This document shows positions 1 through 64,000 of a DNA stretch of 64,000 nt, piece by piece (the first letter of the stretch is position 1; every line of letters starts with the position of its first letter). A model generated the notes under the pieces. That model was not told the DNA's origin and did not search any database. It saw nothing but the letters and a program-made list of their open reading frames with translations. Source of the DNA: Syntrophotalea acetylenica (GTDB taxonomy: Bacteria; Desulfobacterota; Desulfuromonadia; Desulfuromonadales; Syntrophotaleaceae); NCBI RefSeq assembly GCF_001888165.1, contig NZ_CP015455.1, positions 434,001 through 498,000 on the forward strand, in the 5' to 3' direction. The translations under genes were made by a program, and so were the position numbers.

Positions 1-21
1 GCCGGGATCCGGTCAATGTTT

Positions 22-41
22 AAAAAGAGGCCACCCGGCCT
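22..41 (-). terminator. Intrinsic terminator of topA
   Basis: On the minus strand a 5-bp GC-rich stem (AGGCC/GGCCT) with a GGGT loop is followed by a short U-rich tail. It lies directly after the proposed topA stop codon at 49-51, and so supports that stop over a reading frame that would run through the hairpin to the window edge. Confidence 0.6.
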
Positions 42-48
42 GCAGGTT

Positions 49-2495
49 TCAGGCTTTGCTTTTGGCTTTGGAGGCTTTTTTCGCCGGCGCTGTTTTGGCG
101 GTGGCTTTGTCGCTTGCGGCTTTATCGCTTGCGGCTTTCTTTGCCGGGGTTTTTTGGGCGACGGTGTGGCCGTGGATGTTTTTTTGGCCGCGGGCTTTTT
201 GGTGGCGGCTTTGGTTTTGGTCTCCGGTGGCACCAGGGTTTCGGTCCAGTCACAGCTTTCCTGCGGGCACTTGCGGAAGGTACCCTGCCGCTTGGTAGTT
301 TTTTCCACTACCAGCGGAAACTTGCATTTGGGACAGGGTTCCTGGATCGGCAGATCCCACAGGGCATATTTGCATTGCGGGTAGCGGTTGCAGGAGTAAA
401 AAATTTTGCCGTAGCGGCTTTTTTTCTCCATCAACTCCCCTTCCCCGCACTGGGGGCAGGGGATGCCAAGAGCCTTGGGCTTGACGAGAGGCTGAATGTT
501 TTTGCAGTCCGGATAGGCTGAGCAGGCCAGAAATTTGCCATAGCGCCCCTGTTTGACCAGCATGGGGGCGCCGCACTTGTCGCAGGTCTGGTCCGACATG
601 ACCGGTTCTTCCCGCTCGCTGCCGTTCAGCGGCTCGGTATAACGGCATTCGGGAAATCCCGAGCAGGCCAGGAACCGGCCCGAGCGGCCAAGCTTGATGA
701 CCAGCGGTTTGCCGCACTCGGGACAGGTTCGGTCGGTTTTTTCCGTCGTCACATCCTGCTTGGAAATCTCGGTCTCTTTCTGCCGCAGCAGGGAGATAAA
801 CGGTTCCCAGAAGTCCTTGAGTACCGGCTGCCACTCCCTTTCACCGCGGGAGATGGCATCCAGGTCTTCTTCCATGCCGGCGGTAAAGTCGTAATCGACG
901 TATTTGGTGAAGTGATTGACCAGCAGGTCGCTGACCACCATCCCCACATCCTCGGTATGGAAGGTACGTTTTTCCAGGCGCACGTATTTGCGGGTCACCA
1001 GGGTGTTGATGATGGACGCATAGGTCGATGGCCGGCCGATGCCGTTTTCCTCGAGTGTCTTTACCAGACTGGCCTCGGTGAATCGCGGTGGCGGCTGGGT
1101 AAAATGCTGCGCCGGAAGAAGCTCTTCACATTGCAGTGGCTGATGCTGCCGCAGTTCCGGGAGGGTGGCTTCTTTCTGATCGTCCTGTTCCTCGGCGCTG
1201 TCGTAGTCCTCGATGTAGAGCTTCATGAAGCCGGCAAAGCGCACAACCTGCCCCGACGCCCGGAACATAAACCGCTCGCCGGCGGCGATATCGACTGTCG
1301 TGGCGTCCAGGACCGCCGCTGCCATCTGCGAGGCGACTGTGCGCTGCCAGATAAGGCGGTAAAGCTTGAACTGGTCGGAGGTCAGGTGCGCTTTGATCTG
1401 ATCCGGATAGTTGGACAGCGCTGTTGGACGCACGGCTTCGTGAGCTTCCTGGGCGTTTTTGGCTTTGTTTTTGAACGCCCGGGGTTTTTCCAGGGCATAT
1501 TCCTTGCCGAACATGCGGGTGATGACGTCGCGGGCCTCAGTGGTGGCAACCTGGGAGAGTGCCACCGAGTCGGTACGCATGTAGGTGATAAGGCCTTCGA
1601 GTCCGTTGCCGATGTCGATTCCCTCGTAGAGCTTCTGTGCCACGGTCATGGTTTTGCGGGCGGAAAACCCCAGCTTGCGGCTTGCTTCCTGCTGCAGGGT
1701 GCTGGTGGTAAAGGGTGCGGCCGGGTTGCGCTTTTTGGAGGATTTTTTGAGCTCTCTGACCTGGAAGGATTCCTTGCTGATGGCCCTGACCAGATCTTCG
1801 GCCTGATTTTGGTCGGCGATATCGAACTTATCGAGGGTTTTGCCGTCGATGGCATTCAGCCGTGCTGCGAAAACGCTCCCCTGGTCGGTGCCGAGACGGG
1901 CCTCGATGGACCAGTATTCACGGGGCGCAAACGCTGCGATTTCCTTCTCCCGCTCGCAGATCAGGCGCAGGGCAACGGATTGCACACGCCCGGCGGACAG
2001 GCCGTAGCGGATTTTTTTCCACAAAAAGGGCGAAAGATTGAAACCGACCAGGTAATCGAGGACGGAGCGGGCCTGTTGAGCGTCGACCAGTTCGCGGCTG
2101 ATGTGACCGGGGTGGGCGATGGCTTCCTGAATGGCGCCCTTGGTGATCTCGTGGAAAGTGACGCGCTTTACCTCGGGGGAAGCGGCCTGTTCGGAGATGC
2201 CCAGGGCTTCGAGCAGATGCCAGGCAATGGCCTCTCCCTCACGGTCGGGGTCGGTGGCCAGTATCAGTTCCCGGCTCTTTTTGGCCTCCTTTTTTAAAAG
2301 CTCGATATGCTTCTGGCTTTCGGGGAGGATATGATAGCGGGGAGAAAAATTGTGTTCCACGTCGACCGAGCCCTGCTTGCTCGGCAACGCGCGCACGTGT
2401 CCGTAGGAAGCCAGGACCTTATAACCCGGACCGAGAAATTTTTCGATGGTTTTCGCCTTGGCGGGCGATTCGACGATTACCAGGGATTGTGCCAT
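49..2495 (-). CDS. topA: DNA topoisomerase I (one-base frameshift near 3' end)
   Basis: Type IA topoisomerase that relaxes negative supercoils. The ATG at 2495 begins MAQSLVIVESPAKAKT, the TOPRIM start. The active-site region YMRTDS is encoded near 1580. Four C-terminal zinc ribbons follow (CPEC, CDKC, CPQC and CPKC type). The main frame reads on into an odd Arg/Pro-rich tail that is still open at the window edge. The next frame instead gives a typical Lys/Ala-rich TopA tail (AKKAASDKAASDK) ending in TGA at 49-51, just before a terminator. The two join if one base is added in the T6 run at 150-155, giving about 815 residues, a normal length. Gene order dprA-smg-topA is common in proteobacteria. 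The product is certain; the frameshift position is inferred. Confidence 0.93.
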
Positions 2496-2567
2496 GAATG
2501 CCTCTTTGTGAAGATGTCTTTTGGGAGGAGGTCATGTCTTTGGTCCCCGTGCCAACACTGAAACAAA

Positions 2568-2590
2568 AGGCTGCAGGGAACCCGCAGCCT
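2568..2590 (-). terminator. Terminator-like hairpin between smg and topA
   Basis: A 7-bp stem (AGGCTGC/GCAGCCT) is followed on the minus strand by TTTGTTT. It lies 13 bp past the smg stop codon, so topA may be partly uncoupled from dprA-smg. Confidence 0.6.
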
Positions 2591-2602
2591 GGCGTGTCTG
2601 TA

Positions 2603-3088
2603 TCAGTGGTAGAGCCGAGTCCAGTCGTCGTCCATGAAACAGTCGACTTCGCGCATCCACTCATGGTGAGAGTGGGAAAAAAGGGTCAGGGCGGTCAGCG
2701 TCTTGATGTCTTTCAGGCTGACTTCATCGTCGTCGGTGTTCAAGGCCTTCTGGATGATTTCTTCCAGAAGGTTTCCGTCGATGATTCCCATCTCGCGCAC
2801 GCGCATCAGAAAACCGCGTGCTTCACGCGCGATGGCCTGACATTCCTCGGCTGTAAATATTCGTTGGCTGGGGACGGTCAGGGGGCGGGTTGAAGGGTCG
2901 GCATCCGGGTGCATGGACAGGTTTTCCATCCAGTTGAAAGCCGCATCGATTTCATCCGCCTCGAACCCGACAGCCAGCAGTTCCTCGACAAGGTCTCCAT
3001 TGGCCGGCAGCTGCCCATCTTCCATGATGTAATGAGCGATAATGCTGACGATGGCCAAAACCCGTTCTTTGAGGGGGTTTCCGGTCAT
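2603..3088 (-). CDS. smg: Smg/DUF494 family protein
   Basis: This 161-residue acidic, mostly helical protein starts MTGNPLKERVLAIVSIIAHY. It resembles the Smg (DUF494) family, which usually lies between dprA and topA, and it does so here. The family's biochemical role is not known. The ATG follows a GGAG ribosome site, and the gene starts 14 bp after the dprA stop codon, so the two are probably cotranscribed. No signal peptide or membrane segment is visible. Identification rests on sequence style plus the conserved gene order. Confidence 0.85.
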   Translation of the reverse strand: MTGNPLKERVLAIVSIIAHYIMEDGQLPANGDLVEELLAVGFEADEIDAAFNWMENLSMHPDADPSTRPLTVPSQRIFTAEECQAIAREARGFLMRVREMGIIDGNLLEEIIQKALNTDDDEVSLKDIKTLTALTLFSHSHHEWMREVDCFMDDDWTRLYH

Positions 3089-3102
3089 AAATCTCCAGGT
3101 TC

Positions 3103-4203
3103 TTATAAGCTCCGCTTGCGCACAAAACGCATGCCGGGAAGCTGTGTCGCTCCGTCCTCAAGTTCCAAGTGGAGTAAAATAGCGGAAACCTCCATGGGAG
3201 TCAAGCCGCATTTCCGAGCCAGTTCATCGAGGTGCAGCGGGCTGTCCTGTAGCTCCCGGTATACGTTCAGGAATTGTCCCGATAGTTTTTCCAGCAGCGG
3301 GTCCGGCCTGGCAGGCGGTTCCGAGGGGCAACATCCGGGCTTGAATATGTCCAGGATATCGGCGCTTTCGGTCACCAGGCGGGCACCTTCCTTGAGCAGT
3401 TGATTGGTGCCCTGGTTGCCGGGATTGTTTACCGGCCCCGGTACCGCAAATACCTCTCTTCCCTGCTCAAGAGCGAATTCGGCAGTAATCAGCGAACCGC
3501 TGCGAGCTGCCGCTTCCACCACCAGAACCCCCCGGCACATACCGCTGATGATGCGGTTGCGACCGGGAAAGTGCTGCGCCAGTGGTGGTGTTCCCGGCGG
3601 ATATTCCGACAGAATGGCGCCGCCTTTTTGCAGTATTTCGAAATACAGGGGTTCGTTTTCCCGTGGATAGACGCGGTCTATACCGCAGCCGAGCACCGCT
3701 ACGGTGGCACCGTCAACCATCAGGGCGCCTTCGTGCGCCGCCCGGTCGATGCCCCGGGCCAGGCCGCTGACGATGGAAATTCCCTGGGCCGCGATCTGAC
3801 GGCAGAGGGTGCGGGTCAGGCGAATCCCGTCCGGCGAGGCGCGCCGGGCTCCCACCACGGCAAGTCCCTGTTGTTCGGGGAGTTTTCCCCTGACAAACAG
3901 CAACGCCGGCGGATCGTAGATAGATCGGAGCGGCTCCGGATATGCATGCTGGTCCCATAGGGAAATGATGCCGACTTCGAGTCGGTCGAGGGTTTCCAGG
4001 GTTTGGATAAAAACGGCATCCCCTTCAGCGGGCCGCGAAGCGGCTACCGCCGGGCGAACGCGCGCCTGTTCAGTCCAGGCCCGGGGGCTGGCGGCAAGGG
4101 CAGCCTCGGGAGATCCGAAAGCCTCAATGAGGCGGATGGTGCCGACCCGGCCAAGTCCGGGAGTCAGATACAGTCGCAGCCATGCCTGTTCGGTGCGTGT
4201 CAT
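3103..4203 (-). CDS. dprA: DNA-processing protein DprA
   Basis: DprA binds incoming single-stranded DNA and loads RecA during natural transformation. The protein has an N-terminal helical region, a Rossmann-like DprA/Smf core (VVGARRAS, SGLARGIDRAAHEGAL, FPGRNRIISG, EAAARSGSLITA) and a C-terminal winged-helix domain (LARKCGLTPMEVSAILL). I place the start at the ATG at 4203 (MTRTEQAWLRL), giving 366 residues. A longer version would need a TTG at 4227, which lies inside the terminator of the upstream gene. There is no strong ribosome site at 4203. It heads the dprA-smg-topA block. Confidence 0.93.
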   Translation of the reverse strand: MTRTEQAWLRLYLTPGLGRVGTIRLIEAFGSPEAALAASPRAWTEQARVRPAVAASRPAEGDAVFIQTLETLDRLEVGIISLWDQHAYPEPLRSIYDPPALLFVRGKLPEQQGLAVVGARRASPDGIRLTRTLCRQIAAQGISIVSGLARGIDRAAHEGALMVDGATVAVLGCGIDRVYPRENEPLYFEILQKGGAILSEYPPGTPPLAQHFPGRNRIISGMCRGVLVVEAAARSGSLITAEFALEQGREVFAVPGPVNNPGNQGTNQLLKEGARLVTESADILDIFKPGCCPSEPPARPDPLLEKLSGQFLNVYRELQDSPLHLDELARKCGLTPMEVSAILLHLELEDGATQLPGMRFVRKRSL

Positions 4204-4225
4204 GGTCAAGGGTTTGTCACCATGC

Positions 4226-4259
4226 AAAAAAAGGATTGAATGACTTCAATCCTTTTTTT
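4226..4259 (-). terminator. Terminator of the LysM gene
   Basis: Perfect 15-bp stem with a TGAC loop. The arms end in A7 and T7 runs, so it can work in both directions. It follows the LysM gene stop by 30 bp and lies just upstream of dprA. Confidence 0.9.
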
Positions 4260-4289
4260 GCTGTTCGGGAAATCCCTGCAGGGAGGTTG

Positions 4290-5279
4290 TTATTCGGTCG
4301 GCGTCGAAACCCGGTCACCGACATAAATGGGAGCGACCGATTTGAGGATCAACGCTGTTGCCGTCTGCGGTTGGGTGGCAATAATTACGGCGGCCCCAAG
4401 CAGTTCGTCAGGCAGTTCGACATCGTGCTCGGGCAGGATCCGTTGGGTCGTCTGCCGGGGACGGCTTAGATAGATCATGTTGCCGGATTCCAGGCCGTCG
4501 GTTTCTCCAAGGTCGAGATAGATGACATCATGCTGGCTGAGGGCGATTTTTTCGCGGCTGCTGGCCATGACATGGCCGAGCAGGGGAGCGGCAGCCTTTT
4601 TCAGAACGATATCGCGCCGGGACGGTTGCATCGGGATCAAAATGGCGCCGCGGGTAATCTCCTTGACCGCACGCCGTATTATCCCGGTCGCCACGGGCGG
4701 GGAAACGTCGCTGATTTCGACTTCGCCCAGATAGCTGACGCGATGGCCGAGGATTTCCTTGCTGACAGGGTGCCGGATCTGTTCACCGACTTCGACAAGG
4801 GCGAAACGGTCGCCGGGCAGCAGGCCCGGCTCCTGGATTTTTACGAAAACCTGGTCCTGGTAGCTGAGCAGAATCCGGTCGTCCGTGGCATCGATCAGGG
4901 TGCCGGCCCGGTCCAGTTCCTCCAGGGTGACGAAGCCTTCATTGCCGGCGACGCCTTTGACGGTGATTTCCTCGACCGGCTCGATGGGCATGATGCAGGG
5001 CTGCGATCCGGTGGCTTGCGCATCCTGGCCGGGCAGCAGCACCAGGCGACCGTTGCGGATGGCGACGCGCTGTCCCGGATAGATGAAATGGGGGTTGGTG
5101 ATGAACGGGTTGTTGGCCCAAAGGTTCGGCCAGTAGTAGGGATCCTTGATGAATTTTTCGGAGATGCCCCACAGGGTGTCGCCTTTTTTAATGGTGTAGA
5201 CCTGTTCCGGTGTCTGTGCCGCAGCCGCAAGCGGAAACAGCAGACACAGGGCTGCAAGAGCTTTGCAGATGGTTTTCAT
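4290..5279 (-). CDS. Secreted LysM-domain protein
   Basis: This 329-residue protein has a clear signal peptide (MKTICKALAALCLLFPLAAAAQ). One LysM peptidoglycan-binding domain follows at about residues 27-73 (YTIKKGDTLWGISEKFIKDP, then FIYPGQRV). The remaining 250 residues contain no catalytic motif that I recognise and may be a beta-rich periplasmic region. The start follows GGGGGAG. The gene is 76 bp downstream of a YbgF-like lipoprotein gene on the same strand, with no terminator between, so the two likely share a transcript and a cell-envelope role. The exact function is unknown. Confidence 0.88.
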   Translation of the reverse strand: MKTICKALAALCLLFPLAAAAQTPEQVYTIKKGDTLWGISEKFIKDPYYWPNLWANNPFITNPHFIYPGQRVAIRNGRLVLLPGQDAQATGSQPCIMPIEPVEEITVKGVAGNEGFVTLEELDRAGTLIDATDDRILLSYQDQVFVKIQEPGLLPGDRFALVEVGEQIRHPVSKEILGHRVSYLGEVEISDVSPPVATGIIRRAVKEITRGAILIPMQPSRRDIVLKKAAAPLLGHVMASSREKIALSQHDVIYLDLGETDGLESGNMIYLSRPRQTTQRILPEHDVELPDELLGAAVIIATQPQTATALILKSVAPIYVGDRVSTPTE

Positions 5280-5355
5280 GGAATCTCCCCCTTGCGGTAA
5301 TGATCAGATGGAAAATCTTGTGCTTCAATCCGGGCCAAAAAAACAGGCAGAGCCT

Positions 5356-6015
5356 TCAGGATCCGGCCAGGGCTTTGCGTGCGGCGGCGCTGTTGGGGTA
5401 GCGTTGCCGAAGGGTCTGCAGAACCTGCCGCGCCTGTTCGTACTGATTGAGCTGGCGCAGCGCCGGAGCCATGTGCAGCAAGGCGTCCGGAGCCTTGCCG
5501 CTCAACGGATAATTGTCGACGACTTTGCGGTATTCCTGAACGGCACGGTCGTATCGACCCAATCTGTAGAAGCATTCTCCGAGCCAATATTGAGCATTGC
5601 CGGCATAATTGTTGGCGGGGAACAGCTGCAGAAAAGACCGGAAGCCTTCAATGGCCTGCGGGTAGCGGCCTGATGCGTAATCGCCAAAAGCCTTGAGATA
5701 GGTTTCCGGCGCCGATGCGCCGATGACAGCGGTTCCGGTTGCCTCAACCGGTTCGGAAAGACTGGCGTTTTCCCCGGCAGGGGTGACTTTTTGTGCCGAT
5801 ACGGCAGCCTGCAGGGTTGCCAACTGCTGCTGCTGGTCGGTCAGGGTGTGCTCGAGGCTGTCAAGACGCCGGAACATCTCGGCAAGATGGTTTTCCAGTA
5901 CGTCCATGCGCCGTCGAGCGGCTGTATTGATGGGGTCGTCGCCCGGTGCCGTGGACGTGGCGCAGCCACCGCAGAGCAGGCTGCCAAGCATCAGAAGGGT
6001 TGCGAATCGAAACAT
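5356..6015 (-). CDS. YbgF/CpoB-like TPR lipoprotein
   Basis: The protein has 219 residues from the ATG at 6015 (MFRFATLLMLGSLLCGGC), with a lipobox LCGGC giving lipid-modified Cys at about residue 18. A predicted coiled coil covers about residues 32-75 (RRMDVLENHLAEMFRRLDSL). Three C-terminal TPR units follow (AFGDYASGRYPQAIEGFRSF, YWLGECFYRLGRYDRAVQEY, APALRQLNQYEQARQVLQTL). This is the domain layout of YbgF/CpoB, which coordinates outer-membrane constriction with wall synthesis in enterobacteria. Here no tol or pal genes are adjacent; the neighbour is a LysM protein. A longer in-frame start at 6081 would put 22 residues ahead of the signal sequence and is less likely. Confidence 0.85.
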   Translation of the reverse strand: MFRFATLLMLGSLLCGGCATSTAPGDDPINTAARRRMDVLENHLAEMFRRLDSLEHTLTDQQQQLATLQAAVSAQKVTPAGENASLSEPVEATGTAVIGASAPETYLKAFGDYASGRYPQAIEGFRSFLQLFPANNYAGNAQYWLGECFYRLGRYDRAVQEYRKVVDNYPLSGKAPDALLHMAPALRQLNQYEQARQVLQTLRQRYPNSAAARKALAGS

Positions 6016-6265
6016 GACGGAAATCCCGGCCCGTGGGAAACACAAAGCCGCAAAAAAAAGCATCCGAAAAGTGAAAAACAACTTAAAAAGTAGAGGGTTT
6101 TTAATGTCTTGTCAAGGGCAAAGGTTTTCGAGCGGCGGGAAGCCGTTTCCCGGTTTCTATTTTTCATGCTAAGGTGTGCTAACGAATCGCTGGTGTTTGA
6201 CCTGCCCGCAGCGGAGCGGTGTGGTGCCGGCGCTAGACCTCGATCTTTCCGGAAGTCGATTTGCC

Positions 6266-7501
6266 ATGAGATGTTTGCCTGAGCTGCTGGCGCCTGCCGG
6301 CAATCTTGAAAAACTGGAAACCGCCCTGTTGTACGGGGCCGATGCCGTCTATCTGGGAGGCGAGCAGTTTGGGCTGCGGGCCCAGGCGGACAATTTCGAT
6401 CTGGAGCAATTGTCGCGGGCCAGGGAGTTGACTCTGCGTAAGAACCGGCGCATGTATCTGACCCTGAATGCCTATCTTTTACCCGGGGAAACGGAGGCCT
6501 GCGCAGCTTACATCGATGCCTTGCGGAGCCTTGATATCGACGCCTACATCGTAGCTGATCCCGGTGTTCTGGCCCTTGTAAAAGCTGGTGATCCTGAAAG
6601 GGAAATCCACCTTTCAACCCAGGCAAACACGACCAATGCCGAAGCGGTGCGTTTCTGGGTCGGTGCCGGGGTGAAGCGCGTCAATCTGGCGCGGGAACTC
6701 AGCCTGGAGGAAATCCGTGCGATACGTGCCGCTACCGATGCCGCTCTGGAGGTTTTTGTGCACGGCGCCATGTGTGTCGCCTGGTCGGGCCGCTGCCTGC
6801 TGTCGGCGGCGCTGACCGGTCGCGATGCCAATCGCGGGCTCTGCACGCAACCCTGCCGCTGGAGTTATGCGCTGGTGGAAAAGACCCGGCCAGGGCGGTA
6901 TATGCCCATCGAGGAAAACGGCCGCGGCAGTTATATCCTTAACAGCCGTGATCTCTGCCTGCTCGAACAGCTGCCCCTGCTGGTGAACGCCGGCGTTGAC
7001 AGCCTCAAGATCGAGGGGCGCATGAAAAGCCGTTATTATGTTGCTGCCGTCACCCGGGTATATCGGGCAGCGCTTGACCGCTATCTGGAAGACCCATCCG
7101 CGTGGCAATGCGATCCTGTGTGGCGCGAGGAACTGGAAAGTGTCAGTCACCGACCCTATGGCACAGGTTTTCTTCTGGGCCGCGACGATGCGCAGTTGCA
7201 CGCCGAACATGGCGGTTATATCCGTCATTGCGATTTTGTCGGGGAGGTCGTGTCTACCGCGGCGGATGGTTGCGGCGAGATCGTGGGCCGCAACCGGTTC
7301 TTTCCCGGCGAGACGCTGGAACTCATCGGCCCGGGCATGCGTCAGAACCGCTTTGTCGTCGGGCAGCCGATGGATATGGCAGGCCTGCCCGTAGCGGTCG
7401 TGCAGCCCAATGCCAGGGTTGTGCTCGCTCTTCCGGAAGGGGCCCGGGGAGGGGATTTGTTGCGCCGCAACAGGCCGGCGCAGGATGCGTCACATCCATA
7501 A
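6266..7501 (+). CDS. U32 peptidase family / TrhP-like tRNA hydroxylation protein
   Basis: This 411-residue protein belongs to the U32 family (begins MRCLPELLAPAGNLEKLETA). A cysteine cluster AMCVAWSGRC...NRGLCTQPCRW near residues 170-205 is typical of the iron-sulfur-binding TrhP/YegQ branch. That branch takes part in prephenate-dependent 5-hydroxyuridine formation at tRNA position 34. The motif EGRMKSRYYVAAV is also characteristic. True peptidase activity is doubtful for this branch. I chose the ATG at 6266 because conservation begins there; an in-frame ATG at 6176 adds 30 unconvincing residues. It is divergent from the ybgF-like gene and starts a plus-strand run of four genes. Confidence 0.85.
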   Translation: MRCLPELLAPAGNLEKLETALLYGADAVYLGGEQFGLRAQADNFDLEQLSRARELTLRKNRRMYLTLNAYLLPGETEACAAYIDALRSLDIDAYIVADPGVLALVKAGDPEREIHLSTQANTTNAEAVRFWVGAGVKRVNLARELSLEEIRAIRAATDAALEVFVHGAMCVAWSGRCLLSAALTGRDANRGLCTQPCRWSYALVEKTRPGRYMPIEENGRGSYILNSRDLCLLEQLPLLVNAGVDSLKIEGRMKSRYYVAAVTRVYRAALDRYLEDPSAWQCDPVWREELESVSHRPYGTGFLLGRDDAQLHAEHGGYIRHCDFVGEVVSTAADGCGEIVGRNRFFPGETLELIGPGMRQNRFVVGQPMDMAGLPVAVVQPNARVVLALPEGARGGDLLRRNRPAQDASHP

Positions 7502-7532
7502 CAGGCCAATAACTGTCTGACCGGGATGCAAG

Positions 7533-8411
7533 ATGAAAATCAAGCTGATAGCCAATCCGATTGCGGGCGGTAGCGCGCAAAATCAGATCGCCCGGGCCGT
7601 CACCTGTTTGCAGCAGCGGGGTGCAATTGTCGATCTCACCCTGACCGGAGCGCGCGGTGATGCCCAACGGGCGGCCGCCGCGGCGCGGACCGTCGGATTC
7701 GACCGGGTCTGCGCCGCCGGTGGAGACGGCACGCTCAACGAAGTCATCAACGGCCTGGCGCCGAGTGACATCCCTCTGTGCTTTATCCCGCTGGGGACCA
7801 CCAATGTCTTTGCTCTGGAAACGGGGATACCCTTCGAGGTGGAGCGGGCCTGCAATCTGGTGATCGATGGCGGCCCCCGGCGTGTCTGTCTGGGGCAGGC
7901 GGATGGCCAGCGCTTTTTGCTCATGGCGGGGATCGGTTTGGACGCGGAGGTGGTGCGGGGGGTCAACCTGCGTCTGAAGCGACAGCTGGGCAAGGCGGCT
8001 TATGTGCTCGGCGGGTTGATTAGCCTGTTTCGCTATCGGCCCCGGCCTTTGGAGGTTGTCACCGAGTCCGGGCTGCGGCGGCAGGCTTACGGCGTCATCA
8101 TCAGCAACTGCCGCCTTTATGGCGGGCGCTTTGTGGTCAGCGCCGGTGCATCGCTGTTCGAAAACACCCTCAGTGTTTGTCTGTTGCGGTCCGGTTCGCG
8201 ACTGGGTATGTTACGCACCATCGGCAAAATTGCCGCAGCTCGTCCGTTGTGCTCCAAAGAGGCGATTCAGCTGCAGGCGCGCGAGATTGTCGTAACCGGG
8301 GGGCCTGCCCCCGTGCAGGTGGATGGTGATTATCTGGGCGAGTTGCCATGCGTGTTCCGGGCTGTTTTCGGGGAACTGCGGATGGTGCTGCCGGTGCGGG
8401 GTGGGGAATGA
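7533..8411 (+). CDS. Diacylglycerol/lipid kinase family protein (YegS/DgkB type)
   Basis: This 292-residue enzyme has the diacylglycerol kinase catalytic fold: IANPIAGGSA at the N-terminus, the nucleotide loop GGDGTLNEVING at about residues 65-76, and PLGTTNVFALE at about 88-98. The C-terminal half is beta-rich with VQVDGDYLGE, as in bacterial YegS/DgkB. It probably phosphorylates diacylglycerol or a related lipid at the membrane; the substrate cannot be told from sequence. It overlaps the following Nudix gene by 4 bp (ATGA), implying translational coupling. Confidence 0.88.
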   Translation: MKIKLIANPIAGGSAQNQIARAVTCLQQRGAIVDLTLTGARGDAQRAAAAARTVGFDRVCAAGGDGTLNEVINGLAPSDIPLCFIPLGTTNVFALETGIPFEVERACNLVIDGGPRRVCLGQADGQRFLLMAGIGLDAEVVRGVNLRLKRQLGKAAYVLGGLISLFRYRPRPLEVVTESGLRRQAYGVIISNCRLYGGRFVVSAGASLFENTLSVCLLRSGSRLGMLRTIGKIAAARPLCSKEAIQLQAREIVVTGGPAPVQVDGDYLGELPCVFRAVFGELRMVLPVRGGE

Positions 8412-8923
8412 ATCAGCGAAACAAACCGGTATTTGCGGGCCGGATCTTTTCCGTAGCGCTGGAGGACCATCGGCTGCCGGATGGCCGGATGGCGACTTTT
8501 GAAATGGTTCGCCACCCGGGAGGGGCGGCGGCCCTGCCGGTTCTGGATGACGGACGTATCATTTTGATCCGCCAGTTTCGTCCGGCGGCGGATGGCACGA
8601 TCTGGGAAATCCCGGCAGGTCGACTGGAAGCTGGAGAAGATCCGGTCGATTGTATTCGCCGGGAACTGCAGGAAGAGATCGGTTACCGGGCAGCCTCCAT
8701 AAGGCCTCTTGTTAATATGCTCTCCGCCGTCGGTTTTTGTGATGAGCGGGTTTATCTGTATCTGGCAACGGACCTGACGCCGGTGCCGAGCGCTCTGGAG
8801 GAGGATGAGTTCATCCATCCCGTCGTCATGACTCTGAAAGAGGCCTTGCGTTTGCTTGACGGCGGTGCGATTCTGGATGCCAAGACGCAACTGGCCCTGC
8901 TGTTGGCTGCCAGGCTTTTTTGA
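8408..8923 (+). CDS. Nudix hydrolase, ADP-ribose pyrophosphatase-like
   Basis: The protein has 171 residues. The Nudix box is intact: GRLEAGEDPVDCIRRELQEE followed by IGY. Upstream features (LPDGRMATFEMVRHPGGAAAL, IRQFRPAADGTIWEIPAG) match the ADP-ribose/NDP-sugar pyrophosphatase subgroup. It likely hydrolyses ADP-ribose to AMP and ribose-5-phosphate. The start ATG overlaps the stop of the lipid kinase gene; a further in-frame ATG at 8348 would lie deep inside that gene and is rejected. A second Nudix gene, nudC, begins 30 bp downstream. Confidence 0.88.
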   Translation: MNQRNKPVFAGRIFSVALEDHRLPDGRMATFEMVRHPGGAAALPVLDDGRIILIRQFRPAADGTIWEIPAGRLEAGEDPVDCIRRELQEEIGYRAASIRPLVNMLSAVGFCDERVYLYLATDLTPVPSALEEDEFIHPVVMTLKEALRLLDGGAILDAKTQLALLLAARLF

Positions 8924-8953
8924 AACGCAGGTTCTTTTTATCGGAGTGCGGAT

Positions 8954-9822
8954 GTGGACCGATTGAGCACTTTTTTTTCCTCCCCCTTGCACCTGCCGTT
9001 TAACAACCATTGCTTGCAGGAGCATTTTCAACAAGCGACGCCGGATCGTGATCCGGGTGGCGACGGGTACTGGATCATATTGCGCGGCAGCGAACTGCTG
9101 TTGCAAAAAGCGGCCGCTGGGCCGTGTCTTCCCCGTGGCGTCTTTGCGCCTGACTGGCCGGTGCAGGATGTCCCCCTGTTTTTCGGAACCTGGGATGGGG
9201 TGCCATGCCGGATGTTGCCGTGGCCGGAACAAGAGCTTTTGCCCGATGGTCTGGAGGCTTGCCAGTTACGGGATTGGGGAGCTTGTATTCCCGTCGATCT
9301 GTTATCCCTCGGGGGCTGGCGCACCAGATCCGGCACTGGGAGTCGAACAGCCGGGTCTGCAGCCGGTGCGGCAATTCCATGCTACGGTTGCCGGGCGAGT
9401 GGGGCAAACGCTGCTGCGGTTGTGGCGCCCTGCATTTTCCTCACATTCACCCCTGCGCCATTACGCTGGTGCGCCGACCTGGAGAAGTGCTGCTGACACG
9501 CAAAGCCGAGTGGCCTGACGGGCATTACAGTCTGGTGGCGGGTTTCGTCAATTTCGGTGAATGTCTGGAGGAGGCGGCGGTTCGGGAGATTACTGAAGAA
9601 ACCGGGGTGCGGGTCAAAAATCTGCGTTATGTCGGCAGTCAGTGCTGGCCTTTCCCCAGCCAGATGATGGCCGGATTCGTTGCGGATTATGAAAGCGGCG
9701 AACTGGTTGTCGATTACAGCGAACTGGCCGATGCCCGCTGGTTTTCCGTTAAGGCACTCCCGAAACTGCCGCCGCGGCGCAGCATCTCACGATTTATCCT
9801 TGATCACTATCTGCACATGTGA
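8954..9822 (+). pseudogene. nudC: NADH pyrophosphatase NudC, frame broken by one base
   Basis: The two halves are in different frames. The first (GTG at 8954, ribosome site GGAG) carries the NudC N-terminal domain up to VDLLSLGG. The second carries the zinc ribbon (CSRCG...CCGCG), the Nudix box (GFVNFGECLEEAAVREITEE) and SQCWPFPSQ, a variant of the SQPWPFPxS signature of NADH pyrophosphatases. The break is at a G5 run, 9311-9315. Adding one G gives a continuous 289-residue protein with no lost residue. NudC also removes NAD caps from RNA in E. coli. The 3' end overlaps the convergent ald gene by 29 bp. It is labelled a pseudogene only because the frame as given is broken; I think the real gene is intact. 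Confidence 0.82.
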
Positions 9823-10918
9823 CGGGTGAAAAAGCCAGCCCCAAAGCGCTGGCCACCTTCCTGTTGTGTATCTGGCCGTCACGGGTGTTGAGTCCTTTGG
9901 CAAGGGCGGCATCGCAAGCCAGGGCGTTTGACACTCCCAGGTCGGCGATTTTGCGGATGTAGGCCAGGGTGCTGTTGGTCAGGGCGAAAGTGCTGGTGCG
10001 GCTGACCGCTCCCGGGATGTTGGGCACGCCGTAATGCAAAACCCCGTGCACTGTTCGCACCGGTTCGTCGTGGGTGGTGGGGCGGACGGTCTCGACACAG
10101 CCTCCCTGATCGACCGCCAGATCGACGATCACGCTGCCCGGTTCCATTTGCTTTACCAAATCCTCCGTTACCAGGTGGGGTGCCCTGGCCCCCGGAATCA
10201 GCACCGCGCCGACCACCAGGTCGGCATGTCGTACCTCGTCCTCGATGTTCTGGGAATTGGAAATCAGAGTGTGGATGCGGTTGCCGTAGTGCTCGTCGAG
10301 CAGGGCCAGTCGCGAAGGCTCGATATCGAGAACCGTGACGTCGGCGCCCATGCCGACCGCGATGCGCACGGCGTTGCTGCCGCCGGTACCGGCCCCCAGC
10401 ACCACGACGCGTCCCGGGCGCACACCGGGTGCGCCGGCAAGAAGCACGCCTTTGCCCCCCTGTTCTTTTTGCAGAAAATGGGCGCCGATCTGTACCGCCA
10501 TGCGTCCGGCAACTTCACTCATGGGCTGCAGCAGGGGCAGACTGCCATCGTGCAGTTGCACCGTTTCATAAGCCAGGGCGGTTATCCGGTTTTGCAGCAG
10601 CACGGAGGTCAGAGCTGTATTGGTCGCCAGGTGCAGATAGGTAAACAGGCACTGGCCGCTGCGCAACAGCCCGTATTCAGCCGGCAGCGGCTCCTTGACT
10701 TTTACGATCAGGTCGGCCTGTGCATAGACTTCGGCAGCACCTTCCACCGTGCGGGCACCGGCTTCAAGGTATTCCCGGTCCTCCAGGCCGCTGCCGCTGC
10801 CGACGCCGCATTCCACGACAATATCATGTCCCGATTCGGTCAGGGCGCGGACTCCTGCCGGCGTCATGGCGACCCGGTATTCCCTGACTTTGATCTCTCT
10901 GGGTATTCCGACAATCAT
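9794..10918 (-). CDS. ald: Alanine dehydrogenase
   Basis: NAD-dependent L-alanine dehydrogenase that interconverts alanine with pyruvate and ammonia. The length of 374 residues is typical. The N-terminus [20 protein letters not shown] contains the substrate-binding Arg/Lys region. [20 protein letters not shown] is family-typical, and the NAD fold is visible as [20 protein letters not shown] at about residues 170-190. The 3' end overlaps the end of nudC (convergent). serA lies upstream on the same strand, separated by a large palindrome. Confidence 0.95.
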
Positions 10919-10951
10919 ATCTCAAACCGTGTGTTGGGGAAGGCATTGTGA

Positions 10952-10992
10952 GCATGTGGAAGGGGCGGCCAAAGGCCGCCCCTTCCACATGC
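10952..10992 (-). terminator. Long perfect palindrome between serA and ald
   Basis: A perfect 19-bp stem with a 3-base loop, very GC-rich in the centre, begins 3 bp past the serA stop codon. No T-tract follows in either direction, so it may serve as an RNA-stabilising 3' end or a factor-assisted terminator rather than a classical intrinsic terminator. Confidence 0.65.
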
Positions 10993-10994
10993 CA

Positions 10995-12599
10995 TCATTG
11001 TTCCGGTCGTGCTTTGAGCACGTGCAGATATTTGATGAAGCTTGCCACGATGACCGATCCGATTTCGTCTACCACGTTGGACGGAACCGGCGAGTCCAGA
11101 GACAGGATAACCATGGCCTCGCCCCGCTTTTGCTGGCGTCCGAGATTCATGGCGGCGATATTGATATCGTGTTCCCCCAGAACCTGTCCAATTTTACCGA
11201 TCATGCCCGGCCGGTCCTGGTAGGTAATGACCAGCATGTGTTCTTCAGGAGCAAAATCGACCTGGTAGTCGCGCAGACGCACGACACGCGGTTGCCCTTC
11301 GAAGTGGGTGCCGACGATGGTGCGGCGCATGCCGGGGCCTTCGATGTCGATGGTTACGGTGTTGGCGAAGGCTGCGGGGGCGGGGTTTTTGACTTCCTCG
11401 ACGGCGATACCCATGTTTTCCGCGATAAGCGCCGCATTGACCATGTTGACGTCCTGCTCGACCTTGTTGTTCAGCAGCGCCGCCATGCCGCAAACGGTTA
11501 TCGGCGAGCAATCGTATTCGGCCACGCTCCCCTGGTAGGTAAAAGTGACCTTGTTGAGATTGGAATCGGCCAGTTGCGAAACGAAATCGGCCATGATGTT
11601 GACCAGTCGCAGAAAGGGCCGCATCTGCCCCATCAATGAACTGTCGAAGCGCGGAATGTTTGCGGCGTATTCCATGGGCTGTTCATTGGCGAAGCGTACG
11701 ATGTCCCGGGCCACGTCAATGGAGACATTGATCTGGGCTTCAGCGCTGGACGCGCCCAGGTGCGGGATGGCGAGCATGCGCTCGTGGGCAACCAGTTTTT
11801 TGAGGTGTTCACTTTGCGGAGGCTCCTCGCTCCATACATCGACACAGGCCGCGCCGACCTTGCCGCTTTCCAGGGCGGCCAGCAGGTCCTGCTCATTGAT
11901 GATGCCGCCGCGTGCGGTGTTGACCAGGATCACCCCGTCCTTCATCTGCTGCAGTTGGGGAGCGGCGATAAGGTTGCGGGTCTCGTCGTTGAGAGGCACG
12001 TGCACGGTGATGACATCGGAGGATCGGATCAACTCTTCGAGGGACACCAGCCGGATTCCCAGATCCTGGACCCGTTTTTCAGAAATGTAGGGATCGCAGC
12101 CGATGACTTCGCAGTCGAAGGCTTTCAGTCGGGTGACGACACCCCCGCCGATTTTGTTCAGGCCAATAACCCCGGCGACCTTGCCTTTGAGTTCCATCGC
12201 CTTGATGGAGCGATTCCAGGCGCCGCCCTTGATGCTTGTGTCGGCCTTCACCAGTTTCCGGCAGGTGGCCAGAATCAGGGCCATGGCGTGCTCGACGACG
12301 CTGTTGATGTTTCCGAAAGGTGCGTTGCAGACAATGATGCCTCTTTCACTGGCGGCTTTCAGGTCGACGTTGTCAAGTCCCACGCCCGCTCTCGCGACGA
12401 CCTTGAGGTTTTTGCCGGCTTCAAGCAGTTCACGATCGGCCTTGGTTGCGCTGCGAATCACCAACCCCTCGTAACTGTCGATGATCCGGAGCAATTCTTC
12501 CCGGCTCAGATCGGTTTTGACATCCAGTTCGACAAGGGGGTCCTTCTCCAGGATCAGCAGGCCCTCTTTGGCAACTTTTTCCGCAACCAGAATTTTCAT
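10995..12599 (-). CDS. serA: D-3-phosphoglycerate dehydrogenase
   Basis: First step of serine synthesis: 3-phosphoglycerate to 3-phosphohydroxypyruvate with NAD. The 534 residues have the long-form layout: catalytic and Rossmann domains (NTARGGIINEQDLLAALESG, then IPHLGASSAEAQINV with the catalytic His), an intervening domain, and a C-terminal ACT domain (MLVITYQDRPGMIGKIGQVL) that normally senses serine. The start ATG follows AAAGGAG. One oddity: the dinucleotide loop reads GLNKIG rather than the usual GxGxxG, with Asn at the second glycine. A class V aminotransferase that could perform the next step lies at 39.4-40.5 kb under a ZTP riboswitch. Confidence 0.95.
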   Translation of the reverse strand: MKILVAEKVAKEGLLILEKDPLVELDVKTDLSREELLRIIDSYEGLVIRSATKADRELLEAGKNLKVVARAGVGLDNVDLKAASERGIIVCNAPFGNINSVVEHAMALILATCRKLVKADTSIKGGAWNRSIKAMELKGKVAGVIGLNKIGGGVVTRLKAFDCEVIGCDPYISEKRVQDLGIRLVSLEELIRSSDVITVHVPLNDETRNLIAAPQLQQMKDGVILVNTARGGIINEQDLLAALESGKVGAACVDVWSEEPPQSEHLKKLVAHERMLAIPHLGASSAEAQINVSIDVARDIVRFANEQPMEYAANIPRFDSSLMGQMRPFLRLVNIMADFVSQLADSNLNKVTFTYQGSVAEYDCSPITVCGMAALLNNKVEQDVNMVNAALIAENMGIAVEEVKNPAPAAFANTVTIDIEGPGMRRTIVGTHFEGQPRVVRLRDYQVDFAPEEHMLVITYQDRPGMIGKIGQVLGEHDINIAAMNLGRQQKRGEAMVILSLDSPVPSNVVDEIGSVIVASFIKYLHVLKARPEQ

Positions 12600-12926
12600 T
12601 GTCGCTCCTTTGCGTTCACGTAACGGGCTGACCGGCGGGTGGGCAGGACGTGTGTCGGCTGTCCGGAAGAGCAGTCCCGGGGTCGGGTGAGAGTTGATGG
12701 CGAAAGGGTTTTTCGGCTCGGCTTTCGCAGCTAAAGCCCCAGAGTCGGGTCCTTGCGAAGCTCTGCAATCATATAAAACGTCGATGGATTTTTCCAGAAA
12801 ATTTGTCTGGTATACGGCAGGTGCTCGCCTCAGCAAAAAAAACTGGCAAAATAAGAATATATTTACTATTATATCAGTGTTTAAATAAATTTATGTAAAA
12901 CTAATTAAATAGGGAATCTCTCATTC
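12600..12926. other. Intergenic region with AT-rich tract
   Basis: No gene seen. The left two thirds are the leader and promoter region of serA on the minus strand. From about 12835 to 12915 the sequence becomes strikingly AT-rich against a GC-rich background. This forms the upstream region of the ELWxxDGT gene and probably carries its promoter. Confidence 0.6.
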
Positions 12927-13724
12927 ATGTGTCGTTATTTTTTGTACGTAACTGTTTTAGTTTTGGCCGCAGGTCTGGGATGTTTTGCCTGCACAGGGGC
13001 CAGTGCGGCCACGCGCCCGGCGCTGCTGTCGCACTGCCTGCGCGTGGAAAGTACCGCCTGGGGGTTGGAGTTGTGGCGTTCCGACGGCAGTTCCGGCGGT
13101 ACAGTACTGGTGCGCGATATCAATCCCGGAAAGCCGTCCGGACGTCCTTACCAGTTTCGCGAGGTTCAAAACCGGCTTTTTTTCGGGGCCAATGACGGGC
13201 TTCATGGCTTCGAACTATGGAGTACCGATGGTACCGCCGCCGGTACCCGGATGATTATGGATATCAATGAGGGCACACCCGGCTCGTTTCCGGCCGGGAT
13301 TGCTGTCCTGGACGATAAGGTCTGTTTCGGGGCCGATAACGGGACTCATGGGCGGGAATTGTGGTGTTCAAACGGATCCGTGGAAGGCACTGACATGGTT
13401 GTGGATATTTTTCCGGGTCCGACCGGTTCGAACCCCCGGTATTTTACTCAAGTGAACGGCAGTCTGTTGTTTGAAGCCGATGATGGTGTGCATGGCCGGG
13501 AACTCTGGCGTACCGACGGTACTCGGGAGGGGACCATGCTGGTTTATGATATACAGCCCGGCCGGGACAACTCCTGGCCTTCCAACTTCTCCCGGATCAA
13601 CGGACTGCTACTGTTTCGTGCCACCGACAGCCGGCACGGACGGGAATTATGGCGCAGTGACGGTACTTCCGAAGGGACATACATGGTCAAGGACCTGAAC
13701 GACGGTCCGGCGGATGGCTTCTGA
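12927..13724 (+). CDS. Secreted ELWxxDGT-repeat protein
   Basis: This 265-residue protein has an N-terminal signal peptide (MCRYFLYVTVLVLAAGLGCF, cleavage probably after ASA). Five repeats of about 47 residues follow, each built around ELWRSDGT..GT followed by V.DI.PG (for example GFELWSTDGTAAGT, GRELWRTDGTREGT, GRELWRSDGTSEGT). This is the ELWxxDGT repeat family, likely a beta-propeller-like extracellular or periplasmic protein of unknown function. It ends soon after the fifth repeat, shorter than many relatives, so it may form an incomplete or multimeric propeller. It stands alone between serA (divergent) and tRNA-fMet (convergent). Confidence 0.8.
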   Translation: MCRYFLYVTVLVLAAGLGCFACTGASAATRPALLSHCLRVESTAWGLELWRSDGSSGGTVLVRDINPGKPSGRPYQFREVQNRLFFGANDGLHGFELWSTDGTAAGTRMIMDINEGTPGSFPAGIAVLDDKVCFGADNGTHGRELWCSNGSVEGTDMVVDIFPGPTGSNPRYFTQVNGSLLFEADDGVHGRELWRTDGTREGTMLVYDIQPGRDNSWPSNFSRINGLLLFRATDSRHGRELWRSDGTSEGTYMVKDLNDGPADGF

Positions 13725-13752
13725 CCGGTTTCCACGGCAGACTGATAAACAA

Positions 13753-13782
13753 AAAGGGACCTGCATTTCTGCCGGTCCCTTT
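13753..13782. terminator. Bidirectional terminator
   Basis: A 9-bp stem AAAGGGACC/GGTCCCTTT lies between the convergent ELWxxDGT gene and tRNA-fMet, with A-runs and T-runs on the outer arms. Confidence 0.8.
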
Positions 13783-13790
13783 GTCGTATT

Positions 13791-13867
<77 letters not shown>

Positions 13868-13880
13868 TCGTTGAGGTGCG

Positions 13881-13909
13881 AAGATACACAATTGCGTAAG
13901 GGTTGTCAA
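13881..13909 (-). promoter_or_regulatory. Sigma-70 promoter of tRNA-fMet
   Basis: On the minus strand TTGACA (13904-13909), a 17-base spacer and TATCTT (13881-13886) end 13 bp before the tRNA start. The rest of the gap up to the AEC gene at 14171 shows nothing else that I can support. Confidence 0.75.
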
Positions 13910-14170
13910 CCCTTGACTGCAAAAAACATTAACCAGTGGGTCTGCATCTGGAAACAGCGCGTTTCCCATATGAAATCTATGCTGTATTTATCCGCGGTTT
14001 TCAGCGGCACGCCAATGGTTTGGGGTGACGCTTGGCCCCGCTGCTTGTTGTTTTCAGATGCTGAAGAAATCTGTTCGCGCTTGCGCAGGGCTGGCAGGGC
14101 TTGTATACGCCGGTCAAACAGCCTAGAATACACGCCTCATGCAAAGCGCTGTTTCGAGGTGTGGATCGTT

Positions 14171-15070
14171 ATGTCGAATTTCGTTCTTATTGTTGTTTTT
14201 GTCGGGCTGGGCCTTTTGTTTCGAAGGCTAAAGGCCTTTCCAAAGGATTCGGCCCAGGTGCTGAACATGTTTGCGCTGTATGTTTCCCTGCCAGCGCTGG
14301 TTTTGCTGAAAATTCCGCAGTTGCAGATCGGGCGAGAAGCGCTGCTGGTAGCGGCGGTTCCCTGGGGATTGCTGATTTTGTCGGCGGCATTTGTCCTGGC
14401 GGCGGCTGCAAAGTTTCACTGGAGTCGTGCCCAGACCGGCGTTCTTCTGCTGCTGGTGCCTCTCGGAAATACCTCCTTTATGGGGGTCCCGATGGTTAAT
14501 GCCTTTTTCGGGCAGCAGGGTATTCCTTATCTGATTGTTTACGATCAGATCGGAACCATGCTGATCTTTGCCCTGTATGGATCCCTGATTCTTGCCTTGT
14601 ACGGTCGTGACGGAACGTTGCGGATCGGGTCCATTGCCCGCCGGACTTTAACTTTTCCGCCGACTCTGGCCGTGATGGCTGGGCTTGCGCTGCGCCCCTG
14701 GCCTTATCCCGACGCATTGCAGGCGGCATTGCAGGGCGTATCCCAGAGTCTTACGCCACTGGTTATGACCGCTATTGGCCTGCAGCTGAACTGGAGGTTG
14801 CCACGCCATCTGTTGAGGCCGCTTGGTTACGGTTTGCTGATCAAGTTGCTGATTGCGCCCCTCGTGACTCTCGGTGTGTGCCGCCTGCTTGGGGCAAGCG
14901 GATTGCATGTGGATGTTGCCGTTTTTGAGGCCGGCATGCCGCCCATGGTTACGGCCGGCGCCGTGGCGGTGATCGCCGGCATGGAGAGCGATTTGGCGAT
15001 AGCGCTGATCGGAATAGGTATTGTTGTCTCTTTCGCCTCTCTACCTTTGCTGTTTGCCATACTGTCATAG
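14171..15070 (+). CDS. AEC family permease (auxin efflux carrier-like)
   Basis: The protein has 299 residues with about ten hydrophobic segments. It begins MSNFVLIVVFVGLGLLFRRL and carries the AEC motif PLGNTSFMGVPMVNAFFG at about residues 98-115. The bacterial family exports small organic acids or takes part in malate/malonate transport; the substrate here is not predictable. I chose the ATG at 14171 since membrane segment 1 starts there, and the 100 codons open upstream are not conserved-looking. The gene stands alone, upstream of cspA. Confidence 0.85.
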   Translation: MSNFVLIVVFVGLGLLFRRLKAFPKDSAQVLNMFALYVSLPALVLLKIPQLQIGREALLVAAVPWGLLILSAAFVLAAAAKFHWSRAQTGVLLLLVPLGNTSFMGVPMVNAFFGQQGIPYLIVYDQIGTMLIFALYGSLILALYGRDGTLRIGSIARRTLTFPPTLAVMAGLALRPWPYPDALQAALQGVSQSLTPLVMTAIGLQLNWRLPRHLLRPLGYGLLIKLLIAPLVTLGVCRLLGASGLHVDVAVFEAGMPPMVTAGAVAVIAGMESDLAIALIGIGIVVSFASLPLLFAILS

Positions 15071-15228
15071 CATGCAGGCGTTTACATGCACTTTTTCCTT
15101 GCCCGGAGTATTGACTAATGACAGAAGTCCATTAGAAATATGACAAGGGTATGTTCCTTGGTGGTTTGTTTGTGCATCGGTTTGTACCATCCAGAAGACT
15201 CGGACAGCGAGAAAAAGGAGAAACGGTA

Positions 15229-15429
15229 ATGGCAGAAGGTACGGTGAAATGGTTTAATGACGCCAAAGGTTTCGGTTTTATTCAGCAGGACAATGGACCG
15301 GATGTGTTTGTCCATTTTTCTGCAATTACGGGGGAAGGTTTCAAGTCCCTGGCGGAAGGGGACCGGGTCAGTTTTGAGGTTGTCAAGGGGCCGAAGGGAC
15401 CCCAGGCGGCAAACGTTCAAAAACTTTGA
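15229..15429 (+). CDS. Cold-shock domain protein
   Basis: This 66-residue single-domain CspA-type protein has both RNA-binding motifs, RNP1 KGFGFIQ and RNP2 VFVHFSAI. It binds single-stranded nucleic acid and prevents RNA secondary structure. A strong ribosome site AAAGGAG precedes the ATG. A leader of well over 100 bases separates it from the preceding gene, common for cold-shock genes, though I could not identify a convincing promoter. Confidence 0.95.
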
Positions 15430-15470
15430 TAACCAGGGGCGCAGCCCCATTGCCCAGAGGAATGAAACGA

Positions 15471-15500
15471 AGCCCGCTCCGTAACCGGCGCGGGCTTTAT
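15471..15500 (+). terminator. Terminator of the cold-shock gene
   Basis: A 7-bp stem AGCCCGC/GCGGGCT is followed by a T/A-rich tail, 42 bp past the gene's stop codon. Confidence 0.8.
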
Positions 15501-15732
15501 ATTTATATTTGTTGGATTCATGAAAACCTAGGAGGATCAGGCAGCGGTGTTCAGCTGCCAAAAACGGAGGCATCAGGTCAAAACCGGAGGTTGCGCCGTT
15601 TGTGGTGTCGGGTTGCTTTTTGGAATGAAATGCTCTAGGGTTGGTCTGCTTTTACGGCATTTGTATATTTCCCCCGGGGGGTTCGCGGTAAACCCGGCTC
15701 TTTTGGCTTAAGCATCAAGGATGATAGATATA

Positions 15733-16074
15733 ATGAGTGATTTTCCCAAATGCCCCGTGTGCGGTTCTGAATATACCTACGAAGATGGTCCTTTGTATGT
15801 ATGTCCCGAGTGCCACCACGAATGGCCGCGGCAGCATGCGGCTGTAAACGAAGTTCAGGAAAAAATTGTTCGGGATGCCCATGGCAATGTCCTTGTCGAT
15901 GGCGATGCGGTAACGGTCATCAAGGATCTGAAGGTCAAAGGCTCTTCCATGGTAGTCAAGGTAGGCACCAAGGTCCGGAACATTCGTCTGGTCGAAGGGG
16001 ATCATGATATCGACTGCAAAATTGACGGCATTGGCGCCATGAAACTGAAATCGGAATTTGTTAAAAAGGTTTAG
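15733..16074 (+). CDS. PhnA/YjdM family zinc-ribbon protein
   Basis: The protein has 113 residues. An N-terminal zinc ribbon (CPVCG at 6-10, CPEC at about 26-29) is followed by the C-terminal PhnA domain ([40 protein letters not shown]). PhnA was named for a phosphonate locus, but this family is not needed for phosphonate cleavage; its role is unclear. The ATG at 15733 is preferred over the one at 15721 because the AAGGA site is then 11 bases away instead of overlapping the start. It is monocistronic and followed by a terminator. Confidence 0.9.
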
Positions 16075-16122
16075 CTGCATGCCATTGCGGGTCTTGCGCC
16101 TGCCGGTAATCGCGCGAAGAAC

Positions 16123-16167
16123 ATGCAAAAGGGCCCGCCTTGAAAAAAGGTCGGGCCCTTTTTGCAT
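16123..16167. terminator. Terminator between convergent genes
   Basis: A strong stem GCAAAAGGGCCCG/CGGGCCCTTTTTGC with one bulge and T- and A-runs in the arms. It serves the phnA-like gene and possibly the opposing phosphatidyltransferase gene. Confidence 0.85.
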
Positions 16168-16246
16168 GATGGCTGGTCAAAATACCGGGACGCGCCGCAG
16201 TCACTGTCATTGCAACTGCCGGTTTGTTTTGGTCAGAACGCCCGGC

Positions 16247-17560
16247 TCAGTCGGCATTTCCGGATTGACGGCGAAACAGCGGTGAAACGAGGTATATGGT
16301 ATCGGCTGCAAAGGCGATGAGCAGCGGGATCAGATACTGGTCGCGACGCACTCCGAGCGCCAGCAGAAACAGAAATGCGCCAAGAACCAGAACTCTGACG
16401 ATTTTGGGAACTCTGGGTAAAATGGCGCGCCCGAAATGGGGGTAAGGCACGCGCGAAATCATCAGCAGCGAGGTGATGGCTACGATAACGCCGACCACGG
16501 GCTGGCTGGGAACCAGCACGCATGCAGTGCCGGCCATCAAGGCGCCTGCCGGGGACGGCAGACCGGCGAAGCTCGCAACGCCTCCGGCTACGCCTTTACG
16601 GCGTTTTTCCACAACAAACCGGATCAGTCGGTAGATTACGGCAAAAAGGTAAAAACCGCCGAGCAGCAGGCCTAACCAGAGCTTGGTGAAGGAAACCACG
16701 ACAATCAGACCTACCGTCAGGCCAAAGCTGGTTCCGTCGGCGACATCGTCAAAAATTTCGCCGCGAGGGGTGGACCCCCAGCGTTCGGCGGCGCGGCCGT
16801 CGAACAGATCCAGAAACTGGCCGAGGAACACCAGCCCAAGGGCATAGACCGCCGGCTTGCCGCTCAGAACGACCCAGCAGCCGGCAAGGCCGCATACCAG
16901 GTTGAGAATGCTGAGAATGTTGGCGTACCAGTAGTTGGGAATGACTTTGAAAAAGGTGGAGCAGAAGGCCAATCCCGCACAGATAGCCATCAACGGGTAA
17001 ATGGAACGTCCGAGGATTGGAAGGGGGCCGTAAATCCATTCCAGGCCGACAACGATCAGCAGCACGACCACCATGAAGGTTTTGGCCTTGCCGAAGAGGT
17101 TGGCGGCTTTGACCTTGATAAAACGCCGAGAGGCTTGCCCGGTGATGTCGAAAGCCAGAAAAACAAACACCAGCATCGGATTGAGCGCCCCCCTCCAGGC
17201 AAGGTAGACGAGCATGGGAGCGTACATCAGTTTATCGGAGAGGGGGTCGATGGTAGCGCCTTCTTCCGTATTCAGATCGCATTTTCGGGCGATGTCGCCG
17301 TCGGTAATGTCGGTGATCATCCAGAAGGTAAAAAACAGAAAGCACCATTGTGGATAACCCAGATGCAGGAGGATTGCCGATACGAAACCCATGGGATACC
17401 GAGCGCGGCTGATGGCATTGGGGTGCAGCCATCTGTGTCGTCGCACCCATGCGACCTGGCGGGGAGTCCGGAGAAAGAAATAGACGGCAAAGCGTTCCAG
17501 TGCCAGCATGATGAAAACGGGAATGGCGATTTCGGTCAGGATTGCGCTATAGGGAATCAT
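16247..17560 (-). CDS. Tandem CDP-alcohol phosphatidyltransferase
   Basis: This 437-residue multi-pass membrane protein contains two CDP-alcohol phosphatidyltransferase units. The first (about residues 45-195) has the full catalytic pattern DxxDGxxAR(x8)GxxxDxxxD, seen as DITDGDIAR and GATIDPLSD. The second (about 225-420) has DLFDGRAAER then GEIFDDVADGTSFG. This resembles phosphatidylserine synthase, but the AR pair is altered and the spacing is one residue short. Single-domain members run about 180-250 residues, so this looks like a fusion or internal duplication. The first domain probably makes a phosphatidyl-alcohol; the second may be degenerate or use another substrate. The gene stands alone, followed by an NlpC-type gene upstream on the same strand. 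Confidence 0.82.
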   Translation of the reverse strand: MIPYSAILTEIAIPVFIMLALERFAVYFFLRTPRQVAWVRRHRWLHPNAISRARYPMGFVSAILLHLGYPQWCFLFFTFWMITDITDGDIARKCDLNTEEGATIDPLSDKLMYAPMLVYLAWRGALNPMLVFVFLAFDITGQASRRFIKVKAANLFGKAKTFMVVVLLIVVGLEWIYGPLPILGRSIYPLMAICAGLAFCSTFFKVIPNYWYANILSILNLVCGLAGCWVVLSGKPAVYALGLVFLGQFLDLFDGRAAERWGSTPRGEIFDDVADGTSFGLTVGLIVVVSFTKLWLGLLLGGFYLFAVIYRLIRFVVEKRRKGVAGGVASFAGLPSPAGALMAGTACVLVPSQPVVGVIVAITSLLMISRVPYPHFGRAILPRVPKIVRVLVLGAFLFLLALGVRRDQYLIPLLIAFAADTIYLVSPLFRRQSGNAD

Positions 17561-17762
17561 GGCTCCTTGTGAGTCCTGGCTTGAGGTTAAGAATCAGCTC
17601 GGCAGTGCCGTTCCATGTCCTTCTATCGTTTTCAGAGGCGCTGGTGGGAGGCAATGCCGCGGGTGCAGTAGGATTTTTGGAAAAACAACGGGCCCGCGTG
17701 CGGATAGGCAGGCAGGCCCGGTTAAGTGACGGGATGATCCATGACAGCAGGCCGAGACCGCG

Positions 17763-18713
17763 TTACTTGTCGTTGAAAAGCAGGCGGCGTGCACCTAGAA
17801 ATTTTTTGCGCAGGGAACTTTCCTCCAGGTTTGAGATCCGGATGGTTTTGCGTGAACGCGGCGCATGAATGAATTTGCCTTCGCCAAGGTAAATGCCGAC
17901 ATGGTTGACACGCTTGTTGTTGCCGAAAAAGACCATATCTCCAGGACTCAACTCGTTGCGTGCCACCGGTTCGCCCTGCCGGTACTGTTCGGCGGAGGTG
18001 CGTGGCAGGTTGATGCCGCACAGCGCGTAAACGGTTTTTACGAAGCCGCTGCAGTCCATGCCGGTCTCGACGGACATGCCGCCCCAGCGATACTTTACGC
18101 CCAGAAAATCCAGGGCGATCCGGGCGGCGCGGAATCCGGGCGGTTGCGGAGCTATGGGTTGATGTGCCATGGCTTCCAGCGCGGCAATCATTTGAGATCC
18201 TGCGGACTTTTTATCAGCGACGGCCTGCGTGCCGGTGTCTGCCGTCGATTTGGGCGTCCCGGTGTCCGGATCGGTGGCAACGCGGGGGACTGTCGCGGTT
18301 TCTTGTGCGGCCGCGGCAGGTGCTTGCGCTGTGGAGACGGTCTTGTTGACCTCGGCTGTGGGAATTTCGCTTGTCCGGGCAGCAACCTCCGCAGTGTCCG
18401 GGGCGCGGCCTGAAACAATCAGGAAGCTGCCGATGAGCTTGTTTTTCTGCAGCTGCTCTGCCGCTTGTCTGGCTTCCAGGCGCGAGCCATGGCTGCCGGT
18501 TCTAACGACAAACAGGCCGCGCTGATTGGTCGTCACATAAGCGTCAAGACCCTTGCTTTTCAGCGATTCCACAGCGCCGTCCGCAGCAGGCTGCCGTGAA
18601 TAGGCAAACAGTTGAATGGAATAGACCCTGGCGGAGTCAACCGCGGCGGGCTCGGCCACGGCGGCCGATGTCCAGAAACAGAATGCAATTATCCAGAGTA
18701 GAGATTTCTTCAT
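17763..18713 (-). CDS. SPOR-NlpC/P60 cell-wall hydrolase
   Basis: This 316-residue secreted protein has a signal peptide (MKKSLLWIIAFCFWTSAAVA). A SPOR-like peptidoglycan-binding domain covers about residues 27-105 (YSIQLFAYSRQPAADGAVES). A low-complexity Ala/Thr linker follows, then a C-terminal NlpC/P60 peptidase. The catalytic Cys is in MDCSGFVKTVYALCG, the His in RVNHVGIYLGEG, and the third polar residue in FIHAPRSRK. It likely cuts stem-peptide bonds in denuded or septal wall. The start at 18713 begins at the signal peptide; an ATG at 18794 would add 27 unlikely residues. The gap from 18714 to 18981 holds nothing clear beyond its upstream region. Confidence 0.9.
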   Translation of the reverse strand: MKKSLLWIIAFCFWTSAAVAEPAAVDSARVYSIQLFAYSRQPAADGAVESLKSKGLDAYVTTNQRGLFVVRTGSHGSRLEARQAAEQLQKNKLIGSFLIVSGRAPDTAEVAARTSEIPTAEVNKTVSTAQAPAAAAQETATVPRVATDPDTGTPKSTADTGTQAVADKKSAGSQMIAALEAMAHQPIAPQPPGFRAARIALDFLGVKYRWGGMSVETGMDCSGFVKTVYALCGINLPRTSAEQYRQGEPVARNELSPGDMVFFGNNKRVNHVGIYLGEGKFIHAPRSRKTIRISNLEESSLRKKFLGARRLLFNDK

Positions 18714-18981
18714 ATAGGCAGATCCAGAGCGGGTCGTGGGGGCATTCGCCAGAATCCCTCTGTCCGGCGGTCCCCGATCGATTGCGAATGGCACCCTTCA
18801 AACTACTCTTCTTTTTATAGAATTTCTTCCCAAAAGTCATCAGGAAAATTCGCGGCCGGTCGCAGCGCCGATGTGCGCACCTGGCTCTTTCGAAGATTCT
18901 GGCATCAATCGGGGTTTTTCTTGTTGTCGTTGGAAAAATCGAACGCCTGCTGGTTGTATGGGGTGTGTCTTGCGATAAAAC

Positions 18982-19020
18982 AAAACAGCCCGCATTGAAC
19001 GGGCATTTGCGGGCTGTTTT
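18982..19020 (-). terminator. Terminator of the cupin gene
   Basis: Perfect 13-bp stem AAAACAGCCCGCA/TGCGGGCTGTTTT, 12 bp past the cupin stop, with T-runs in both arms. Confidence 0.9.
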
Positions 19021-19031
19021 GCACAAAATGG

Positions 19032-19349
19032 TCAGAATTTGGTGCCGGTCATTTTGATGACCAGCAGGCGCACCGGTTCGGTGCCGGTGTTTTTCCATCC
19101 GCGCAGGGTACCCGTGCGGATGTCTATAAGGCTGTCGCCGCCAACCTGTTGGACTTCATCCTCGATCGTCAGTTCTCCGCGGCCTTCCAGGACATAAAAC
19201 AGAACGTCGAAAGGATTGTCGTGCAGTGGCACGGTTTCGCCGGGCCGCAGCAGAATATGAATGACTTCGACGGGACCGCTGTTGTGCATGATGCGCGCAT
19301 CGAAGGGGACCGGTACTTTCGATGCCGCCTCAAGCGTTATGATTTCCAT
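19032..19349 (-). CDS. Small cupin-domain protein
   Basis: A single beta-barrel cupin of 105 residues. The metal-binding motif is partly visible as PGETVPLHDNPFDVLFYVLEGR (shared His and Glu) and a second strand set ending RGWKNTGTEPVRLLVIKM. No enzyme activity can be assigned; it may bind a metal or small molecule. The start ATG at 19349 has an ideal AAAAGGAG site; upstream in-frame codons are not used. It is divergent from the perR-like gene across a 320-bp regulatory region. Confidence 0.85.
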   Translation of the reverse strand: MEIITLEAASKVPVPFDARIMHNSGPVEVIHILLRPGETVPLHDNPFDVLFYVLEGRGELTIEDEVQQVGGDSLIDIRTGTLRGWKNTGTEPVRLLVIKMTGTKF

Positions 19350-19606
19350 GGCATACTCCTTTTGTTTGCGGATGCATGGATCGGCGAGATAAAAAAGCGG
19401 GCAGAGCGCGGAGGTTACGCTCCGCCCGGAGGAGGCTCGCCGGTTGCTGATTGTCAGGTTGTGCTCGCTGCGTTGATCCACGGATGATTCAACCATACTC
19501 CCAACATCTTTTCCGGGGATTGACCGGCGTCAAGTTTTATCGTTTTCGGGACCAAACGAAATCGCCCTGAGCTTGCTCCGGGACGGCCAAAAAAAGATCA
19601 AAACGG
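19350..19606. other. Divergent upstream region
   Basis: No gene seen. It separates the cupin gene from the perR-like gene and must contain the cupin promoter, which I cannot place with confidence. The perR-side promoter and operator are listed separately. Confidence 0.4.
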
Positions 19607-19621
19607 TAATAATTACTATTG
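19607..19621. promoter_or_regulatory. Fur/PerR-type box
   Basis: TAATAATTACTATTG matches the 7-1-7 Fur-family consensus TGATAAT-N-ATTATCA at 11 of 14 defined positions. It abuts and overlaps the -35 element of the promoter for the Fur-family gene, as expected for autorepression. Confidence 0.6.
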
Positions 19622-19647
19622 ACATTAATTGACAGATGCAATAATGT
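19619..19647 (+). promoter_or_regulatory. Sigma-70 promoter of the perR-like gene
   Basis: A perfect TTGACA (19619-19624), 17-base spacer and TAATGT (19642-19647). Transcription would start about 15 bases before the gene's ATG at 19670. Confidence 0.8.
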
Positions 19648-19669
19648 ACCAAACATCAGTGAGGTCATT

Positions 19670-20113
19670 ATGTCGGAACAAAAGAAATTGCAGGAACTCA
19701 TGGCAACATGCAGGGCGCGGGGAGTGAGTCTGACGCCCCAGCGGCTGGGGGTAATGCGGGCGCTGTCAGCCCGCCGGGATCATCCAACGGCGGACCAGTT
19801 ATATGCGGATCTGATCCGTCAATTGCCCGGAATTTCCCGAACCACTGTTTACCGGGTTCTGGAGACCTTTGTAAGGCTTGATCTGGTTCGAAAAATCGAC
19901 AGCCGTGACTCCAAAGCGCATTTCGATGGCGATACCTCTCTGCATCCTCACCTGGTTTGTCTCGGGTGCGGCAGGGTGATGGACTATGAGGATAGAAGTT
20001 TCGGCATATTGCAGCCTCCGGAGGTGACCGGAGATGGTTTCAGGATTGTCGATTATGCCGTGACGCTGGTCGGGTTCTGTGAGGACTGCCAGCGGGACAA
20101 CATTGATAGGTAG
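19670..20113 (+). CDS. Fur family transcriptional regulator, PerR-like
   Basis: This 147-residue protein has an N-terminal winged helix (SLTPQRLGVMRALSA, ISRTTVYRVLETFVRLDLV). The C-terminal metal domain contains the structural zinc pairs CLGCG (about residues 99-103) and CEDC near the end, with His residues in HPHLVC. Fur-family proteins sense iron, zinc or peroxide. The peroxide (PerR) role is inferred from the downstream rubrerythrin, rubredoxin and flavodiiron genes and from the Fur/PerR box over its own promoter. Its stop codon TAG (20111-20113) is also the first three bases of a repeat element. Confidence 0.85.
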   Translation: MSEQKKLQELMATCRARGVSLTPQRLGVMRALSARRDHPTADQLYADLIRQLPGISRTTVYRVLETFVRLDLVRKIDSRDSKAHFDGDTSLHPHLVCLGCGRVMDYEDRSFGILQPPEVTGDGFRIVDYAVTLVGFCEDCQRDNIDR

Positions 20114-20291
20114 TTTTCATCCGGAAACGGCCCTTTTCTGCCGTGGCGGCGTCAATCCGCAGGCTTGCTTGTGCGGCGTACCGATGTACGCCTCCGCGCA
20201 ACCCCTTGATTTCCTTGCCACAACGAAAAATTGCTCGTTTCTCCAAATGAAAACTACGCTGTATCCATCCGGAGTTTCGGGATGGATACTA
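20111..20291. repeat. 181-bp TA-bounded MITE-like element, copy 1
   Basis: About 96% identical to 57339-57519. The left end TAGTTTTCATCCGGAAAC and the reverse complement of the right end match at 15 of 18 positions. Both ends begin or end with TA, as for elements that duplicate a TA target. Internal features are a second copy of the left 10 bases in inverted orientation (20247-20256), a GGCGTAC/GTACGCC hairpin, and a right-end hairpin (20262-20288). No transposase is encoded. It fills most of the perR-rubrerythrin gap. Confidence 0.8.
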
Positions 20292-20358
20292 GGTAATTTG
20301 GCCGACAGGTCCCATGACCTGTATTATCGTAAACTTTCATACTGAAAAGAGGGATGCA

Positions 20359-20895
20359 ATGAGCGCATTGAAAGGTACCAAGACCGAAAAGAACCTGTTG
20401 GAAGCTTTTGCTGGCGAGTCCATGGCCCGCAACAAGTACAGCTATTTTGCCTCGGTGGCCAAAAAGGAAGGATTCGAGAAGATTTCCGCTATTTTCCAGG
20501 AGACCGCGGACAACGAAAAGGAACATGCTAAACTGCATTTCAAGGCGCTGCAGGGAATCGGCGATACCATGGCCAACCTGAAGGCGGCCGCGGCCGGCGA
20601 AAATGAAGAATGGACCGAAATGTATCCGCGCATGGCCAAGGAAGCCCGCGAGGAAGGGTTTGATGATCTGGCCCGCATGTTCGAAAATATCGCCCGCATC
20701 GAAAAAGCGCATCAGGAGCGTTATGAGCGCATCGTCAAGGCGATTGAGGCCGGTACGGTTTTTCAGCGGGACAACGAACAGCTCTGGAAATGCCGCAACT
20801 GTGGCCATCTGCTCAATGCCAAGGCCGCGTCCAGGATCTGTCCCGTGTGTGATCATCCCCAGGCCTTTTTCGAGGTCGAGGTCTGCACCTTCTGA
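20359..20895 (+). CDS. rbr: Rubrerythrin
   Basis: Non-haem di-iron peroxidase that reduces hydrogen peroxide in anaerobes. The 178 residues have a four-helix ferritin-like domain with di-iron ligands in [22 protein letters not shown] and [13 protein letters not shown]-terminal rubredoxin-type iron centre follows (CRNCGH, CPVCDHP). The start follows AGAGGGA. Rubredoxin, its probable electron donor, is the next gene. Confidence 0.97.
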
Positions 20896-20981
20896 TGCTG
20901 TCTGTCGGTTCTCCCAACCGGTCCGGGAGAACCGCTCATCCCAGTATCCAGACGTCACCACCAAACCGAGGAGGAAAAACC

Positions 20982-21143
20982 ATGCAAAAGTACGTGTGTG
21001 AAATCTGCGGCTATGTGTACGACCCCGCGGTAGGCGACCCGGAAAACGGCATTGCGGCGGGGACCGCGTTTTCTGATATCCCCGGAGACTGGGTGTGCCC
21101 GATCTGCGGTGCTTCCAAGGCTAATTTCGCCCCGGAAGGCTGA
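20982..21143 (+). CDS. Rubredoxin
   Basis: This 53-residue electron carrier has one iron on four cysteines: [10 protein letters not shown] near the start and CPICGAS near residue 42. A strong GGAGGA site precedes the ATG. It lies between rubrerythrin and a flavodiiron protein and probably donates electrons to both. Confidence 0.97.
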
Positions 21144-21285
21144 TACCGGGACGAGGGTTTTTTGGCACGGTTCCGGTCGGCAAACGAGGGCCGGGCCGTG
21201 CTGAATTTCTCATTTTCGGACCTCCTTTCGGGGGTCTTTGAGTATCGATGCAACGGGTGTGGCTTATTACGGGAAGGACCAGCAC

Positions 21286-22473
21286 ATGATACCTCGCAAA
21301 TTGGCCGAAGGGGTTTACGAAGTCGGTGCGACAGATTGGAATATTCGCGATTTTCACGGTTACTCGACGGATCTTGGCTCCACCTACAATGCCTATCTTG
21401 TCGTCGACGAAAAGATCGCTCTGATCGATACGGTCAAGAAGGAATTTACAGACCAGCTGCTGCAAAAAATTTCGCAGATCGTCGACCCGTCAAAAATTGA
21501 TCTGGTTATAAGCAATCACACGGAAATGGATCATTCCGGCGGGCTGCCGGAGCTGATGGAAGTAATCGGCAGGGACAAGCCGGTGTATTGCTCCAGCATG
21601 GGGCTGAAAAATCTGCGCAGGCATTTTCCTGACTGGCTGAATCTGCAGCAGGTATCTGACGGTCAGGAGCTGAGCCTTGGCAACCGGACGCTGCAGTTTC
21701 TGGAAACCCGCATGATCCACTGGCCGGACAGCATGTTCAGCTATCTCAAGGAAGAGCAGATTCTCTTTTCCAGCGACGGTTTCGGGCAGCATTATGCCGG
21801 GCCGGAGCGCTTTGATGACGAAATCGGCGATGCCATCATGGCCCATGCGAAAAAATATTTCGCCAATATTCTGTGGCCCTTCGCGGCACTGATCCAGAAG
21901 CTGCTGGATAAGCTGATCGGCACGGGCTTGCCCATCAGGATGATCTGCCCCGACCACGGCATCATCTGGCGCCGGGACCCCGGCAAGATCGTCGGCGCCT
22001 ATCTGGAATGGTGCAGACAGCAGCCCGGGCGGGAGGCTCTGGTGATTTATGATACCATGTGGCACAGTACCGAGACCATGGCCGGGCAGATTGTCGCCGG
22101 GCTGCAGGAAGCCGGTGTGAAAGCCCAGCCGATGCATGCCCGCAGCGTGCACCGCAGCGACATCGTAACGGCCGCCTTTGATGCTGGAGCCCTGATTGTC
22201 GGTTCGCCAACCCTCAACAACGGGATCTTTCCAACCCTGGCCGATGTGTTGACCTACCTGAAAGGGCTTAAGCCCTGCAACAAGCTGGGAGCGGCTTTCG
22301 GTTCCTACGGATGGAGCGGCGAGGCGCCCAAAATGGTGCATGAAATGCTGGCCGGCATGGGTCTGCAGATGATCGAGGAGCCCTTGCGTGTGCAGTTCGT
22401 TCCGGAGCGGGAGTCTCTCGCATCCTGTCGGGAGTTCGGGCGTCGCATCGGACAGGCATTGCAAAAAAGCTGA
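21286..22473 (+). CDS. Flavodiiron protein (type A)
   Basis: This 395-residue soluble enzyme reduces oxygen to water and/or nitric oxide to nitrous oxide. The N-terminal metallo-beta-lactamase-like di-iron domain shows the ligand set HTEMDH (about residues 81-86), with further ligands near FSSDGFGQH and CPDHGIIWR. The C-terminal half is a flavodoxin domain (ALVIYDTMWHSTETMAGQIV, VGSPTLNNGIFP). The ATG at 21286 is chosen because GGAAGGA lies at the right distance; 16 extra upstream codons are unlikely. It completes the perR-rbr-rd-fdp oxygen-defence cluster. Confidence 0.95.
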   Translation: MIPRKLAEGVYEVGATDWNIRDFHGYSTDLGSTYNAYLVVDEKIALIDTVKKEFTDQLLQKISQIVDPSKIDLVISNHTEMDHSGGLPELMEVIGRDKPVYCSSMGLKNLRRHFPDWLNLQQVSDGQELSLGNRTLQFLETRMIHWPDSMFSYLKEEQILFSSDGFGQHYAGPERFDDEIGDAIMAHAKKYFANILWPFAALIQKLLDKLIGTGLPIRMICPDHGIIWRRDPGKIVGAYLEWCRQQPGREALVIYDTMWHSTETMAGQIVAGLQEAGVKAQPMHARSVHRSDIVTAAFDAGALIVGSPTLNNGIFPTLADVLTYLKGLKPCNKLGAAFGSYGWSGEAPKMVHEMLAGMGLQMIEEPLRVQFVPERESLASCREFGRRIGQALQKS

Positions 22474-22495
22474 CGTGATCTTCCAGAAATCCTCC

Positions 22496-22522
22496 AAAAG
22501 GCCGCTGCAAAAGCGGCCTTTT
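22496..22522 (+). terminator. Terminator of the oxygen-defence cluster
   Basis: Perfect 10-bp stem AAAAGGCCGC/GCGGCCTTTT, 23 bp past the flavodiiron stop codon. Confidence 0.9.
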
Positions 22523-22702
22523 GACGTTTTGCGTCCGGTCGTTCTCCGATAATGGTGATTTTTTGAGGCAAGAAGGTTGATTTAGCCAGGTTGAAATTTT
22601 AGTATGTTCTGTTCCGTGCCGGTGCACGAGACGCTGCTTTTTCGGAAAGGGCGGCGGGACCGGCTTGTCCCGGGTATTCTTGCCATTATTGCGAGACGCA
22701 TC

Positions 22703-24508
22703 ATGACGAACATAACATTTGTTTCAAGGATAATCAGTTGGCTCCGAGGCCGCATCCCGGGTTTAATGACCAGCCTGGGCGTCAGTGAGCAGACTTTCAT
22801 GGCCATACTTGCCGTGGGTGTTGGCATCCTGTCGGGAATCGGCAACTTTGTTTTTCGTAAAAGCATCGACCTGGTTCATTGGCTGGTGATAGAGCAGGGA
22901 ACGCAGTTCTTCAATATTTCCTTTGAACACTGGAGCACGGCGCGCTTGTGGTCGGTGCTGTTTCCGGTCAGCGCGGGAGTGCTGATGCTTCCTTTCGGGC
23001 TGTTTTTTGCCAAAGAATTGCGTTTTGGCTTTGCCCATTTTCTGGAAAGGGTCAATCTTCGCGGCGCCAAGATCCCCGTTCGCACCATGTTCACCCGCTG
23101 CTTTGCCAGCGCCATTACCTTGGGGGCGGGCGGTTCCGCCGGGCAGGAAGGCCCCATTGCGCAGATCGGCGGCGCCATTGGCAGCCAGGTCGGCCAATTT
23201 TTCAAGGTCAGCGGCGACCGGCTGAAGCTGCTGGTGGCCTGCGGCGTTGCCGGCGGTATTGCGGCGACTTTCAACGCTCCCATCGCGGGAGTGTTTTTCG
23301 CACATGAAATCGTGCTGCTGTCATCCTTCGAGCTGACCAGTTTTACTTCCGTGGTCATCTCCAGCGGTATTGCCACGGTTGTTTCCCGCGCCTTGCTGGG
23401 GAATCTTCCGGCACTGCGTGCCCCGGTGTACATGCTGGCCCATCCCTGGGAACTGGCCGGTTATCTGGTTCTCGGTTTGCTGGTGGGGATCCTTGCCGTG
23501 TGCTTCATTACCGCCCATTACCGCATCGTTGATCGCTTCGCCGCGCTCAAGATGCACCGTCTTGTGAAGCCGATATGCGGCGGCGCCCTGGTGGGGCTCG
23601 TCGGCGTCTTTTTCCCCCAGATATTCGGCAACGGGTACGAGGTGATCGAAAAGGTATTGCTCGGTGACGGCGCTTTGCTGCTGCTGGGCAGTCTGATTGT
23701 GGTCAAGGCCGTGGCCACGTCCCTTACGCTGGGTTCTGGTCTGCCCGGTGGTCTTTTTGCGCCTTCGCTGTTTATCGGCGCCGTTACCGGCGGGGCTTAC
23801 GGGAAACTGCTGCAGTTCTTGTTCCCCGGCACGGTGTCGGCCCCCGGGCCCTATGCGCTGGTCGGCATGGGCGCGTTTCTCGCGGCGGCGACCCATGCGC
23901 CGATGACGGCGATTTTCCTGTTGTTCGAAATGACCGGTTCCTACAATCTGATCATTCCCATCATGCTGTCCTGCGTGGTGGGCACCGCCATCAGCAGACA
24001 TCTCAAGCAGGACAGCCTTGACACCGTCGAGCTGTCCCGCGCCGGCATCAGCCTTGAGGCTGGCAAGGAACGCAATATCATGAAATCGCTGCGGGTCGGC
24101 GATGTGATGACCCGGGACCCCGAATCGATTCCGGAAAACATGACCTTGCGGCAATTCAATCATTTCATCGCTACCACCCGGCATACCAATTTCCCCCTGG
24201 TCAACCAGAAAGGCGAGCTTACCGGAATCCTTTCGGTCCAGGATTTCATGGGCGTGGTGTTCGAAGGGGATCTGCTCGATCTGGTGGTGGTCAAGGAACT
24301 GGCCACCCTCGATGTTATCACCGTCAACACCGAGGATAATCTGGATCAGGCCATGCGCAAGATCGGTTATCGCAATATCGAGCAATTGCCGGTGGTCGAT
24401 GAGCGAAATGGCCGCAGGCTGCTGGGCATTGTCAGCCGGCGGGATATGGTGTCGGCCTACAACAGGGCCTTGATGGTGCGTTCCATGGAGGAGGACGATG
24501 ATGAATGA
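22703..24508 (+). CDS. ClC-family chloride channel/antiporter with CBS pair
   Basis: About 601 residues from the ATG at 22703. The membrane part has ClC signatures: GAGGSAGQEGP, where the Glu is the gating/proton glutamate (GREGP in the family, here GQEGP), and GSGLPGGLFAPSLFIGA. The C-terminal 130 residues form two CBS domains (VGDVMTRDPESIPENMTLRQ, then LDVITVNTEDNLDQAMRKIG), which often bind adenine nucleotides and tune transport. The retained glutamate suggests H+/Cl- exchange rather than a pure channel. The start is uncertain; an in-frame ATG at 22604 would add 33 residues. The 3' end overlaps the helicase gene by 11 bp. Confidence 0.88.
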   Translation: MTNITFVSRIISWLRGRIPGLMTSLGVSEQTFMAILAVGVGILSGIGNFVFRKSIDLVHWLVIEQGTQFFNISFEHWSTARLWSVLFPVSAGVLMLPFGLFFAKELRFGFAHFLERVNLRGAKIPVRTMFTRCFASAITLGAGGSAGQEGPIAQIGGAIGSQVGQFFKVSGDRLKLLVACGVAGGIAATFNAPIAGVFFAHEIVLLSSFELTSFTSVVISSGIATVVSRALLGNLPALRAPVYMLAHPWELAGYLVLGLLVGILAVCFITAHYRIVDRFAALKMHRLVKPICGGALVGLVGVFFPQIFGNGYEVIEKVLLGDGALLLLGSLIVVKAVATSLTLGSGLPGGLFAPSLFIGAVTGGAYGKLLQFLFPGTVSAPGPYALVGMGAFLAAATHAPMTAIFLLFEMTGSYNLIIPIMLSCVVGTAISRHLKQDSLDTVELSRAGISLEAGKERNIMKSLRVGDVMTRDPESIPENMTLRQFNHFIATTRHTNFPLVNQKGELTGILSVQDFMGVVFEGDLLDLVVVKELATLDVITVNTEDNLDQAMRKIGYRNIEQLPVVDERNGRRLLGIVSRRDMVSAYNRALMVRSMEEDDDE

Positions 24509-26713
24509 TTTGCTGACCTCCCTCAATGAATGCCAGCGGCAGGCGGTTCTGCACGATGAAGGCCCGCTGCTGATCCTGGCCGGCGCCGGGTCGGGCAAGA
24601 CCCGTACCCTGACCCACCGCATCGCCTATCTGATTCAGCAGCAGCAGGTGGAACCCTGGCAGGTGCTGGCGGTGACTTTTACCAACAAGGCCGCAGCTGA
24701 AATGCGCGAACGTTTGCAGCGTCTGGTCGGCAATATCGACGGCTTGTGGATCAGCACTTTTCATGCTGCCTGTGCGCGAATTCTGCGTCGTGACGGCGAG
24801 GCTCTCGGTTATGGACGCGACTTCAGCATCTACGATGATCAGGATCAACAGCGCCTGCTGCGGGATTGCCTGGCGGAATTGCATATATCCGACAAGCAAC
24901 TCAAGCCCCGCGCGGTGGCCACGGCCATCGACCAGGCAAAAAATCGCGGGCTGCTGCCGGAAGAATACCCGGAACATGACCACCGTGCCGAGCAGGTGGC
25001 GCAGGTCTACGCGCTGTACCAGAAACACCTGCGGCAGGCCAACGCCCTTGATTTCGGCGATCTGCTGCTGCAAACGGTACGTCTGTTCCGCGAACATCCC
25101 GCGATTCGGGATGCGTACCGCCACCGATTCGCCCATCTGCTGGTCGATGAATTCCAGGATACCAACCAGGTGCAATATGAAATGGTCCGCCAATTAGCCG
25201 CCGACGGCCGCCATCTGTGCGTGGTCGGTGACGATGACCAGTCCATTTATGCGTGGCGTGGCGCCGAGATTGGCAACATCCTTAATTTCGAACGTGATTT
25301 CCCGGGTGCCCGTGTGATTCGCCTGGAACAGCACTACCGGTCCTCGGCCACGATCCTTGAGGCTGCCGGTGAGGTGGTGGCTTGTAACACGGGCCGCAAG
25401 GGCAAGACCCTTTGGACGGACAATCCGGTCGGCGAACCACTGAGCATCGAGGCGATGCCTGACGACCTCGAAGAAGCCCGTTTTGTCGCTGGCGAGATTT
25501 CCCGCCTGCGCAGCAATGGCCGGCATTTGCGTGACGTGGCGGTGTTTTACCGTACCAACGCCCAGTCCCGCGTTCTGGAGGAAACCCTGGTACGCGAAGG
25601 TTTGCCGTACATTATGGTTGGCGGGGTGAAGTTTTACTCGCGCATGGAGATCAAGGACGCCCTGGCTTATCTGCGAACTCTCGCCAATCCCGCCGACTCT
25701 CTTTCCGCCCGGCGGATCGTCAATGTGCCGGCACGGGGCATTGGTGCCGTCACCATCGGGCGCATTGCCGCTTACGAAGAACAGGCCGGAGGTTTCCTTG
25801 CCGCTTGCCGAATGTGTCTGCAACGCGGTGACATCAAGGGGGCCGCGGCCGGCAAGGTTACCGCCTTTGTCAATCTCATGGAGCATTTTTCCCGGCGTCT
25901 GGAAGACGTGCCATTCCCGCAGCTAACTGTGGAACTGCTGGAAGAATCCGGCTATCTTCCCGCTTTGCGCGAAGAAGCACAGTCCGCCATAACCGAGGCG
26001 GATAAAAAAGAAGCCCGGGGCCGGCTGGAAAACCTCGAACAGTTGCTGGCCGGCATGGAGGAGCATCTGTCCAAGGAAAGCTCGCTGCAGGAATATCTTG
26101 AGCAGGTTGCGCTGGTTACCGACCTCGATTCCTATGACACCAGCCTTGACCGGGTCACATTGATGACCCTGCATGCCGCCAAGGGGCTGGAGTTCCCCGT
26201 GGTTTTCATCACCGGCATGGAGGAGGGGATGTTTCCCCATGGCCGGGCTGCCGGTGAGCGCGATGACGTTGAAGAGGAGCGCCGCCTCTGCTATGTCGGC
26301 ATGACCCGCGCCATGCAGAAGCTCTACCTGACCCATGCCCGCCGCCGTCGTATCTATGGCGACTATCAGTACAATCCCCCAGCCGTTTTCTGGGTGAAAT
26401 TCCTTCCCGTCTACGCGGCGAAAAACAGACGCCGGTCCCGCAAAAGCCGGCCATGCATAACCTGGCATCGGTTTTTGAGCAGATCGAGCCGTCCCCCTGG
26501 GACGATGCTGTTGAGGTTTTCGACGATGTGCATGTGGTGCCCGAGGCCGAAGAAGGTTTGCGCATCGGACTGAAGGTGCGGCACATTAAATTCGGTGTCG
26601 GCATCGTCCGTCGTCTGGAAGGTGCCGGTGACGGACAGAAAGTCACGGTTCAATTTCCCGGGGTTGGTCTTAAGAAACTGCTGGTCAGATTTGCCGGTCT
26701 GGAGCCGGCCTGA
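24498..26713 (+). pseudogene. pcrA: UvrD/PcrA-type helicase, frame broken by one base
   Basis: Superfamily 1A 3'-5' DNA helicase. Motifs present: Walker A AGAGSGKTRTL, motif Ia TFTNKAAAEM, motif II DEFQDTN, motif III GDDDQSIYAWRGA, motif IV EQHYRSS, motif V LMTLHAAKGLEFPVV, motif VI YVGMTRA. The frame leaves the family pattern at YQYNPP. In the -1 frame the expected SRFLGEIPSRL and a Tudor-like C-terminal region (IGLKVRHIKFGVGIVRRLEG) continue to 26713. The break is at a C5 run (about 26376-26380); one extra C gives an intact 738-residue protein. It starts at the ATGATG overlapping the end of the ClC gene. It is called a pseudogene only because the frame as given is broken. Confidence 0.9.
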
Positions 26714-26907
26714 CCGTTGTGGTTGATTTCGATGATGAAATAGAAACATTTTTCTGCTACCATTCCAGAACTTTAGTTTCATGTGGTTATATTAATTTTC
26801 AGGGGTCGGAATTGCCGGGGTCCGCTTCCCGGAGCGATGACCCAGGGGGGATTGCCATGGGGGATGTCAGCGGCTCGCCCGGAGGTTTTCGGCAGAGGGT
26901 GGTATGC

Positions 26908-29313
26908 ATGCGGCGGCTGTTTGCTGGCTGCCGCCGGGTCGGTTCTCTGTTTCTGGTGGCCCTGTGGCTGCTGTCTTTTTCAGCCGAAGGGGCTTCCCCG
27001 GCGGATCCTCGTCACCGGCAGGCGGTAGAAGCCGCGCGGCGGGGTGACCATGCCGCGGCTCTGCCGTTGCTTGATGAACTGCATCGCAACAATCCAGCCG
27101 ATCCATCCCTTCTTTACGATTACCTTGTGGTGCTGGCATGGGCGGGGGAAGATGCCCGTGCGCTTGCCCTGCTCGAACAGGTGGACCCGCAACAAATTCC
27201 CCTGTATGTGCTTGAGGCGGCTGCCAAATCCCTGCGCCAGCAGAAGCTTTTCGATAAGGCCGAATCCCTTTACCGGCTTGGCATCGGCCGCTTCGGCACG
27301 GCTTTGTCCCTGCGTGAAGGCCTGCTCTACACCCTGGTGGATGCCGGGAAACACGAGGAAGCCGCCAACCTGGCCAAATCCCTCGGACAAATCTACCCGG
27401 GCCATGCCGGGATACAGTACGCCATAGCCTATGCGGCGGAAGGGCGCGGCGATTATGTAACCGCGCTGCAGTGCTACCAGCGCATTCTGGGCTGGCAACC
27501 CGGGGCGCGGCGGGCCCAGCGACTTGAGATCCTCGCCCTGGCCGCTATCGGTGAACCCTTTATGGCCGACGACCTGGCGAGCCAGCATCCGGGCCTGCTG
27601 AATGCAGCGGAGCGACATCGTCTCAGAGCCGACCAGGCGGCGCTGGTTACCCGATGGGGCCGTCACGGCAGCGAACTTCCCGGGCAGCGGTTTGCCGAAA
27701 CCGACCGTGCGCTGAACTTGCTGAATGCCAATGAGCAGGCGGCCAGGGCAGATCTTCCCGGTGGGGAGGCCTTTGTCCAACGGGCCCGTATCGATCGTTT
27801 GGTGGCGCTGCGCGATCGGGTGGAAATGGCCCGTGTGGTGGAGGACTACCGTTTATTGCAGGCCGAATGTGTGGAACTGCCGCCTTATGCCCTGCAGGCC
27901 GTTGCCGACGCTTTCCTGTATCTGGAAGAGCCGGTCCGGGCCGCGGATCTTTATCGGCGGACGCTGGAATATCAGCCCGATAATTTCGAAGCCGCCCAGG
28001 GCTTGTTTTATGCCTATATCGAGCAGGAGGACTTCGAGCGGGCCCTGAAGCTTGGCGAAGCGCTTCGTGCGCAGCAGGCCGCCGGTCCCAAAAGACTGGA
28101 GGCGGAGCTGCTTGCCGCGTTGGGACAGATTTTCGCCGGTGACCTGGAAGAAGGAGAAAGCCGGCTGATCCCTCTGTACCGTCGGGCTCCCGCCAATCTC
28201 GACATTCTGGGGGAAACGGGCGGTGTGTACGGAGCCCGGGGATGGCCGCGGCGCGCCGAAGAAACCTATCGTATGGGCCTGGCGCTTGACCCGGCCTATC
28301 TGCCGCTGCGCATTGGCTATGCCGAAAACCGGCTTGATCTGCAGGAATTCGAACAGGCCGGGGGCCTGATCGGAACCCTGGGTGATGAATATCCCGAGCA
28401 CAAGGCGGTGCAGCGATTGCAACGGTTGTGGCAGGCCCATAACATGCGCGAACTGCAGGTCTCCGTTGCCGCCGGCTGGAGCAGCGGATCGACCTTCGGC
28501 AGTCACGACCTGTCTCTGGCCGCGACCCTGTTTTCCGCGCCGGTGCATGCGCGCTACCGGGGGTTTGCCGCAACCTATCTCGATCAGGCCTCGTTTCCCG
28601 AGGGGCATAAAACCCTGCAGCGCTTCGGAGCGGGCATCGAATACCGCCACCGGCACGTTCAGGGAACGGCCGAAATGACCTGGAATGTTTCCGGCGGTCA
28701 AAAGATGGGCGGGCGTTTGGCGGCCGTATGGATGCCGGACGACATTTGGTCGTTCCCCGCCGAAATCGAACTGTTCAGCCGCGACACCCCTCTGCGCGCC
28801 CTCAAGCATGGCATCCGTGCCGATTCCGCGAGCCTTGGCGCCCACTACCGCCGCGATGAACTGCGGCGCTATTGGCTGCATGCCGGATTCATGGATTTCA
28901 GCGACGGAAATTTCCGCTACAGTCTTCTCGGTGGTGTGGAGCAGGGGCTGATTGTGCGGCTGCACTATCGCCTTGACGGTCTTCTCGAGTTTTATACCTC
29001 GGCCAATAGCGAGCACGATGCCCCATATTTCAACCCGCGCCGGGATGCCGACATCACCCTGACCCTCGCCAATGATTGGCTCCTTTACCGCGATTATCGT
29101 TTTTCTTTTCACAACCGTTTGGCCGTCAGTGTGGGCGCTTACTGGCAACAGGATTTCGGCATCGACCCGACGGCAGCTTTGCGTTATGAGCATGTCTGGG
29201 AATATTCCCCCCGGTTTTTTCTGCTCTATGGCGTCAGCCTGGCCCGTCACAGTTACGACGGCGACGGCGAAAATCAGCTGGGCTGTCACCTCGAACTGAA
29301 CTGGAGGTTTTAG
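26908..29313 (+). CDS. pgaA: PNAG export porin PgaA
   Basis: 801 residues from the ATG at 26908 (AGGG site; signal peptide MRRLFAGCRRVGSLFLVALW and on to about SAEGA). Residues 30-560 are TPR repeats (for example HAAALPLLDELHRNNPADPS, EPVRAADLYRRTLEYQPDNF) that bind deacetylated PNAG in the periplasm. The C-terminal 250 residues are beta-strand rich and end in NWRF, the terminal aromatic of an outer-membrane barrel. This is the PgaA layout. Earlier in-frame ATGs (26857, 26719) are less likely. It is first in pgaABCD; the PgaB gene follows after 2 bp. Confidence 0.92.
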   Translation: MRRLFAGCRRVGSLFLVALWLLSFSAEGASPADPRHRQAVEAARRGDHAAALPLLDELHRNNPADPSLLYDYLVVLAWAGEDARALALLEQVDPQQIPLYVLEAAAKSLRQQKLFDKAESLYRLGIGRFGTALSLREGLLYTLVDAGKHEEAANLAKSLGQIYPGHAGIQYAIAYAAEGRGDYVTALQCYQRILGWQPGARRAQRLEILALAAIGEPFMADDLASQHPGLLNAAERHRLRADQAALVTRWGRHGSELPGQRFAETDRALNLLNANEQAARADLPGGEAFVQRARIDRLVALRDRVEMARVVEDYRLLQAECVELPPYALQAVADAFLYLEEPVRAADLYRRTLEYQPDNFEAAQGLFYAYIEQEDFERALKLGEALRAQQAAGPKRLEAELLAALGQIFAGDLEEGESRLIPLYRRAPANLDILGETGGVYGARGWPRRAEETYRMGLALDPAYLPLRIGYAENRLDLQEFEQAGGLIGTLGDEYPEHKAVQRLQRLWQAHNMRELQVSVAAGWSSGSTFGSHDLSLAATLFSAPVHARYRGFAATYLDQASFPEGHKTLQRFGAGIEYRHRHVQGTAEMTWNVSGGQKMGGRLAAVWMPDDIWSFPAEIELFSRDTPLRALKHGIRADSASLGAHYRRDELRRYWLHAGFMDFSDGNFRYSLLGGVEQGLIVRLHYRLDGLLEFYTSANSEHDAPYFNPRRDADITLTLANDWLLYRDYRFSFHNRLAVSVGAYWQQDFGIDPTAALRYEHVWEYSPRFFLLYGVSLARHSYDGDGENQLGCHLELNWRF

Positions 29314-29315
29314 TC

Positions 29316-31241
29316 ATGCGGATCGCGGGAATTGTGCTGCTGCTTTTGATGAGTCTTGCCGCGCCGGTGCGGGGTGACAGCTTCATCAGCCTGTGTTTCC
29401 ACGATGTTCGCCCCGATGTCGGGCGCGGCGACGATCTGAGCATGTCGACGGATCGTTTCGTGGCCCTGCTGACCTGGTTGCGCCAGCACGGTTATCAACC
29501 GGTTGGCATCGATGATTTGCTGCAGGCCCGACAGGGGGAGCGTCCCCTGCCGGAAAAGGCTGTGCTGTTGACCTTCGATGACGGCTACCGCGATTTTTAC
29601 AGCCAGGTTTTTCCATTGCTCAAGGCCTACCGATATCCCGCGGTGCTGGCTGTTGTCGGCAGCTGGCTGGATGCGGCACCGGGGGAAACCGTCGATTACG
29701 GTGGCACGCCCGTGCCCCGGGAAAAATTCCTGTCCCGGGAGCAATTGTGCGAGATCGCCGGATCCGGCCTGGTGGAAATCGCTTCCCACAGCTACGACGG
29801 TCATCGCGGCATAGCGGCCAATCCACAGGGGAATCGTCAGCCGGCGCTTAGCGCCAGACTTTACGATTCCGAAAACAATCGTTACGAAGACGATGCAGGG
29901 TATTTTGCGCGGGTGCACGCCGATTTGAACAAGAACGCAGACCTGATCGCGAAACTTGTCGGTGCCCGTCCACGGGTCATGGTCTGGCCTTTCGGCAAAT
30001 ATTCGCTACCTGCGATCAGGGCTGCCCGGGAGGCGGGGATGACGGTGACTCTCGGACTCGGCGACGGCGCGGGGGACACGGATCATTTGACCGGGGTGAA
30101 GCGTCTGCTGATCGAAGGCAGCCTTGAGCTGCACAGTCTGGCCTGGCGGATCCGCCACCCTCTGGCCCGGGATCCCCAGCGCGTGGTGCAGGTCGATCTT
30201 GATTATGTCTACGATTCCGACCCGGCCCAGGCCGAACGCAATCTGGGGGCTTTGCTCGATCGCATCGAGGCGCTGCAGATCACCACTGTTTATCTGCAAG
30301 CCTTTGCCGATCCGGATGGCGACGGGCTGGCCGATGCCCTGTATTTCCCCAATGCCTGGCTGCCAGTGCGGGCCGATCTGTTCAACCGGGTTGCCTGGCA
30401 GCTCAAAACCCGAGCCGGCGTAAAGGTATATGCCTGGCTTCCGGTACTTACTTTCGCGACCCCGCACAAGGATCTGCTGGTTCGCAGGTGGCAGCCGGCA
30501 GCAGGGCTGTCAGCTCCCGATCCTCGGGATTACCGGCGTCTCAGCCCCTTTGTGCCGGAGGTCAGAGACATGGTGCGGGGGATTTACGGGGATTTGGCGC
30601 GGTATGCCGATTTCGACGGTCTGTTGTTTCATGATGACGCCCTGCTGTCAGCTTTCGAGGATGCCCACCCGGCGGCCATGGCGTGGCGCCGGCAGCAGGG
30701 GCTGACGGACGATCCGAGCATTCTCTGGGCCAGTGCTGACGAAATGCGACACTGGAGTCGTCTAAAAACCGGATATCTCATTGATTTTACGCGGGAACTG
30801 GCCGATACGGTGCGGCAGTACCGTCCCGAAATCAGGACCGCTCGCAATCTTTACGCGCGCGCGGTGCTCGACCCCGCCGGGGAGGGTCGTTTCAGTCAGA
30901 ACCTCGGGCTGTTTCTGCAACATTACGATGAAACGGCGTTGATGGCCATGCCCTACCTTGAAGGGGCCGGTGATGCTGAGTCATGGCTGAGGGGGCTGGT
31001 GGCGGCGGTAGATCGTGAGCCGCACGGATTGGAAAAGACCGTTTTCGAATTGCAGAGTGTGGATTGGACTGATCCGAAAAGACCCCTTGCGACCCGGGCT
31101 CTGGCGCGGCACATGCGCCTTTTGCAGAGCCTGGGCGCGGTGCATTTCGGCTATTATCCCGATGATTTTCATCGCGACCATCCCGCTGCGGAATCTTTGC
31201 ACCCGGCTTTTTCCATCAACTCCGATCCTTTTGAGATGTAG
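29316..31241 (+). CDS. pgaB: PNAG N-deacetylase PgaB
   Basis: 641 residues with a signal peptide (MRIAGIVLLLLMSLAAPVRG). The N-terminal carbohydrate esterase 4 domain has CFHDVRPD, the metal/catalytic LTFDDGYRDF at about residues 86-95, ASHSYDGH with metal His, and VWPFGKYS. The C-terminal half (from about residue 290) is the GHL13 hydrolase-like domain (VVQVDLDYVYDSDP, FDGLLFHDDALL). PgaB partly deacetylates poly-beta-1,6-GlcNAc before export through PgaA. There is no lipobox, so it is probably periplasmic-soluble or retained as an uncleaved form. A separate GHL13-only protein is encoded at 49744-50931. Confidence 0.94.
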   Translation: MRIAGIVLLLLMSLAAPVRGDSFISLCFHDVRPDVGRGDDLSMSTDRFVALLTWLRQHGYQPVGIDDLLQARQGERPLPEKAVLLTFDDGYRDFYSQVFPLLKAYRYPAVLAVVGSWLDAAPGETVDYGGTPVPREKFLSREQLCEIAGSGLVEIASHSYDGHRGIAANPQGNRQPALSARLYDSENNRYEDDAGYFARVHADLNKNADLIAKLVGARPRVMVWPFGKYSLPAIRAAREAGMTVTLGLGDGAGDTDHLTGVKRLLIEGSLELHSLAWRIRHPLARDPQRVVQVDLDYVYDSDPAQAERNLGALLDRIEALQITTVYLQAFADPDGDGLADALYFPNAWLPVRADLFNRVAWQLKTRAGVKVYAWLPVLTFATPHKDLLVRRWQPAAGLSAPDPRDYRRLSPFVPEVRDMVRGIYGDLARYADFDGLLFHDDALLSAFEDAHPAAMAWRRQQGLTDDPSILWASADEMRHWSRLKTGYLIDFTRELADTVRQYRPEIRTARNLYARAVLDPAGEGRFSQNLGLFLQHYDETALMAMPYLEGAGDAESWLRGLVAAVDREPHGLEKTVFELQSVDWTDPKRPLATRALARHMRLLQSLGAVHFGYYPDDFHRDHPAAESLHPAFSINSDPFEM

Positions 31242-31243
31242 CC

Positions 31244-32500
31244 ATGGAAACGATACTTCTTATTCTGCGGGCGTTGCTCGATTTTGTATTTTATTATCCC
31301 CTGTTCATGGCCTGTTTGTGGATGATCGGCGGACTCGATTATTACCTGCGCCGCGAGTACCGCAAGGATCGGCCGGACCAGCCACCGCGCTTGCCATCTT
31401 ACCCCCTGGTTTCAATCATCGTTCCGTGTCACAACGAAGCGGCACATCTGCGCGATACCATTGGCTATCTGTCCCGCCAGAAATATCCCGATTATGAAAT
31501 TATCGCCATCAATGACGGCAGCACCGACGCCACCGGCTGCATGCTCGAGGATTTGGCCGGGGAAAATCCGCGACTACGGGTGTTGCATTTCGAGACCAAT
31601 CAAGGCAAGGCCATGGGATTGCGCATGGCGTCGCTGGTGGCCCGGGGAGAGTTTCTCGTTTGCATCGACGGCGACGCTCTGCTGGACCCCGATGCGATCT
31701 TCTGGATGATGCGGCATTTTCTGGAAGGTCCCCGGGTTGGCGCGGTTACCGGCAACCCGCGCATACGCACCCGCTCGACCCTGCTGGGCAAGATCCAGGT
31801 CGGCGAGTTTTCCGCTATCCTGGGGCTTATCAAACGCGCCCAGCGGGTCTATGGCAGGGTTTTTACCATGTCCGGCGTGGTTTCCGCTTTTCGTAAATCG
31901 GCCCTGCATCATGTCGGTTACTGGAGCCTTGACATGATGACCGAGGATATCGATATCAGCTGGCGACTGCAGCTGAGTCACTGGGACATCCGCTTCGAAC
32001 CCAACGCTCTGTGCTGGATTCTGATGCCGGAGACCCTTAAAGGGCTATGGAAACAGCGCCTGCGCTGGGCTCAGGGCGGCAGTGAGGTGTTGCTGCGTTA
32101 TCTGCGGCACATGTTCAAGTGGCGCTCCCGCCGCATGTGGGGTGTGTACTTCGAATACTTCACCAGTATCTTCTGGTCTTACAGCATGCTGTTTGTCGGC
32201 CTGGTCTGGCTCTGGGGGTTGTGGTTGCCTCTCCCTGCCGGACTGCGGCTCCCGGCCGTAATCCCTGCCTGGTCCGGTGTTGTGCTAAGCCTCACCTGTC
32301 TGTTGCAGTTCGCAGTGGCGATGTTGCTTGATTCCCGCTATGAACGGGGGCTGGGACGTTGTTACTACGTCATGATCTGGTATCCTCTGGCCTTTTGGCT
32401 GATCAATATGTTTACCATCGTCGTGGGGTTGCCCAAGGCACTGCTGAAAAAGCATGGCGAGCGCGCCATCTGGGCCGCCACCGATCGTGGCATCTATTAG
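31244..32500 (+). CDS. pgaC: PNAG synthase PgaC (family 2 glycosyltransferase)
   Basis: This 418-residue inner-membrane enzyme polymerises UDP-GlcNAc into poly-beta-1,6-GlcNAc. An N-terminal membrane helix is followed by the GT2 domain: SIIVPCHNEA, metal-binding CIDGDALLDP, catalytic MTEDIDISW, and the processivity motif QRLRWAQGG. Two or three C-terminal membrane segments follow. The gene starts 2 bp after pgaB and is followed by pgaD after 8 bp. Confidence 0.95.
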   Translation: METILLILRALLDFVFYYPLFMACLWMIGGLDYYLRREYRKDRPDQPPRLPSYPLVSIIVPCHNEAAHLRDTIGYLSRQKYPDYEIIAINDGSTDATGCMLEDLAGENPRLRVLHFETNQGKAMGLRMASLVARGEFLVCIDGDALLDPDAIFWMMRHFLEGPRVGAVTGNPRIRTRSTLLGKIQVGEFSAILGLIKRAQRVYGRVFTMSGVVSAFRKSALHHVGYWSLDMMTEDIDISWRLQLSHWDIRFEPNALCWILMPETLKGLWKQRLRWAQGGSEVLLRYLRHMFKWRSRRMWGVYFEYFTSIFWSYSMLFVGLVWLWGLWLPLPAGLRLPAVIPAWSGVVLSLTCLLQFAVAMLLDSRYERGLGRCYYVMIWYPLAFWLINMFTIVVGLPKALLKKHGERAIWAATDRGIY

Positions 32501-32508
32501 GGGGAGCA

Positions 32509-33066
32509 ATGGGGAAGGGTCTGATTATTGAAAAACCGGAAGCCCAGAAGCGCGGCCAACGGGTGGCGCAAGGACTGCTGACGGTCGGTTTCTGGTGCTT
32601 GTTTCTGAGTCTGCTGCGGCCTTTGCTGGCATTGTTCGGCTGGTTTATCGGCATCCGGCTGTTTACTCATGAAATGATCGAAAAAGACGGCGGGCGACTG
32701 TTGTTTGAAACATTACGAAACTACGGGCTGGTGGTGCTGATGATGGCCCTGATTTTGCGCACCTGGGCCTGGTACAATCATCGGCGTTTCGCCGGCAAGG
32801 ACAAACGGCGCACGACGATGGCGCCGGTTTCCCTCGAAGAGATAGCCCGCTATCATAATGTGGACCCGACCGCATTGGCCATGTGGCGTCAGGATCGCAG
32901 TCTGTATGTTCGGCATAGCGAAGAGGGCAGGGTTCTGGAGGTTCAGTCGGCCGAACCGCCACCCTGGAAGCCTTGTGTCCGCAGCGTCAGCCTGGCACGG
33001 GAAAGCTGCACCGAGGCTTGTGAAAAGAGCGACGGTCGCGCGGGGTCTCCCCCTTGCGCTCTTTAA
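32509..33066 (+). CDS. pgaD: PgaD-like auxiliary protein
   Basis: This 185-residue protein has two membrane helices (GLLTVGFWCLFLSLLRPLLA and NYGLVVLMMALILRTWAWYN) and the NHRRF motif after the second helix. It then has a cytoplasmic tail of about 90 residues, longer than in E. coli PgaD. PgaD binds PgaC, and in E. coli the pair is activated by cyclic di-GMP. The ATG follows GGGGGAG. The assignment rests on topology and operon position more than on residue identity. No terminator is seen before the next gene. Confidence 0.85.
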   Translation: MGKGLIIEKPEAQKRGQRVAQGLLTVGFWCLFLSLLRPLLALFGWFIGIRLFTHEMIEKDGGRLLFETLRNYGLVVLMMALILRTWAWYNHRRFAGKDKRRTTMAPVSLEEIARYHNVDPTALAMWRQDRSLYVRHSEEGRVLEVQSAEPPPWKPCVRSVSLARESCTEACEKSDGRAGSPPCAL

Positions 33067-33206
33067 AACGTCAGGCCATCCGGGATTATGGACGGAGGTT
33101 CCGTCTTCGGTCCGATCTGGTAAAATATCGGCTGGACGCCGGTGACCGCGAATTTGCATGGTACGGCAATAGTTGCCGGCTCACCGGCCTGCGCAGGAGG
33201 ATAAGG

Positions 33207-34661
33207 ATGAAAAGTAACCAGCTCAGTTTGGGGATATTTGGCGCTTTAGTCGCAGCGGGAGTTCTGGTTGCAGGCACCGCATCAGCCCGGATTACGGAAC
33301 TGCGCAGCACGCTTGATGATCAGCAACAGGTGGCGGTGACCATCTACAACAGCGATCTGGCCCTGATCAAGGATGTGCGGCAGGTGGCTTTACCCGCCGG
33401 CGAAAGCCTGTTGGCCTGGCGCGAGGTGGCTGCCGGCATGCAGCCGGAAACGGCTCTGCTGCGTCCGCTGAAAGACGCCGGCGGGTTACGGGTGGTGGAA
33501 CAGAGCTTCGATTACGACCTGTTGACCCCGGGCAAGTTGCTGGAGAAATTTGTCGGCCGCACGGTGCAGGTTGTGCGTATGCATCCCACCTCCGGTGCCG
33601 AAACCTCCGAGACGGCACAGGTGCTGGCCGCCAACGGCGGCGTGGTGCTGCGCATGGGGGATCGCATCGAGACCGGCATCCCCGGCCGTCTGGTCTATCC
33701 CGATGTGCCGGCCAATCTGCGGGATCGCCCGACCCTGGTGGTGCAGGTGGCGGCGGATAAGGGCGGAACGCGTGATCTGGAGTTGAGCTATCTGACCAGG
33801 GGGTTGTCCTGGCAGGCGGATTATGTTGCGCAACTCGACGCCCGGGATGAACATCTTGACTTGTCCGGCCTGGTGACCCTGAACAACCAGAGCGGCGCCA
33901 CCTATGAACAGGCTCGCCTGCAGCTGGTAGCCGGCGATGTCCATCGTGTCGGTGGGCAGGAACTGGACATGCGGGCATTCGAGGAGCGGGCTGTGAAGGT
34001 TATGGCCGCCGCTCCGGCCATGGCCGAGGAGGGTCTGCTCGATTACCACCTCTACACCCTCGGCCGCTCCACCTCTATCCGCGAAAACCAGGTCAAGCAG
34101 GTCGCTTTGCTGAATGCCTCCGGTGTTCCCGTATCCAAGGAGTACCTGTTGCGCGGCGCCGATTATTACTACCGCGGCCGTCACGGCGAACTCGGCAAGA
34201 AGCTCAAGGCGGCAGTGTATCTCGAATTTACCAACAGCGCCAGGGCCGGACTCGGAATGCCGCTGCCGAAAGGGATCCTTCGGGTTTACAAGAGCGACAG
34301 GGCCGGCAACGCCCAGTTCGTCGGTGAGGATCGTATCGACCATACTCCTAAAAATGAAAAAGTCCGGTTGCGTCTCGGCGATGCTTTCGACGTGACGGCC
34401 GATCGTACCCAGACCGATTACAAAAAAATAGCTGGCGGTCCGTCGGAGACCGTTATCGAAACGGCGTGGCGGATCGAACTGAAAAACGCCAAAGAGCAGG
34501 CGATCAGGGTCAAGGTCGAAGAGCCGATGCCCGGCGATTGGCAGATTGTTGAGCAAAGCCATGCCCACGTCAAAAAAGATGCCCGTACCGCTGCCTGGGA
34601 GATCGCGGTCCCGGCCGAAGGCAGGACCGTTCTGACCTATCGGGTGCGGGTACGGTACTGA
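33207..34661 (+). CDS. DUF4139 family exported protein
   Basis: 484 residues with a signal peptide (MKSNQLSLGIFGALVAAGVL, cleavage after about TASA). The body (VAVTIYNSDLALIKDVRQVA, LSYLTRGLSWQADYVAQLD, TYEQARLQLVAGDVHRV) fits the DUF4139 family of beta-rich exported proteins of unknown function. It is 140 bp after pgaD with no terminator between, so it may belong to the same transcript. A ribosome site AGGAGG precedes the ATG. A link to PNAG is only positional. Confidence 0.8.
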   Translation: MKSNQLSLGIFGALVAAGVLVAGTASARITELRSTLDDQQQVAVTIYNSDLALIKDVRQVALPAGESLLAWREVAAGMQPETALLRPLKDAGGLRVVEQSFDYDLLTPGKLLEKFVGRTVQVVRMHPTSGAETSETAQVLAANGGVVLRMGDRIETGIPGRLVYPDVPANLRDRPTLVVQVAADKGGTRDLELSYLTRGLSWQADYVAQLDARDEHLDLSGLVTLNNQSGATYEQARLQLVAGDVHRVGGQELDMRAFEERAVKVMAAAPAMAEEGLLDYHLYTLGRSTSIRENQVKQVALLNASGVPVSKEYLLRGADYYYRGRHGELGKKLKAAVYLEFTNSARAGLGMPLPKGILRVYKSDRAGNAQFVGEDRIDHTPKNEKVRLRLGDAFDVTADRTQTDYKKIAGGPSETVIETAWRIELKNAKEQAIRVKVEEPMPGDWQIVEQSHAHVKKDARTAAWEIAVPAEGRTVLTYRVRVRY

Positions 34662-34685
34662 TACATGTTCCAACCTGAAGTTTCC

Positions 34686-34759
34686 GGGGAGAACCCGGAG
34701 ATGCAATGAGCCGGTTTGAGATGATCAACGGTTTATGGTCTCCGTGTTCTCCCCGCCTT
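34686..34759 (+). terminator. Terminator after the DUF4139 gene
   Basis: A 16-bp near-perfect stem (GGGGAGAACCCGGAGA with TCTCCGTGTTCTCCCC) encloses a 37-base loop and is followed by CCTTTTTA. Confidence 0.75.
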
Positions 34760-34897
34760 TTTATGTGTGACACCGCTCGTTAAAGAATATTCCCCGCCAT
34801 TAAAGCGCCTCCCTCAAATTAACCCTGCAAAAGCAAAAAGATAACAAAGCTATCATGGGACCTTGCCTATCAGGTCAGCTTTGTTAGGGTTAAAAGG

Positions 34898-34924
34898 TAT
34901 CCATCCTGAAACTCCGGATGGATA
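34898..34924. repeat. Solo end-hairpin of the MITE-like element
   Basis: A 27-bp palindrome TATCCATCC...GGATGGATA that matches, in inverted orientation, the right-end hairpin of the 181-bp elements at 20 kb and 57 kb with one mismatch. The match extends a few bases into the flank (AGCGT). It lies in the leader of the mechanosensitive-channel gene. Confidence 0.75.
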
Positions 34925-34967
34925 CAGCGTGGTTCGAATCGGTACTCATTTTTTTCCGGAGGTGCTT

Positions 34968-36143
34968 ATGAGAGGATTTCTCGACGCTTTTATGGAGACC
35001 CTGGGGCAATATCTGCCGAGCGTGCTGGGGGCATTGATCATCCTGATTGGCGGCTGGTTTCTGGTGATGTGCGTGCGGAAACTGTTTGTCCGGCTTTTGA
35101 AAAAACTCCGGCTGGATGAACGGATTTCCCAAAAATCAGGCCAGGAACTGAATGTGGAAGGTTTGCTGGCCGGGCTGGTTTATTATGTTCTTCTGCTGTT
35201 TGTTCTGCTGTTGACGCTGGAGGCTCTGGGCGTCAGCGGGGTGCTGGATCCTGTCAAGGAGATGTTCAGCAGTTTCATGAATATCCTGCCCAATCTGCTG
35301 GCAGCTATTCTCATCGGGGTGGTGGGCTACGTTATCGCAAAAATTCTTGCCAATGCCATTCTTGTGGTTGGCAAGGGCCTCGACGAGCTGGCGAGCCGTG
35401 CCGGATTGACGGACAAGATTCAACTGGCCAGACTTGTTTCACAGATCGTCTTTGTTCTGATTTTTGTGCCGGTGCTGATATCCGCCATCGGCGCACTCAA
35501 GATCGAGGTTATTTCGGTCCCGGCCACGGAGATGCTCGGTATCCTGATGGCGGCGATTCCCGACATTCTTGCAGCGGCCATAATCCTCGCCGTGGCCTAC
35601 GTTGTCGGACGTTTTGTCACCAATATCCTGGCCGAACTGCTCAAAAATCTTGGTGCCGACGCCTTGCCGGAGAAAATAGGCGCCAGACAGCTGCTGGGGG
35701 CGGACCGCTCCTTCAGCCGGTTTTGCGCGGCGGTTGCGTTTTTCTTCATCATGTTGGCGGCGACGGTTTCCGCGGCTGAAAAACTGTCCATTGGCCTGCT
35801 GGCTGGCGCTCTGGACGATTTATTGAGCTTTGCCGGACAGATTGCCCTGGGCATGGTTATTCTCGCCGTGGGCAATTATCTTGCGACGCTGGCCTATAAT
35901 GCGTTGAGCCGGCATCCGGACAATCTGAATCTGGCCAAGATCGCACGATTGGCCATTCTCGGCCTGGTGTTGGCGATGGGACTGAAGGCCATGGGGATAG
36001 CGGATGACATTGTTAATCTGGCCTTCGGGCTGACACTTGGTTCGGTAGCTGTTGCGGTGGCCCTCTCTTTTGGTCTGGGTGGTCGGGAAGCGGCTGGACG
36101 CCAGATGGAGTACTGGCTCGGCAGGCTGCGCAAGGAAAAATAA
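34968..36143 (+). CDS. Mechanosensitive-channel-like membrane protein
   Basis: 391 residues with about eight to ten hydrophobic segments arranged as repeats: VLGALIILIGGWFLVMCVRK, LPNLLAAILIGVVGYVIAKI, IPDILAAAIILAVAYVVGRF. These are the conserved TM-helix repeats found in CmpX and other MscS-related proteins. It probably responds to membrane tension or osmotic change. There is no long cytoplasmic MscS beta domain. The ATG at 34968 has a perfect GGAGGT site; the upstream in-frame codons only read through a repeat hairpin. Confidence 0.8.
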   Translation: MRGFLDAFMETLGQYLPSVLGALIILIGGWFLVMCVRKLFVRLLKKLRLDERISQKSGQELNVEGLLAGLVYYVLLLFVLLLTLEALGVSGVLDPVKEMFSSFMNILPNLLAAILIGVVGYVIAKILANAILVVGKGLDELASRAGLTDKIQLARLVSQIVFVLIFVPVLISAIGALKIEVISVPATEMLGILMAAIPDILAAAIILAVAYVVGRFVTNILAELLKNLGADALPEKIGARQLLGADRSFSRFCAAVAFFFIMLAATVSAAEKLSIGLLAGALDDLLSFAGQIALGMVILAVGNYLATLAYNALSRHPDNLNLAKIARLAILGLVLAMGLKAMGIADDIVNLAFGLTLGSVAVAVALSFGLGGREAAGRQMEYWLGRLRKEK

Positions 36144-36150
36144 GCTTGCG

Positions 36151-36175
36151 TTCATCCAGAAGCTCCGGATGGATA
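36151..36175. repeat. Diverged solo end-hairpin of the MITE-like element
   Basis: TTCATCCAGAAGCTCCGGAT followed by GGATA is a diverged copy of the same end-hairpin, in the same orientation as 34898-34924. It starts 8 bp past the channel gene's stop codon, so the two solo copies bracket that gene. Confidence 0.65.
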
Positions 36176-36195
36176 CCAGCTTTTAAAACTGCAGG

Positions 36196-36234
36196 CACTA
36201 CAAAGCGGGCCCGTTCAGGGCCCGCTTTGTAGTG
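36196..36234. terminator. Strong bidirectional hairpin terminator
   Basis: A perfect 17-bp stem (CACTACAAAGCGGGCCC and its complement) with a 5-base loop between the convergent channel gene and the Mo/W ABC operon. There is no long T-tract. Confidence 0.75.
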
Positions 36235-36284
36235 TGTCTAAGGGTGTTTTCAACCAATCCCGGTTCCGTCGGAGCAGGCAGGCA

Positions 36285-37436
36285 TCAATCGGCCACAAGT
36301 GCCTGTGGAATGATTCGCGGCGCCATCGGCGGATCCTGTAAAATCCTGGACGGAGCGTTTTTTTGCTGCTCGATAATGCGCAAACTGGTTGCGGAAAAAG
36401 AAAATATAGCGGTGTCTCCCGGTTTGAGATCCTGCTCACGGGCACCCATCACTGTGACGGCGGCCTGCAGGCAGAATCCGTCGGCCTGGCCTGTTACCCA
36501 TACCAGTGGGCCGCGTCGTTCCATGCGAACAATCTCGGCGGGCAGATGGTTACGCAAGGTGCCACGTGGCTGTTCTCTGGCCAGGCCCAGTTCCTCGGGC
36601 CGCACGGATACCAGAATCTGCTGTCCGACCGGGGCGTGGTCAATGCTGTAAAACCGGGCCTTCCCAGCCTCGATGTGCGTCAGACCCGAAGGGTCACAGT
36701 CGAGCACCCTGCCTTGCAGTATGTTGCGCGCACCGAGAAAATGGGCAACAAAGCCGGGGCGCGGGCAGTTGAAAACATGCTCGGGGGAGCCGGTTTGCAG
36801 AATCTGCCCATCATGCAAAACCGCCACCTGGTCGGCGAGGGCCCAGACATCTTCCATGTCGTGGGTGACATGCAGGACGGTGACGTCGAGGTCTTTGACC
36901 AGTTGGCGCAGCAGGCTGCGCATGCGTTCCCGGCTGGCAACGTCCAGCGCGCTGAAGGCCTCATCCAACAACAAAACCTTGGGATCGGCAACAAGCGCCC
37001 TTGCAAGCGCGGCGCGTTGCTGTTCTCCTCCCGACAGCGTGTTGATGTCCCTGTGCAGCAGGTTTTCGATGCCGAGGCGGGCGGAGATGTCGCAAACCTT
37101 GGTTTTTACCTGTTTTCGGGACATTTTCTGCAGCTTCATGCCGAAGGCGATATTGTCAAATATGTTCAGATGTGGAAAAAGCATGTAGTCCTGGTATACG
37201 ATACCCATCTTGCGCCGCTCCGGGGACCATTTTGTGATGTCCTGCCCATGCAACAGGATCTGGCCGCGCAGGGGATTGAAGCTGCCGATGATCGTTTCCA
37301 GAAGGATGCTCTTCCCGGCCCCCGAGTCACCGATAAGGCAGCAGTATTTGCCTTTCTCCACAGCCAGGCTGGCACCTCTCAGGCTGAATTCTCCCAGGTC
37401 GACATACAGGTCCCGGATCTCCAGCAACGCCATCAT
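36285..37436 (-). CDS. Molybdate/tungstate ABC transporter ATP-binding protein
   Basis: 383 residues. The ATPase domain has Walker A GDSGAGKSILLE, Q-loop VYQDYMLFPHL, signature LSGGEQQRAALARAL, Walker B VLLLDEAFSALD and switch His in HVTHDMED. The C-terminal 140 residues form a TOBE-like regulatory domain (VSVRPEELGLA), typical of ModC/WtpC subunits. The start overlaps the permease stop (ATGA). Third gene of a minus-strand operon with the permease and binding protein. Whether Mo or W is preferred cannot be told. Confidence 0.88.
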   Translation of the reverse strand: MMALLEIRDLYVDLGEFSLRGASLAVEKGKYCCLIGDSGAGKSILLETIIGSFNPLRGQILLHGQDITKWSPERRKMGIVYQDYMLFPHLNIFDNIAFGMKLQKMSRKQVKTKVCDISARLGIENLLHRDINTLSGGEQQRAALARALVADPKVLLLDEAFSALDVASRERMRSLLRQLVKDLDVTVLHVTHDMEDVWALADQVAVLHDGQILQTGSPEHVFNCPRPGFVAHFLGARNILQGRVLDCDPSGLTHIEAGKARFYSIDHAPVGQQILVSVRPEELGLAREQPRGTLRNHLPAEIVRMERRGPLVWVTGQADGFCLQAAVTVMGAREQDLKPGDTAIFSFSATSLRIIEQQKNAPSRILQDPPMAPRIIPQALVAD

Positions 37437-38218
37437 AGTACCACCTCACGGTTCAACATCTCAAAAACCACGATAGCCGCCAGAGAAATCAGAATCAGCA
37501 GGATACCCGAGGTCATGGCCATGGCCAGATTGCCATAGGAGATGTTCAGATACAGAGTGATCGGCAGCGTTTCCGTGAACATGCGGGTGCCGCCGGCCAG
37601 GATGAGAACCGTTCCGAAACAGCCCATGCACCGGGCAAATGCAATCACCGCTCCGGCAAACAGACCGCCTCTGGCCATGGGCAGGGTCACGCGCCAGAAG
37701 GCCGCCCATTGCCCGCAGCCAAGGCTGCGGGCCACCAGTTCATAACGTGGACTGATGCTGCGGAATGCGGCGTACACCACACGCGTCGCATAGGGCGCGG
37801 CGGTGAAGATCTGCGCAATGGCGATGCCGGTTTTGCTGAACACGATATCGATGCCGGCTTGCTTGAGCCAGCCGGCCACGGGATCGTGGCCGAACAGCAG
37901 CAGCAAACAAAGTCCCAGCACCAGTTCAGGGAATGCCATTGGCAAATCAACAACGGTGCGCAGCAGCTGATGGCCGGGGAACTGAAAGCGCGCCAGTACG
38001 TAGCCAATGCTGATCGCCAGTATCATGACCACCGCCACGGAAATGCCGCTGGTAATCAGCGACAGGCGGATACTGTAAAGCATTTCCTCCGACAGGGTGC
38101 TGCTGAGCACCTCCGCCCAGCGGGGCATAAAAACCAGGGACAACATGGCCCACAGCAGCATGCCCACAAACAATACGGTAATGCTGGTCAGACCTGCCTT
38201 GAAAAGCCGATTCGCCAT
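37433..38218 (-). CDS. Molybdate/tungstate ABC transporter permease
   Basis: 261 residues with about six membrane segments. The cytoplasmic EAA loop, which contacts the ATPase, is seen as ELVARSLGCGQWAAFWRVTL. Start at the ATG at 38218 (MANRLFKAG), 4 bp after the binding-protein stop; a longer in-frame start at 38287 would overlap the binding-protein gene heavily. It is a ModB/WtpB-type permease by family style and operon context. Confidence 0.88.
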   Translation of the reverse strand: MANRLFKAGLTSITVLFVGMLLWAMLSLVFMPRWAEVLSSTLSEEMLYSIRLSLITSGISVAVVMILAISIGYVLARFQFPGHQLLRTVVDLPMAFPELVLGLCLLLLFGHDPVAGWLKQAGIDIVFSKTGIAIAQIFTAAPYATRVVYAAFRSISPRYELVARSLGCGQWAAFWRVTLPMARGGLFAGAVIAFARCMGCFGTVLILAGGTRMFTETLPITLYLNISYGNLAMAMTSGILLILISLAAIVVFEMLNREVVL

Positions 38219-38222
38219 AAAA

Positions 38223-39008
38223 TCACTCCGGTCTGGCGACAGGGAAGCCCCATTTGCGCCACAGGGCCTTGCCCTCGGGCGATGCAATGTAATCGATGAA
38301 TGCCTGGGCCCGGTCCGCTTGTTGCGAATAGGTCACGACGGAGGCGGGAATGGTTTTGATGCTGTTCTGGGCAGCGGGGATCTGCACGATATCGACCTTG
38401 CCCCTGGCCTGGCCCCAGGTGGCCTGATCTTCCCAGGCGATGCAGGCATCCACCTGTCCGGTGGCGGCATAAATCAGCAGCTGGTTGGTGGTGCTGGGAC
38501 GAACCACGGTATTTTTTGCAACGGTTTCCATAAGGTTGTTCTTGGTCAGAATCTCGTTGCCGACTTTGCCGATGGCCGCAGCTTTGGCGTCGGCCAGGGC
38601 AACGCGCACGCCGGGCCGGGCCAGATCCCGCAGCGATTGGATTTTTGCAGGATTGCCGGCCGGTACCAGGATGACCGGCACATGGTAGCATAGCAACTTT
38701 TGTCCTTCTGCGCGGGCCAGCCCCTGCTTTACGGCATCCTTGTTGTATTTGTCCGCTCCGGGGATGAAAACGTCGCCTGCCTTGCGGGTGGCAATCATCC
38801 CGAACAGCTCGCCGGAGCCGCCATAGATCAACTGTACAGGGATCTTGTAGCGTGCCTCGAACTGTGTTTTGAGTTCATCCATCGGTTTCATCAGGCCAGC
38901 GCCGGCATACACCGTGAGCGGCTGCTGGCCCGCCAGGGCCGGGGCGCCGAAGCTGCCCATCATCAGAAGTACTGCCAAGCAGATTGTCCGCCACATTTTC
39001 ATACGCAT
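38223..39008 (-). CDS. Molybdate/tungstate-binding periplasmic protein
   Basis: 261 residues with a signal peptide (MRMKMWRTICLAVLLMMGSF to about ALA). The type II binding-protein fold has TVYAGAGLMKPMDELKTQFE, YGGSGELFGMI and GDVFIPGADKYNKD. These match the ModA/WtpA family, which binds oxyanions through main-chain and Ser/Thr contacts. First gene of the operon, so it would be made in excess. moaA and moaC elsewhere in the window fit a need for Mo/W cofactor. Confidence 0.88.
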   Translation of the reverse strand: MRMKMWRTICLAVLLMMGSFGAPALAGQQPLTVYAGAGLMKPMDELKTQFEARYKIPVQLIYGGSGELFGMIATRKAGDVFIPGADKYNKDAVKQGLARAEGQKLLCYHVPVILVPAGNPAKIQSLRDLARPGVRVALADAKAAAIGKVGNEILTKNNLMETVAKNTVVRPSTTNQLLIYAATGQVDACIAWEDQATWGQARGKVDIVQIPAAQNSIKTIPASVVTYSQQADRAQAFIDYIASPEGKALWRKWGFPVARPE

Positions 39009-39426
39009 GTTTTCCTCCCGGAATTAAATACACTCTCTTCGGGGCAGGCACCTCTCCTTTCCCGAAAAAAGCATTTAGGTGTTAGTTATTTCTAGGTTGG
39101 CAGAATTTCGGTGTCTTTTCAAGTAAATAACGAAGTTGGGTGAGATGTGTTTATTAAGCCGTTTCCATCAGGAAACGGCGGATGGACAGGGGCTCAAGTT
39201 TCAGATTGGCTGGCGTGATAAGTGCGGGCGGGGGGATTGTTCCAGGGTTGCCCCAGGGGCAAGTTTGTCGAGAGAAATACCGTTGGGATGGAGCTGATAC
39301 ACATGTTTGTATCGCATTCATGCACCCATCAAAAATAGCCCCCCTGTCGGGGGGCTTGAGGAGAAAATGAAACAATCGGGGCATGGGGATGCCCCGGGTT
39401 TTCCATCCGGGGGGTACGGATGAAAA
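39009..39426. other. Intergenic region upstream of the Mo/W operon
   Basis: No gene seen. It holds the leader of the Mo/W operon, a 9-bp stem hairpin GCCGTTTCC/GGAAACGGC at 39158-39179, and the aminotransferase terminator. I looked for a Moco riboswitch or ModE-type inverted repeat and could not support either. Confidence 0.5.
39331..39356 (-). terminator. Terminator of the aminotransferase gene
   Basis: An 8-bp stem AGCCCCCC/GGGGGGCT with TGTC/GACA loop, followed on the minus strand by a TATTTTT tail, 70 bp past the stop codon. Confidence 0.85.
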
Positions 39427-40503
39427 TCAGGCGCGCACCTGGGGCAGCAGTTCCTCAAGCAGCGCAAAATATTCTTCCATGTCGGCCATGGTCATGTCGC
39501 CCATGTGCGGGATGCGGAATGTCGTATTTTTGATCTTGCCGTAGCCGCCGTCCATGGCATAGCCGCGTTCACCGAGCAGTTCCTTGAGACGGGCCACATC
39601 GGTGCGGCCGTCGTTGGCGACGGCGGTCAAGGTCTGGGAGCGAGCGCCTTCGGCGGCATACAGCCCAAAGCCCTGCTTCAGGGCCCAGGCGCGGGTGGTG
39701 TCGGCCATCAGGCGGTGGCGTGCGTAGCGGTTTTCCAGGCCCTCGGCGAACATTTTCTGCAACTGGTGGCGCAGGGCGAAGATCATGCTGATGCAGGGCG
39801 TGCTGGGGGTGTTGTTTTTCTCGTCGTTCTTTTCGAATTCCTCGAAATCGAAATAGTAGCCCCGGTTGGGAGTGGTGCGCGCCTTGTCCAGGGCCTTGCG
39901 GCTGACGGCGAACACGGCCAGTCCCGGCGGCAGGGCGAAGGCCTTCTGTACGCCGGCCAGGCAGACATCGATGCCCAGGGCGGTGACGTCGATGGGGACG
40001 GCGCTCATGGAGGAGACGGTATCCACGATGAAGGAGACATCGGGGTATTTCTGCATCACCGCGGCAATCTCCTCAAGAGGTGACATGACTCCTGTGGAAG
40101 TTTCGTTGTGAACCAGGGTCATGGCGTCGTATTTGCCGGTAGACAGGGCCTCGTCAACCATCGCCGCGGTTACCGGTTGCCCCCATTCGGCGCTGAATAC
40201 GTCGGCTTCGAGGCCACAGCGCAGGGTAACGTCGTACCACTTCTTGCTGAATGCGCCGTTGGCGAAACAGGCGCAGCGTTTTTGCACCAGGTTACGGACC
40301 GCACCCTCCATAACGCCGAAGGCGCTGGATGTGGACAGAAAAACCGGTCCGGGGGCATTCAGCAGTTTTTTAAGGCCGTCGACGACTTCTTTGTGCAGGA
40401 CGGCGTACTCTTTCATGCGGTGGCCGATCATGGGGGTGGCCATGACTTCCAGAACGTCGGCACTCACTTCAACGGGTCCGGGGATATAGAGTTTCTTGCT
40501 CAT
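39427..40503 (-). CDS. Class V aminotransferase (phosphoserine/serine/alanine-glyoxylate type)
   Basis: A 358-residue PLP enzyme. It begins MSKKLYIPGPVEVSADVLEV. The cofactor Lys is in GVQKAFALPPGL at about residue 185, with PLP-contacting Asp in FIVDTVSSMSAVP and HNETSTGV upstream. Class V members of this shape act as serine-glyoxylate, alanine-glyoxylate or phosphoserine aminotransferases. The ZTP riboswitch upstream ties it to one-carbon and purine metabolism, so a serine-pathway role next to SerA is the best guess. Start at 40503 with AAGGAG; in-frame codons further upstream run through the riboswitch and are not translated. Confidence 0.88.
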   Translation of the reverse strand: MSKKLYIPGPVEVSADVLEVMATPMIGHRMKEYAVLHKEVVDGLKKLLNAPGPVFLSTSSAFGVMEGAVRNLVQKRCACFANGAFSKKWYDVTLRCGLEADVFSAEWGQPVTAAMVDEALSTGKYDAMTLVHNETSTGVMSPLEEIAAVMQKYPDVSFIVDTVSSMSAVPIDVTALGIDVCLAGVQKAFALPPGLAVFAVSRKALDKARTTPNRGYYFDFEEFEKNDEKNNTPSTPCISMIFALRHQLQKMFAEGLENRYARHRLMADTTRAWALKQGFGLYAAEGARSQTLTAVANDGRTDVARLKELLGERGYAMDGGYGKIKNTTFRIPHMGDMTMADMEEYFALLEELLPQVRA

Positions 40504-40526
40504 GGCTGTCTGCTCCTTCGGAAAAT

Positions 40527-40564
40527 AAAAAACGCCTGGCCCTTGTTCAAGGGGGCCCAGGCGT
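40527..40564 (-). terminator. Riboswitch-controlled terminator
   Basis: Stem CGCCTGG.CCC / GGGCCAGGCG followed by T6 on the minus strand. Its 5' arm is the conserved 3' segment of the ZTP aptamer, so ligand binding and termination should be mutually exclusive. Confidence 0.85.
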
Positions 40565-40636
40565 ACGGCTCTCAGGTCTTTTGATCCCGCTCCCCGGTGG
40601 TGAACCACCTCGAGACGCCAGTTACGGGAGACCTGC
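40555..40636 (-). promoter_or_regulatory. ZTP (pfl) riboswitch
   Basis: On the minus strand the aptamer reads CCCGTAACTGGCG, then a GGTGG-TTCA-CCACC hairpin, then GGGGAGCGGGA, closed by a CAGGTCT/AGACCTG helix. It is followed by the 3' conserved CCGTACGCCTGGGC. This is the pfl/ZTP consensus, which senses the purine intermediate AICAR triphosphate/monophosphate when 10-formyl-tetrahydrofolate is short. The overlap with the downstream terminator predicts an ON switch. Confidence 0.93.
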
Positions 40637-40667
40637 AAATTGTCGGAACTCATGCGAGTTGAAAACC

Positions 40668-40696
40668 AAGTAACACACCTGCTTTCTCAAAGTCAA
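40668..40696 (-). promoter_or_regulatory. Possible promoter of the riboswitch transcript
   Basis: TTGACT, 17 bases and TTACTT on the minus strand, ending about 30 bases before the aptamer. The -35 is good, the -10 weak. Confidence 0.4.
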
Positions 40697-40779
40697 GCCG
40701 GTTTCTTGGCGATCCGGTATACATTCCGGGGGAGATTTTATGAGATCGCCCGGTCTTTGCAGAAATTTATCGAAATCCC

Positions 40780-40807
40780 TTGACATTCACCATCAGCTGA
40801 TTATATT
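40780..40807 (+). promoter_or_regulatory. Sigma-70 promoter of groESL
   Basis: TTGACA (40780-40785), 16-base spacer and TATATT (40802-40807). The CIRCE operator lies over the expected start site. Confidence 0.8.
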
Positions 40808-40819
40808 TAGCCTTGCTTG

Positions 40820-40846
40820 TTAGCACTCACCCAAAACGAGTGCTAA
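40820..40846. promoter_or_regulatory. CIRCE operator (HrcA site)
   Basis: Perfect TTAGCACTC-N9-GAGTGCTAA inverted repeat, the binding site of the heat-shock repressor HrcA. It lies about 13 bp after the -10 of the groES promoter. No hrcA gene is in the window. Confidence 0.97.
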
Positions 40847-40981
40847 CATCGAGCCAAAGTCCAGGGCTTTGGTCCGCGCTTGCAACGGACTTGAGCTTTT
40901 TTGTTTGGATGTTGAGAAGGTTTTTTTCGGGATGCGTCCCGCACTCAAAATTTTTATGACCGAACGAAAGGAGAATGCAGC

Positions 40982-41269
40982 ATGAACATCAGACCTTTGC
41001 GTGATCGTATCATCGTGGAACGGACCGAAGAGGAAACCACCACCGCCGGTGGCCTCATTATTCCTGACTCCGCCAAGGAAAAACCCCAGCAGGGTGTCGT
41101 CAAGGCCGTAGGCAAGGGCAAGGTGCTCGAAGATGGCACCGTGCTTCCCATGGACATCAAGGTCGGCGACCGCGTTCTGTTTGGCAAATACGCCGGCAGC
41201 GAGATCAAGATCGACGGCAAGGAATATCAGATCATGCGTGAAGACGATATTCTCGGTATTCTCGAGTAA
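40982..41269 (+). CDS. groES: Co-chaperonin GroES
   Basis: This 95-residue GroES lid subunit begins [20 protein letters not shown] and contains the mobile loop [20 protein letters not shown] and [11 protein letters not shown]. It forms a heptameric cap on GroEL. AAAGGAG precedes the ATG. The leader of about 160 bases contains CIRCE, which may also act as an RNA stem. groEL follows after 46 bp. Confidence 0.98.
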
Positions 41270-41309
41270 ATCGCTATTGTTTCAGTAAAGCCAATCCAAA
41301 GGAGGATAA

Positions 41310-42965
<1,656 letters not shown>

Positions 42966-42990
42966 TTGCCCTGACACTGTAGCGGTATAA

Positions 42991-43026
42991 ACAAAAGCCC
43001 CCCGGAGAGATCCGGGGGGCTTTTGT
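42991..43026. terminator. Terminator of groESL
   Basis: Perfect 16-bp stem ACAAAAGCCCCCCGGA and complement with a GAGA loop. It lies between convergent groEL and the PP-loop gene, and the TTTTGT arm follows groEL. Confidence 0.93.
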
Positions 43027-43060
43027 TTTCCGTGAAATGCTGCTGGTTTGCCGGGGGCTT

Positions 43061-44038
43061 TCAGAGCACCTGCAGCAGAACGCTGCGATCCTGACTCATG
43101 GGGGCAACGCTCATCAGGCGTTCTTCGCCATCGTGGAACAGGCGCACAGTTACCTGCATCTGGTCGCGGCCTTTGCCGTAGCCGGCGACGATGGCGGCCG
43201 CCAGCAACAGGTCGTTTGGTGTCGGGTTGCCGCTGATCAGACCGGTCGGGCCGCGAAACTCCGGGGCATGCATCAGGATATAACCCGGACGGGCGGCGGC
43301 CTGCAGGTTTTCATTGTCTTCCTGGTTGCGCCCCAAGGTCAGCTTCGCCGAGCAGGAGAGGCGAAACTGTCGACCGAGTTTAAGGATTTCGATATCCTGT
43401 ACGGTGCATTCGGGTTGATGTTCCAGCAGGTCCCGCAGTTTGCCGGTAAAGGACTTTTCCGTTAAAAGGCAACCGCCCCCGGATCCGGGATATTCATGCA
43501 GGTCCCATTGCCGGGCATAGTCCTCCTGGCGCTTGCGGGAACGGCCCTGGATGTCGAGAAGCTTTTCACGGGCAACCAGACCCTGTTCCTCCATTGCGGT
43601 TGGCGGCAGAAGCCGGGCGCACAAGGGGCGCAGAATGATGTCGGCGCAGCCGGCATGTTTGGCGACGGCCTGAAGGGCATTGTAGTTCTGGCTCATGGGG
43701 CGCTGGCCGAGAACTTCCCCGGAAAATAGAAAATCAAATTCACCACTTTGGACATGGCGCGCCGCCAGTCGGAACATCAGGGCGTGGCAATCGATGCAGG
43801 GATTGAGATTTCTGCCGTAGCCGTAGCGGGGTTTTTTCAGCATATCCAGGTGGATGTCGCCGATGTTTTCGACGATCAGTGGAATATCGATCTGGCGGGC
43901 GGCCTGTCGGGCCCGCTCCGCGCCGAAAAAGGGGGTCACGAATACGATGCCGGTGACCGCGACGCCCTGGCGTTTGAGGGTCAGGGCCGCAAGGGTGCTG
44001 TCGAGCCCCCCGGAAAAAAGACCGAGAGCTTTACTCAT
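43061..44038 (-). CDS. PP-loop ATPase related to tRNA thiouridylases
   Basis: 325 residues. The PP-loop ATP motif is at the N-terminus (LGLFSGGLDSTLAAL). A CxxC pair in NPCIDCHALMFRLA at about residues 80-93 resembles the catalytic cysteine region of MnmA-type tRNA 2-thiouridylases. A second Cys is present in GGGCLLTEKSF. The C-terminal part (about 200-325) lacks the MnmA central and barrel domains, so this is not canonical MnmA. It may thiolate tRNA or activate another sulfur acceptor. It is divergent from moaA, also a sulfur-cofactor gene. The molecular function is inferred. Confidence 0.7.
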   Translation of the reverse strand: MSKALGLFSGGLDSTLAALTLKRQGVAVTGIVFVTPFFGAERARQAARQIDIPLIVENIGDIHLDMLKKPRYGYGRNLNPCIDCHALMFRLAARHVQSGEFDFLFSGEVLGQRPMSQNYNALQAVAKHAGCADIILRPLCARLLPPTAMEEQGLVAREKLLDIQGRSRKRQEDYARQWDLHEYPGSGGGCLLTEKSFTGKLRDLLEHQPECTVQDIEILKLGRQFRLSCSAKLTLGRNQEDNENLQAAARPGYILMHAPEFRGPTGLISGNPTPNDLLLAAAIVAGYGKGRDQMQVTVRLFHDGEERLMSVAPMSQDRSVLLQVL

Positions 44039-44271
44039 AACAAAATCAACCTCCGAAATTTCTGCACGCGAACCCGGGTTGTCTGAACCCTCCGAGACCC
44101 GTTCCGGTGCGGGAGCGGCATGGAAACTGTCCGTGGTTTCATTGATATCACCGCTGCTGCAGCGATACCTCTTGCCCTGTCGCGCTTTTTGGTGGTAATG
44201 TTTAGTTTGATCCGATAAAACGCAGTTTCATTTCTGTATACGAAATTCGTCTTGCCAGGGGCCTTACAACA

Positions 44272-45273
44272 GTGAAAAAGAGCAAAAACATATTGCAGGA
44301 CAACTATGGGCGCACCATAGAGTATCTGCGGCTGTCGGTGACCGACCGGTGCAATCTGCGCTGTCGTTACTGCATGCCGGCCAGCGGGGTTGAGACCATC
44401 GACCATGCCGATATCCTCTCCTACGAGGAAATGTTGCGCGTGGTGGCGGTGGCGATTCGCTGCGGGGTCAAAAAAATTCGTGTGACCGGCGGCGAGCCGC
44501 TGGTGCGCAAGGGCATCGTCGAGTTCATCCGTGATATGTCCGATCTTTCCAAAAAAATTGAAATCACCCTCACCACCAACGGCATCCTGCTGGCGGACAT
44601 GGCGGCGGACCTGCGCAAGGCCGGTCTGAGTCGGGTCAATGTCAGTCTCGATACGTTGCGGGAGGATCGGTTTTTGGAGATCACCCGTCGTGCCGGGCTG
44701 CAGAAAGTCATCGATGGCTTGCATGCGGCGGAGGCCGTTGGTCTTACGCCCCTTAAAATCAATATGGTTCCGATTCGCGGAGTCAACGATGATGAAATTG
44801 CCGATTTTGCCCGTCTGACCCTCGATCAGCCGTGGGAAGTCCGTTTCATTGAGTTCATGCCGGTCAGCGACGGTCTGGATTATACACCGGACAACATGTT
44901 CCCGGCCGCCGATATCATCAAGGCGCTGGAAAATGTCGGCAAGCTGGTTTCCGAGTTGCGGCAAGGCCCGGCTGGCCCGGCCCGCATGTTTCATTTTCCC
45001 GACAGTCCGGGTCATATCGGTGTGATTCCGGCGGTTTCCGAGCATTTCTGTGGCGAATGCAACCGCATGCGCATCACGGCCGATGGGCGCATCCGACCCT
45101 GCCTGTTTTCCACTGAGGAAATCGATCTGCGCGGTGCCTTGCGTCGCAACGCCAGCGATGCGGAACTCGAGGCAATTCTTCGCAACGCCGCCTGCGCCAA
45201 ACCCGAACGCCATCACATCGGGGAAAAGGACTTCCGTCAGGGCAAGCGCCGTATGCACGGCATCGGCGGCTGA
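44272..45273 (+). CDS. moaA: GTP 3',8-cyclase MoaA
   Basis: 333 residues; first step of molybdopterin synthesis. The radical-SAM cluster motif is CNLRCRYC at about residues 25-32; GGEPLV is the SAM contact. The C-terminal second 4Fe-4S cluster is shown by FCGECNRMRIT and PCLFS, and the C-terminal Gly-Gly needed for activity is present (HGIGG). The start is a GTG; a weak AGGGG lies 15 bases upstream. MoaC is encoded at 50931-51413, and a Mo/W importer at 36-39 kb. A terminator follows. Confidence 0.96.
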   Translation: MKKSKNILQDNYGRTIEYLRLSVTDRCNLRCRYCMPASGVETIDHADILSYEEMLRVVAVAIRCGVKKIRVTGGEPLVRKGIVEFIRDMSDLSKKIEITLTTNGILLADMAADLRKAGLSRVNVSLDTLREDRFLEITRRAGLQKVIDGLHAAEAVGLTPLKINMVPIRGVNDDEIADFARLTLDQPWEVRFIEFMPVSDGLDYTPDNMFPAADIIKALENVGKLVSELRQGPAGPARMFHFPDSPGHIGVIPAVSEHFCGECNRMRITADGRIRPCLFSTEEIDLRGALRRNASDAELEAILRNAACAKPERHHIGEKDFRQGKRRMHGIGG

Positions 45274-45296
45274 GACGTATTGCTTTCTGCTTCGTG

Positions 45297-45327
45297 CGGC
45301 CCCGGAAGCGTCAAGCTTCCGGGGCCG
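45297..45327 (+). terminator. Terminator of moaA
   Basis: Perfect 13-bp stem CGGCCCCGGAAGC and complement with a 5-base loop, followed by TTTCCGTTTTT. Confidence 0.88.
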
Positions 45328-45375
45328 TTTCCGTTTTTGCGTGTCGTCACCGCCGGTCTCCCTTCGAGGCAAGGT

Positions 45376-46647
45376 TTATATTTTCTCCGCCGCCGCCAGA
45401 CCGTCGGCTACCAGCTCCAGAACATGACATGCTTTTTGCGGCAGCCCCGCATGGTTGATGGCGTCCTGCAATTGCATGATACATCCCGGGCAGGCGGTCG
45501 CCACGATTTCGGCGCCGCTGTCCCGGATCCCTTCGGCTTTCAGGGCACCAAGCTGTTTGCTGACATCGTAATGGTAGACCGAAAACGTCCCCCCCAAACC
45601 GCAACAGGCATCGGCATTTTTCATATCGACCATGCGTACCGAGGGCAGCGCTGACAGCAAACGGGGAGGAGCATCCTTCAGCCCGGCCTGACGCAGATGG
45701 CAAGGCACATGGTAGGCAACGGGGCGCGGATTGTCATGGCGGGGCATGCGCAGCAGTTTTTCCTCTATTCCCTGCTTTATCAGAAACTCATGGATATCCA
45801 TGACCTTGTCGGAAAGTGCCGCATGCTGCGGACCGAGGTCGCAAAAATGCCTGGTCAAACCGCTGTGGCAGGAGGCGCAGGCGGTGATGATGACATCGGC
45901 CTTGTGCGCCGTCAGGGCCTCCAGGTTGCGGTCCGCAAGCCGCGCCGCGGCTTGGCCGTCGCCGGCGCAAAGCGCCGGCAATCCGCAGCATCCCTGGTCT
46001 CTGGGGATGAGAATGTTCATGCCGAGATTCTGCAGGACGGCTACAACGCTGTCGCCGATTTCCGGAAGCACGTAATTGATCATGCAGCCGGTGAAAAAGG
46101 TCACCAGGGGTTTGTCGGGCTCTCCCGCGATGAATTCGGGATGGCTCTGGCGAAAAGTCCGGGGTGCGATTTCCGGGAGCGTGCGGTCTCGGCTGATGTA
46201 GGGCGCCGGAAAGCGCAGGCGCAGGCCGCTGCTGCCGGGAACGCGGCGCAGGGCCAGCCAGGAGAACATGCGACCCATTCGGGTCAGCAGGTTCATCAGC
46301 CAGGGGCGTTGCAGTACCGTGGCAACGCCGCGGCCGAACAGGGTCAGTCCCTTTTCCCGTCCTATGCGGCGTCGCAAAGCCAGAATAATCTGGTCGGTCG
46401 GCACCTGATTGGGGCATTCCTTGACGCAGCGGCCACAGGCCAGGCATTGGGAAATATCGCTGATAAACCGGCGGTCGAGATCGATCTTGCCATCCAGCAA
46501 AGCCTGTGCAAGGGATATCTTGCCCCGTGCCACCACCGCTTCGGACTGGACCTGGCTGAACACCGGGCAGTGTGCCCTGCAGGTGCCGCATTTGACGCAT
46601 TCGCGCAGGTTTTTCCGGTAATCTTCTATGTCCTGATGTTTGCTCAT
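45376..46647 (-). CDS. Glycolate/lactate oxidase-type iron-sulfur subunit (GlcF-like)
   Basis: 423 residues. Two ferredoxin-type 4Fe-4S motifs lie at the N-terminus (CVKCGTCRAHCP at about 17-28, CLACGRCVKECP at about 69-80). Two C-terminal cysteine-rich CCG domains follow (QGCCGLPALC and DACCGLGGTF). This is the GlcF/LutA/GlpC layout that passes electrons from a flavin dehydrogenase to the membrane pool. It follows the FAD subunit gene after 79 bp. The start at 46647 (MSKHQDIEDY) has only a weak ribosome site. The substrate (glycolate, lactate or another 2-hydroxyacid) is not determined. Confidence 0.88.
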   Translation of the reverse strand: MSKHQDIEDYRKNLRECVKCGTCRAHCPVFSQVQSEAVVARGKISLAQALLDGKIDLDRRFISDISQCLACGRCVKECPNQVPTDQIILALRRRIGREKGLTLFGRGVATVLQRPWLMNLLTRMGRMFSWLALRRVPGSSGLRLRFPAPYISRDRTLPEIAPRTFRQSHPEFIAGEPDKPLVTFFTGCMINYVLPEIGDSVVAVLQNLGMNILIPRDQGCCGLPALCAGDGQAAARLADRNLEALTAHKADVIITACASCHSGLTRHFCDLGPQHAALSDKVMDIHEFLIKQGIEEKLLRMPRHDNPRPVAYHVPCHLRQAGLKDAPPRLLSALPSVRMVDMKNADACCGLGGTFSVYHYDVSKQLGALKAEGIRDSGAEIVATACPGCIMQLQDAINHAGLPQKACHVLELVADGLAAAEKI

Positions 46648-46726
46648 GTATTGTTCCGTAGGGCGGTCGGGCCGCCTGGTGTTGTGCGTTTTCCTGGCTT
46701 CGGGCCCATCAACGGCGTGATCTCGA

Positions 46727-48121
46727 TCATGCCGTTGGGCCATCAACCGGGAAGATTTTCCCCGGATTGAGGATCTGCTTCGGGTCCAGAGCGTGCTTGA
46801 TGGTCTTCATGCAGGCCATGGTCGCCGGGTCAAGCTCCATGCCGAGGTAGGGTGCCTTGCTGGTGCCGACGCCGTGTTCACCGCTCATGGTTCCGCCGAG
46901 TTCCAGTGTCTTGGCGAAAATCTCGCGGATGGCCGTTTCGGCCTTTTCTTCCTGTCCCTGGAGGGAACGGTCGACCATGATGTTGACGTGAATGTTGCCG
47001 TCTCCGGCATGTCCGAAGTTGACGATGGGAATTTCCAGCCTGTTGGAAATGCTCTCGATGGCGCGGATCATATCGGGAAGCTTGCTGCGCGGCACGCAGA
47101 TATCTTCGTTATATTTATCGGGATTGACTTTGCGCAGGCTTGGCGAGACGCTGCGCCGTACCTGCCAGAGCCGCTCGCTTTCCTCGTCGGTGGCGGCGAT
47201 GCTGGTGTGCACCACGCCGAGCGGAGATGCGATTTCGAGGATGCGGGTGGCCTGCCGTTCCAGCAATTCCCGGTCGCCGTCGACCTCGATGATCAGCACC
47301 GCGCGAGCCGACTCGGGAATATCGAGGTTGGCATTCTGGCGCACGCAGGCCAGGGCCGTCGCGTCCATGAACTCGAGCGTGGTGGGAATGATTTTGCCGC
47401 GGATGATGTTCGATACGGCCTGGGCGGCACCGTCGATGGAATCGAACATGACCAGCATGGTTTTTTTGGCTTCAGGCCTGGGCAGAAGTTTGAGGATGAT
47501 TCTGGTGATGACCCCGAGGGTGCCTTCGCTGCCGACCATCAGCTTGGTCAGATCGTAGCCGACCACCCCTTTCATGGTTTCTCCGCCGGTGCGGATGATG
47601 TCGCCGGTCGGGGTGACGACTTCCAGACCGAGAACGTAGTCCTTGGTGACCCCGTATTTGACACAGCGCGGACCGCCAGCGCATTCGGCGACGTTGCCTC
47701 CAAGTGTGCTGAATTTCAGCGAGGCGGGATCGGGAGGGTAGAACAAGCCCACCTCCTCCACCGCTTTTTGCAGGGTGGCGGTGACGACTCCCGGTTCCAC
47801 TTCGGCGATGAGGTTGTCCTGGTCGATGCGCAGGATGCGGTTCAGCCGGGTCAGTACCAGGGCGATGCCTCCCCGGATCGGAACGCTGCCGCCGGTGAAT
47901 CCGCTGCCGGCGCCCCGAGGGTAGACGGGGAGATTTTCAGCGTTGGCCATTTTCAGGATCAGGCTGACCTGTGCGGCGTCTGCGGGGCGCACGATGACAT
48001 CGGGGAAAAATTGCTGCTGTGTGGCATCGTAGGAATAACAGATGCGATCGGCCTGTTCGGTGGAGACGTATTGTTTGCCGACGATATCCCGTAAGATAGT
48101 GATGATGCGGTTATCCAGCAT
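46727..48121 (-). CDS. FAD-linked 2-hydroxyacid dehydrogenase subunit (GlcD-like)
   Basis: 464 residues from the ATG at 48121. The FAD-binding PCMH domain has PRGAGSGFTGGSVP at about 78-91 and FSTLGGNVAECAGG. The C-terminal substrate domain has NFGHAGDGNIHVN and SGEHGVGTSKAPYLG. It oxidises a 2-hydroxyacid such as glycolate or D-lactate and hands electrons to the iron-sulfur protein encoded next. A longer start at 48298 would read through a terminator hairpin. Confidence 0.88.
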   Translation of the reverse strand: MLDNRIITILRDIVGKQYVSTEQADRICYSYDATQQQFFPDVIVRPADAAQVSLILKMANAENLPVYPRGAGSGFTGGSVPIRGGIALVLTRLNRILRIDQDNLIAEVEPGVVTATLQKAVEEVGLFYPPDPASLKFSTLGGNVAECAGGPRCVKYGVTKDYVLGLEVVTPTGDIIRTGGETMKGVVGYDLTKLMVGSEGTLGVITRIILKLLPRPEAKKTMLVMFDSIDGAAQAVSNIIRGKIIPTTLEFMDATALACVRQNANLDIPESARAVLIIEVDGDRELLERQATRILEIASPLGVVHTSIAATDEESERLWQVRRSVSPSLRKVNPDKYNEDICVPRSKLPDMIRAIESISNRLEIPIVNFGHAGDGNIHVNIMVDRSLQGQEEKAETAIREIFAKTLELGGTMSGEHGVGTSKAPYLGMELDPATMACMKTIKHALDPKQILNPGKIFPVDGPTA

Positions 48122-48191
48122 GGCTTCGAAGAGGTCCTTCGTAAAGCGGTTTCCGTCCGCGGATGTTCGGAGACAAAACCGGTTGAAGATA

Positions 48192-48213
48192 AAAAGGCCC
48201 GGCACGATCCGGG
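48192..48213 (-). terminator. Terminator-like hairpin in the glcD leader
   Basis: On the minus strand GCCCGG-ATCGTG-CCGGGC then CTTTTTAT, 70 bp upstream of the glcD start. No gene on the minus strand ends here, so it could attenuate the glcD transcript or end a short RNA started near 48230, where a TATATT box lies. Confidence 0.6.
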
Positions 48214-48385
48214 CTTGCGACTGTCCAAAAGATGCAATATAGCAGAAAACGGCCTTCGAGGTCCACCCGCAGGTTGATTCTGCCGGTGCGAATCGCAATC
48301 GCGATTCCCGGGCATCGGTTCAGGGTGTCATTGACACCTGCCGGCAAAGACCATAAAATGGCGCCCTTATCGGGGAGAACATCGT

Positions 48386-49747
48386 TTGAAGATAAAGAGC
48401 TGTTACATCTGCCAGCACTGCGGTTACCAGAGTCCCAAATGGCTCGGGCGCTGTCCCGATTGCGGCCAGTGGGACGCCATGGTGGAGGAGCGGCGCGAGG
48501 CGGGCCCTTCGCAGCGTCGCGGAGGCGTTGCCCTCGCGTCTTCTGCCACGCCGCAGCGTCTCTGCGAGGTGGCGACCACCGCCGAGCAGCGCTGCCTGTG
48601 CGGCCTGTCGGAGCTCGACCGGGTGCTGGGTGGCGGTGTGGTGCCGGGATCTCTGGTGCTCATTGGCGGCGATCCCGGCATCGGCAAGTCGACCCTTTTG
48701 CTGCAGGCCGTCGACCGGCTGGCAGCTACCGGTGCGGTGCTGTACGTTACCGCCGAGGAATCCACACGCCAGGTCAAGATGCGCGGTGAGCGTCTCAATG
48801 TCGGCGCCGGCGACCTGTTCCTGGTCTCCGAGACCTCGCTTGAAATTATTCTGGAACGGGTGCGTGAACTGCGTCCCAGTTTTCTGGTGGTGGATTCCAT
48901 TCAGACCATATTTACGGCCGATCTCGAATCGGCGCCCGGCAGTGTCAGTCAGGTACGCGAATGTGCCGGTCGCCTTATGCATCTGGCCAAGGGCCAGGGG
49001 GTATCGACCTTCATTACCGGCCACGTCACCAAGGACGGCGCCATTGCCGGGCCGCGCATGCTCGAACACATGGTCGATACGGTTCTTTATTTCGAAGGGG
49101 ATGCCGGGCATCCCTACCGGGTATTGCGGGCGGTCAAGAATCGCTTCGGCTCGACCAATGAAATCGGCGTATTCGAGATGAAGGAGGGCGGCCTGGCCGA
49201 GGTGCCCAATCCCTCCGAGCTGTTTCTGGCGGAACGTCCCGAGGGGGCGGCCGGCAGTGTGGTGGTGCCGACCCTGGAGGGGAGCCGTCCGATCCTGGTT
49301 GAATTGCAGGCACTGGTATCGACCAGTAATTTTGGCCAGCCGCGCCGTACCGCCATCGGCATCGATCCCAACCGGGTGGCCCTGCTGGTTGCCGTGCTGG
49401 AAAAAAAGGTCGGACTTTCGATGCTCAACCAGGATATTTTCTTCAATGTCGCCGGCGGGGTTCGCCTGTCCGAGCCGGGCGTTGATCTCGGCGTTATCGC
49501 TGCCCTGGCATCCAGCCATTTGAACCGCCCGGTGCCTGCCAGCCTTATGCTGTTTGGTGAGGTCGGCCTGGCGGGCGAAGTGCGGGCCGTGTCCCGGCCG
49601 GAATTGCGGGTACGGGAGGCCGCGCGTCTCGGGTTCGACCGCTGCTATCTGCCTGCGGGCTGTCTAAAGGCGGTTGACGCGCCGCCCGGCATGGAGTTGC
49701 GCGGGGTGCGCTGCGTCGAGCAGGCACTGGACGAGGTGTTCGCATGA
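48386..49747 (+). CDS. radA: DNA repair protein RadA
   Basis: 453 residues. The N-terminal zinc finger is CQHCGYQSPKWLGRCPDCG. The RecA-like ATPase has Walker A GGDPGIGKSTLL, and the RadA-specific motif VKNRFGSTNEIGVFEM follows. The C-terminal domain is Lon-protease-like. RadA drives branch migration in recombination. The start is a TTG at 48386 with GGGGAG in place. The stop overlaps the next gene by 4 bp. Confidence 0.96.
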   Translation: MKIKSCYICQHCGYQSPKWLGRCPDCGQWDAMVEERREAGPSQRRGGVALASSATPQRLCEVATTAEQRCLCGLSELDRVLGGGVVPGSLVLIGGDPGIGKSTLLLQAVDRLAATGAVLYVTAEESTRQVKMRGERLNVGAGDLFLVSETSLEIILERVRELRPSFLVVDSIQTIFTADLESAPGSVSQVRECAGRLMHLAKGQGVSTFITGHVTKDGAIAGPRMLEHMVDTVLYFEGDAGHPYRVLRAVKNRFGSTNEIGVFEMKEGGLAEVPNPSELFLAERPEGAAGSVVVPTLEGSRPILVELQALVSTSNFGQPRRTAIGIDPNRVALLVAVLEKKVGLSMLNQDIFFNVAGGVRLSEPGVDLGVIAALASSHLNRPVPASLMLFGEVGLAGEVRAVSRPELRVREAARLGFDRCYLPAGCLKAVDAPPGMELRGVRCVEQALDEVFA

Positions 49748-50931
49748 GATGTTCGCGCAGGGCCGTGCGTTGGATGCTGGTTGCCGGGCTACTGCTGTCG
49801 ACCGCTCTGCAATGCGGCGCCGCACAGCACATCCGCGCAGCCCAGGTCAGCTATCTCGCCAGCCGCAACTTTCCCGAAGTCGCCGCCGAATTTGCCCGAA
49901 TGCGGCGCATGGGGCTCGATACGGTAATCCTTCGCGTTTTCCAGCGGCCCGGGGATCGTTTCTATGCTTTTATCGAACCGCAGGCGCCCGCCGGAGTTTA
50001 CTTCGCTACCGATGGGGCGCCGGTGGTGGCGGATGCTCTCGGCGCCCTGACGGAACTGGCGCACGCTGCCGGATTGAAGGTTTTCGCCTGGATGACCACG
50101 CTGAGCACGCCGTTGTCCGGAAACGAGGAATGGAAGGGGCGGCGCTATGATCCCGGCAGTGGTTGCATCATTCCCTGCGAGGCCCTCGATCCTTTTAATC
50201 CGGAAGTTCACCAGCGTCTGGCCGCTTTGTTCAGGGATCTGGCCCGTTATCCCATTGATGGCGTGCTGTTGCAGGATGACCTGGTGTTGCGCCAGACCGA
50301 AGGGTTCTCCCGTGCGGCCCTGAGTGCCAGTCTCAAGGATACCGGACGTTTTTATCTGCCTGGCGAGCTTTTCGCTGAAACCGTACGGGGTCCCGACGGC
50401 AAGGTGCGTGTCGGTCGTCTGGGACCGGCTTTTTCCGAGTGGGCGGTCTGGAAAAACCGCCATTTGCTGGGGTTGGCTGAACATTTACGCTCCGCAGCGC
50501 AGGAAGTGCGGCCGGGTTTGCCTTTTGCGCTGAATCTTCCCTATGAGGTGCTGACTTCCCCGCGGCATGGATTGGCGTGGTTCTCTCAGGATTACGCGCA
50601 GGCGCTGAAATCCGGTTTCGAATATGTGGCGATCATGGCTTATCACCGGCAGATGTCCGCGGAGCTTTCGTTGCCGGTAGCCGCGGCCATCGCCAAGGTT
50701 TCCGAGCTGGCTCAGGCCGGAGTTCGCGATTTGCTCAATCCGGCAGGATTGCTGCTCAAGCTGCAGGCGCGCGATTTCGTCAGCTCGCAGGATGTTTCGC
50801 CTGATGAACTGCGGCAGGTCGTGCGCGCCGTAGCCCCGGCCGGGCCTGTAAGCCTGGCGTTTTTTCCCTACCATTCTTCTCTCGGGCTGATGCCGGAGGA
50901 GATGGCACTATCCTGGACTGAGGAGGAATGA
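49744..50931 (+). CDS. Free-standing PgaB-type GHL13 domain protein
   Basis: 395 residues with a signal peptide ([20 protein letters not shown], cleavage after about CGA). The mature part resembles the C-terminal GHL13 half of Pga[39 protein letters not shown], and [20 protein letters not shown], with the paired Asp seen in PgaB (FHDDALL). The N-terminal deacetylase domain is absent. In PgaB this domain binds and can hydrolyse partly deacetylated PNAG, so this protein may trim that polymer. It is translationally coupled to radA (ATGA) and to moaC (overlapping stop and start), an odd setting. Confidence 0.75.
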
Positions 50932-51413
50932 TGAACGAAGGTTTGACCCATCTGGATGAAAACGGCAAGGCGATCATGGTGGATGTCGGCGAAAAGAATG
51001 CCACGGGTCGTCTGGCGATTGCCCGCGGTGAAGTGCGCATGAAGGAATCGACCCTGAAACTTATCATGAGCGGTGAGATGGCCAAGGGAGATGTGTGGGC
51101 GGTGGCGCGGGTTGCCGGAATCATGGCCGCCAAAAAGACCCCTGACCTTATCCCTTTGTGCCATCCGCTGTTGCTGTCATCGGTTTCCGTGGACTTTACG
51201 CCGCATCCCGGTCAAGGTCGCGTCGAGATCGAGGCCCGGGTGCGCGTGACCGGGCAGACCGGTGTGGAGATGGAGGCATTAATGGCGGTTGCGGTCGCGG
51301 GCCTGGCAATTTATGATATGTGCAAGGCGGTCGACAAGGAAATGGTGGTGTCTGAAATCCGGCTCATGGAAAAGCACGGTGGCAAGAGCGGCACTTTTCT
51401 CCGGCAGGAATGA
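50931..51413 (+). CDS. moaC: Cyclic pyranopterin monophosphate synthase MoaC
   Basis: 160 residues; completes formation of cyclic pyranopterin monophosphate after MoaA. It contains [14 protein letters not shown], active-site region [13 protein letters not shown], and [19 protein letters not shown] followed by [17 protein letters not shown] precedes; an ATG three bases earlier is also possible. It is separated from moaA by about 5.7 kb. Confidence 0.96.
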
Positions 51414-51601
51414 TTTTGTGTCTGCAAGTTGCGCAACTGGAGTTTCCTGTTAAATTTGGCTGTCAGGGTTTTCCGGGATGGCATCTGGAAAGGAGCCTCT
51501 GACCTGATACGGCCCGCTACAAGCGGCTACGAGCCATTTCTGTTGACTTGACAATCGATTTCATTTACATTTGCAAGCCCATATAGCACAAGGAGAATTG
51601 C

Positions 51602-51958
51602 ATGGATCAGGAAACACTGAAAGAGTTCAAGGGGCTCCTTGAATCTCAGTTGGAAGCGCTGCTGCGGGATGCCGGAAAAACTGTTTCGGAGATGACCGAT
51701 GACCAGAGCAATTTCCCCGACCCGACCGACCGGGCTTCCCTGGAATCGGACCGCAATTTCGAATTGCGCATCCGCGATCGCGAGCGCAAGCTGATTATGA
51801 AGATTCGCCAGGCCCTGGAGCGGATCGAGCACGGTACCTTTGGCGAGTGCGAATGTTGCGAGGAGCCAATTGGCATCGAACGGCTTCGTGCCCGTCCTGT
51901 AACGACGCTTTGCATCGACTGCAAAACAGAGCAGGAACGCAAGGAAAAGATTGGATGA
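51602..51958 (+). CDS. DksA/TraR family zinc-finger protein
   Basis: 118 residues with a coiled coil (residues 1-75, including LESQLEALLRDAGKTVSEM) and the C4 zinc finger CECCEEPIGIERL...CIDC. Coiled-coil tip acidic residues (DPTDRASLESD) match the DksA tip that enters the RNA polymerase secondary channel to work with ppGpp. AAGGAG precedes the ATG. It stands between moaC and a histidine kinase gene. Confidence 0.92.
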   Translation: MDQETLKEFKGLLESQLEALLRDAGKTVSEMTDDQSNFPDPTDRASLESDRNFELRIRDRERKLIMKIRQALERIEHGTFGECECCEEPIGIERLRARPVTTLCIDCKTEQERKEKIG

Positions 51959-51996
51959 CCCTGCTCTTCTAGGAAATGGGCGGATCGGGGAGTGCG

Positions 51997-54296
51997 ATGG
52001 CCTGCAATGAATGCTCGATTCTTCACCAGGTGTTGTGCATCGCTGTTGGCGAGCATCGTTCGCCCCTGGAAAAATGCAAAGAGATATTGGCTTGTCTGGA
52101 GCGCTCCCTGCCTGTGGCGGGAGCGTTTTTTTGGTACCCGGAAAGCGCGTCCGGCGTTGGTACCGCCATCGTGGCGGCATCGGACGCCAATGCTTCGCCA
52201 CCCTGTGAAAGGCCCCGCCTTTTCGCCACGCAATCTTCCGACGGCTGCTGTCCGGTTGCCTCCCCGCCCGGTTTTTTTCATGTTGCCGCCATGGCATCAG
52301 GCCGCGAGTTGGGAATTCTCTCTTTCTGCCTTGCCGATTCTTTATCCCTGGCTCCACCCGTGCAGCAGTTGGCCGGAAACGTCAGCATGATCCTGGCTGA
52401 CCAATTGCGGCAGCATCTTGACGGCCGTTCGCAGCAGCAGACGTTGCGCCATGCGCTTCTTCTGGCCGACCTGGCACGTGCCCTGGGAGGCACCGCGGAT
52501 CTGGAATCGTTGCTGAATGAGATCTGGCGCGTGCTTGAAAGCGACGGTGGTGTGGCCTGCGTTATTCTTCGGCCGTTGCACGGCGCGGCAGTGCTGGGTC
52601 GGTCCCAGGTTCGCCTGAGTTCCCACCGCCAGGCCGATCTGGGTACTTTTGAGGGCATGGAACTGGACCTCGGTGCTCGCGTCCTTGCCGATACCCGGAT
52701 GCACCTTGTCGCTGGTTCCGGTATGGCAGCTAAAGCCGTTTGCTGGCCGCTGGTATTTCAGGGGCGTTTGCGCGGCACCCTCTTCCTGGCTGAAGACGGG
52801 CGCTGTGGCGCCCTGGATCTGGGAACCCGGCAGCCTTTTCTGCACAAGCTGGCAGGGCTGGCGGCTCAAAACCTTGAACGGCTCGAAGCCCTGCAGGACC
52901 GCACCCTGCTGCTGCGGGAAAACACCCGAAAACTTCATGAAATTTCCCTTCTGTACCGCATCTCGAGAGCCATGCACGGCACCTTGCGCCTGGACGAGTT
53001 GATGCATCTGATTCTGTCGGCTGTAACCATTTCCTGGGGGGCGGCTTTGAAAGAGCGATGCTTTTTCTGGCCAATGAACGCAGTGGCGTCTTGCAGGGAA
53101 TGGTAGGAGTTACGCATGTCTCCGCCCGCTATCTGTTCTGTCGGGAAGAGGGAGAGGCCGAATGGGAATTGCCGACAATTACGGCGGATATCTGCGAGCG
53201 GCAGAGGCAGGATGAATTCTGCCAGATGGTTTTCAAACAGCGACTTTCCCTCTCGGATAAAAACAATCCGTTGGCGCGGGCCTTGCTGGAGGACAGGCTG
53301 ATCTTTATTACCGATACCCGAAAGGGAGAAGGGTCTTTCGGCCGGCTTTCAGAAACTCTTGGCTTTGACGCCTGCGCGGTAGTGCCGTTGCGTGGCCGGA
53401 GCCGTGCTCTTGGCGTACTGGTGGTAAACAGTTCCAGTCTGGACCGACCGGAGCTTCTGGCGCGGCGACGGTTTCTTGAACTGTTCGCCAATCAGGCCGC
53501 TCAGGCAATGGAAAATTCCATGCTGCTGAGCCGGCTCGAAACTTCTCATCAGGATCTGCGGGAGACTCAGGAGCGTCTCATTCAGGGGGAAAAAATGGCC
53601 GCTCTCGGCGAGACGGCGGCCTCCGTGACCCATGAACTGCGCAACCCGCTGGTCTGCATCGGCGGGTTTGCCCGCCGCCTGGCAAATGTCCTGCCCGAAG
53701 CGAGCCGGGAGCGGGAATACAGTGAGATTATTGTGCGTGAGGTGCGGCGCATGGAAGAGATGCTGACGAACATTCTCGCCTTTTCCAAAAAACAGATGTT
53801 GTGCATTTCCGAATGCGATATCATAAAAATGCTTGACGAGGTTCTGATTCTCGAGGATGATTCTCTGCGAAAAGGGAACATACGGCTGGTCAGGGAATTT
53901 GGCGAGGACGTGCCCCCGGTTCAGGGAGATGTCCAGAAACTGCGTCAGGCCGTGATCAATCTTATTGATAATGCCCGGCAGGCCATGCCCGAGGGGGGAT
54001 CGCTCGTGGTGCGGGCATATAGCACTGTGTTGCGGGGAGATCGTGCCGCGGCGGTGGAGATAGAAGATACCGGCGGTGGTATTCCGGTGACCATTCTGCG
54101 CAATATATTCAATCCCTTTTTCACCACCCGCAAACAGGGTACCGGTCTTGGATTATCCATTGTGCATCGCATTCTGGAGCATCATCGGGGAGAAATTGAG
54201 GTTCAGAATACGGAACTCGGGGCGCGATTCGTTCTGCGTCTGCCGCATACGTCACCATCATGCCAGGCGTTGGACAGACATCGGCCGTTTTCCTGA
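51997..54296 (+). pseudogene. Soluble GAF-domain histidine kinase, frame broken by one base
   Basis: The N-terminal 350 residues and C-terminal 410 residues are in different frames. The first part has one or two GAF-like sensor regions and then LYRISRAMHGTLRLDELMHL. The second continues a GAF domain (FERAMLFLANERSG), then HisKA with the phospho-His in VTHELRNPLVCIGG and an ATPase domain (NLIDNARQAMPEGG, EDTGGGIP, GTGLGLSIVH). The break lies in a G6 run at 53036-53041; one more G gives TISWGGGFERAMLFL and about 766 residues. No membrane helix is seen, so it senses a cytoplasmic signal. No response regulator is adjacent. An alternative start is 51976. Confidence 0.85.
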
Positions 54297-54316
54297 AAGA
54301 CGCAGGAAATGACAAC

Positions 54317-54392
54317 GGGGCTGTAGCTCAGTCGGGAGAGCGACGCGTTCGCAACGCGTAGGTCGGCGGTTCGAGCCCGCTCAGCTCCACCA
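54317..54392 (+). tRNA. tRNA-Ala (CGC)
   Basis: A 76-base cloverleaf with encoded CCA. The anticodon loop TTCGCAA gives anticodon CGC, reading GCG. The G3:U70 acceptor pair, the alanine identity signal, is present. It lies 20 bp after the histidine kinase gene. Confidence 0.97.
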
Positions 54393-54394
54393 AT

Positions 54395-54443
54395 AAAAGC
54401 ACAGGGGGCCAGACACTGAATGTGTTTGGCCCCCTGTGCTTTT
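54395..54443 (+). terminator. Terminator of tRNA-Ala
   Basis: Perfect 17-bp stem AAAAGCACAGGGGGCCA and complement with a 15-base loop, ending in TTTTGCTT. Confidence 0.92.
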
Positions 54444-54922
54444 GCTTCGCGAAAATACCTCCGCCATGGGCGAAACAACATTTTCCTATAACCCGGAACG
54501 ATCCGTTTTGAAAACGGTTACGAAACGCCGGAAGGTTGCCGGTTGGGGTTTTCCAATAATGAGGCAGGGTTGTTTCCTGTTCGGAAAATAACCAGGTTTT
54601 GAAGCCATTTCCGACATCCCGATAAACGGTCCCTGGCATCGGCGGCGTGGATAAATCTCGAAGGCCTGCTTGCAAAATCGATTGGGGATGGTAACCTGAA
54701 AAACAAATGGGACACACTGGCAACCACCACAGTCCAACTCTTGGCGCGCATGGTTTTTCCCTCCTGACCGGCGCGCATTTTTTTGTCCTGCGACCATTGT
54801 TCGATAGTGTCTGCCCTTCCGGGTTTTATAGTATGGAACACTGGATTGAAGGGGAGCTGTCGGGTTTGCCGTGCCTCGTTTTGAGGGTGGTGAGAATGCC
54901 CCTCTCCCGGGGAATAATTTAC
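54444..54922. other. Intergenic region without a convincing gene
   Basis: Several short open frames exist on both strands; none has family-like sequence. One minus-strand frame of 77 codons, starting at the ATG at 54751 (MRAKSWTVVVASVSHLFF), has a good GGAGGG site and could encode a small peptide. I give it low weight. Confidence 0.4.
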
Positions 54923-54951
54923 TTGCAAGGCATAAGGCACTCTGTTATAAG
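54923..54951 (+). promoter_or_regulatory. Likely promoter of the acetaldehyde dehydrogenase gene
   Basis: TTGCAA (54923-54928), a 17-base spacer and TATAAG (54946-54951). A start near 54958 would give a leader of about 270 bases before the ATG at 55231. That leader has a hairpin GCGGGT-TGTCT-ACCCGC at 55124-55140. Confidence 0.6.
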
Positions 54952-55230
54952 TACCAAATATCCAGGTTATGAAAGAGCTTGTGATACGCTGTTCTAGGTC
55001 GTGAGTTTCGGCGCAACGAAGATTGTTGCCTCGATGGTTTCATGGCTTTTACGTCTATATTGTTCATTTGCCTTATAGCAGGATGGTTGGCCTGCGCAGT
55101 CCGTGAACCTGTAAAACCCGGTTGCGGGTTGTCTACCCGCGCGCCTTTTGTGCGGAAGCGCTTGTTTTATGCGTTTCTTTAGATGTCTGGGTAAGGTGAA
55201 CAATCAACAACAAGACTAGGAGGATTAGGT

Positions 55231-56580
55231 ATGGCTAAGGAAATGATCGACCAATTGGTAGCCAACGCTCGCAAGGCTGCCGACGAATTCAAGCTCTTCA
55301 CCCAGGAACAGGTTGACAAGATTACCGCGGCCATGGATGCGGCCAGCGTTGCCAACGAAGTCAAACTCGCAGAGATGGCCGTTGAGGAAACCGGCATCGG
55401 CCGCGCTGACCACAAAGCCATCAAGAATCATCTTGGCGCCCATGTGGTGTACGAGTATTTCAAGGACAAGAAATCCGTTGGCGTCATCAGGGAAGAAGAT
55501 GGCGTGAAGTACGTGGCTGAGCCTTTTGGTGTGCTCGCCGCCGCAACGCCGACGACCAACCCCACTTCGACCGTCATGTTCAAGGCTCTGATCGCCATGA
55601 AGACCCGCAATGCGATCATTTTTGCCTGCCATCCCCGCGCGCAGAAGTGCAGTGTCGAAGCGGCGAGAGTTTTGCGCGACGCGGCTGTCTCTGCCGGTGC
55701 TCCAGAGCACTGCATCCAGTGGATTGAAACCCCCTCCATTGAAGCGACCAATCTGCTGTTCAAACACCCGGGCGTGAACCTGATTCTGGCCACCGGCGGC
55801 AATGCCATGGTTAAATCCGCTTACAGCTCCGGTCACCCCGCGATTGGCGTCGGCGCAGGCAATACCCCTGTGTTTATCTCGAAATCCGCCAAACTCAGCG
55901 TCGCGATCAATAACGTCATCGCTTCCAAGACCTTTGACAACGGCACCATCTGCTCCTCCGACCAGTCGGTGATTTTCGACGATCCGGCCATCGCTGAAAA
56001 AGGCGTGAAGATGCTGGTTGAGCGAGGCGCCTATCTGGTCAATGACGAGCAGAAGGCAAAACTCGAAGCGGTTATGTTCGACAAGGAAAGAGGCGTTCCG
56101 GCCGTGGCAATCGTAGGTAAATCGCCCCAGGTTATTGCCAAGATCGCCGGTTTCGAGGTCCCTGAAGATGTCAAGCTGCTGCTCGTGCCCCTGAAGAGCA
56201 TTGGTCCCGAGGACTGGTTCAGCCACGAAAAACTGTCTCCGGTGCTCGGTTACATCAGCTACAACAGCACCGATGAAGCGATTGAAGCAGCCAAGACCCA
56301 GCTTCGCTGGGGTGGCGCCGGCCACACGGCCGTTATCCATGCACAGGACGAAAAGGTCATCGACAAGTTCGCCCTGGAGATCCCTGCCAATCGACTGCTC
56401 CTGAACCAGCCTGCGGTACACGGCAGCATCGGGCTTATCTACAACAAGCTTCCGCCCTCACTTACCCTGGGTTGCGGTACCGATGGCAACAACTATCTGG
56501 GCAACAACATCAACTATACTGACCTTCTGAGCATCAAGTCGGTCGCCCCACGCATCGTCGATTACGAAAGAGACGAATAA
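55231..56580 (+). CDS. Acetaldehyde dehydrogenase (acetylating)
   Basis: 449 residues. It converts acetaldehyde, CoA and NAD to acetyl-CoA and NADH, or the reverse. The catalytic Cys is in NGTICSSDQSVIFD at about residue 245. NAD-site features include GVLAAATPTTNPTSTVMFKA and AIGVGAGNTPVF. It resembles EutE and the aldehyde half of AdhE, but lacks the alcohol dehydrogenase domain and has no obvious microcompartment targeting peptide. A strong AGGAGG lies before the ATG. It is monocistronic with a long leader and a strong terminator. The role fits ethanol- or acetylene-fermenting Pelobacter-like metabolism (inference). Confidence 0.93.
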   Translation: MAKEMIDQLVANARKAADEFKLFTQEQVDKITAAMDAASVANEVKLAEMAVEETGIGRADHKAIKNHLGAHVVYEYFKDKKSVGVIREEDGVKYVAEPFGVLAAATPTTNPTSTVMFKALIAMKTRNAIIFACHPRAQKCSVEAARVLRDAAVSAGAPEHCIQWIETPSIEATNLLFKHPGVNLILATGGNAMVKSAYSSGHPAIGVGAGNTPVFISKSAKLSVAINNVIASKTFDNGTICSSDQSVIFDDPAIAEKGVKMLVERGAYLVNDEQKAKLEAVMFDKERGVPAVAIVGKSPQVIAKIAGFEVPEDVKLLLVPLKSIGPEDWFSHEKLSPVLGYISYNSTDEAIEAAKTQLRWGGAGHTAVIHAQDEKVIDKFALEIPANRLLLNQPAVHGSIGLIYNKLPPSLTLGCGTDGNNYLGNNINYTDLLSIKSVAPRIVDYERDE

Positions 56581-56640
56581 GACCGACTCTGAAGATCGGC
56601 AACTTCAAAGAGTTGCCGGTCACGTATCAGGATAGGCTGG

Positions 56641-56681
56641 GAAGTGGGACTTTTCCATGGGAAAAGTCCCACTTCGTTTTT
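56641..56681 (+). terminator. Terminator of the acetaldehyde dehydrogenase gene
   Basis: Perfect 16-bp stem GAAGTGGGACTTTTCC and complement with an ATG loop, then GTTTTTT. Confidence 0.93.
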
Positions 56682-56860
56682 TATCCAGGCTCTTTATGAG
56701 GTTTCTGAATAGCCTTTTGCGGACCATTGCAGTTCCGGTGGGTTTTTATTGCACTGTCTTTTATGTCCTTGTTTCAGGACAGACTTGTTTATCGCAATCG
56801 TTTTGGTGTAAATGTATTCCTTTCCGCAAGAGGGGTTACGTATAATCCAGGGAGGTGGGC

Positions 56861-57262
56861 ATGGATAAAAAAGACGGTCAAAAAAAATCGATGTATTTTC
56901 GTCCCGGTTGGGCGCGGGCGCTGGATATAATGTTTCGCAGCCTGCATATCGGAGTTGCCGGGGTTATGCTGGGCGGCGTCATTTTTAATCAACCGCTCAG
57001 TGATTTGCATTTCTGGGGCAGGCTGACAGTTGTTACCGGCCTCGGTCTGGTGGCTTCGGAGTTATACCAGACAAGACACTGGCCTTATCAGGGGGCAGGC
57101 ATCATGGCCATGCTGCATGTCGGTTGTGTCTTTTTGCTGCACCTGTGGCTGCAGTTTGCCGAACAGTTGCTGTGGGCGGCCATGATTATTGGTGCAACGG
57201 GAAGCCATATGCCGCGCAAATACAGACATTGGTCCTTGCTGCACAGGCGGGTGCTTGAGTGA
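56861..57262 (+). CDS. Small four-helix membrane protein, unknown function
   Basis: 133 residues. A charged N-terminus (MDKKDGQKKSMYFRPGW) is followed by about four hydrophobic segments, including MFRSLHIGVAGVMLGGVIF, LTVVTGLGLVASELY, AMLHVGCVFLLHLWLQFAEQ and LLWAAMIIGATGSHM. The tail is basic. I do not recognise the family. GGGAGG at 56849-56854 fits the ATG at 56861; a GTG at 56855 is less likely. His residues in several helices could bind haem or metal, but there is no motif to prove it. Confidence 0.65.
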   Translation: MDKKDGQKKSMYFRPGWARALDIMFRSLHIGVAGVMLGGVIFNQPLSDLHFWGRLTVVTGLGLVASELYQTRHWPYQGAGIMAMLHVGCVFLLHLWLQFAEQLLWAAMIIGATGSHMPRKYRHWSLLHRRVLE

Positions 57263-57338
57263 GCAGGCGTTAGAGATCCATCCGAAACCATGGAACGGAA
57301 AGGCGGCAAAAGGTTGCCGCTTTCCGCCATGATTTATC

Positions 57339-57519
57339 TAGTTTTCATCCGGAAACGGCCCTTTTCCGCCGTGGCGGCGTCAATCCGCAGGCTTGCTTGT
57401 GCGGCGTACCGATGTACGCCTCCGCGCAACCCCTTGATTTCCTTGCCACAACGAAAAATTGCTCGTTTCCCATATGAAAACTACGCTGGTATCCATCCGG
57501 AGTTTCCGGATGGATACTA
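57339..57519. repeat. 181-bp TA-bounded MITE-like element, copy 2
   Basis: Same length as copy 1 at 20111-20291 and about 96% identical. The left end TAGTTTTCATCCGGAAAC and the reverse complement of the right end match at 16 of 18 bases. The right-end hairpin (57490-57516) is nearly perfect. It ends one base before the stop codon of the minus-strand regulator gene at 57521. No transposase is encoded. Confidence 0.82.
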
Positions 57520-57520
57520 T

Positions 57521-57787
57521 CTATGGATGTTCAAAGACCATGCGTTGTACCGAAACACCTTCGATCTTTTCGAGCCTTTCGGAGAGTTCCTCGATTTTTA
57601 CGGTTTCGCCGATCATTTCCAGAAGAATCAGGCCGAACCCCGCGCAGAAATTTCCTGTAACTTCATGCAGTCCGATGCGGGTTTTAATGTTGCAACCATA
57701 ATCGGTCAGTAATTGCTGAACGTCGGATGCGCGTTTGATGCGATTGTCCACGTGAACTCCGAGTATGAAATGGTGGTCCTGTGCCAT
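57521..57787 (-). CDS. TM1266-type iron-only hydrogenase system regulator
   Basis: 88 residues with an ACT-like alpha/beta fold (FILGVHVDNRIKRASDVQQL, GFGLILLEMIGETVKIEELS). The sequence fits the small TM1266 family, often encoded beside [FeFe]-hydrogenase maturation genes and presumed to regulate them. No hydrogenase or maturation gene lies in this window, so the gene is isolated. AAAGGAG precedes the ATG. A MITE-like element ends one base past its stop codon. Confidence 0.75.
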   Translation of the reverse strand: MAQDHHFILGVHVDNRIKRASDVQQLLTDYGCNIKTRIGLHEVTGNFCAGFGLILLEMIGETVKIEELSERLEKIEGVSVQRMVFEHP

Positions 57788-58148
57788 GTCGTTCTCCTTT
57801 CGGTTGGAAAACCTGCCGTCCGATACAATTCTGAGGCCTGCAAAAGGCTGCCTGGCCGTTGTCTCTTCATCCCGTTTTATGCTTTGCGCAGGCGTTGCAA
57901 AAATCTGGTCGCAGACATATCCAGGATTTTCCTGTCAGTAATAAAACCCATGGAAATTGTATCAATCCTTGAACGGCCGGCAAGCGGACCTGAAATAAAC
58001 CCCTGGATTTAAGCGATCAGCAAAAAGGGTGGGGGCAACCTTGTGTCATATGACTTCAACAGAAAATCAACAGATCCCCGTCTGTGCCCCAGGCAGGATA
58101 GGCGAGGGGAATTGCTGGCGGTGAGAAGTGTCTTATAAAGGGTGCGCC
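57788..58148. other. Divergent intergenic region
   Basis: No gene seen. It holds the unplaced promoters of the TM1266-type gene (minus) and folA (plus). Confidence 0.4.
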
Positions 58149-58622
58149 ATGTATGACGTTGAGCTGATTATTATCGCGGCCATGACCCGTAGCGGCATCA
58201 TCGGCCAGCATGGAAAACTTCCATGGCATATCCCCGAGGAGTTGGCTCTGTTTCGCCGTCTTACCATGGGACATTGCCTGATCATGGGAAGGAAAACCTT
58301 TATTTCGCTGGGACGCCCCCTGCCGGGACGCACTAACATTGTCGTCAGCCGCGGTATGCCTCCGGTCCCTGGCGTCATGGTGTGCAGGGATTTCGACAGT
58401 GCTGTGCGGCGGGCTGGCCAGGAGTCGCAAAAAGTGTTTTTTATCGGCGGACGGGACGTTTATCGCCAGGCACTTGCGATTGCACACCGCATGCATATTT
58501 CCTGGATCGATAAGGCGTATCCGGGTGACTGCTTTTTCCCACCTGTGCGGCAGGACGAATGGCTTGTCGTTTCGGAACAGGCGTATGCTGAATTCCGCCA
58601 CGTCGTTTATCGGCGCCGATGA
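58149..58622 (+). CDS. folA: Dihydrofolate reductase
   Basis: 157 residues; reduces dihydrofolate to tetrahydrofolate with NADPH. It has the M20-loop region IGQHGKLPWHIPEELALFRR with the acidic substrate residue (Glu in PEEL), GHCLIMGRKTFISLGRPLPG for NADPH, and FFIGGRDVYRQAL. The ribosome site is weak. The 3' end overlaps the convergent lipoprotein gene by 16 bp. Folate supply links it to the ZTP-regulated aminotransferase. Confidence 0.94.
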   Translation: MYDVELIIIAAMTRSGIIGQHGKLPWHIPEELALFRRLTMGHCLIMGRKTFISLGRPLPGRTNIVVSRGMPPVPGVMVCRDFDSAVRRAGQESQKVFFIGGRDVYRQALAIAHRMHISWIDKAYPGDCFFPPVRQDEWLVVSEQAYAEFRHVVYRRR

Positions 58623-59239
58623 TCCTCGATGGCAACGATCAGATCTTTTTCCAGGTTTTCCAGTATCCGGGTCAATGCGCAGTCCCATGCCTTGATGAGG
58701 GCGTCGGGTGAGTTGTGGCCTGCGGGGATTTCACTCCGATAGCGGCGCCTGAGAAGGACCGGGTTTTCCACGGCAGGATGTTCGAGGAGCAAAAACGCGA
58801 TTTCCAGAATGGCTGAAGGCTGTTCCTGACGGTAATCGGCATACAGATCGATGATATGTCCCTGCAGCAGATAGTCGGGAGGCAGGGGCCCCGCCGATGC
58901 TCCTGCCATCGACAGGCCGGGACTTGCCGCCAGCCAATGTACCACCTCTTCCTGGATCAGACTGGCGGGCGCGATCAGAAACTGATGGTAGTAGTCCGTC
59001 TGGTATCGCGATGCCCCTTTGCGATACACAAAGCTGCGGCTGTTGAATCGTGGGGAAATGCGCATGGGCGTGACCTGCAGTACGGCGGATCCGCTCTTTT
59101 CACCAGGTTTTCCCGGGCGCTCCGCCGTAAACACATAGCTGATGCGTTCCGCGGGGCGCTCGCCAAGGCGCAGGCACCCTGTCAGCATCCATCCGCTTAT
59201 CATCATACACACCAGGATGCGAGATATATTTGAGTTCAT
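58607..59239 (-). CDS. ABC-type transport auxiliary lipoprotein (PqiC/MlaB-operon type)
   Basis: 210 residues with a lipoprotein signal peptide (MNSNISRILVCMMISGWMLT) ending in lipobox LTGC. The body (FNSRSFVYRKGASRYQTDYY, FLIAPASLIQEEVVHWLAAS) fits the auxiliary lipoprotein family found with MCE transport systems such as PqiC. It is the last gene of the Mla-like operon; its start overlaps the MCE gene stop by 4 bp. It probably anchors or receives lipid at the outer membrane. Confidence 0.8.
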   Translation of the reverse strand: MNSNISRILVCMMISGWMLTGCLRLGERPAERISYVFTAERPGKPGEKSGSAVLQVTPMRISPRFNSRSFVYRKGASRYQTDYYHQFLIAPASLIQEEVVHWLAASPGLSMAGASAGPLPPDYLLQGHIIDLYADYRQEQPSAILEIAFLLLEHPAVENPVLLRRRYRSEIPAGHNSPDALIKAWDCALTRILENLEKDLIVAIEDHRRR

Positions 59240-60222
59240 TTCAAAGACTCCACGGGGGCTGGCGGCGCTCCGAATATTGTCTGGGCGGGATAGTCGCGGG
59301 CATTTTCCGACATGTCGAGCAGGTTTTCCGAGGTCTGCCGAAAGTTGCTCAGCGTGGTTTCAATGGTCTGCTGTTCAGCGGTCAGCAGGGCGCTTATCTG
59401 CCGCAGGCTCTGTCCCAGGGGCGCCAGCTCCCGGGGGAGTTCGGTTGTCAGGGTTTCAAGCTGGCGGGCGCTGTGTGACAGGGAGCGTGACAGTTCCGGA
59501 AGGGTGGCGAAAAACTGCTGCAGGGGAGCTTGCCCGCCGGCTAGCAGAGTATCGATACGATTGTTGGTGGTCCGCAGTTCCTTCAACAATGCTAAAGACT
59601 CGTCGCTGATCTGCGAGATATGCGCTTCCTGCATGGCCTGGTTGAGGGCGGCGACAGCCTGCCTGATGCCGCTGCTGACTGCGGCGATATCGAGACTGTC
59701 GAGATTCTTGAGGATTTTATCGATAGCCTCGGTGTAGCGAGTGATGTTGCTCGGCGCCGAGGGAATATAGGGGTATATCGGTTGCCAGTCGATCTTGAGG
59801 CCGGGCAGCTGATCGGACGGCAGGTAATCCGCTTCCAGAAAGGCCATGCCGGTCACTCCCTGAAAGGCCAGGCGAAAACGCAGCCCCTGATCGGTCTCGG
59901 CCTGCAGCCCTCGCTGAACCACTTTGGCGGTGCGCCCCAGGGAACTGGATGCCAGGGCAATGCGCACCAGCACATAACGTTTGTTGGTGTCGTATACGGA
60001 ATCAACCAGGGTGATCGCCTCAACTTTGCCGACCTGGACTCCCCGCAGTTTCACGGCCGAGCCGATGTCGAGGCCCTGGACCGATTCATCGAAATAGGTC
60101 TCAACCAGAATCCGTTTCTGAAACAGGTTGCCAGCACCCAGAACAATAAGCGACACCACGGCGATAAGGCTGGCACCAATGACGAACAATCCGATCTTGA
60201 CATAGTTGGCCCGTTCACTCAT
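59236..60222 (-). CDS. MCE-domain lipid-binding protein (MlaD-like)
   Basis: 328 residues with one N-terminal membrane anchor (YVKIGLFVIGASLIAVVSLI). A single MCE domain covers about residues 38-140 (ILVETYFDESVQGLDIGSAV then KLRGVQVGKVEAI). A long helical C-terminal part follows (about 170-320), rich in heptad-like patterns (LSRSLSHSARQLETLTTELP). MCE proteins form hexameric rings or tubes that move phospholipid. The start overlaps the ATPase gene by 4 bp. Confidence 0.9.
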   Translation of the reverse strand: MSERANYVKIGLFVIGASLIAVVSLIVLGAGNLFQKRILVETYFDESVQGLDIGSAVKLRGVQVGKVEAITLVDSVYDTNKRYVLVRIALASSSLGRTAKVVQRGLQAETDQGLRFRLAFQGVTGMAFLEADYLPSDQLPGLKIDWQPIYPYIPSAPSNITRYTEAIDKILKNLDSLDIAAVSSGIRQAVAALNQAMQEAHISQISDESLALLKELRTTNNRIDTLLAGGQAPLQQFFATLPELSRSLSHSARQLETLTTELPRELAPLGQSLRQISALLTAEQQTIETTLSNFRQTSENLLDMSENARDYPAQTIFGAPPAPVESLK

Positions 60223-61013
60223 GGGACGGTTCTTCCTTCCTGTGGCTTGCTCGGGAGCATGGGTTCCCGATGGAAAAAGGCCCGCACCAAAGGATCGCTG
60301 CTGGCATCGCGCAGCTGCTGCGGTGGTCCGGCGGCGACAATGCTTTTGGTCTTATGGTCCAGCATAATGACGCGGTCGGCAATGGCATAGATGCTCGGCA
60401 GTTCATGGGTAACGATAACAAAGGTCATGGCCAGACTTTGCGCCAGCTGTAAAATAAGCTGGTCCATTTCCGCGGACATGACAGGATCGAGGCCTGCCGT
60501 CGGTTCGTCAAGAAACAGAATCTGGGGGTCGAGTATCATGGCGCGGGCGATGGCGGCCCGTTTGCGCATGCCGCCGCTCAGTTCCGCGGGCAGGTAATGC
60601 CCGAAACCGCCAAGGCCGACCAGTTGCAGCTTCATCGCGGCGATAAGGTCCATGGCCGCACTGGGCAGATGGGTAAATTCTTCCAATGGCAGCCGTACGT
60701 TTTCCATGACGGTCAAAGAGCCGAAAAGGGCACCGTTCTGATACATGACGCCAAAGCAGCGTAGCAGTTCTTTTCGCAGGGTACCCTCGGTTTGCCATAG
60801 ATCCTTGCCATTGATCAGAAGCTGTCCATCCATGGGTTGATACAGTCCGATCATGTTTTTCAGCAGAGTGCTTTTCCCGCACCCGGAGCCCCCCAGTATG
60901 ACGAAGACTTCCCCTTGTTGGACGTCGAAGGACAGGTTCTGCAGGATCGGTGTGGCGCCGTATCCGACGGTTAAATTTCGTGCCTCTATAATGCGGTCGC
61001 GCGTTTGAGCCAT
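60219..61013 (-). CDS. Lipid ABC transporter ATP-binding protein (MlaF-like)
   Basis: 264 residues. Walker A GGSGCGKSTLLKNM, signature LSGGMRKRAAIARAM, Walker B ILFLDEPTAGLDPV, switch His in VTHELPSI. The RKRAA pattern after LSGGM is typical of MlaF/MkL-type MCE transporter ATPases. It drives lipid transport with the permease encoded 4 bp upstream. Confidence 0.92.
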   Translation of the reverse strand: MAQTRDRIIEARNLTVGYGATPILQNLSFDVQQGEVFVILGGSGCGKSTLLKNMIGLYQPMDGQLLINGKDLWQTEGTLRKELLRCFGVMYQNGALFGSLTVMENVRLPLEEFTHLPSAAMDLIAAMKLQLVGLGGFGHYLPAELSGGMRKRAAIARAMILDPQILFLDEPTAGLDPVMSAEMDQLILQLAQSLAMTFVIVTHELPSIYAIADRVIMLDHKTKSIVAAGPPQQLRDASSDPLVRAFFHREPMLPSKPQEGRTVP

Positions 61014-61017
61014 GGGG

Positions 61018-62178
61018 TCAGATCCCGAGATAGTAGTAGGCTACGGCGAACAATCCGTCGGTGATGACGATCAGGATAATGCCGGAAACGACAGCGCGGG
61101 TGGCCGCATCCCCTACGGCGCTGGCACCGCTACGGGTTTTCAGACCGTAAAGGCAGCCTACGCCAGCGACGATCAGAGCGAATACAATGGTTTTGGCCAG
61201 GCCACCCACCAGGTCGCCGAGATTGGCGGCTGACTGGATCTGGTTGATGTAGGAAACCAGCGGATAGCCCAAAGACAGAAGGACCACGGCACCGCCAACC
61301 AGTCCCATGAAGTTGGCAAACAGGGTCAGCAGGGGCAGCACGATGATGGTTGCCAGCACCCGGGTAACAACCAAAAAGGGTATCGGAGCCAGCCCCATGG
61401 TAGTCAAGGCGTCGATTTCCTCGTTGATTTTCATGGTTCCCAGTTCCGCAGCGAAGGCCGAGCCCGAACGCCCGGCAAGCAGCAGGGCGGTCATTAGCGG
61501 ACCGAGTTCGCGCAGCATCGACAACGCCGTGAGGTTGGCGACGTAGATTTCCACGCCGAACTGGCGCATGGGAATGGTGGCTTGAAAAGCCATGATCAAG
61601 CCGATCAGGAAACTGATGAGGCCGACGATGAACAAAGCGTTGACGCCGGCTTTTTCCATGGTCAGCCAGACTTCGGACCATCGGATCGTGCGAGGCTGTC
61701 GTGCGGCGCGGAACAGTGCCACGGCCAGTTCGCCGGTAAATCGCACCATGTCGCGTATGCCCTCCCACGCCTGATAAGCAAGGCGTCCGGCCTCTTCCGG
61801 CAGGCAGCAGGGTTGTGGCCGGCTGGCGCGAAGCCGGGTGAAATCCTCGGGCCGGTAAAGTGTCCACAGCCCGGCGAATTTTTCTTTCAATCCGGTCAGC
61901 TCGTATTGCGCATCGCGGCGTATCTGCCTTCGTGCCAGTTCCATCAGCAAACCGAAGCCGGCGCCATCGCAGTGCTCCAGACGGCTGGCTTCAATGCGCA
62001 GAATCCGTGGAGAGGTTCTTTCCAGAATTTCGTCAAGGGGGTCCCACAACAAGGACACGGTTTCCGCATCCAGTCTGGAGCCGAAGGACAGTGCCAGCAC
62101 TTCGGCATCGCTGGCCAGGATTTGGCATGCGTCACCGGCAAAAGAGGGGAGGTCGATTTTCCGGGTGGGCTTGCTCAT
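61018..62178 (-). CDS. STAS-MlaE fusion permease
   Basis: 386 residues from the ATG at 62178. Residues 1-105 form a STAS domain (ALSFGSRLDAETVSLLWDPL, LRIEASRLEHCDGAGFGLLM), equivalent to MlaB. Residues 140-386 are the MlaE permease (GVEIYVANLTALSMLRELGP, LGTMKINEEIDALTTMGLAP, five to six helices). In E. coli MlaB and MlaE are separate proteins, so this operon packs the complex into fewer chains. First gene of the operon; a ribosome site AGGCGG precedes the start. Confidence 0.92.
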   Translation of the reverse strand: MSKPTRKIDLPSFAGDACQILASDAEVLALSFGSRLDAETVSLLWDPLDEILERTSPRILRIEASRLEHCDGAGFGLLMELARRQIRRDAQYELTGLKEKFAGLWTLYRPEDFTRLRASRPQPCCLPEEAGRLAYQAWEGIRDMVRFTGELAVALFRAARQPRTIRWSEVWLTMEKAGVNALFIVGLISFLIGLIMAFQATIPMRQFGVEIYVANLTALSMLRELGPLMTALLLAGRSGSAFAAELGTMKINEEIDALTTMGLAPIPFLVVTRVLATIIVLPLLTLFANFMGLVGGAVVLLSLGYPLVSYINQIQSAANLGDLVGGLAKTIVFALIVAGVGCLYGLKTRSGASAVGDAATRAVVSGIILIVITDGLFAVAYYYLGI

Positions 62179-62314
62179 GCATCCGCCTGTTGTAAGCATG
62201 GCCGGGTGATTCCGCCGTGGATGCCGCCGGAAGTTCCGCGCATGGGTTGCCTTGCCGGTCAACAGCCACAGGATAAACCCCGGCGTGTTTCAGGTTCGTG
62301 TCAGGCAGCTCCGG

Positions 62315-62785
62315 TCAGCGGATGATTTTCCATGTGCCATCCGGTTGGCGACAGGCCGTGCCGTAAGCTTGCTGCTGCTGTCCGCCGATGATCACGTTCT
62401 GCAGATACTCGCGGCAATACTGTCCGCCGGGCGTCTGGTAGGTTTCAATCGGTGTAATGCTGCCGTAATTGCCCGAGTCAGGGTTGCGCCAGCTTGTGGA
62501 TTGGCGGGTCGGCGTGTATTCAAGGGCATACTGGGCATTTTGCTGCATGGCCAGCTGGTCCGCGCGATCAAGGGACTTGCCTACTTCCTGGCCAAGCAGG
62601 GCGCCGGCCAGGGTGCCGACAGCGACGGCGATCAGGGTGCCGCGCCCGCCCCCGATCTGCGATCCGATCAGGGCGCCGGTTCCGGCTCCGATCAGTGTGC
62701 CGCCGGTTTCCTTCGACCCCATGGTCCCATAACAACCGCTAAGCAGGAGCAGAAATGCGCAGCACGCAGAAACGGTTTTTTTCAT
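62315..62785 (-). CDS. Glycine-zipper surface lipoprotein
   Basis: 156 residues. Lipoprotein signal with lipobox LLSGC. A glycine-zipper region GTLIGAGTGALIGSQIGGG...VGTLAGALLGQEVG covers about residues 28-70. The C-terminal part (YCREYLQNVIIGGQQQQAYG, ACRQPDGTWKII) matches the 17-kDa surface antigen/RT0821-like group. It is likely an outer-membrane lipoprotein of unknown role. It is 136 bp from the Mla-like operon, on the same strand and upstream of it. Confidence 0.88.
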   Translation of the reverse strand: MKKTVSACCAFLLLLSGCYGTMGSKETGGTLIGAGTGALIGSQIGGGRGTLIAVAVGTLAGALLGQEVGKSLDRADQLAMQQNAQYALEYTPTRQSTSWRNPDSGNYGSITPIETYQTPGGQYCREYLQNVIIGGQQQQAYGTACRQPDGTWKIIR

Positions 62786-62872
62786 GACATCCTCCCCGAT
62801 AAAAAGGCTGGATTTGCGGCCGTCAGCGCCGCTTGATATTCTTGTCTAACCATAACCGTCCCCGGTGGACTG

Positions 62873-63465
62873 TCAAGGCTGCGACCCGGCGGGGGCTGAG
62901 CCTTCCAGAGCACGCAGCATGTCGATGACCAAAGGCCGCAGGCGTTTGGCGATTTCCCGGGCGCCCCTGGCATTGGGATGCAGGCCGTCCTTTTGCAGCA
63001 ACATTGGGTTGCCCGCCACGCCGTCGAGATAGTCGGGATAGAAGGGCACCGCATGACGGCTGGCAAGTTCATGGAACAGCGACACAAAACGAAAATTGGT
63101 ATCCGGTCCCAGGTCACGCAACGGTCGGATGCCGGCAAACAGCGCCGGAATGTTTCTGGCGGCCAGGATGCCGAGCATGGCGTCGAGGTTGGTTTTTGTT
63201 ACAGTGAGCGGCAGGGCTTGCAGATTGTCATTGGCTCCCAATTCCAGGATGACCAGATCAGGGTTACAGCCCAGTGCTTTTTCAAAGCGTCGGATTCCCC
63301 CTCGGTCGTTTCGCCGGGAACGCCGGTGTTGATGAAGGAAACATCGAAACCTTCTTTTATCAGGGTGCTTTCCAGGCAGGCTGGAACAGTTTTGGATGGT
63401 TGCAGTCCCCAGCCCGCCGTGAGGCTGTCGCCAAAGGCCAGGATGCGAACAGGTTGCTTGGGCAT
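62873..63465 (-). pseudogene. SGNH hydrolase/arylesterase (TesA-like), frame broken by one base
   Basis: The first half (ATG at 63465, GGAGA site) has block I FGDSLTAGWGL and INTGVPGETTEG. The second, in another frame, has block III GANDNLQ and block V DGLHPNARG with catalytic Asp and His. The junction is a C5 run on the plus strand at 63297-63301; one more base gives GETTEGGIRRFEKALG...LVILELGANDNL and a 197-residue protein, the usual TesA length. A hydrophobic stretch open upstream (LLTVVFLLMIF) hints at a signal peptide, so the true start may be further upstream. It likely hydrolyses acyl or aryl esters. Confidence 0.82.
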
Positions 63466-63862
63466 GACAGTCTCCCTGGCGCCAACCGGAAAAACGTCAA
63501 TCCTCGTGTGCGCGAATATCATCAGGAGAAAAACAACCGTTAAAAGACGCGATTGCCTCCTACTATAATCCAGCCGGGCAGGGCAAGGCAAATCATTCCG
63601 GTAACTTGGCGAATTGATACGGAGCGAAGGCATCCGTTTTCAGGAGAAGCGGTGGGAGGCCGAAGAAGAAACTTCGTCCACAAACACAAAAAACGCCGGC
63701 ATTGCCACGGTCAGCTTTTTGCCAATTCGACGAGCGCCCTTTTTCCGGGGTTGCCTGGCGGCTCATTTACAGACCCGCTTTGGCGCGCCCTTCCCAATGG
63801 TGCCCGACGGATGGGAAGACAAGGCTTCTGGCATGAGACCGCGCAATGCCGGTTTTCGCTTT

Positions 63863-63882
63863 CAGGTGGTTGCAACCACCTG
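63863..63882. promoter_or_regulatory. Perfect 20-bp palindrome
   Basis: CAGGTGGTTGCAACCACCTG is a perfect inverted repeat without a loop. It could be an operator for a dimeric regulator or a small hairpin; there is no further support. Confidence 0.3.
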
Positions 63883-63898
63883 CTCTGCAACATTATTT

Positions 63899-63928
63899 TA
63901 CCACAGAAAATCAATATTTTCTGTGGTA
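63899..63928 (-). terminator. Hairpin after the rightmost gene
   Basis: A 13-bp stem TACCACAGAAAAT/ATTTTCTGTGGTA with a 4-base loop, 5 bp past the stop codon of the partial minus-strand gene. The arms are AT-rich; no long T-tract follows. Confidence 0.6.
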
Positions 63929-63932
63929 GGTT

Positions 63933-64000
63933 TTATTCCCGCACAAAGGTGTCGATGTCCGTTTCATGTACCATGCCCATCAGGTGTGCGTACTCGGATT
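63933..64000 (-). CDS. 3' end of an unidentified gene (partial)
   Basis: The last 21 codons are visible, ending HETDIDTFVRE and TAA at 63933-63935. The steady open frame, ordinary residue mix and following hairpin suggest a real gene that enters from the right edge. The family cannot be identified from this length. Confidence 0.55.
   Translation of the reverse strand, partial: SEYAHLMGMVHETDIDTFVRE

Follow-up and report, generated by a model that had tools for sequence, protein, structure and literature searches.

Why does a ZTP riboswitch stand before the gene of a class V aminotransferase? Both lie on the minus strand of the window, the stretch of 64,000 nucleotides analysed here. According to excerpts of the published work, the ZTP class senses ZMP/ZTP and its members are typically ON switches (PMC7337938, PMC9481103), and ZMP/ZTP accumulates when 10-formyl-THF is short (PMC7266159, PMC9481103). 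We think it likely that this riboswitch is a transcriptional ON switch over a non-orthologous replacement of SerC and that it relieves one-carbon shortage. By analogy with the class, we infer that this copy binds the ligand and switches, and from genome comparison we infer that the substrate of the enzyme is 3-phosphohydroxypyruvate.

The riboswitch and its terminator

The leader and the gene that it precedes contain the following features.

40669..40696, minus strand: possible promoter, TTGACT (40696-40691) and GTTACT (40674-40669) with a 16-nt spacer (proposed by eye)
40548..40635, minus strand: ZTP (pfl) riboswitch aptamer, full length (Rfam RF01750)
40533..40563, minus strand: intrinsic terminator hairpin, which has CGCCTGGGC in common with the 3' conserved strand of the aptamer (sequence; -18.2 kcal/mol)
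40527..40532, minus strand: T6 run closing the terminator, TTTTTT (sequence)
40513..40518, minus strand: Shine-Dalgarno-like AAGGAG, 9 nt before the ATG (read from the sequence)
39427..40503, minus strand: class V aminotransferase of 358 aa, proposed phosphoserine aminotransferase and non-orthologous SerC (PF00266, serC exclusion, His-Arg motif)

A search of the whole window with Rfam 15 (cmscan) gave a full-length match to RF01750 (ZMP-ZTP) at 40635..40548 on the minus strand, which covers model positions 1-86 and scores 57.8 bits (E 8.7e-7; gathering score 39). It is the only RF01750 match found in the 3.2 Mb genome. A sequence-only reading of this DNA had recognized the pfl/ZTP consensus in all conserved blocks and had proposed the covariance-model search, and the full-length match above the gathering score agrees with it; the span that it gave, 40527-40636, is the aptamer and the terminator together. 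A chance match or an artefact is ruled out by the covariance score, the single match in the genome and the synteny in 23 of 23 loci of the order. The minimum free energy of the 161-nt leader was ordinary in comparison with shuffled sequences (z -0.71), so the support comes from the covariance model and conservation, and folding energy was set aside.

CGCCTGGGC is the last (3') conserved strand of the aptamer. It is also the 5' arm of the terminator hairpin, where it pairs downstream with GCCAGGCG, and as far as the T-run the hairpin has a folding energy of -18.2 kcal/mol. The same double use of the 3' conserved sequence, as the 5' arm of a T6 terminator, had been noticed in the sequence-only reading and is borne out by the hairpin (40563-40533) and the TTTTTT that comes after it (40532-40527). 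Because CGCCTGGGC pairs in both structures, the aptamer and the terminator compete for the same bases, which is an ON arrangement; the layout at 40563-40527, as read from the sequence, is thus that of the ON switch that had been predicted. In the parts of the papers available to us, the ON arrangement is worked out for a ZTP member from Thermosinus (PMC7337938), and terminator overlap and ON logic are described for many pfl RNAs (PMC2864571).

The hairpin at 40563-40533 was absent from the output of a consensus terminator scan; the interrupted stem is the probable reason. The candidate promoter at 40669..40696 was not called by a consensus promoter scan. Fifteen of 16 sequences, which represent 16 of the 23 loci of the order, have TTGACT or TTGACA 5' of the aptamer. 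The riboswitch itself is an ordinary member of the RF01750 class, with a full-length aptamer above the cut-off, a terminator that overlaps the 3' conserved strand and ON logic. It differs from the class in its target, which here is a SerC-like aminotransferase.

The aminotransferase and its relatives

The target had been called a class V PLP aminotransferase from the sequence alone, and PF00266 matches it with 68.5 bits against a gathering score of 21.5. A longer ORF of 408 aa would begin 5' of the aptamer, at 40653; the ATG at 40503 was chosen because every one of the ten sequences in a protein alignment has a Met at that position. The best curated match is BhcA aspartate-glyoxylate aminotransferase (NF045640), whose fold the enzyme shares but at a score far under the cut-off (206.5 of 650 bits). 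The model of 2-aminoethylphosphonate aminotransferase (PhnW-type, TIGR03301) gives 158.8 bits against a cut-off of 360.8, serC_3 (TIGR01366) 69.2 against 401.65, and serC_1 (TIGR01364), the canonical SerC, 42.6 against 443.6, while serC_2 (TIGR01365) gives no match at E 1e-5. The curated models alone leave the identity of the enzyme undecided, and the genomic evidence is decisive.

Among proteins of solved structure, PH1308 of Pyrococcus horikoshii (PDB 2dr1) is the best sequence relative (203.9 bits) and also the top structural match, with Z 49.2 and an rmsd of 1.4 over 357 residues at 35% identity. This archaeal protein has SHR at the place of the His-Arg of the window enzyme. Alanine-glyoxylate aminotransferases come next in the structural ranking (Z about 45), and structures named phosphoserine aminotransferase rank lower (3ffr Z 43.0, 2fyf 41.6, classical ones 37-38). 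AGT1 and SGAT share the fold as BhcA does, and the AGT-type chains listed are 20-30% identical; where the window enzyme has HR, however, AGT chain 1vjo has GHL and the plant chain 6pk1 has YR. MJ0959, a methanogen class V enzyme, likewise archaeal, reportedly makes phosphoserine.

A serine pathway with a gap at SerC

The preceding step of serine synthesis is encoded in the window.

10995..12596, minus strand: serA, phosphoglycerate dehydrogenase (TIGR01327, 576.9 bits, cut-off 454; PGDH intervening and ACT domains)

SerA had been placed at 11-12.6 kb in the sequence-only reading, as the TIGR01327 score confirms. The gene lies 27 kb from the aminotransferase gene and is not linked to it. SerB (283 bits against a cut-off of 144) and GlyA (575 bits) are also present. 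Canonical serC was not found in the genome, where the sole TIGR01364 match is the window gene itself, at 41.9 bits against 443.6; a separate serC was what the sequence-only reading had advised to look for. Since SerA, SerB and GlyA are present and canonical serC is not, the SerC step is a gap. The genome has seven other PF00266 matches. Five are each over the NCBIfam cut-off, namely SelA and four cysteine desulfurases, two of them NifS and two of the EF2568 type, and the remaining two are a homocysteine-synthase-like fragment and a class I/II-like aminotransferase (L007, judged by eye).

The enzyme had been suggested to feed serine to one-carbon units, possibly as the SerC partner of SerA, and this prediction is supported by the missing serC and by the order-wide exclusion of serC. 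At the level of sequence comparison, the SerC reading of the window enzyme is well supported. The other option that had been offered, a serine/glyoxylate activity, is less likely. In its general form, this alternative holds that the enzyme is a serine-, alanine- or aspartate-glyoxylate aminotransferase, which converts glyoxylate to glycine and is induced by ZTP to feed the glycine cleavage system. BhcA is the closest curated model, AGT structures rank next after PH1308, and a GlcD-like flavoprotein with an Fe-S partner at 45.4-48.1 kb, 5 kb away, could make glyoxylate. However, isocitrate lyase gave 0 matches in the genome (8 of 14 controls gave a match), SerA and SerB would be left without a partner, and the serC exclusion would go unexplained. 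We therefore consider a glyoxylate aminotransferase unlikely and keep to the SerC reading.

Distribution in the order

Under strict filters, a ZTP match, one each, was found in 23 of 136 genomes of the GTDB order. All 23 aptamers lie 44-229 nt before an ortholog of the window aminotransferase, and at all 23 loci the CGCCTGGGC strand folds into an overlapping terminator hairpin with a T run of 4-7. Covariation was seen as pairing-preserving double changes at 3 of the 15 modelled pairs. Every one of the 14 sampled genomes of the window's own family (f1) has a ZTP match, as do scattered genomes of other families. Under the same filters, 32 of the 55 order genomes with the window-type enzyme gave no ZTP match.

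The window-type enzyme occurs in 55 of the 136 genomes, canonical serC in 61, both in 0 and neither in 20. A gene was counted as window-type when its best match had at least 70% identity, partial genes included, and as serC at 250 bits or more; both thresholds were set after the outputs. Because the two enzymes are distributed largely family by family, the Fisher value for the order (2e-21) is not a fair probability, and the values for the order and for the phylum both overstate the exclusion. Thirteen of the 20 genomes with neither enzyme belong to family f9, and across all 20 there are four with 95-98% completeness. Family f9 may also hold an exchange within a family: one genome (G073) has the window type without serC, serC is present in 30 of 44 and neither enzyme in 13 of 44.

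These distributions bear on the idea that an unrelated aminotransferase, for example of class I/II, does the phosphoserine step, and that the serC exclusion reflects shared clade ancestry only. The exclusion is indeed at the family level, both enzymes are missing from 20 of 136 genomes, and transaminases may be nonspecific, as an excerpt of PMC5764234 has it. The idea fits poorly with the f9 genome that has the window type in place of serC, and with a second aminotransferase family, type B, that likewise excludes serC across the phylum and lies immediately 5' of serA. An unrelated enzyme at this step is in our judgement quite improbable, and we continue with the window enzyme as the SerC replacement.

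Named relatives were scanned with an order-specific aptamer model, R1, in the best 80 of at least 568; among these 80, the two closest are Pelobacter MAGs with 94% and 93% identity. R1 gave five intact aptamers in the 80 loci, one decayed aptamer (L182, 41 bits) and four weak matches at E 0.04-1. The intact ones belong to Pelobacter sp. UBA6812, UBA5610, Desulfuromonas sp. CSMB_57, a Desulfuromonadales MAG and a Desulfuromonadaceae MAG. The Geobacter and Geomonas loci among the best 80 of at least 568 have the gene and no strong match to R1. In a set of 30 loci, R1 gave 17 strong and 2 weak matches; some of the loci are from the same genomes, seen twice. A search with Rfam for another riboswitch upstream of window-type genes, in 20 of 110 loci (L032-L061, L175-L254), returned one tRNA only, and none of 11 regions of 10-12 kb had a window-type gene beside serA.

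Decayed aptamers that keep the terminator were found with R1 upstream of the same gene in two relatives, L053 (1388-1463, 41 bits) and L058 (1300-1381, 26 bits). Such cases could suggest that the riboswitch of the window is likewise a non-functional remnant. This copy, however, fits the consensus blocks at 57.8 bits, and all 14 sampled f1 genomes matched, so there is hardly any chance that it is a remnant.

Type B and other ZTP targets in the phylum

In a phylum sample of 395 genomes, 45 ZTP matches were found in 25 genomes, 43 of them above the cut-off. The genes 3' of ZTP encode monomeric NADP-isocitrate dehydrogenase (11), the type B aminotransferase (8), RnfC (8), GlyA (5, one of which rests on a 78-residue match), Fhs (2), the window-type aminotransferase (2) and SerA (1); kup, benE, pntA-like, icd, sucC and a CPA2 antiporter are single targets. 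These counts leave out 2 sub-threshold hits, one read without an assignable gene and one outside the set.

Type B is a second class V aminotransferase family. All 8 of its ZTP loci (L102-L109) have the order ZTP, type B, serA, and at L093/L110 ZTP stands before serA. What the two SerC-like families under ZTP, one of them beside serA, have in common is serine supply. Of the 395 genomes, 187 have type B and 121 canonical serC, and the overlap is one genome, G436, with 9% contamination. The window-type enzyme is present in 11 genomes, 0 of which have serC, and 63 genomes have none of the counted types. Some of the phylum genomes without the other types are accounted for by a serC_2-type enzyme (TIGR01365), of which two representatives are over the cut-off (551.5 and 569.2 bits). 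L171 and L173 come from genomes that lack serC_1, the window type and type B and carry the serC_2 type; the copy at L173 overlaps serA.

For these counts serC was taken at E <=6e-87, with a G248 fragment at 4e-45 left out, and type B at E <=1e-117, with weaker, fragmentary matches uncounted; both thresholds were set after the outputs. Fourteen more genomes with type B matches at E 1e-106 to 2e-97 were counted apart. Weaker type-B-like matches occur in three serC genomes of family f50 (G261, G358 and G419, E 1e-76 to 9e-73), and others are at about 1e-55 to 1e-62 (e.g., G238, G364, G404 and G477).

The IDH, rnfC, icd, sucC, pntA-like, kup and CPA2 antiporter targets are outside the usual one-carbon regulon. 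We tentatively raise the possibility that ZTP marks serine synthesis across the phylum-level group (window type, type B with serA, and serA once), with a wider one-carbon, redox and energy signal through NADP-IDH, RnfC, succinyl-CoA ligase and transhydrogenase in some families. The ZTP-IDH loci (L076, L085, L090, L095, L100, L155, L158, L160, L161, L166 and L170) and the ZTP-rnfC loci (L077, L079, L101, L156, L157, L163, L165 and L167) come from several families of the phylum. The ZTP aptamer at L080 (G175) precedes the gene of a BenE-family benzoate transporter; as a guess, this transporter might import p-aminobenzoate for folate synthesis.

The active-site motif

In plant SerC (PSAT), H110-R111 and the gate-loop H396-R397 bind the phosphate of phosphoserine, and R403 binds the carboxylate, according to part of PMC6043687. 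The H28-R29 of the window enzyme aligns with the first of these phosphate-binding His-Arg pairs (SHR) and R330 with the carboxylate Arg, and K187 is the catalytic Lys. The second phosphate pair, GHR in the gate loop, is missing; GYGKIK is in its place, and K325, near the position of the pair, is invariant in 29 of 29. Canonical SerC (TIGR01364) and the window enzyme thus have in common the fold class, the catalytic Lys, the carboxylate Arg and the first His-Arg pair, but the gate-loop GHR is gone and the window enzyme is not an ortholog.

At the first pair, all 110 window-type loci that were read have GHR; they comprise 91 different sequences, and some genomes are counted twice. HHR was present in 31 of 38 type B loci (those 31 caught by the search pattern) and SHR in 14 of 14 serC loci. 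Sixteen more distant class V proteins were fetched and 15 were read, 14 from the order and one from the phylum. GHL was found in 13 of the 15, and its carriers come from canonical-serC genomes in 10 cases and from genomes with neither enzyme in 3. The exceptions are L272 and L271; L271 is BhcA-like, has DHR and comes from a genome with serC. The DHR of L271 means that the His-Arg motif is not exclusive to phosphoserine function. The motif supports a phosphorylated substrate, short of proof. That 13 of these 15 proteins have GHL and not HR also speaks against the glyoxylate aminotransferase.

The His-Arg pair occurs as HHR in the Thermus protein 1iug as well, which is named a putative aspartate aminotransferase, and archaeal class V enzymes have broad specificity. 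The window enzyme could accordingly be a general aspartate/alanine aminotransferase, with ZTP serving the nitrogen and aspartate supply for purines and not serine. This would leave unexplained the missing serC beside SerA and SerB, and also the ZTP-serA and ZTP-type B-serA arrangements. We find such a general role very unlikely, and phosphoserine formation remains our preferred reading.

Proposed mechanism

When 10-formyl-THF is short, ZMP/ZTP would rise and bind the nascent leader. In the ligand-bound aptamer, P3 and the pseudoknot would hold CGCCTGGGC, so that the terminator would be blocked and RNA polymerase would read into the aminotransferase gene. The window enzyme would convert 3-phosphohydroxypyruvate, provided by SerA, to phosphoserine. 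SerB would convert phosphoserine to serine, and GlyA would yield glycine and 5,10-methylene-THF from serine, both for purines. The supply of methylene-THF would ease the one-carbon shortage that stalls AICAR formylation.

A precedent is given in the part of PMC9481103 available to us, where ZTP/glycine tandem riboswitches in Bacillus and Oceanobacillus precede a gene whose product opens the route from 3-phosphoglycerate to serine. There as here, the gene that ZTP would turn on belongs to this route. The tandems differ in acting on the first step with an added glycine OFF aptamer, whereas this locus has a single aptamer before the second step, and the target is not an ortholog of SerC. Because the serA-type precedent of Bacillus is in print, what this locus adds is its target, a non-orthologous SerC. 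A ZTP-SerC link was not found in the excerpts of the literature searched; Kim 2015 and the supplement of PMC2864571 were outside this search and may hold an earlier listing of 'aminotransferase class V'.

The GapMind authors, in the part of PMC7311316 consulted, describe the standard SerACB path as absent in Desulfovibrio vulgaris and SerC as diverged in Echinicola, so such gaps are already recognised. In flux work on Geobacter sulfurreducens, a phosphoserine aminotransferase is taken as given, as an excerpt of PMC3002917 states. Our analysis offers a candidate to fill the SerC gap of Pelobacter-like bacteria, and homology extends the proposal to Geobacter-like bacteria, the loci examined being from others than G. 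sulfurreducens. It would extend ZTP control of serine synthesis from the first step, as excerpted from the Bacillus work (PMC9481103), to the SerC step in a different lineage, and would tie one-carbon shortage to serine supply.

Neighbouring genes in the window

An alanine dehydrogenase gene (528.5 bits) is located at 9797-10918 on the minus strand, directly 3' of serA. The GlcD-like flavoprotein and its cysteine-rich Fe-S partner are encoded at 45379-48136 on the minus strand and score below the curated glycolate/lactate dehydrogenase cut-offs. ORFs of a molybdate-type ABC transporter are found 3' of the aminotransferase gene at 36285-39008 on the minus strand (ModA over the cut-off, its neighbours by eye), and terminator-like hairpins lie between them and the aminotransferase gene. 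A perfect inverted repeat, TTAGCACTC-N9-GAGTGCTAA, which we take to be a CIRCE element, is present at 40820-40846 upstream of groES-like and groEL-like ORFs (read by eye) that are divergent from the riboswitch gene.
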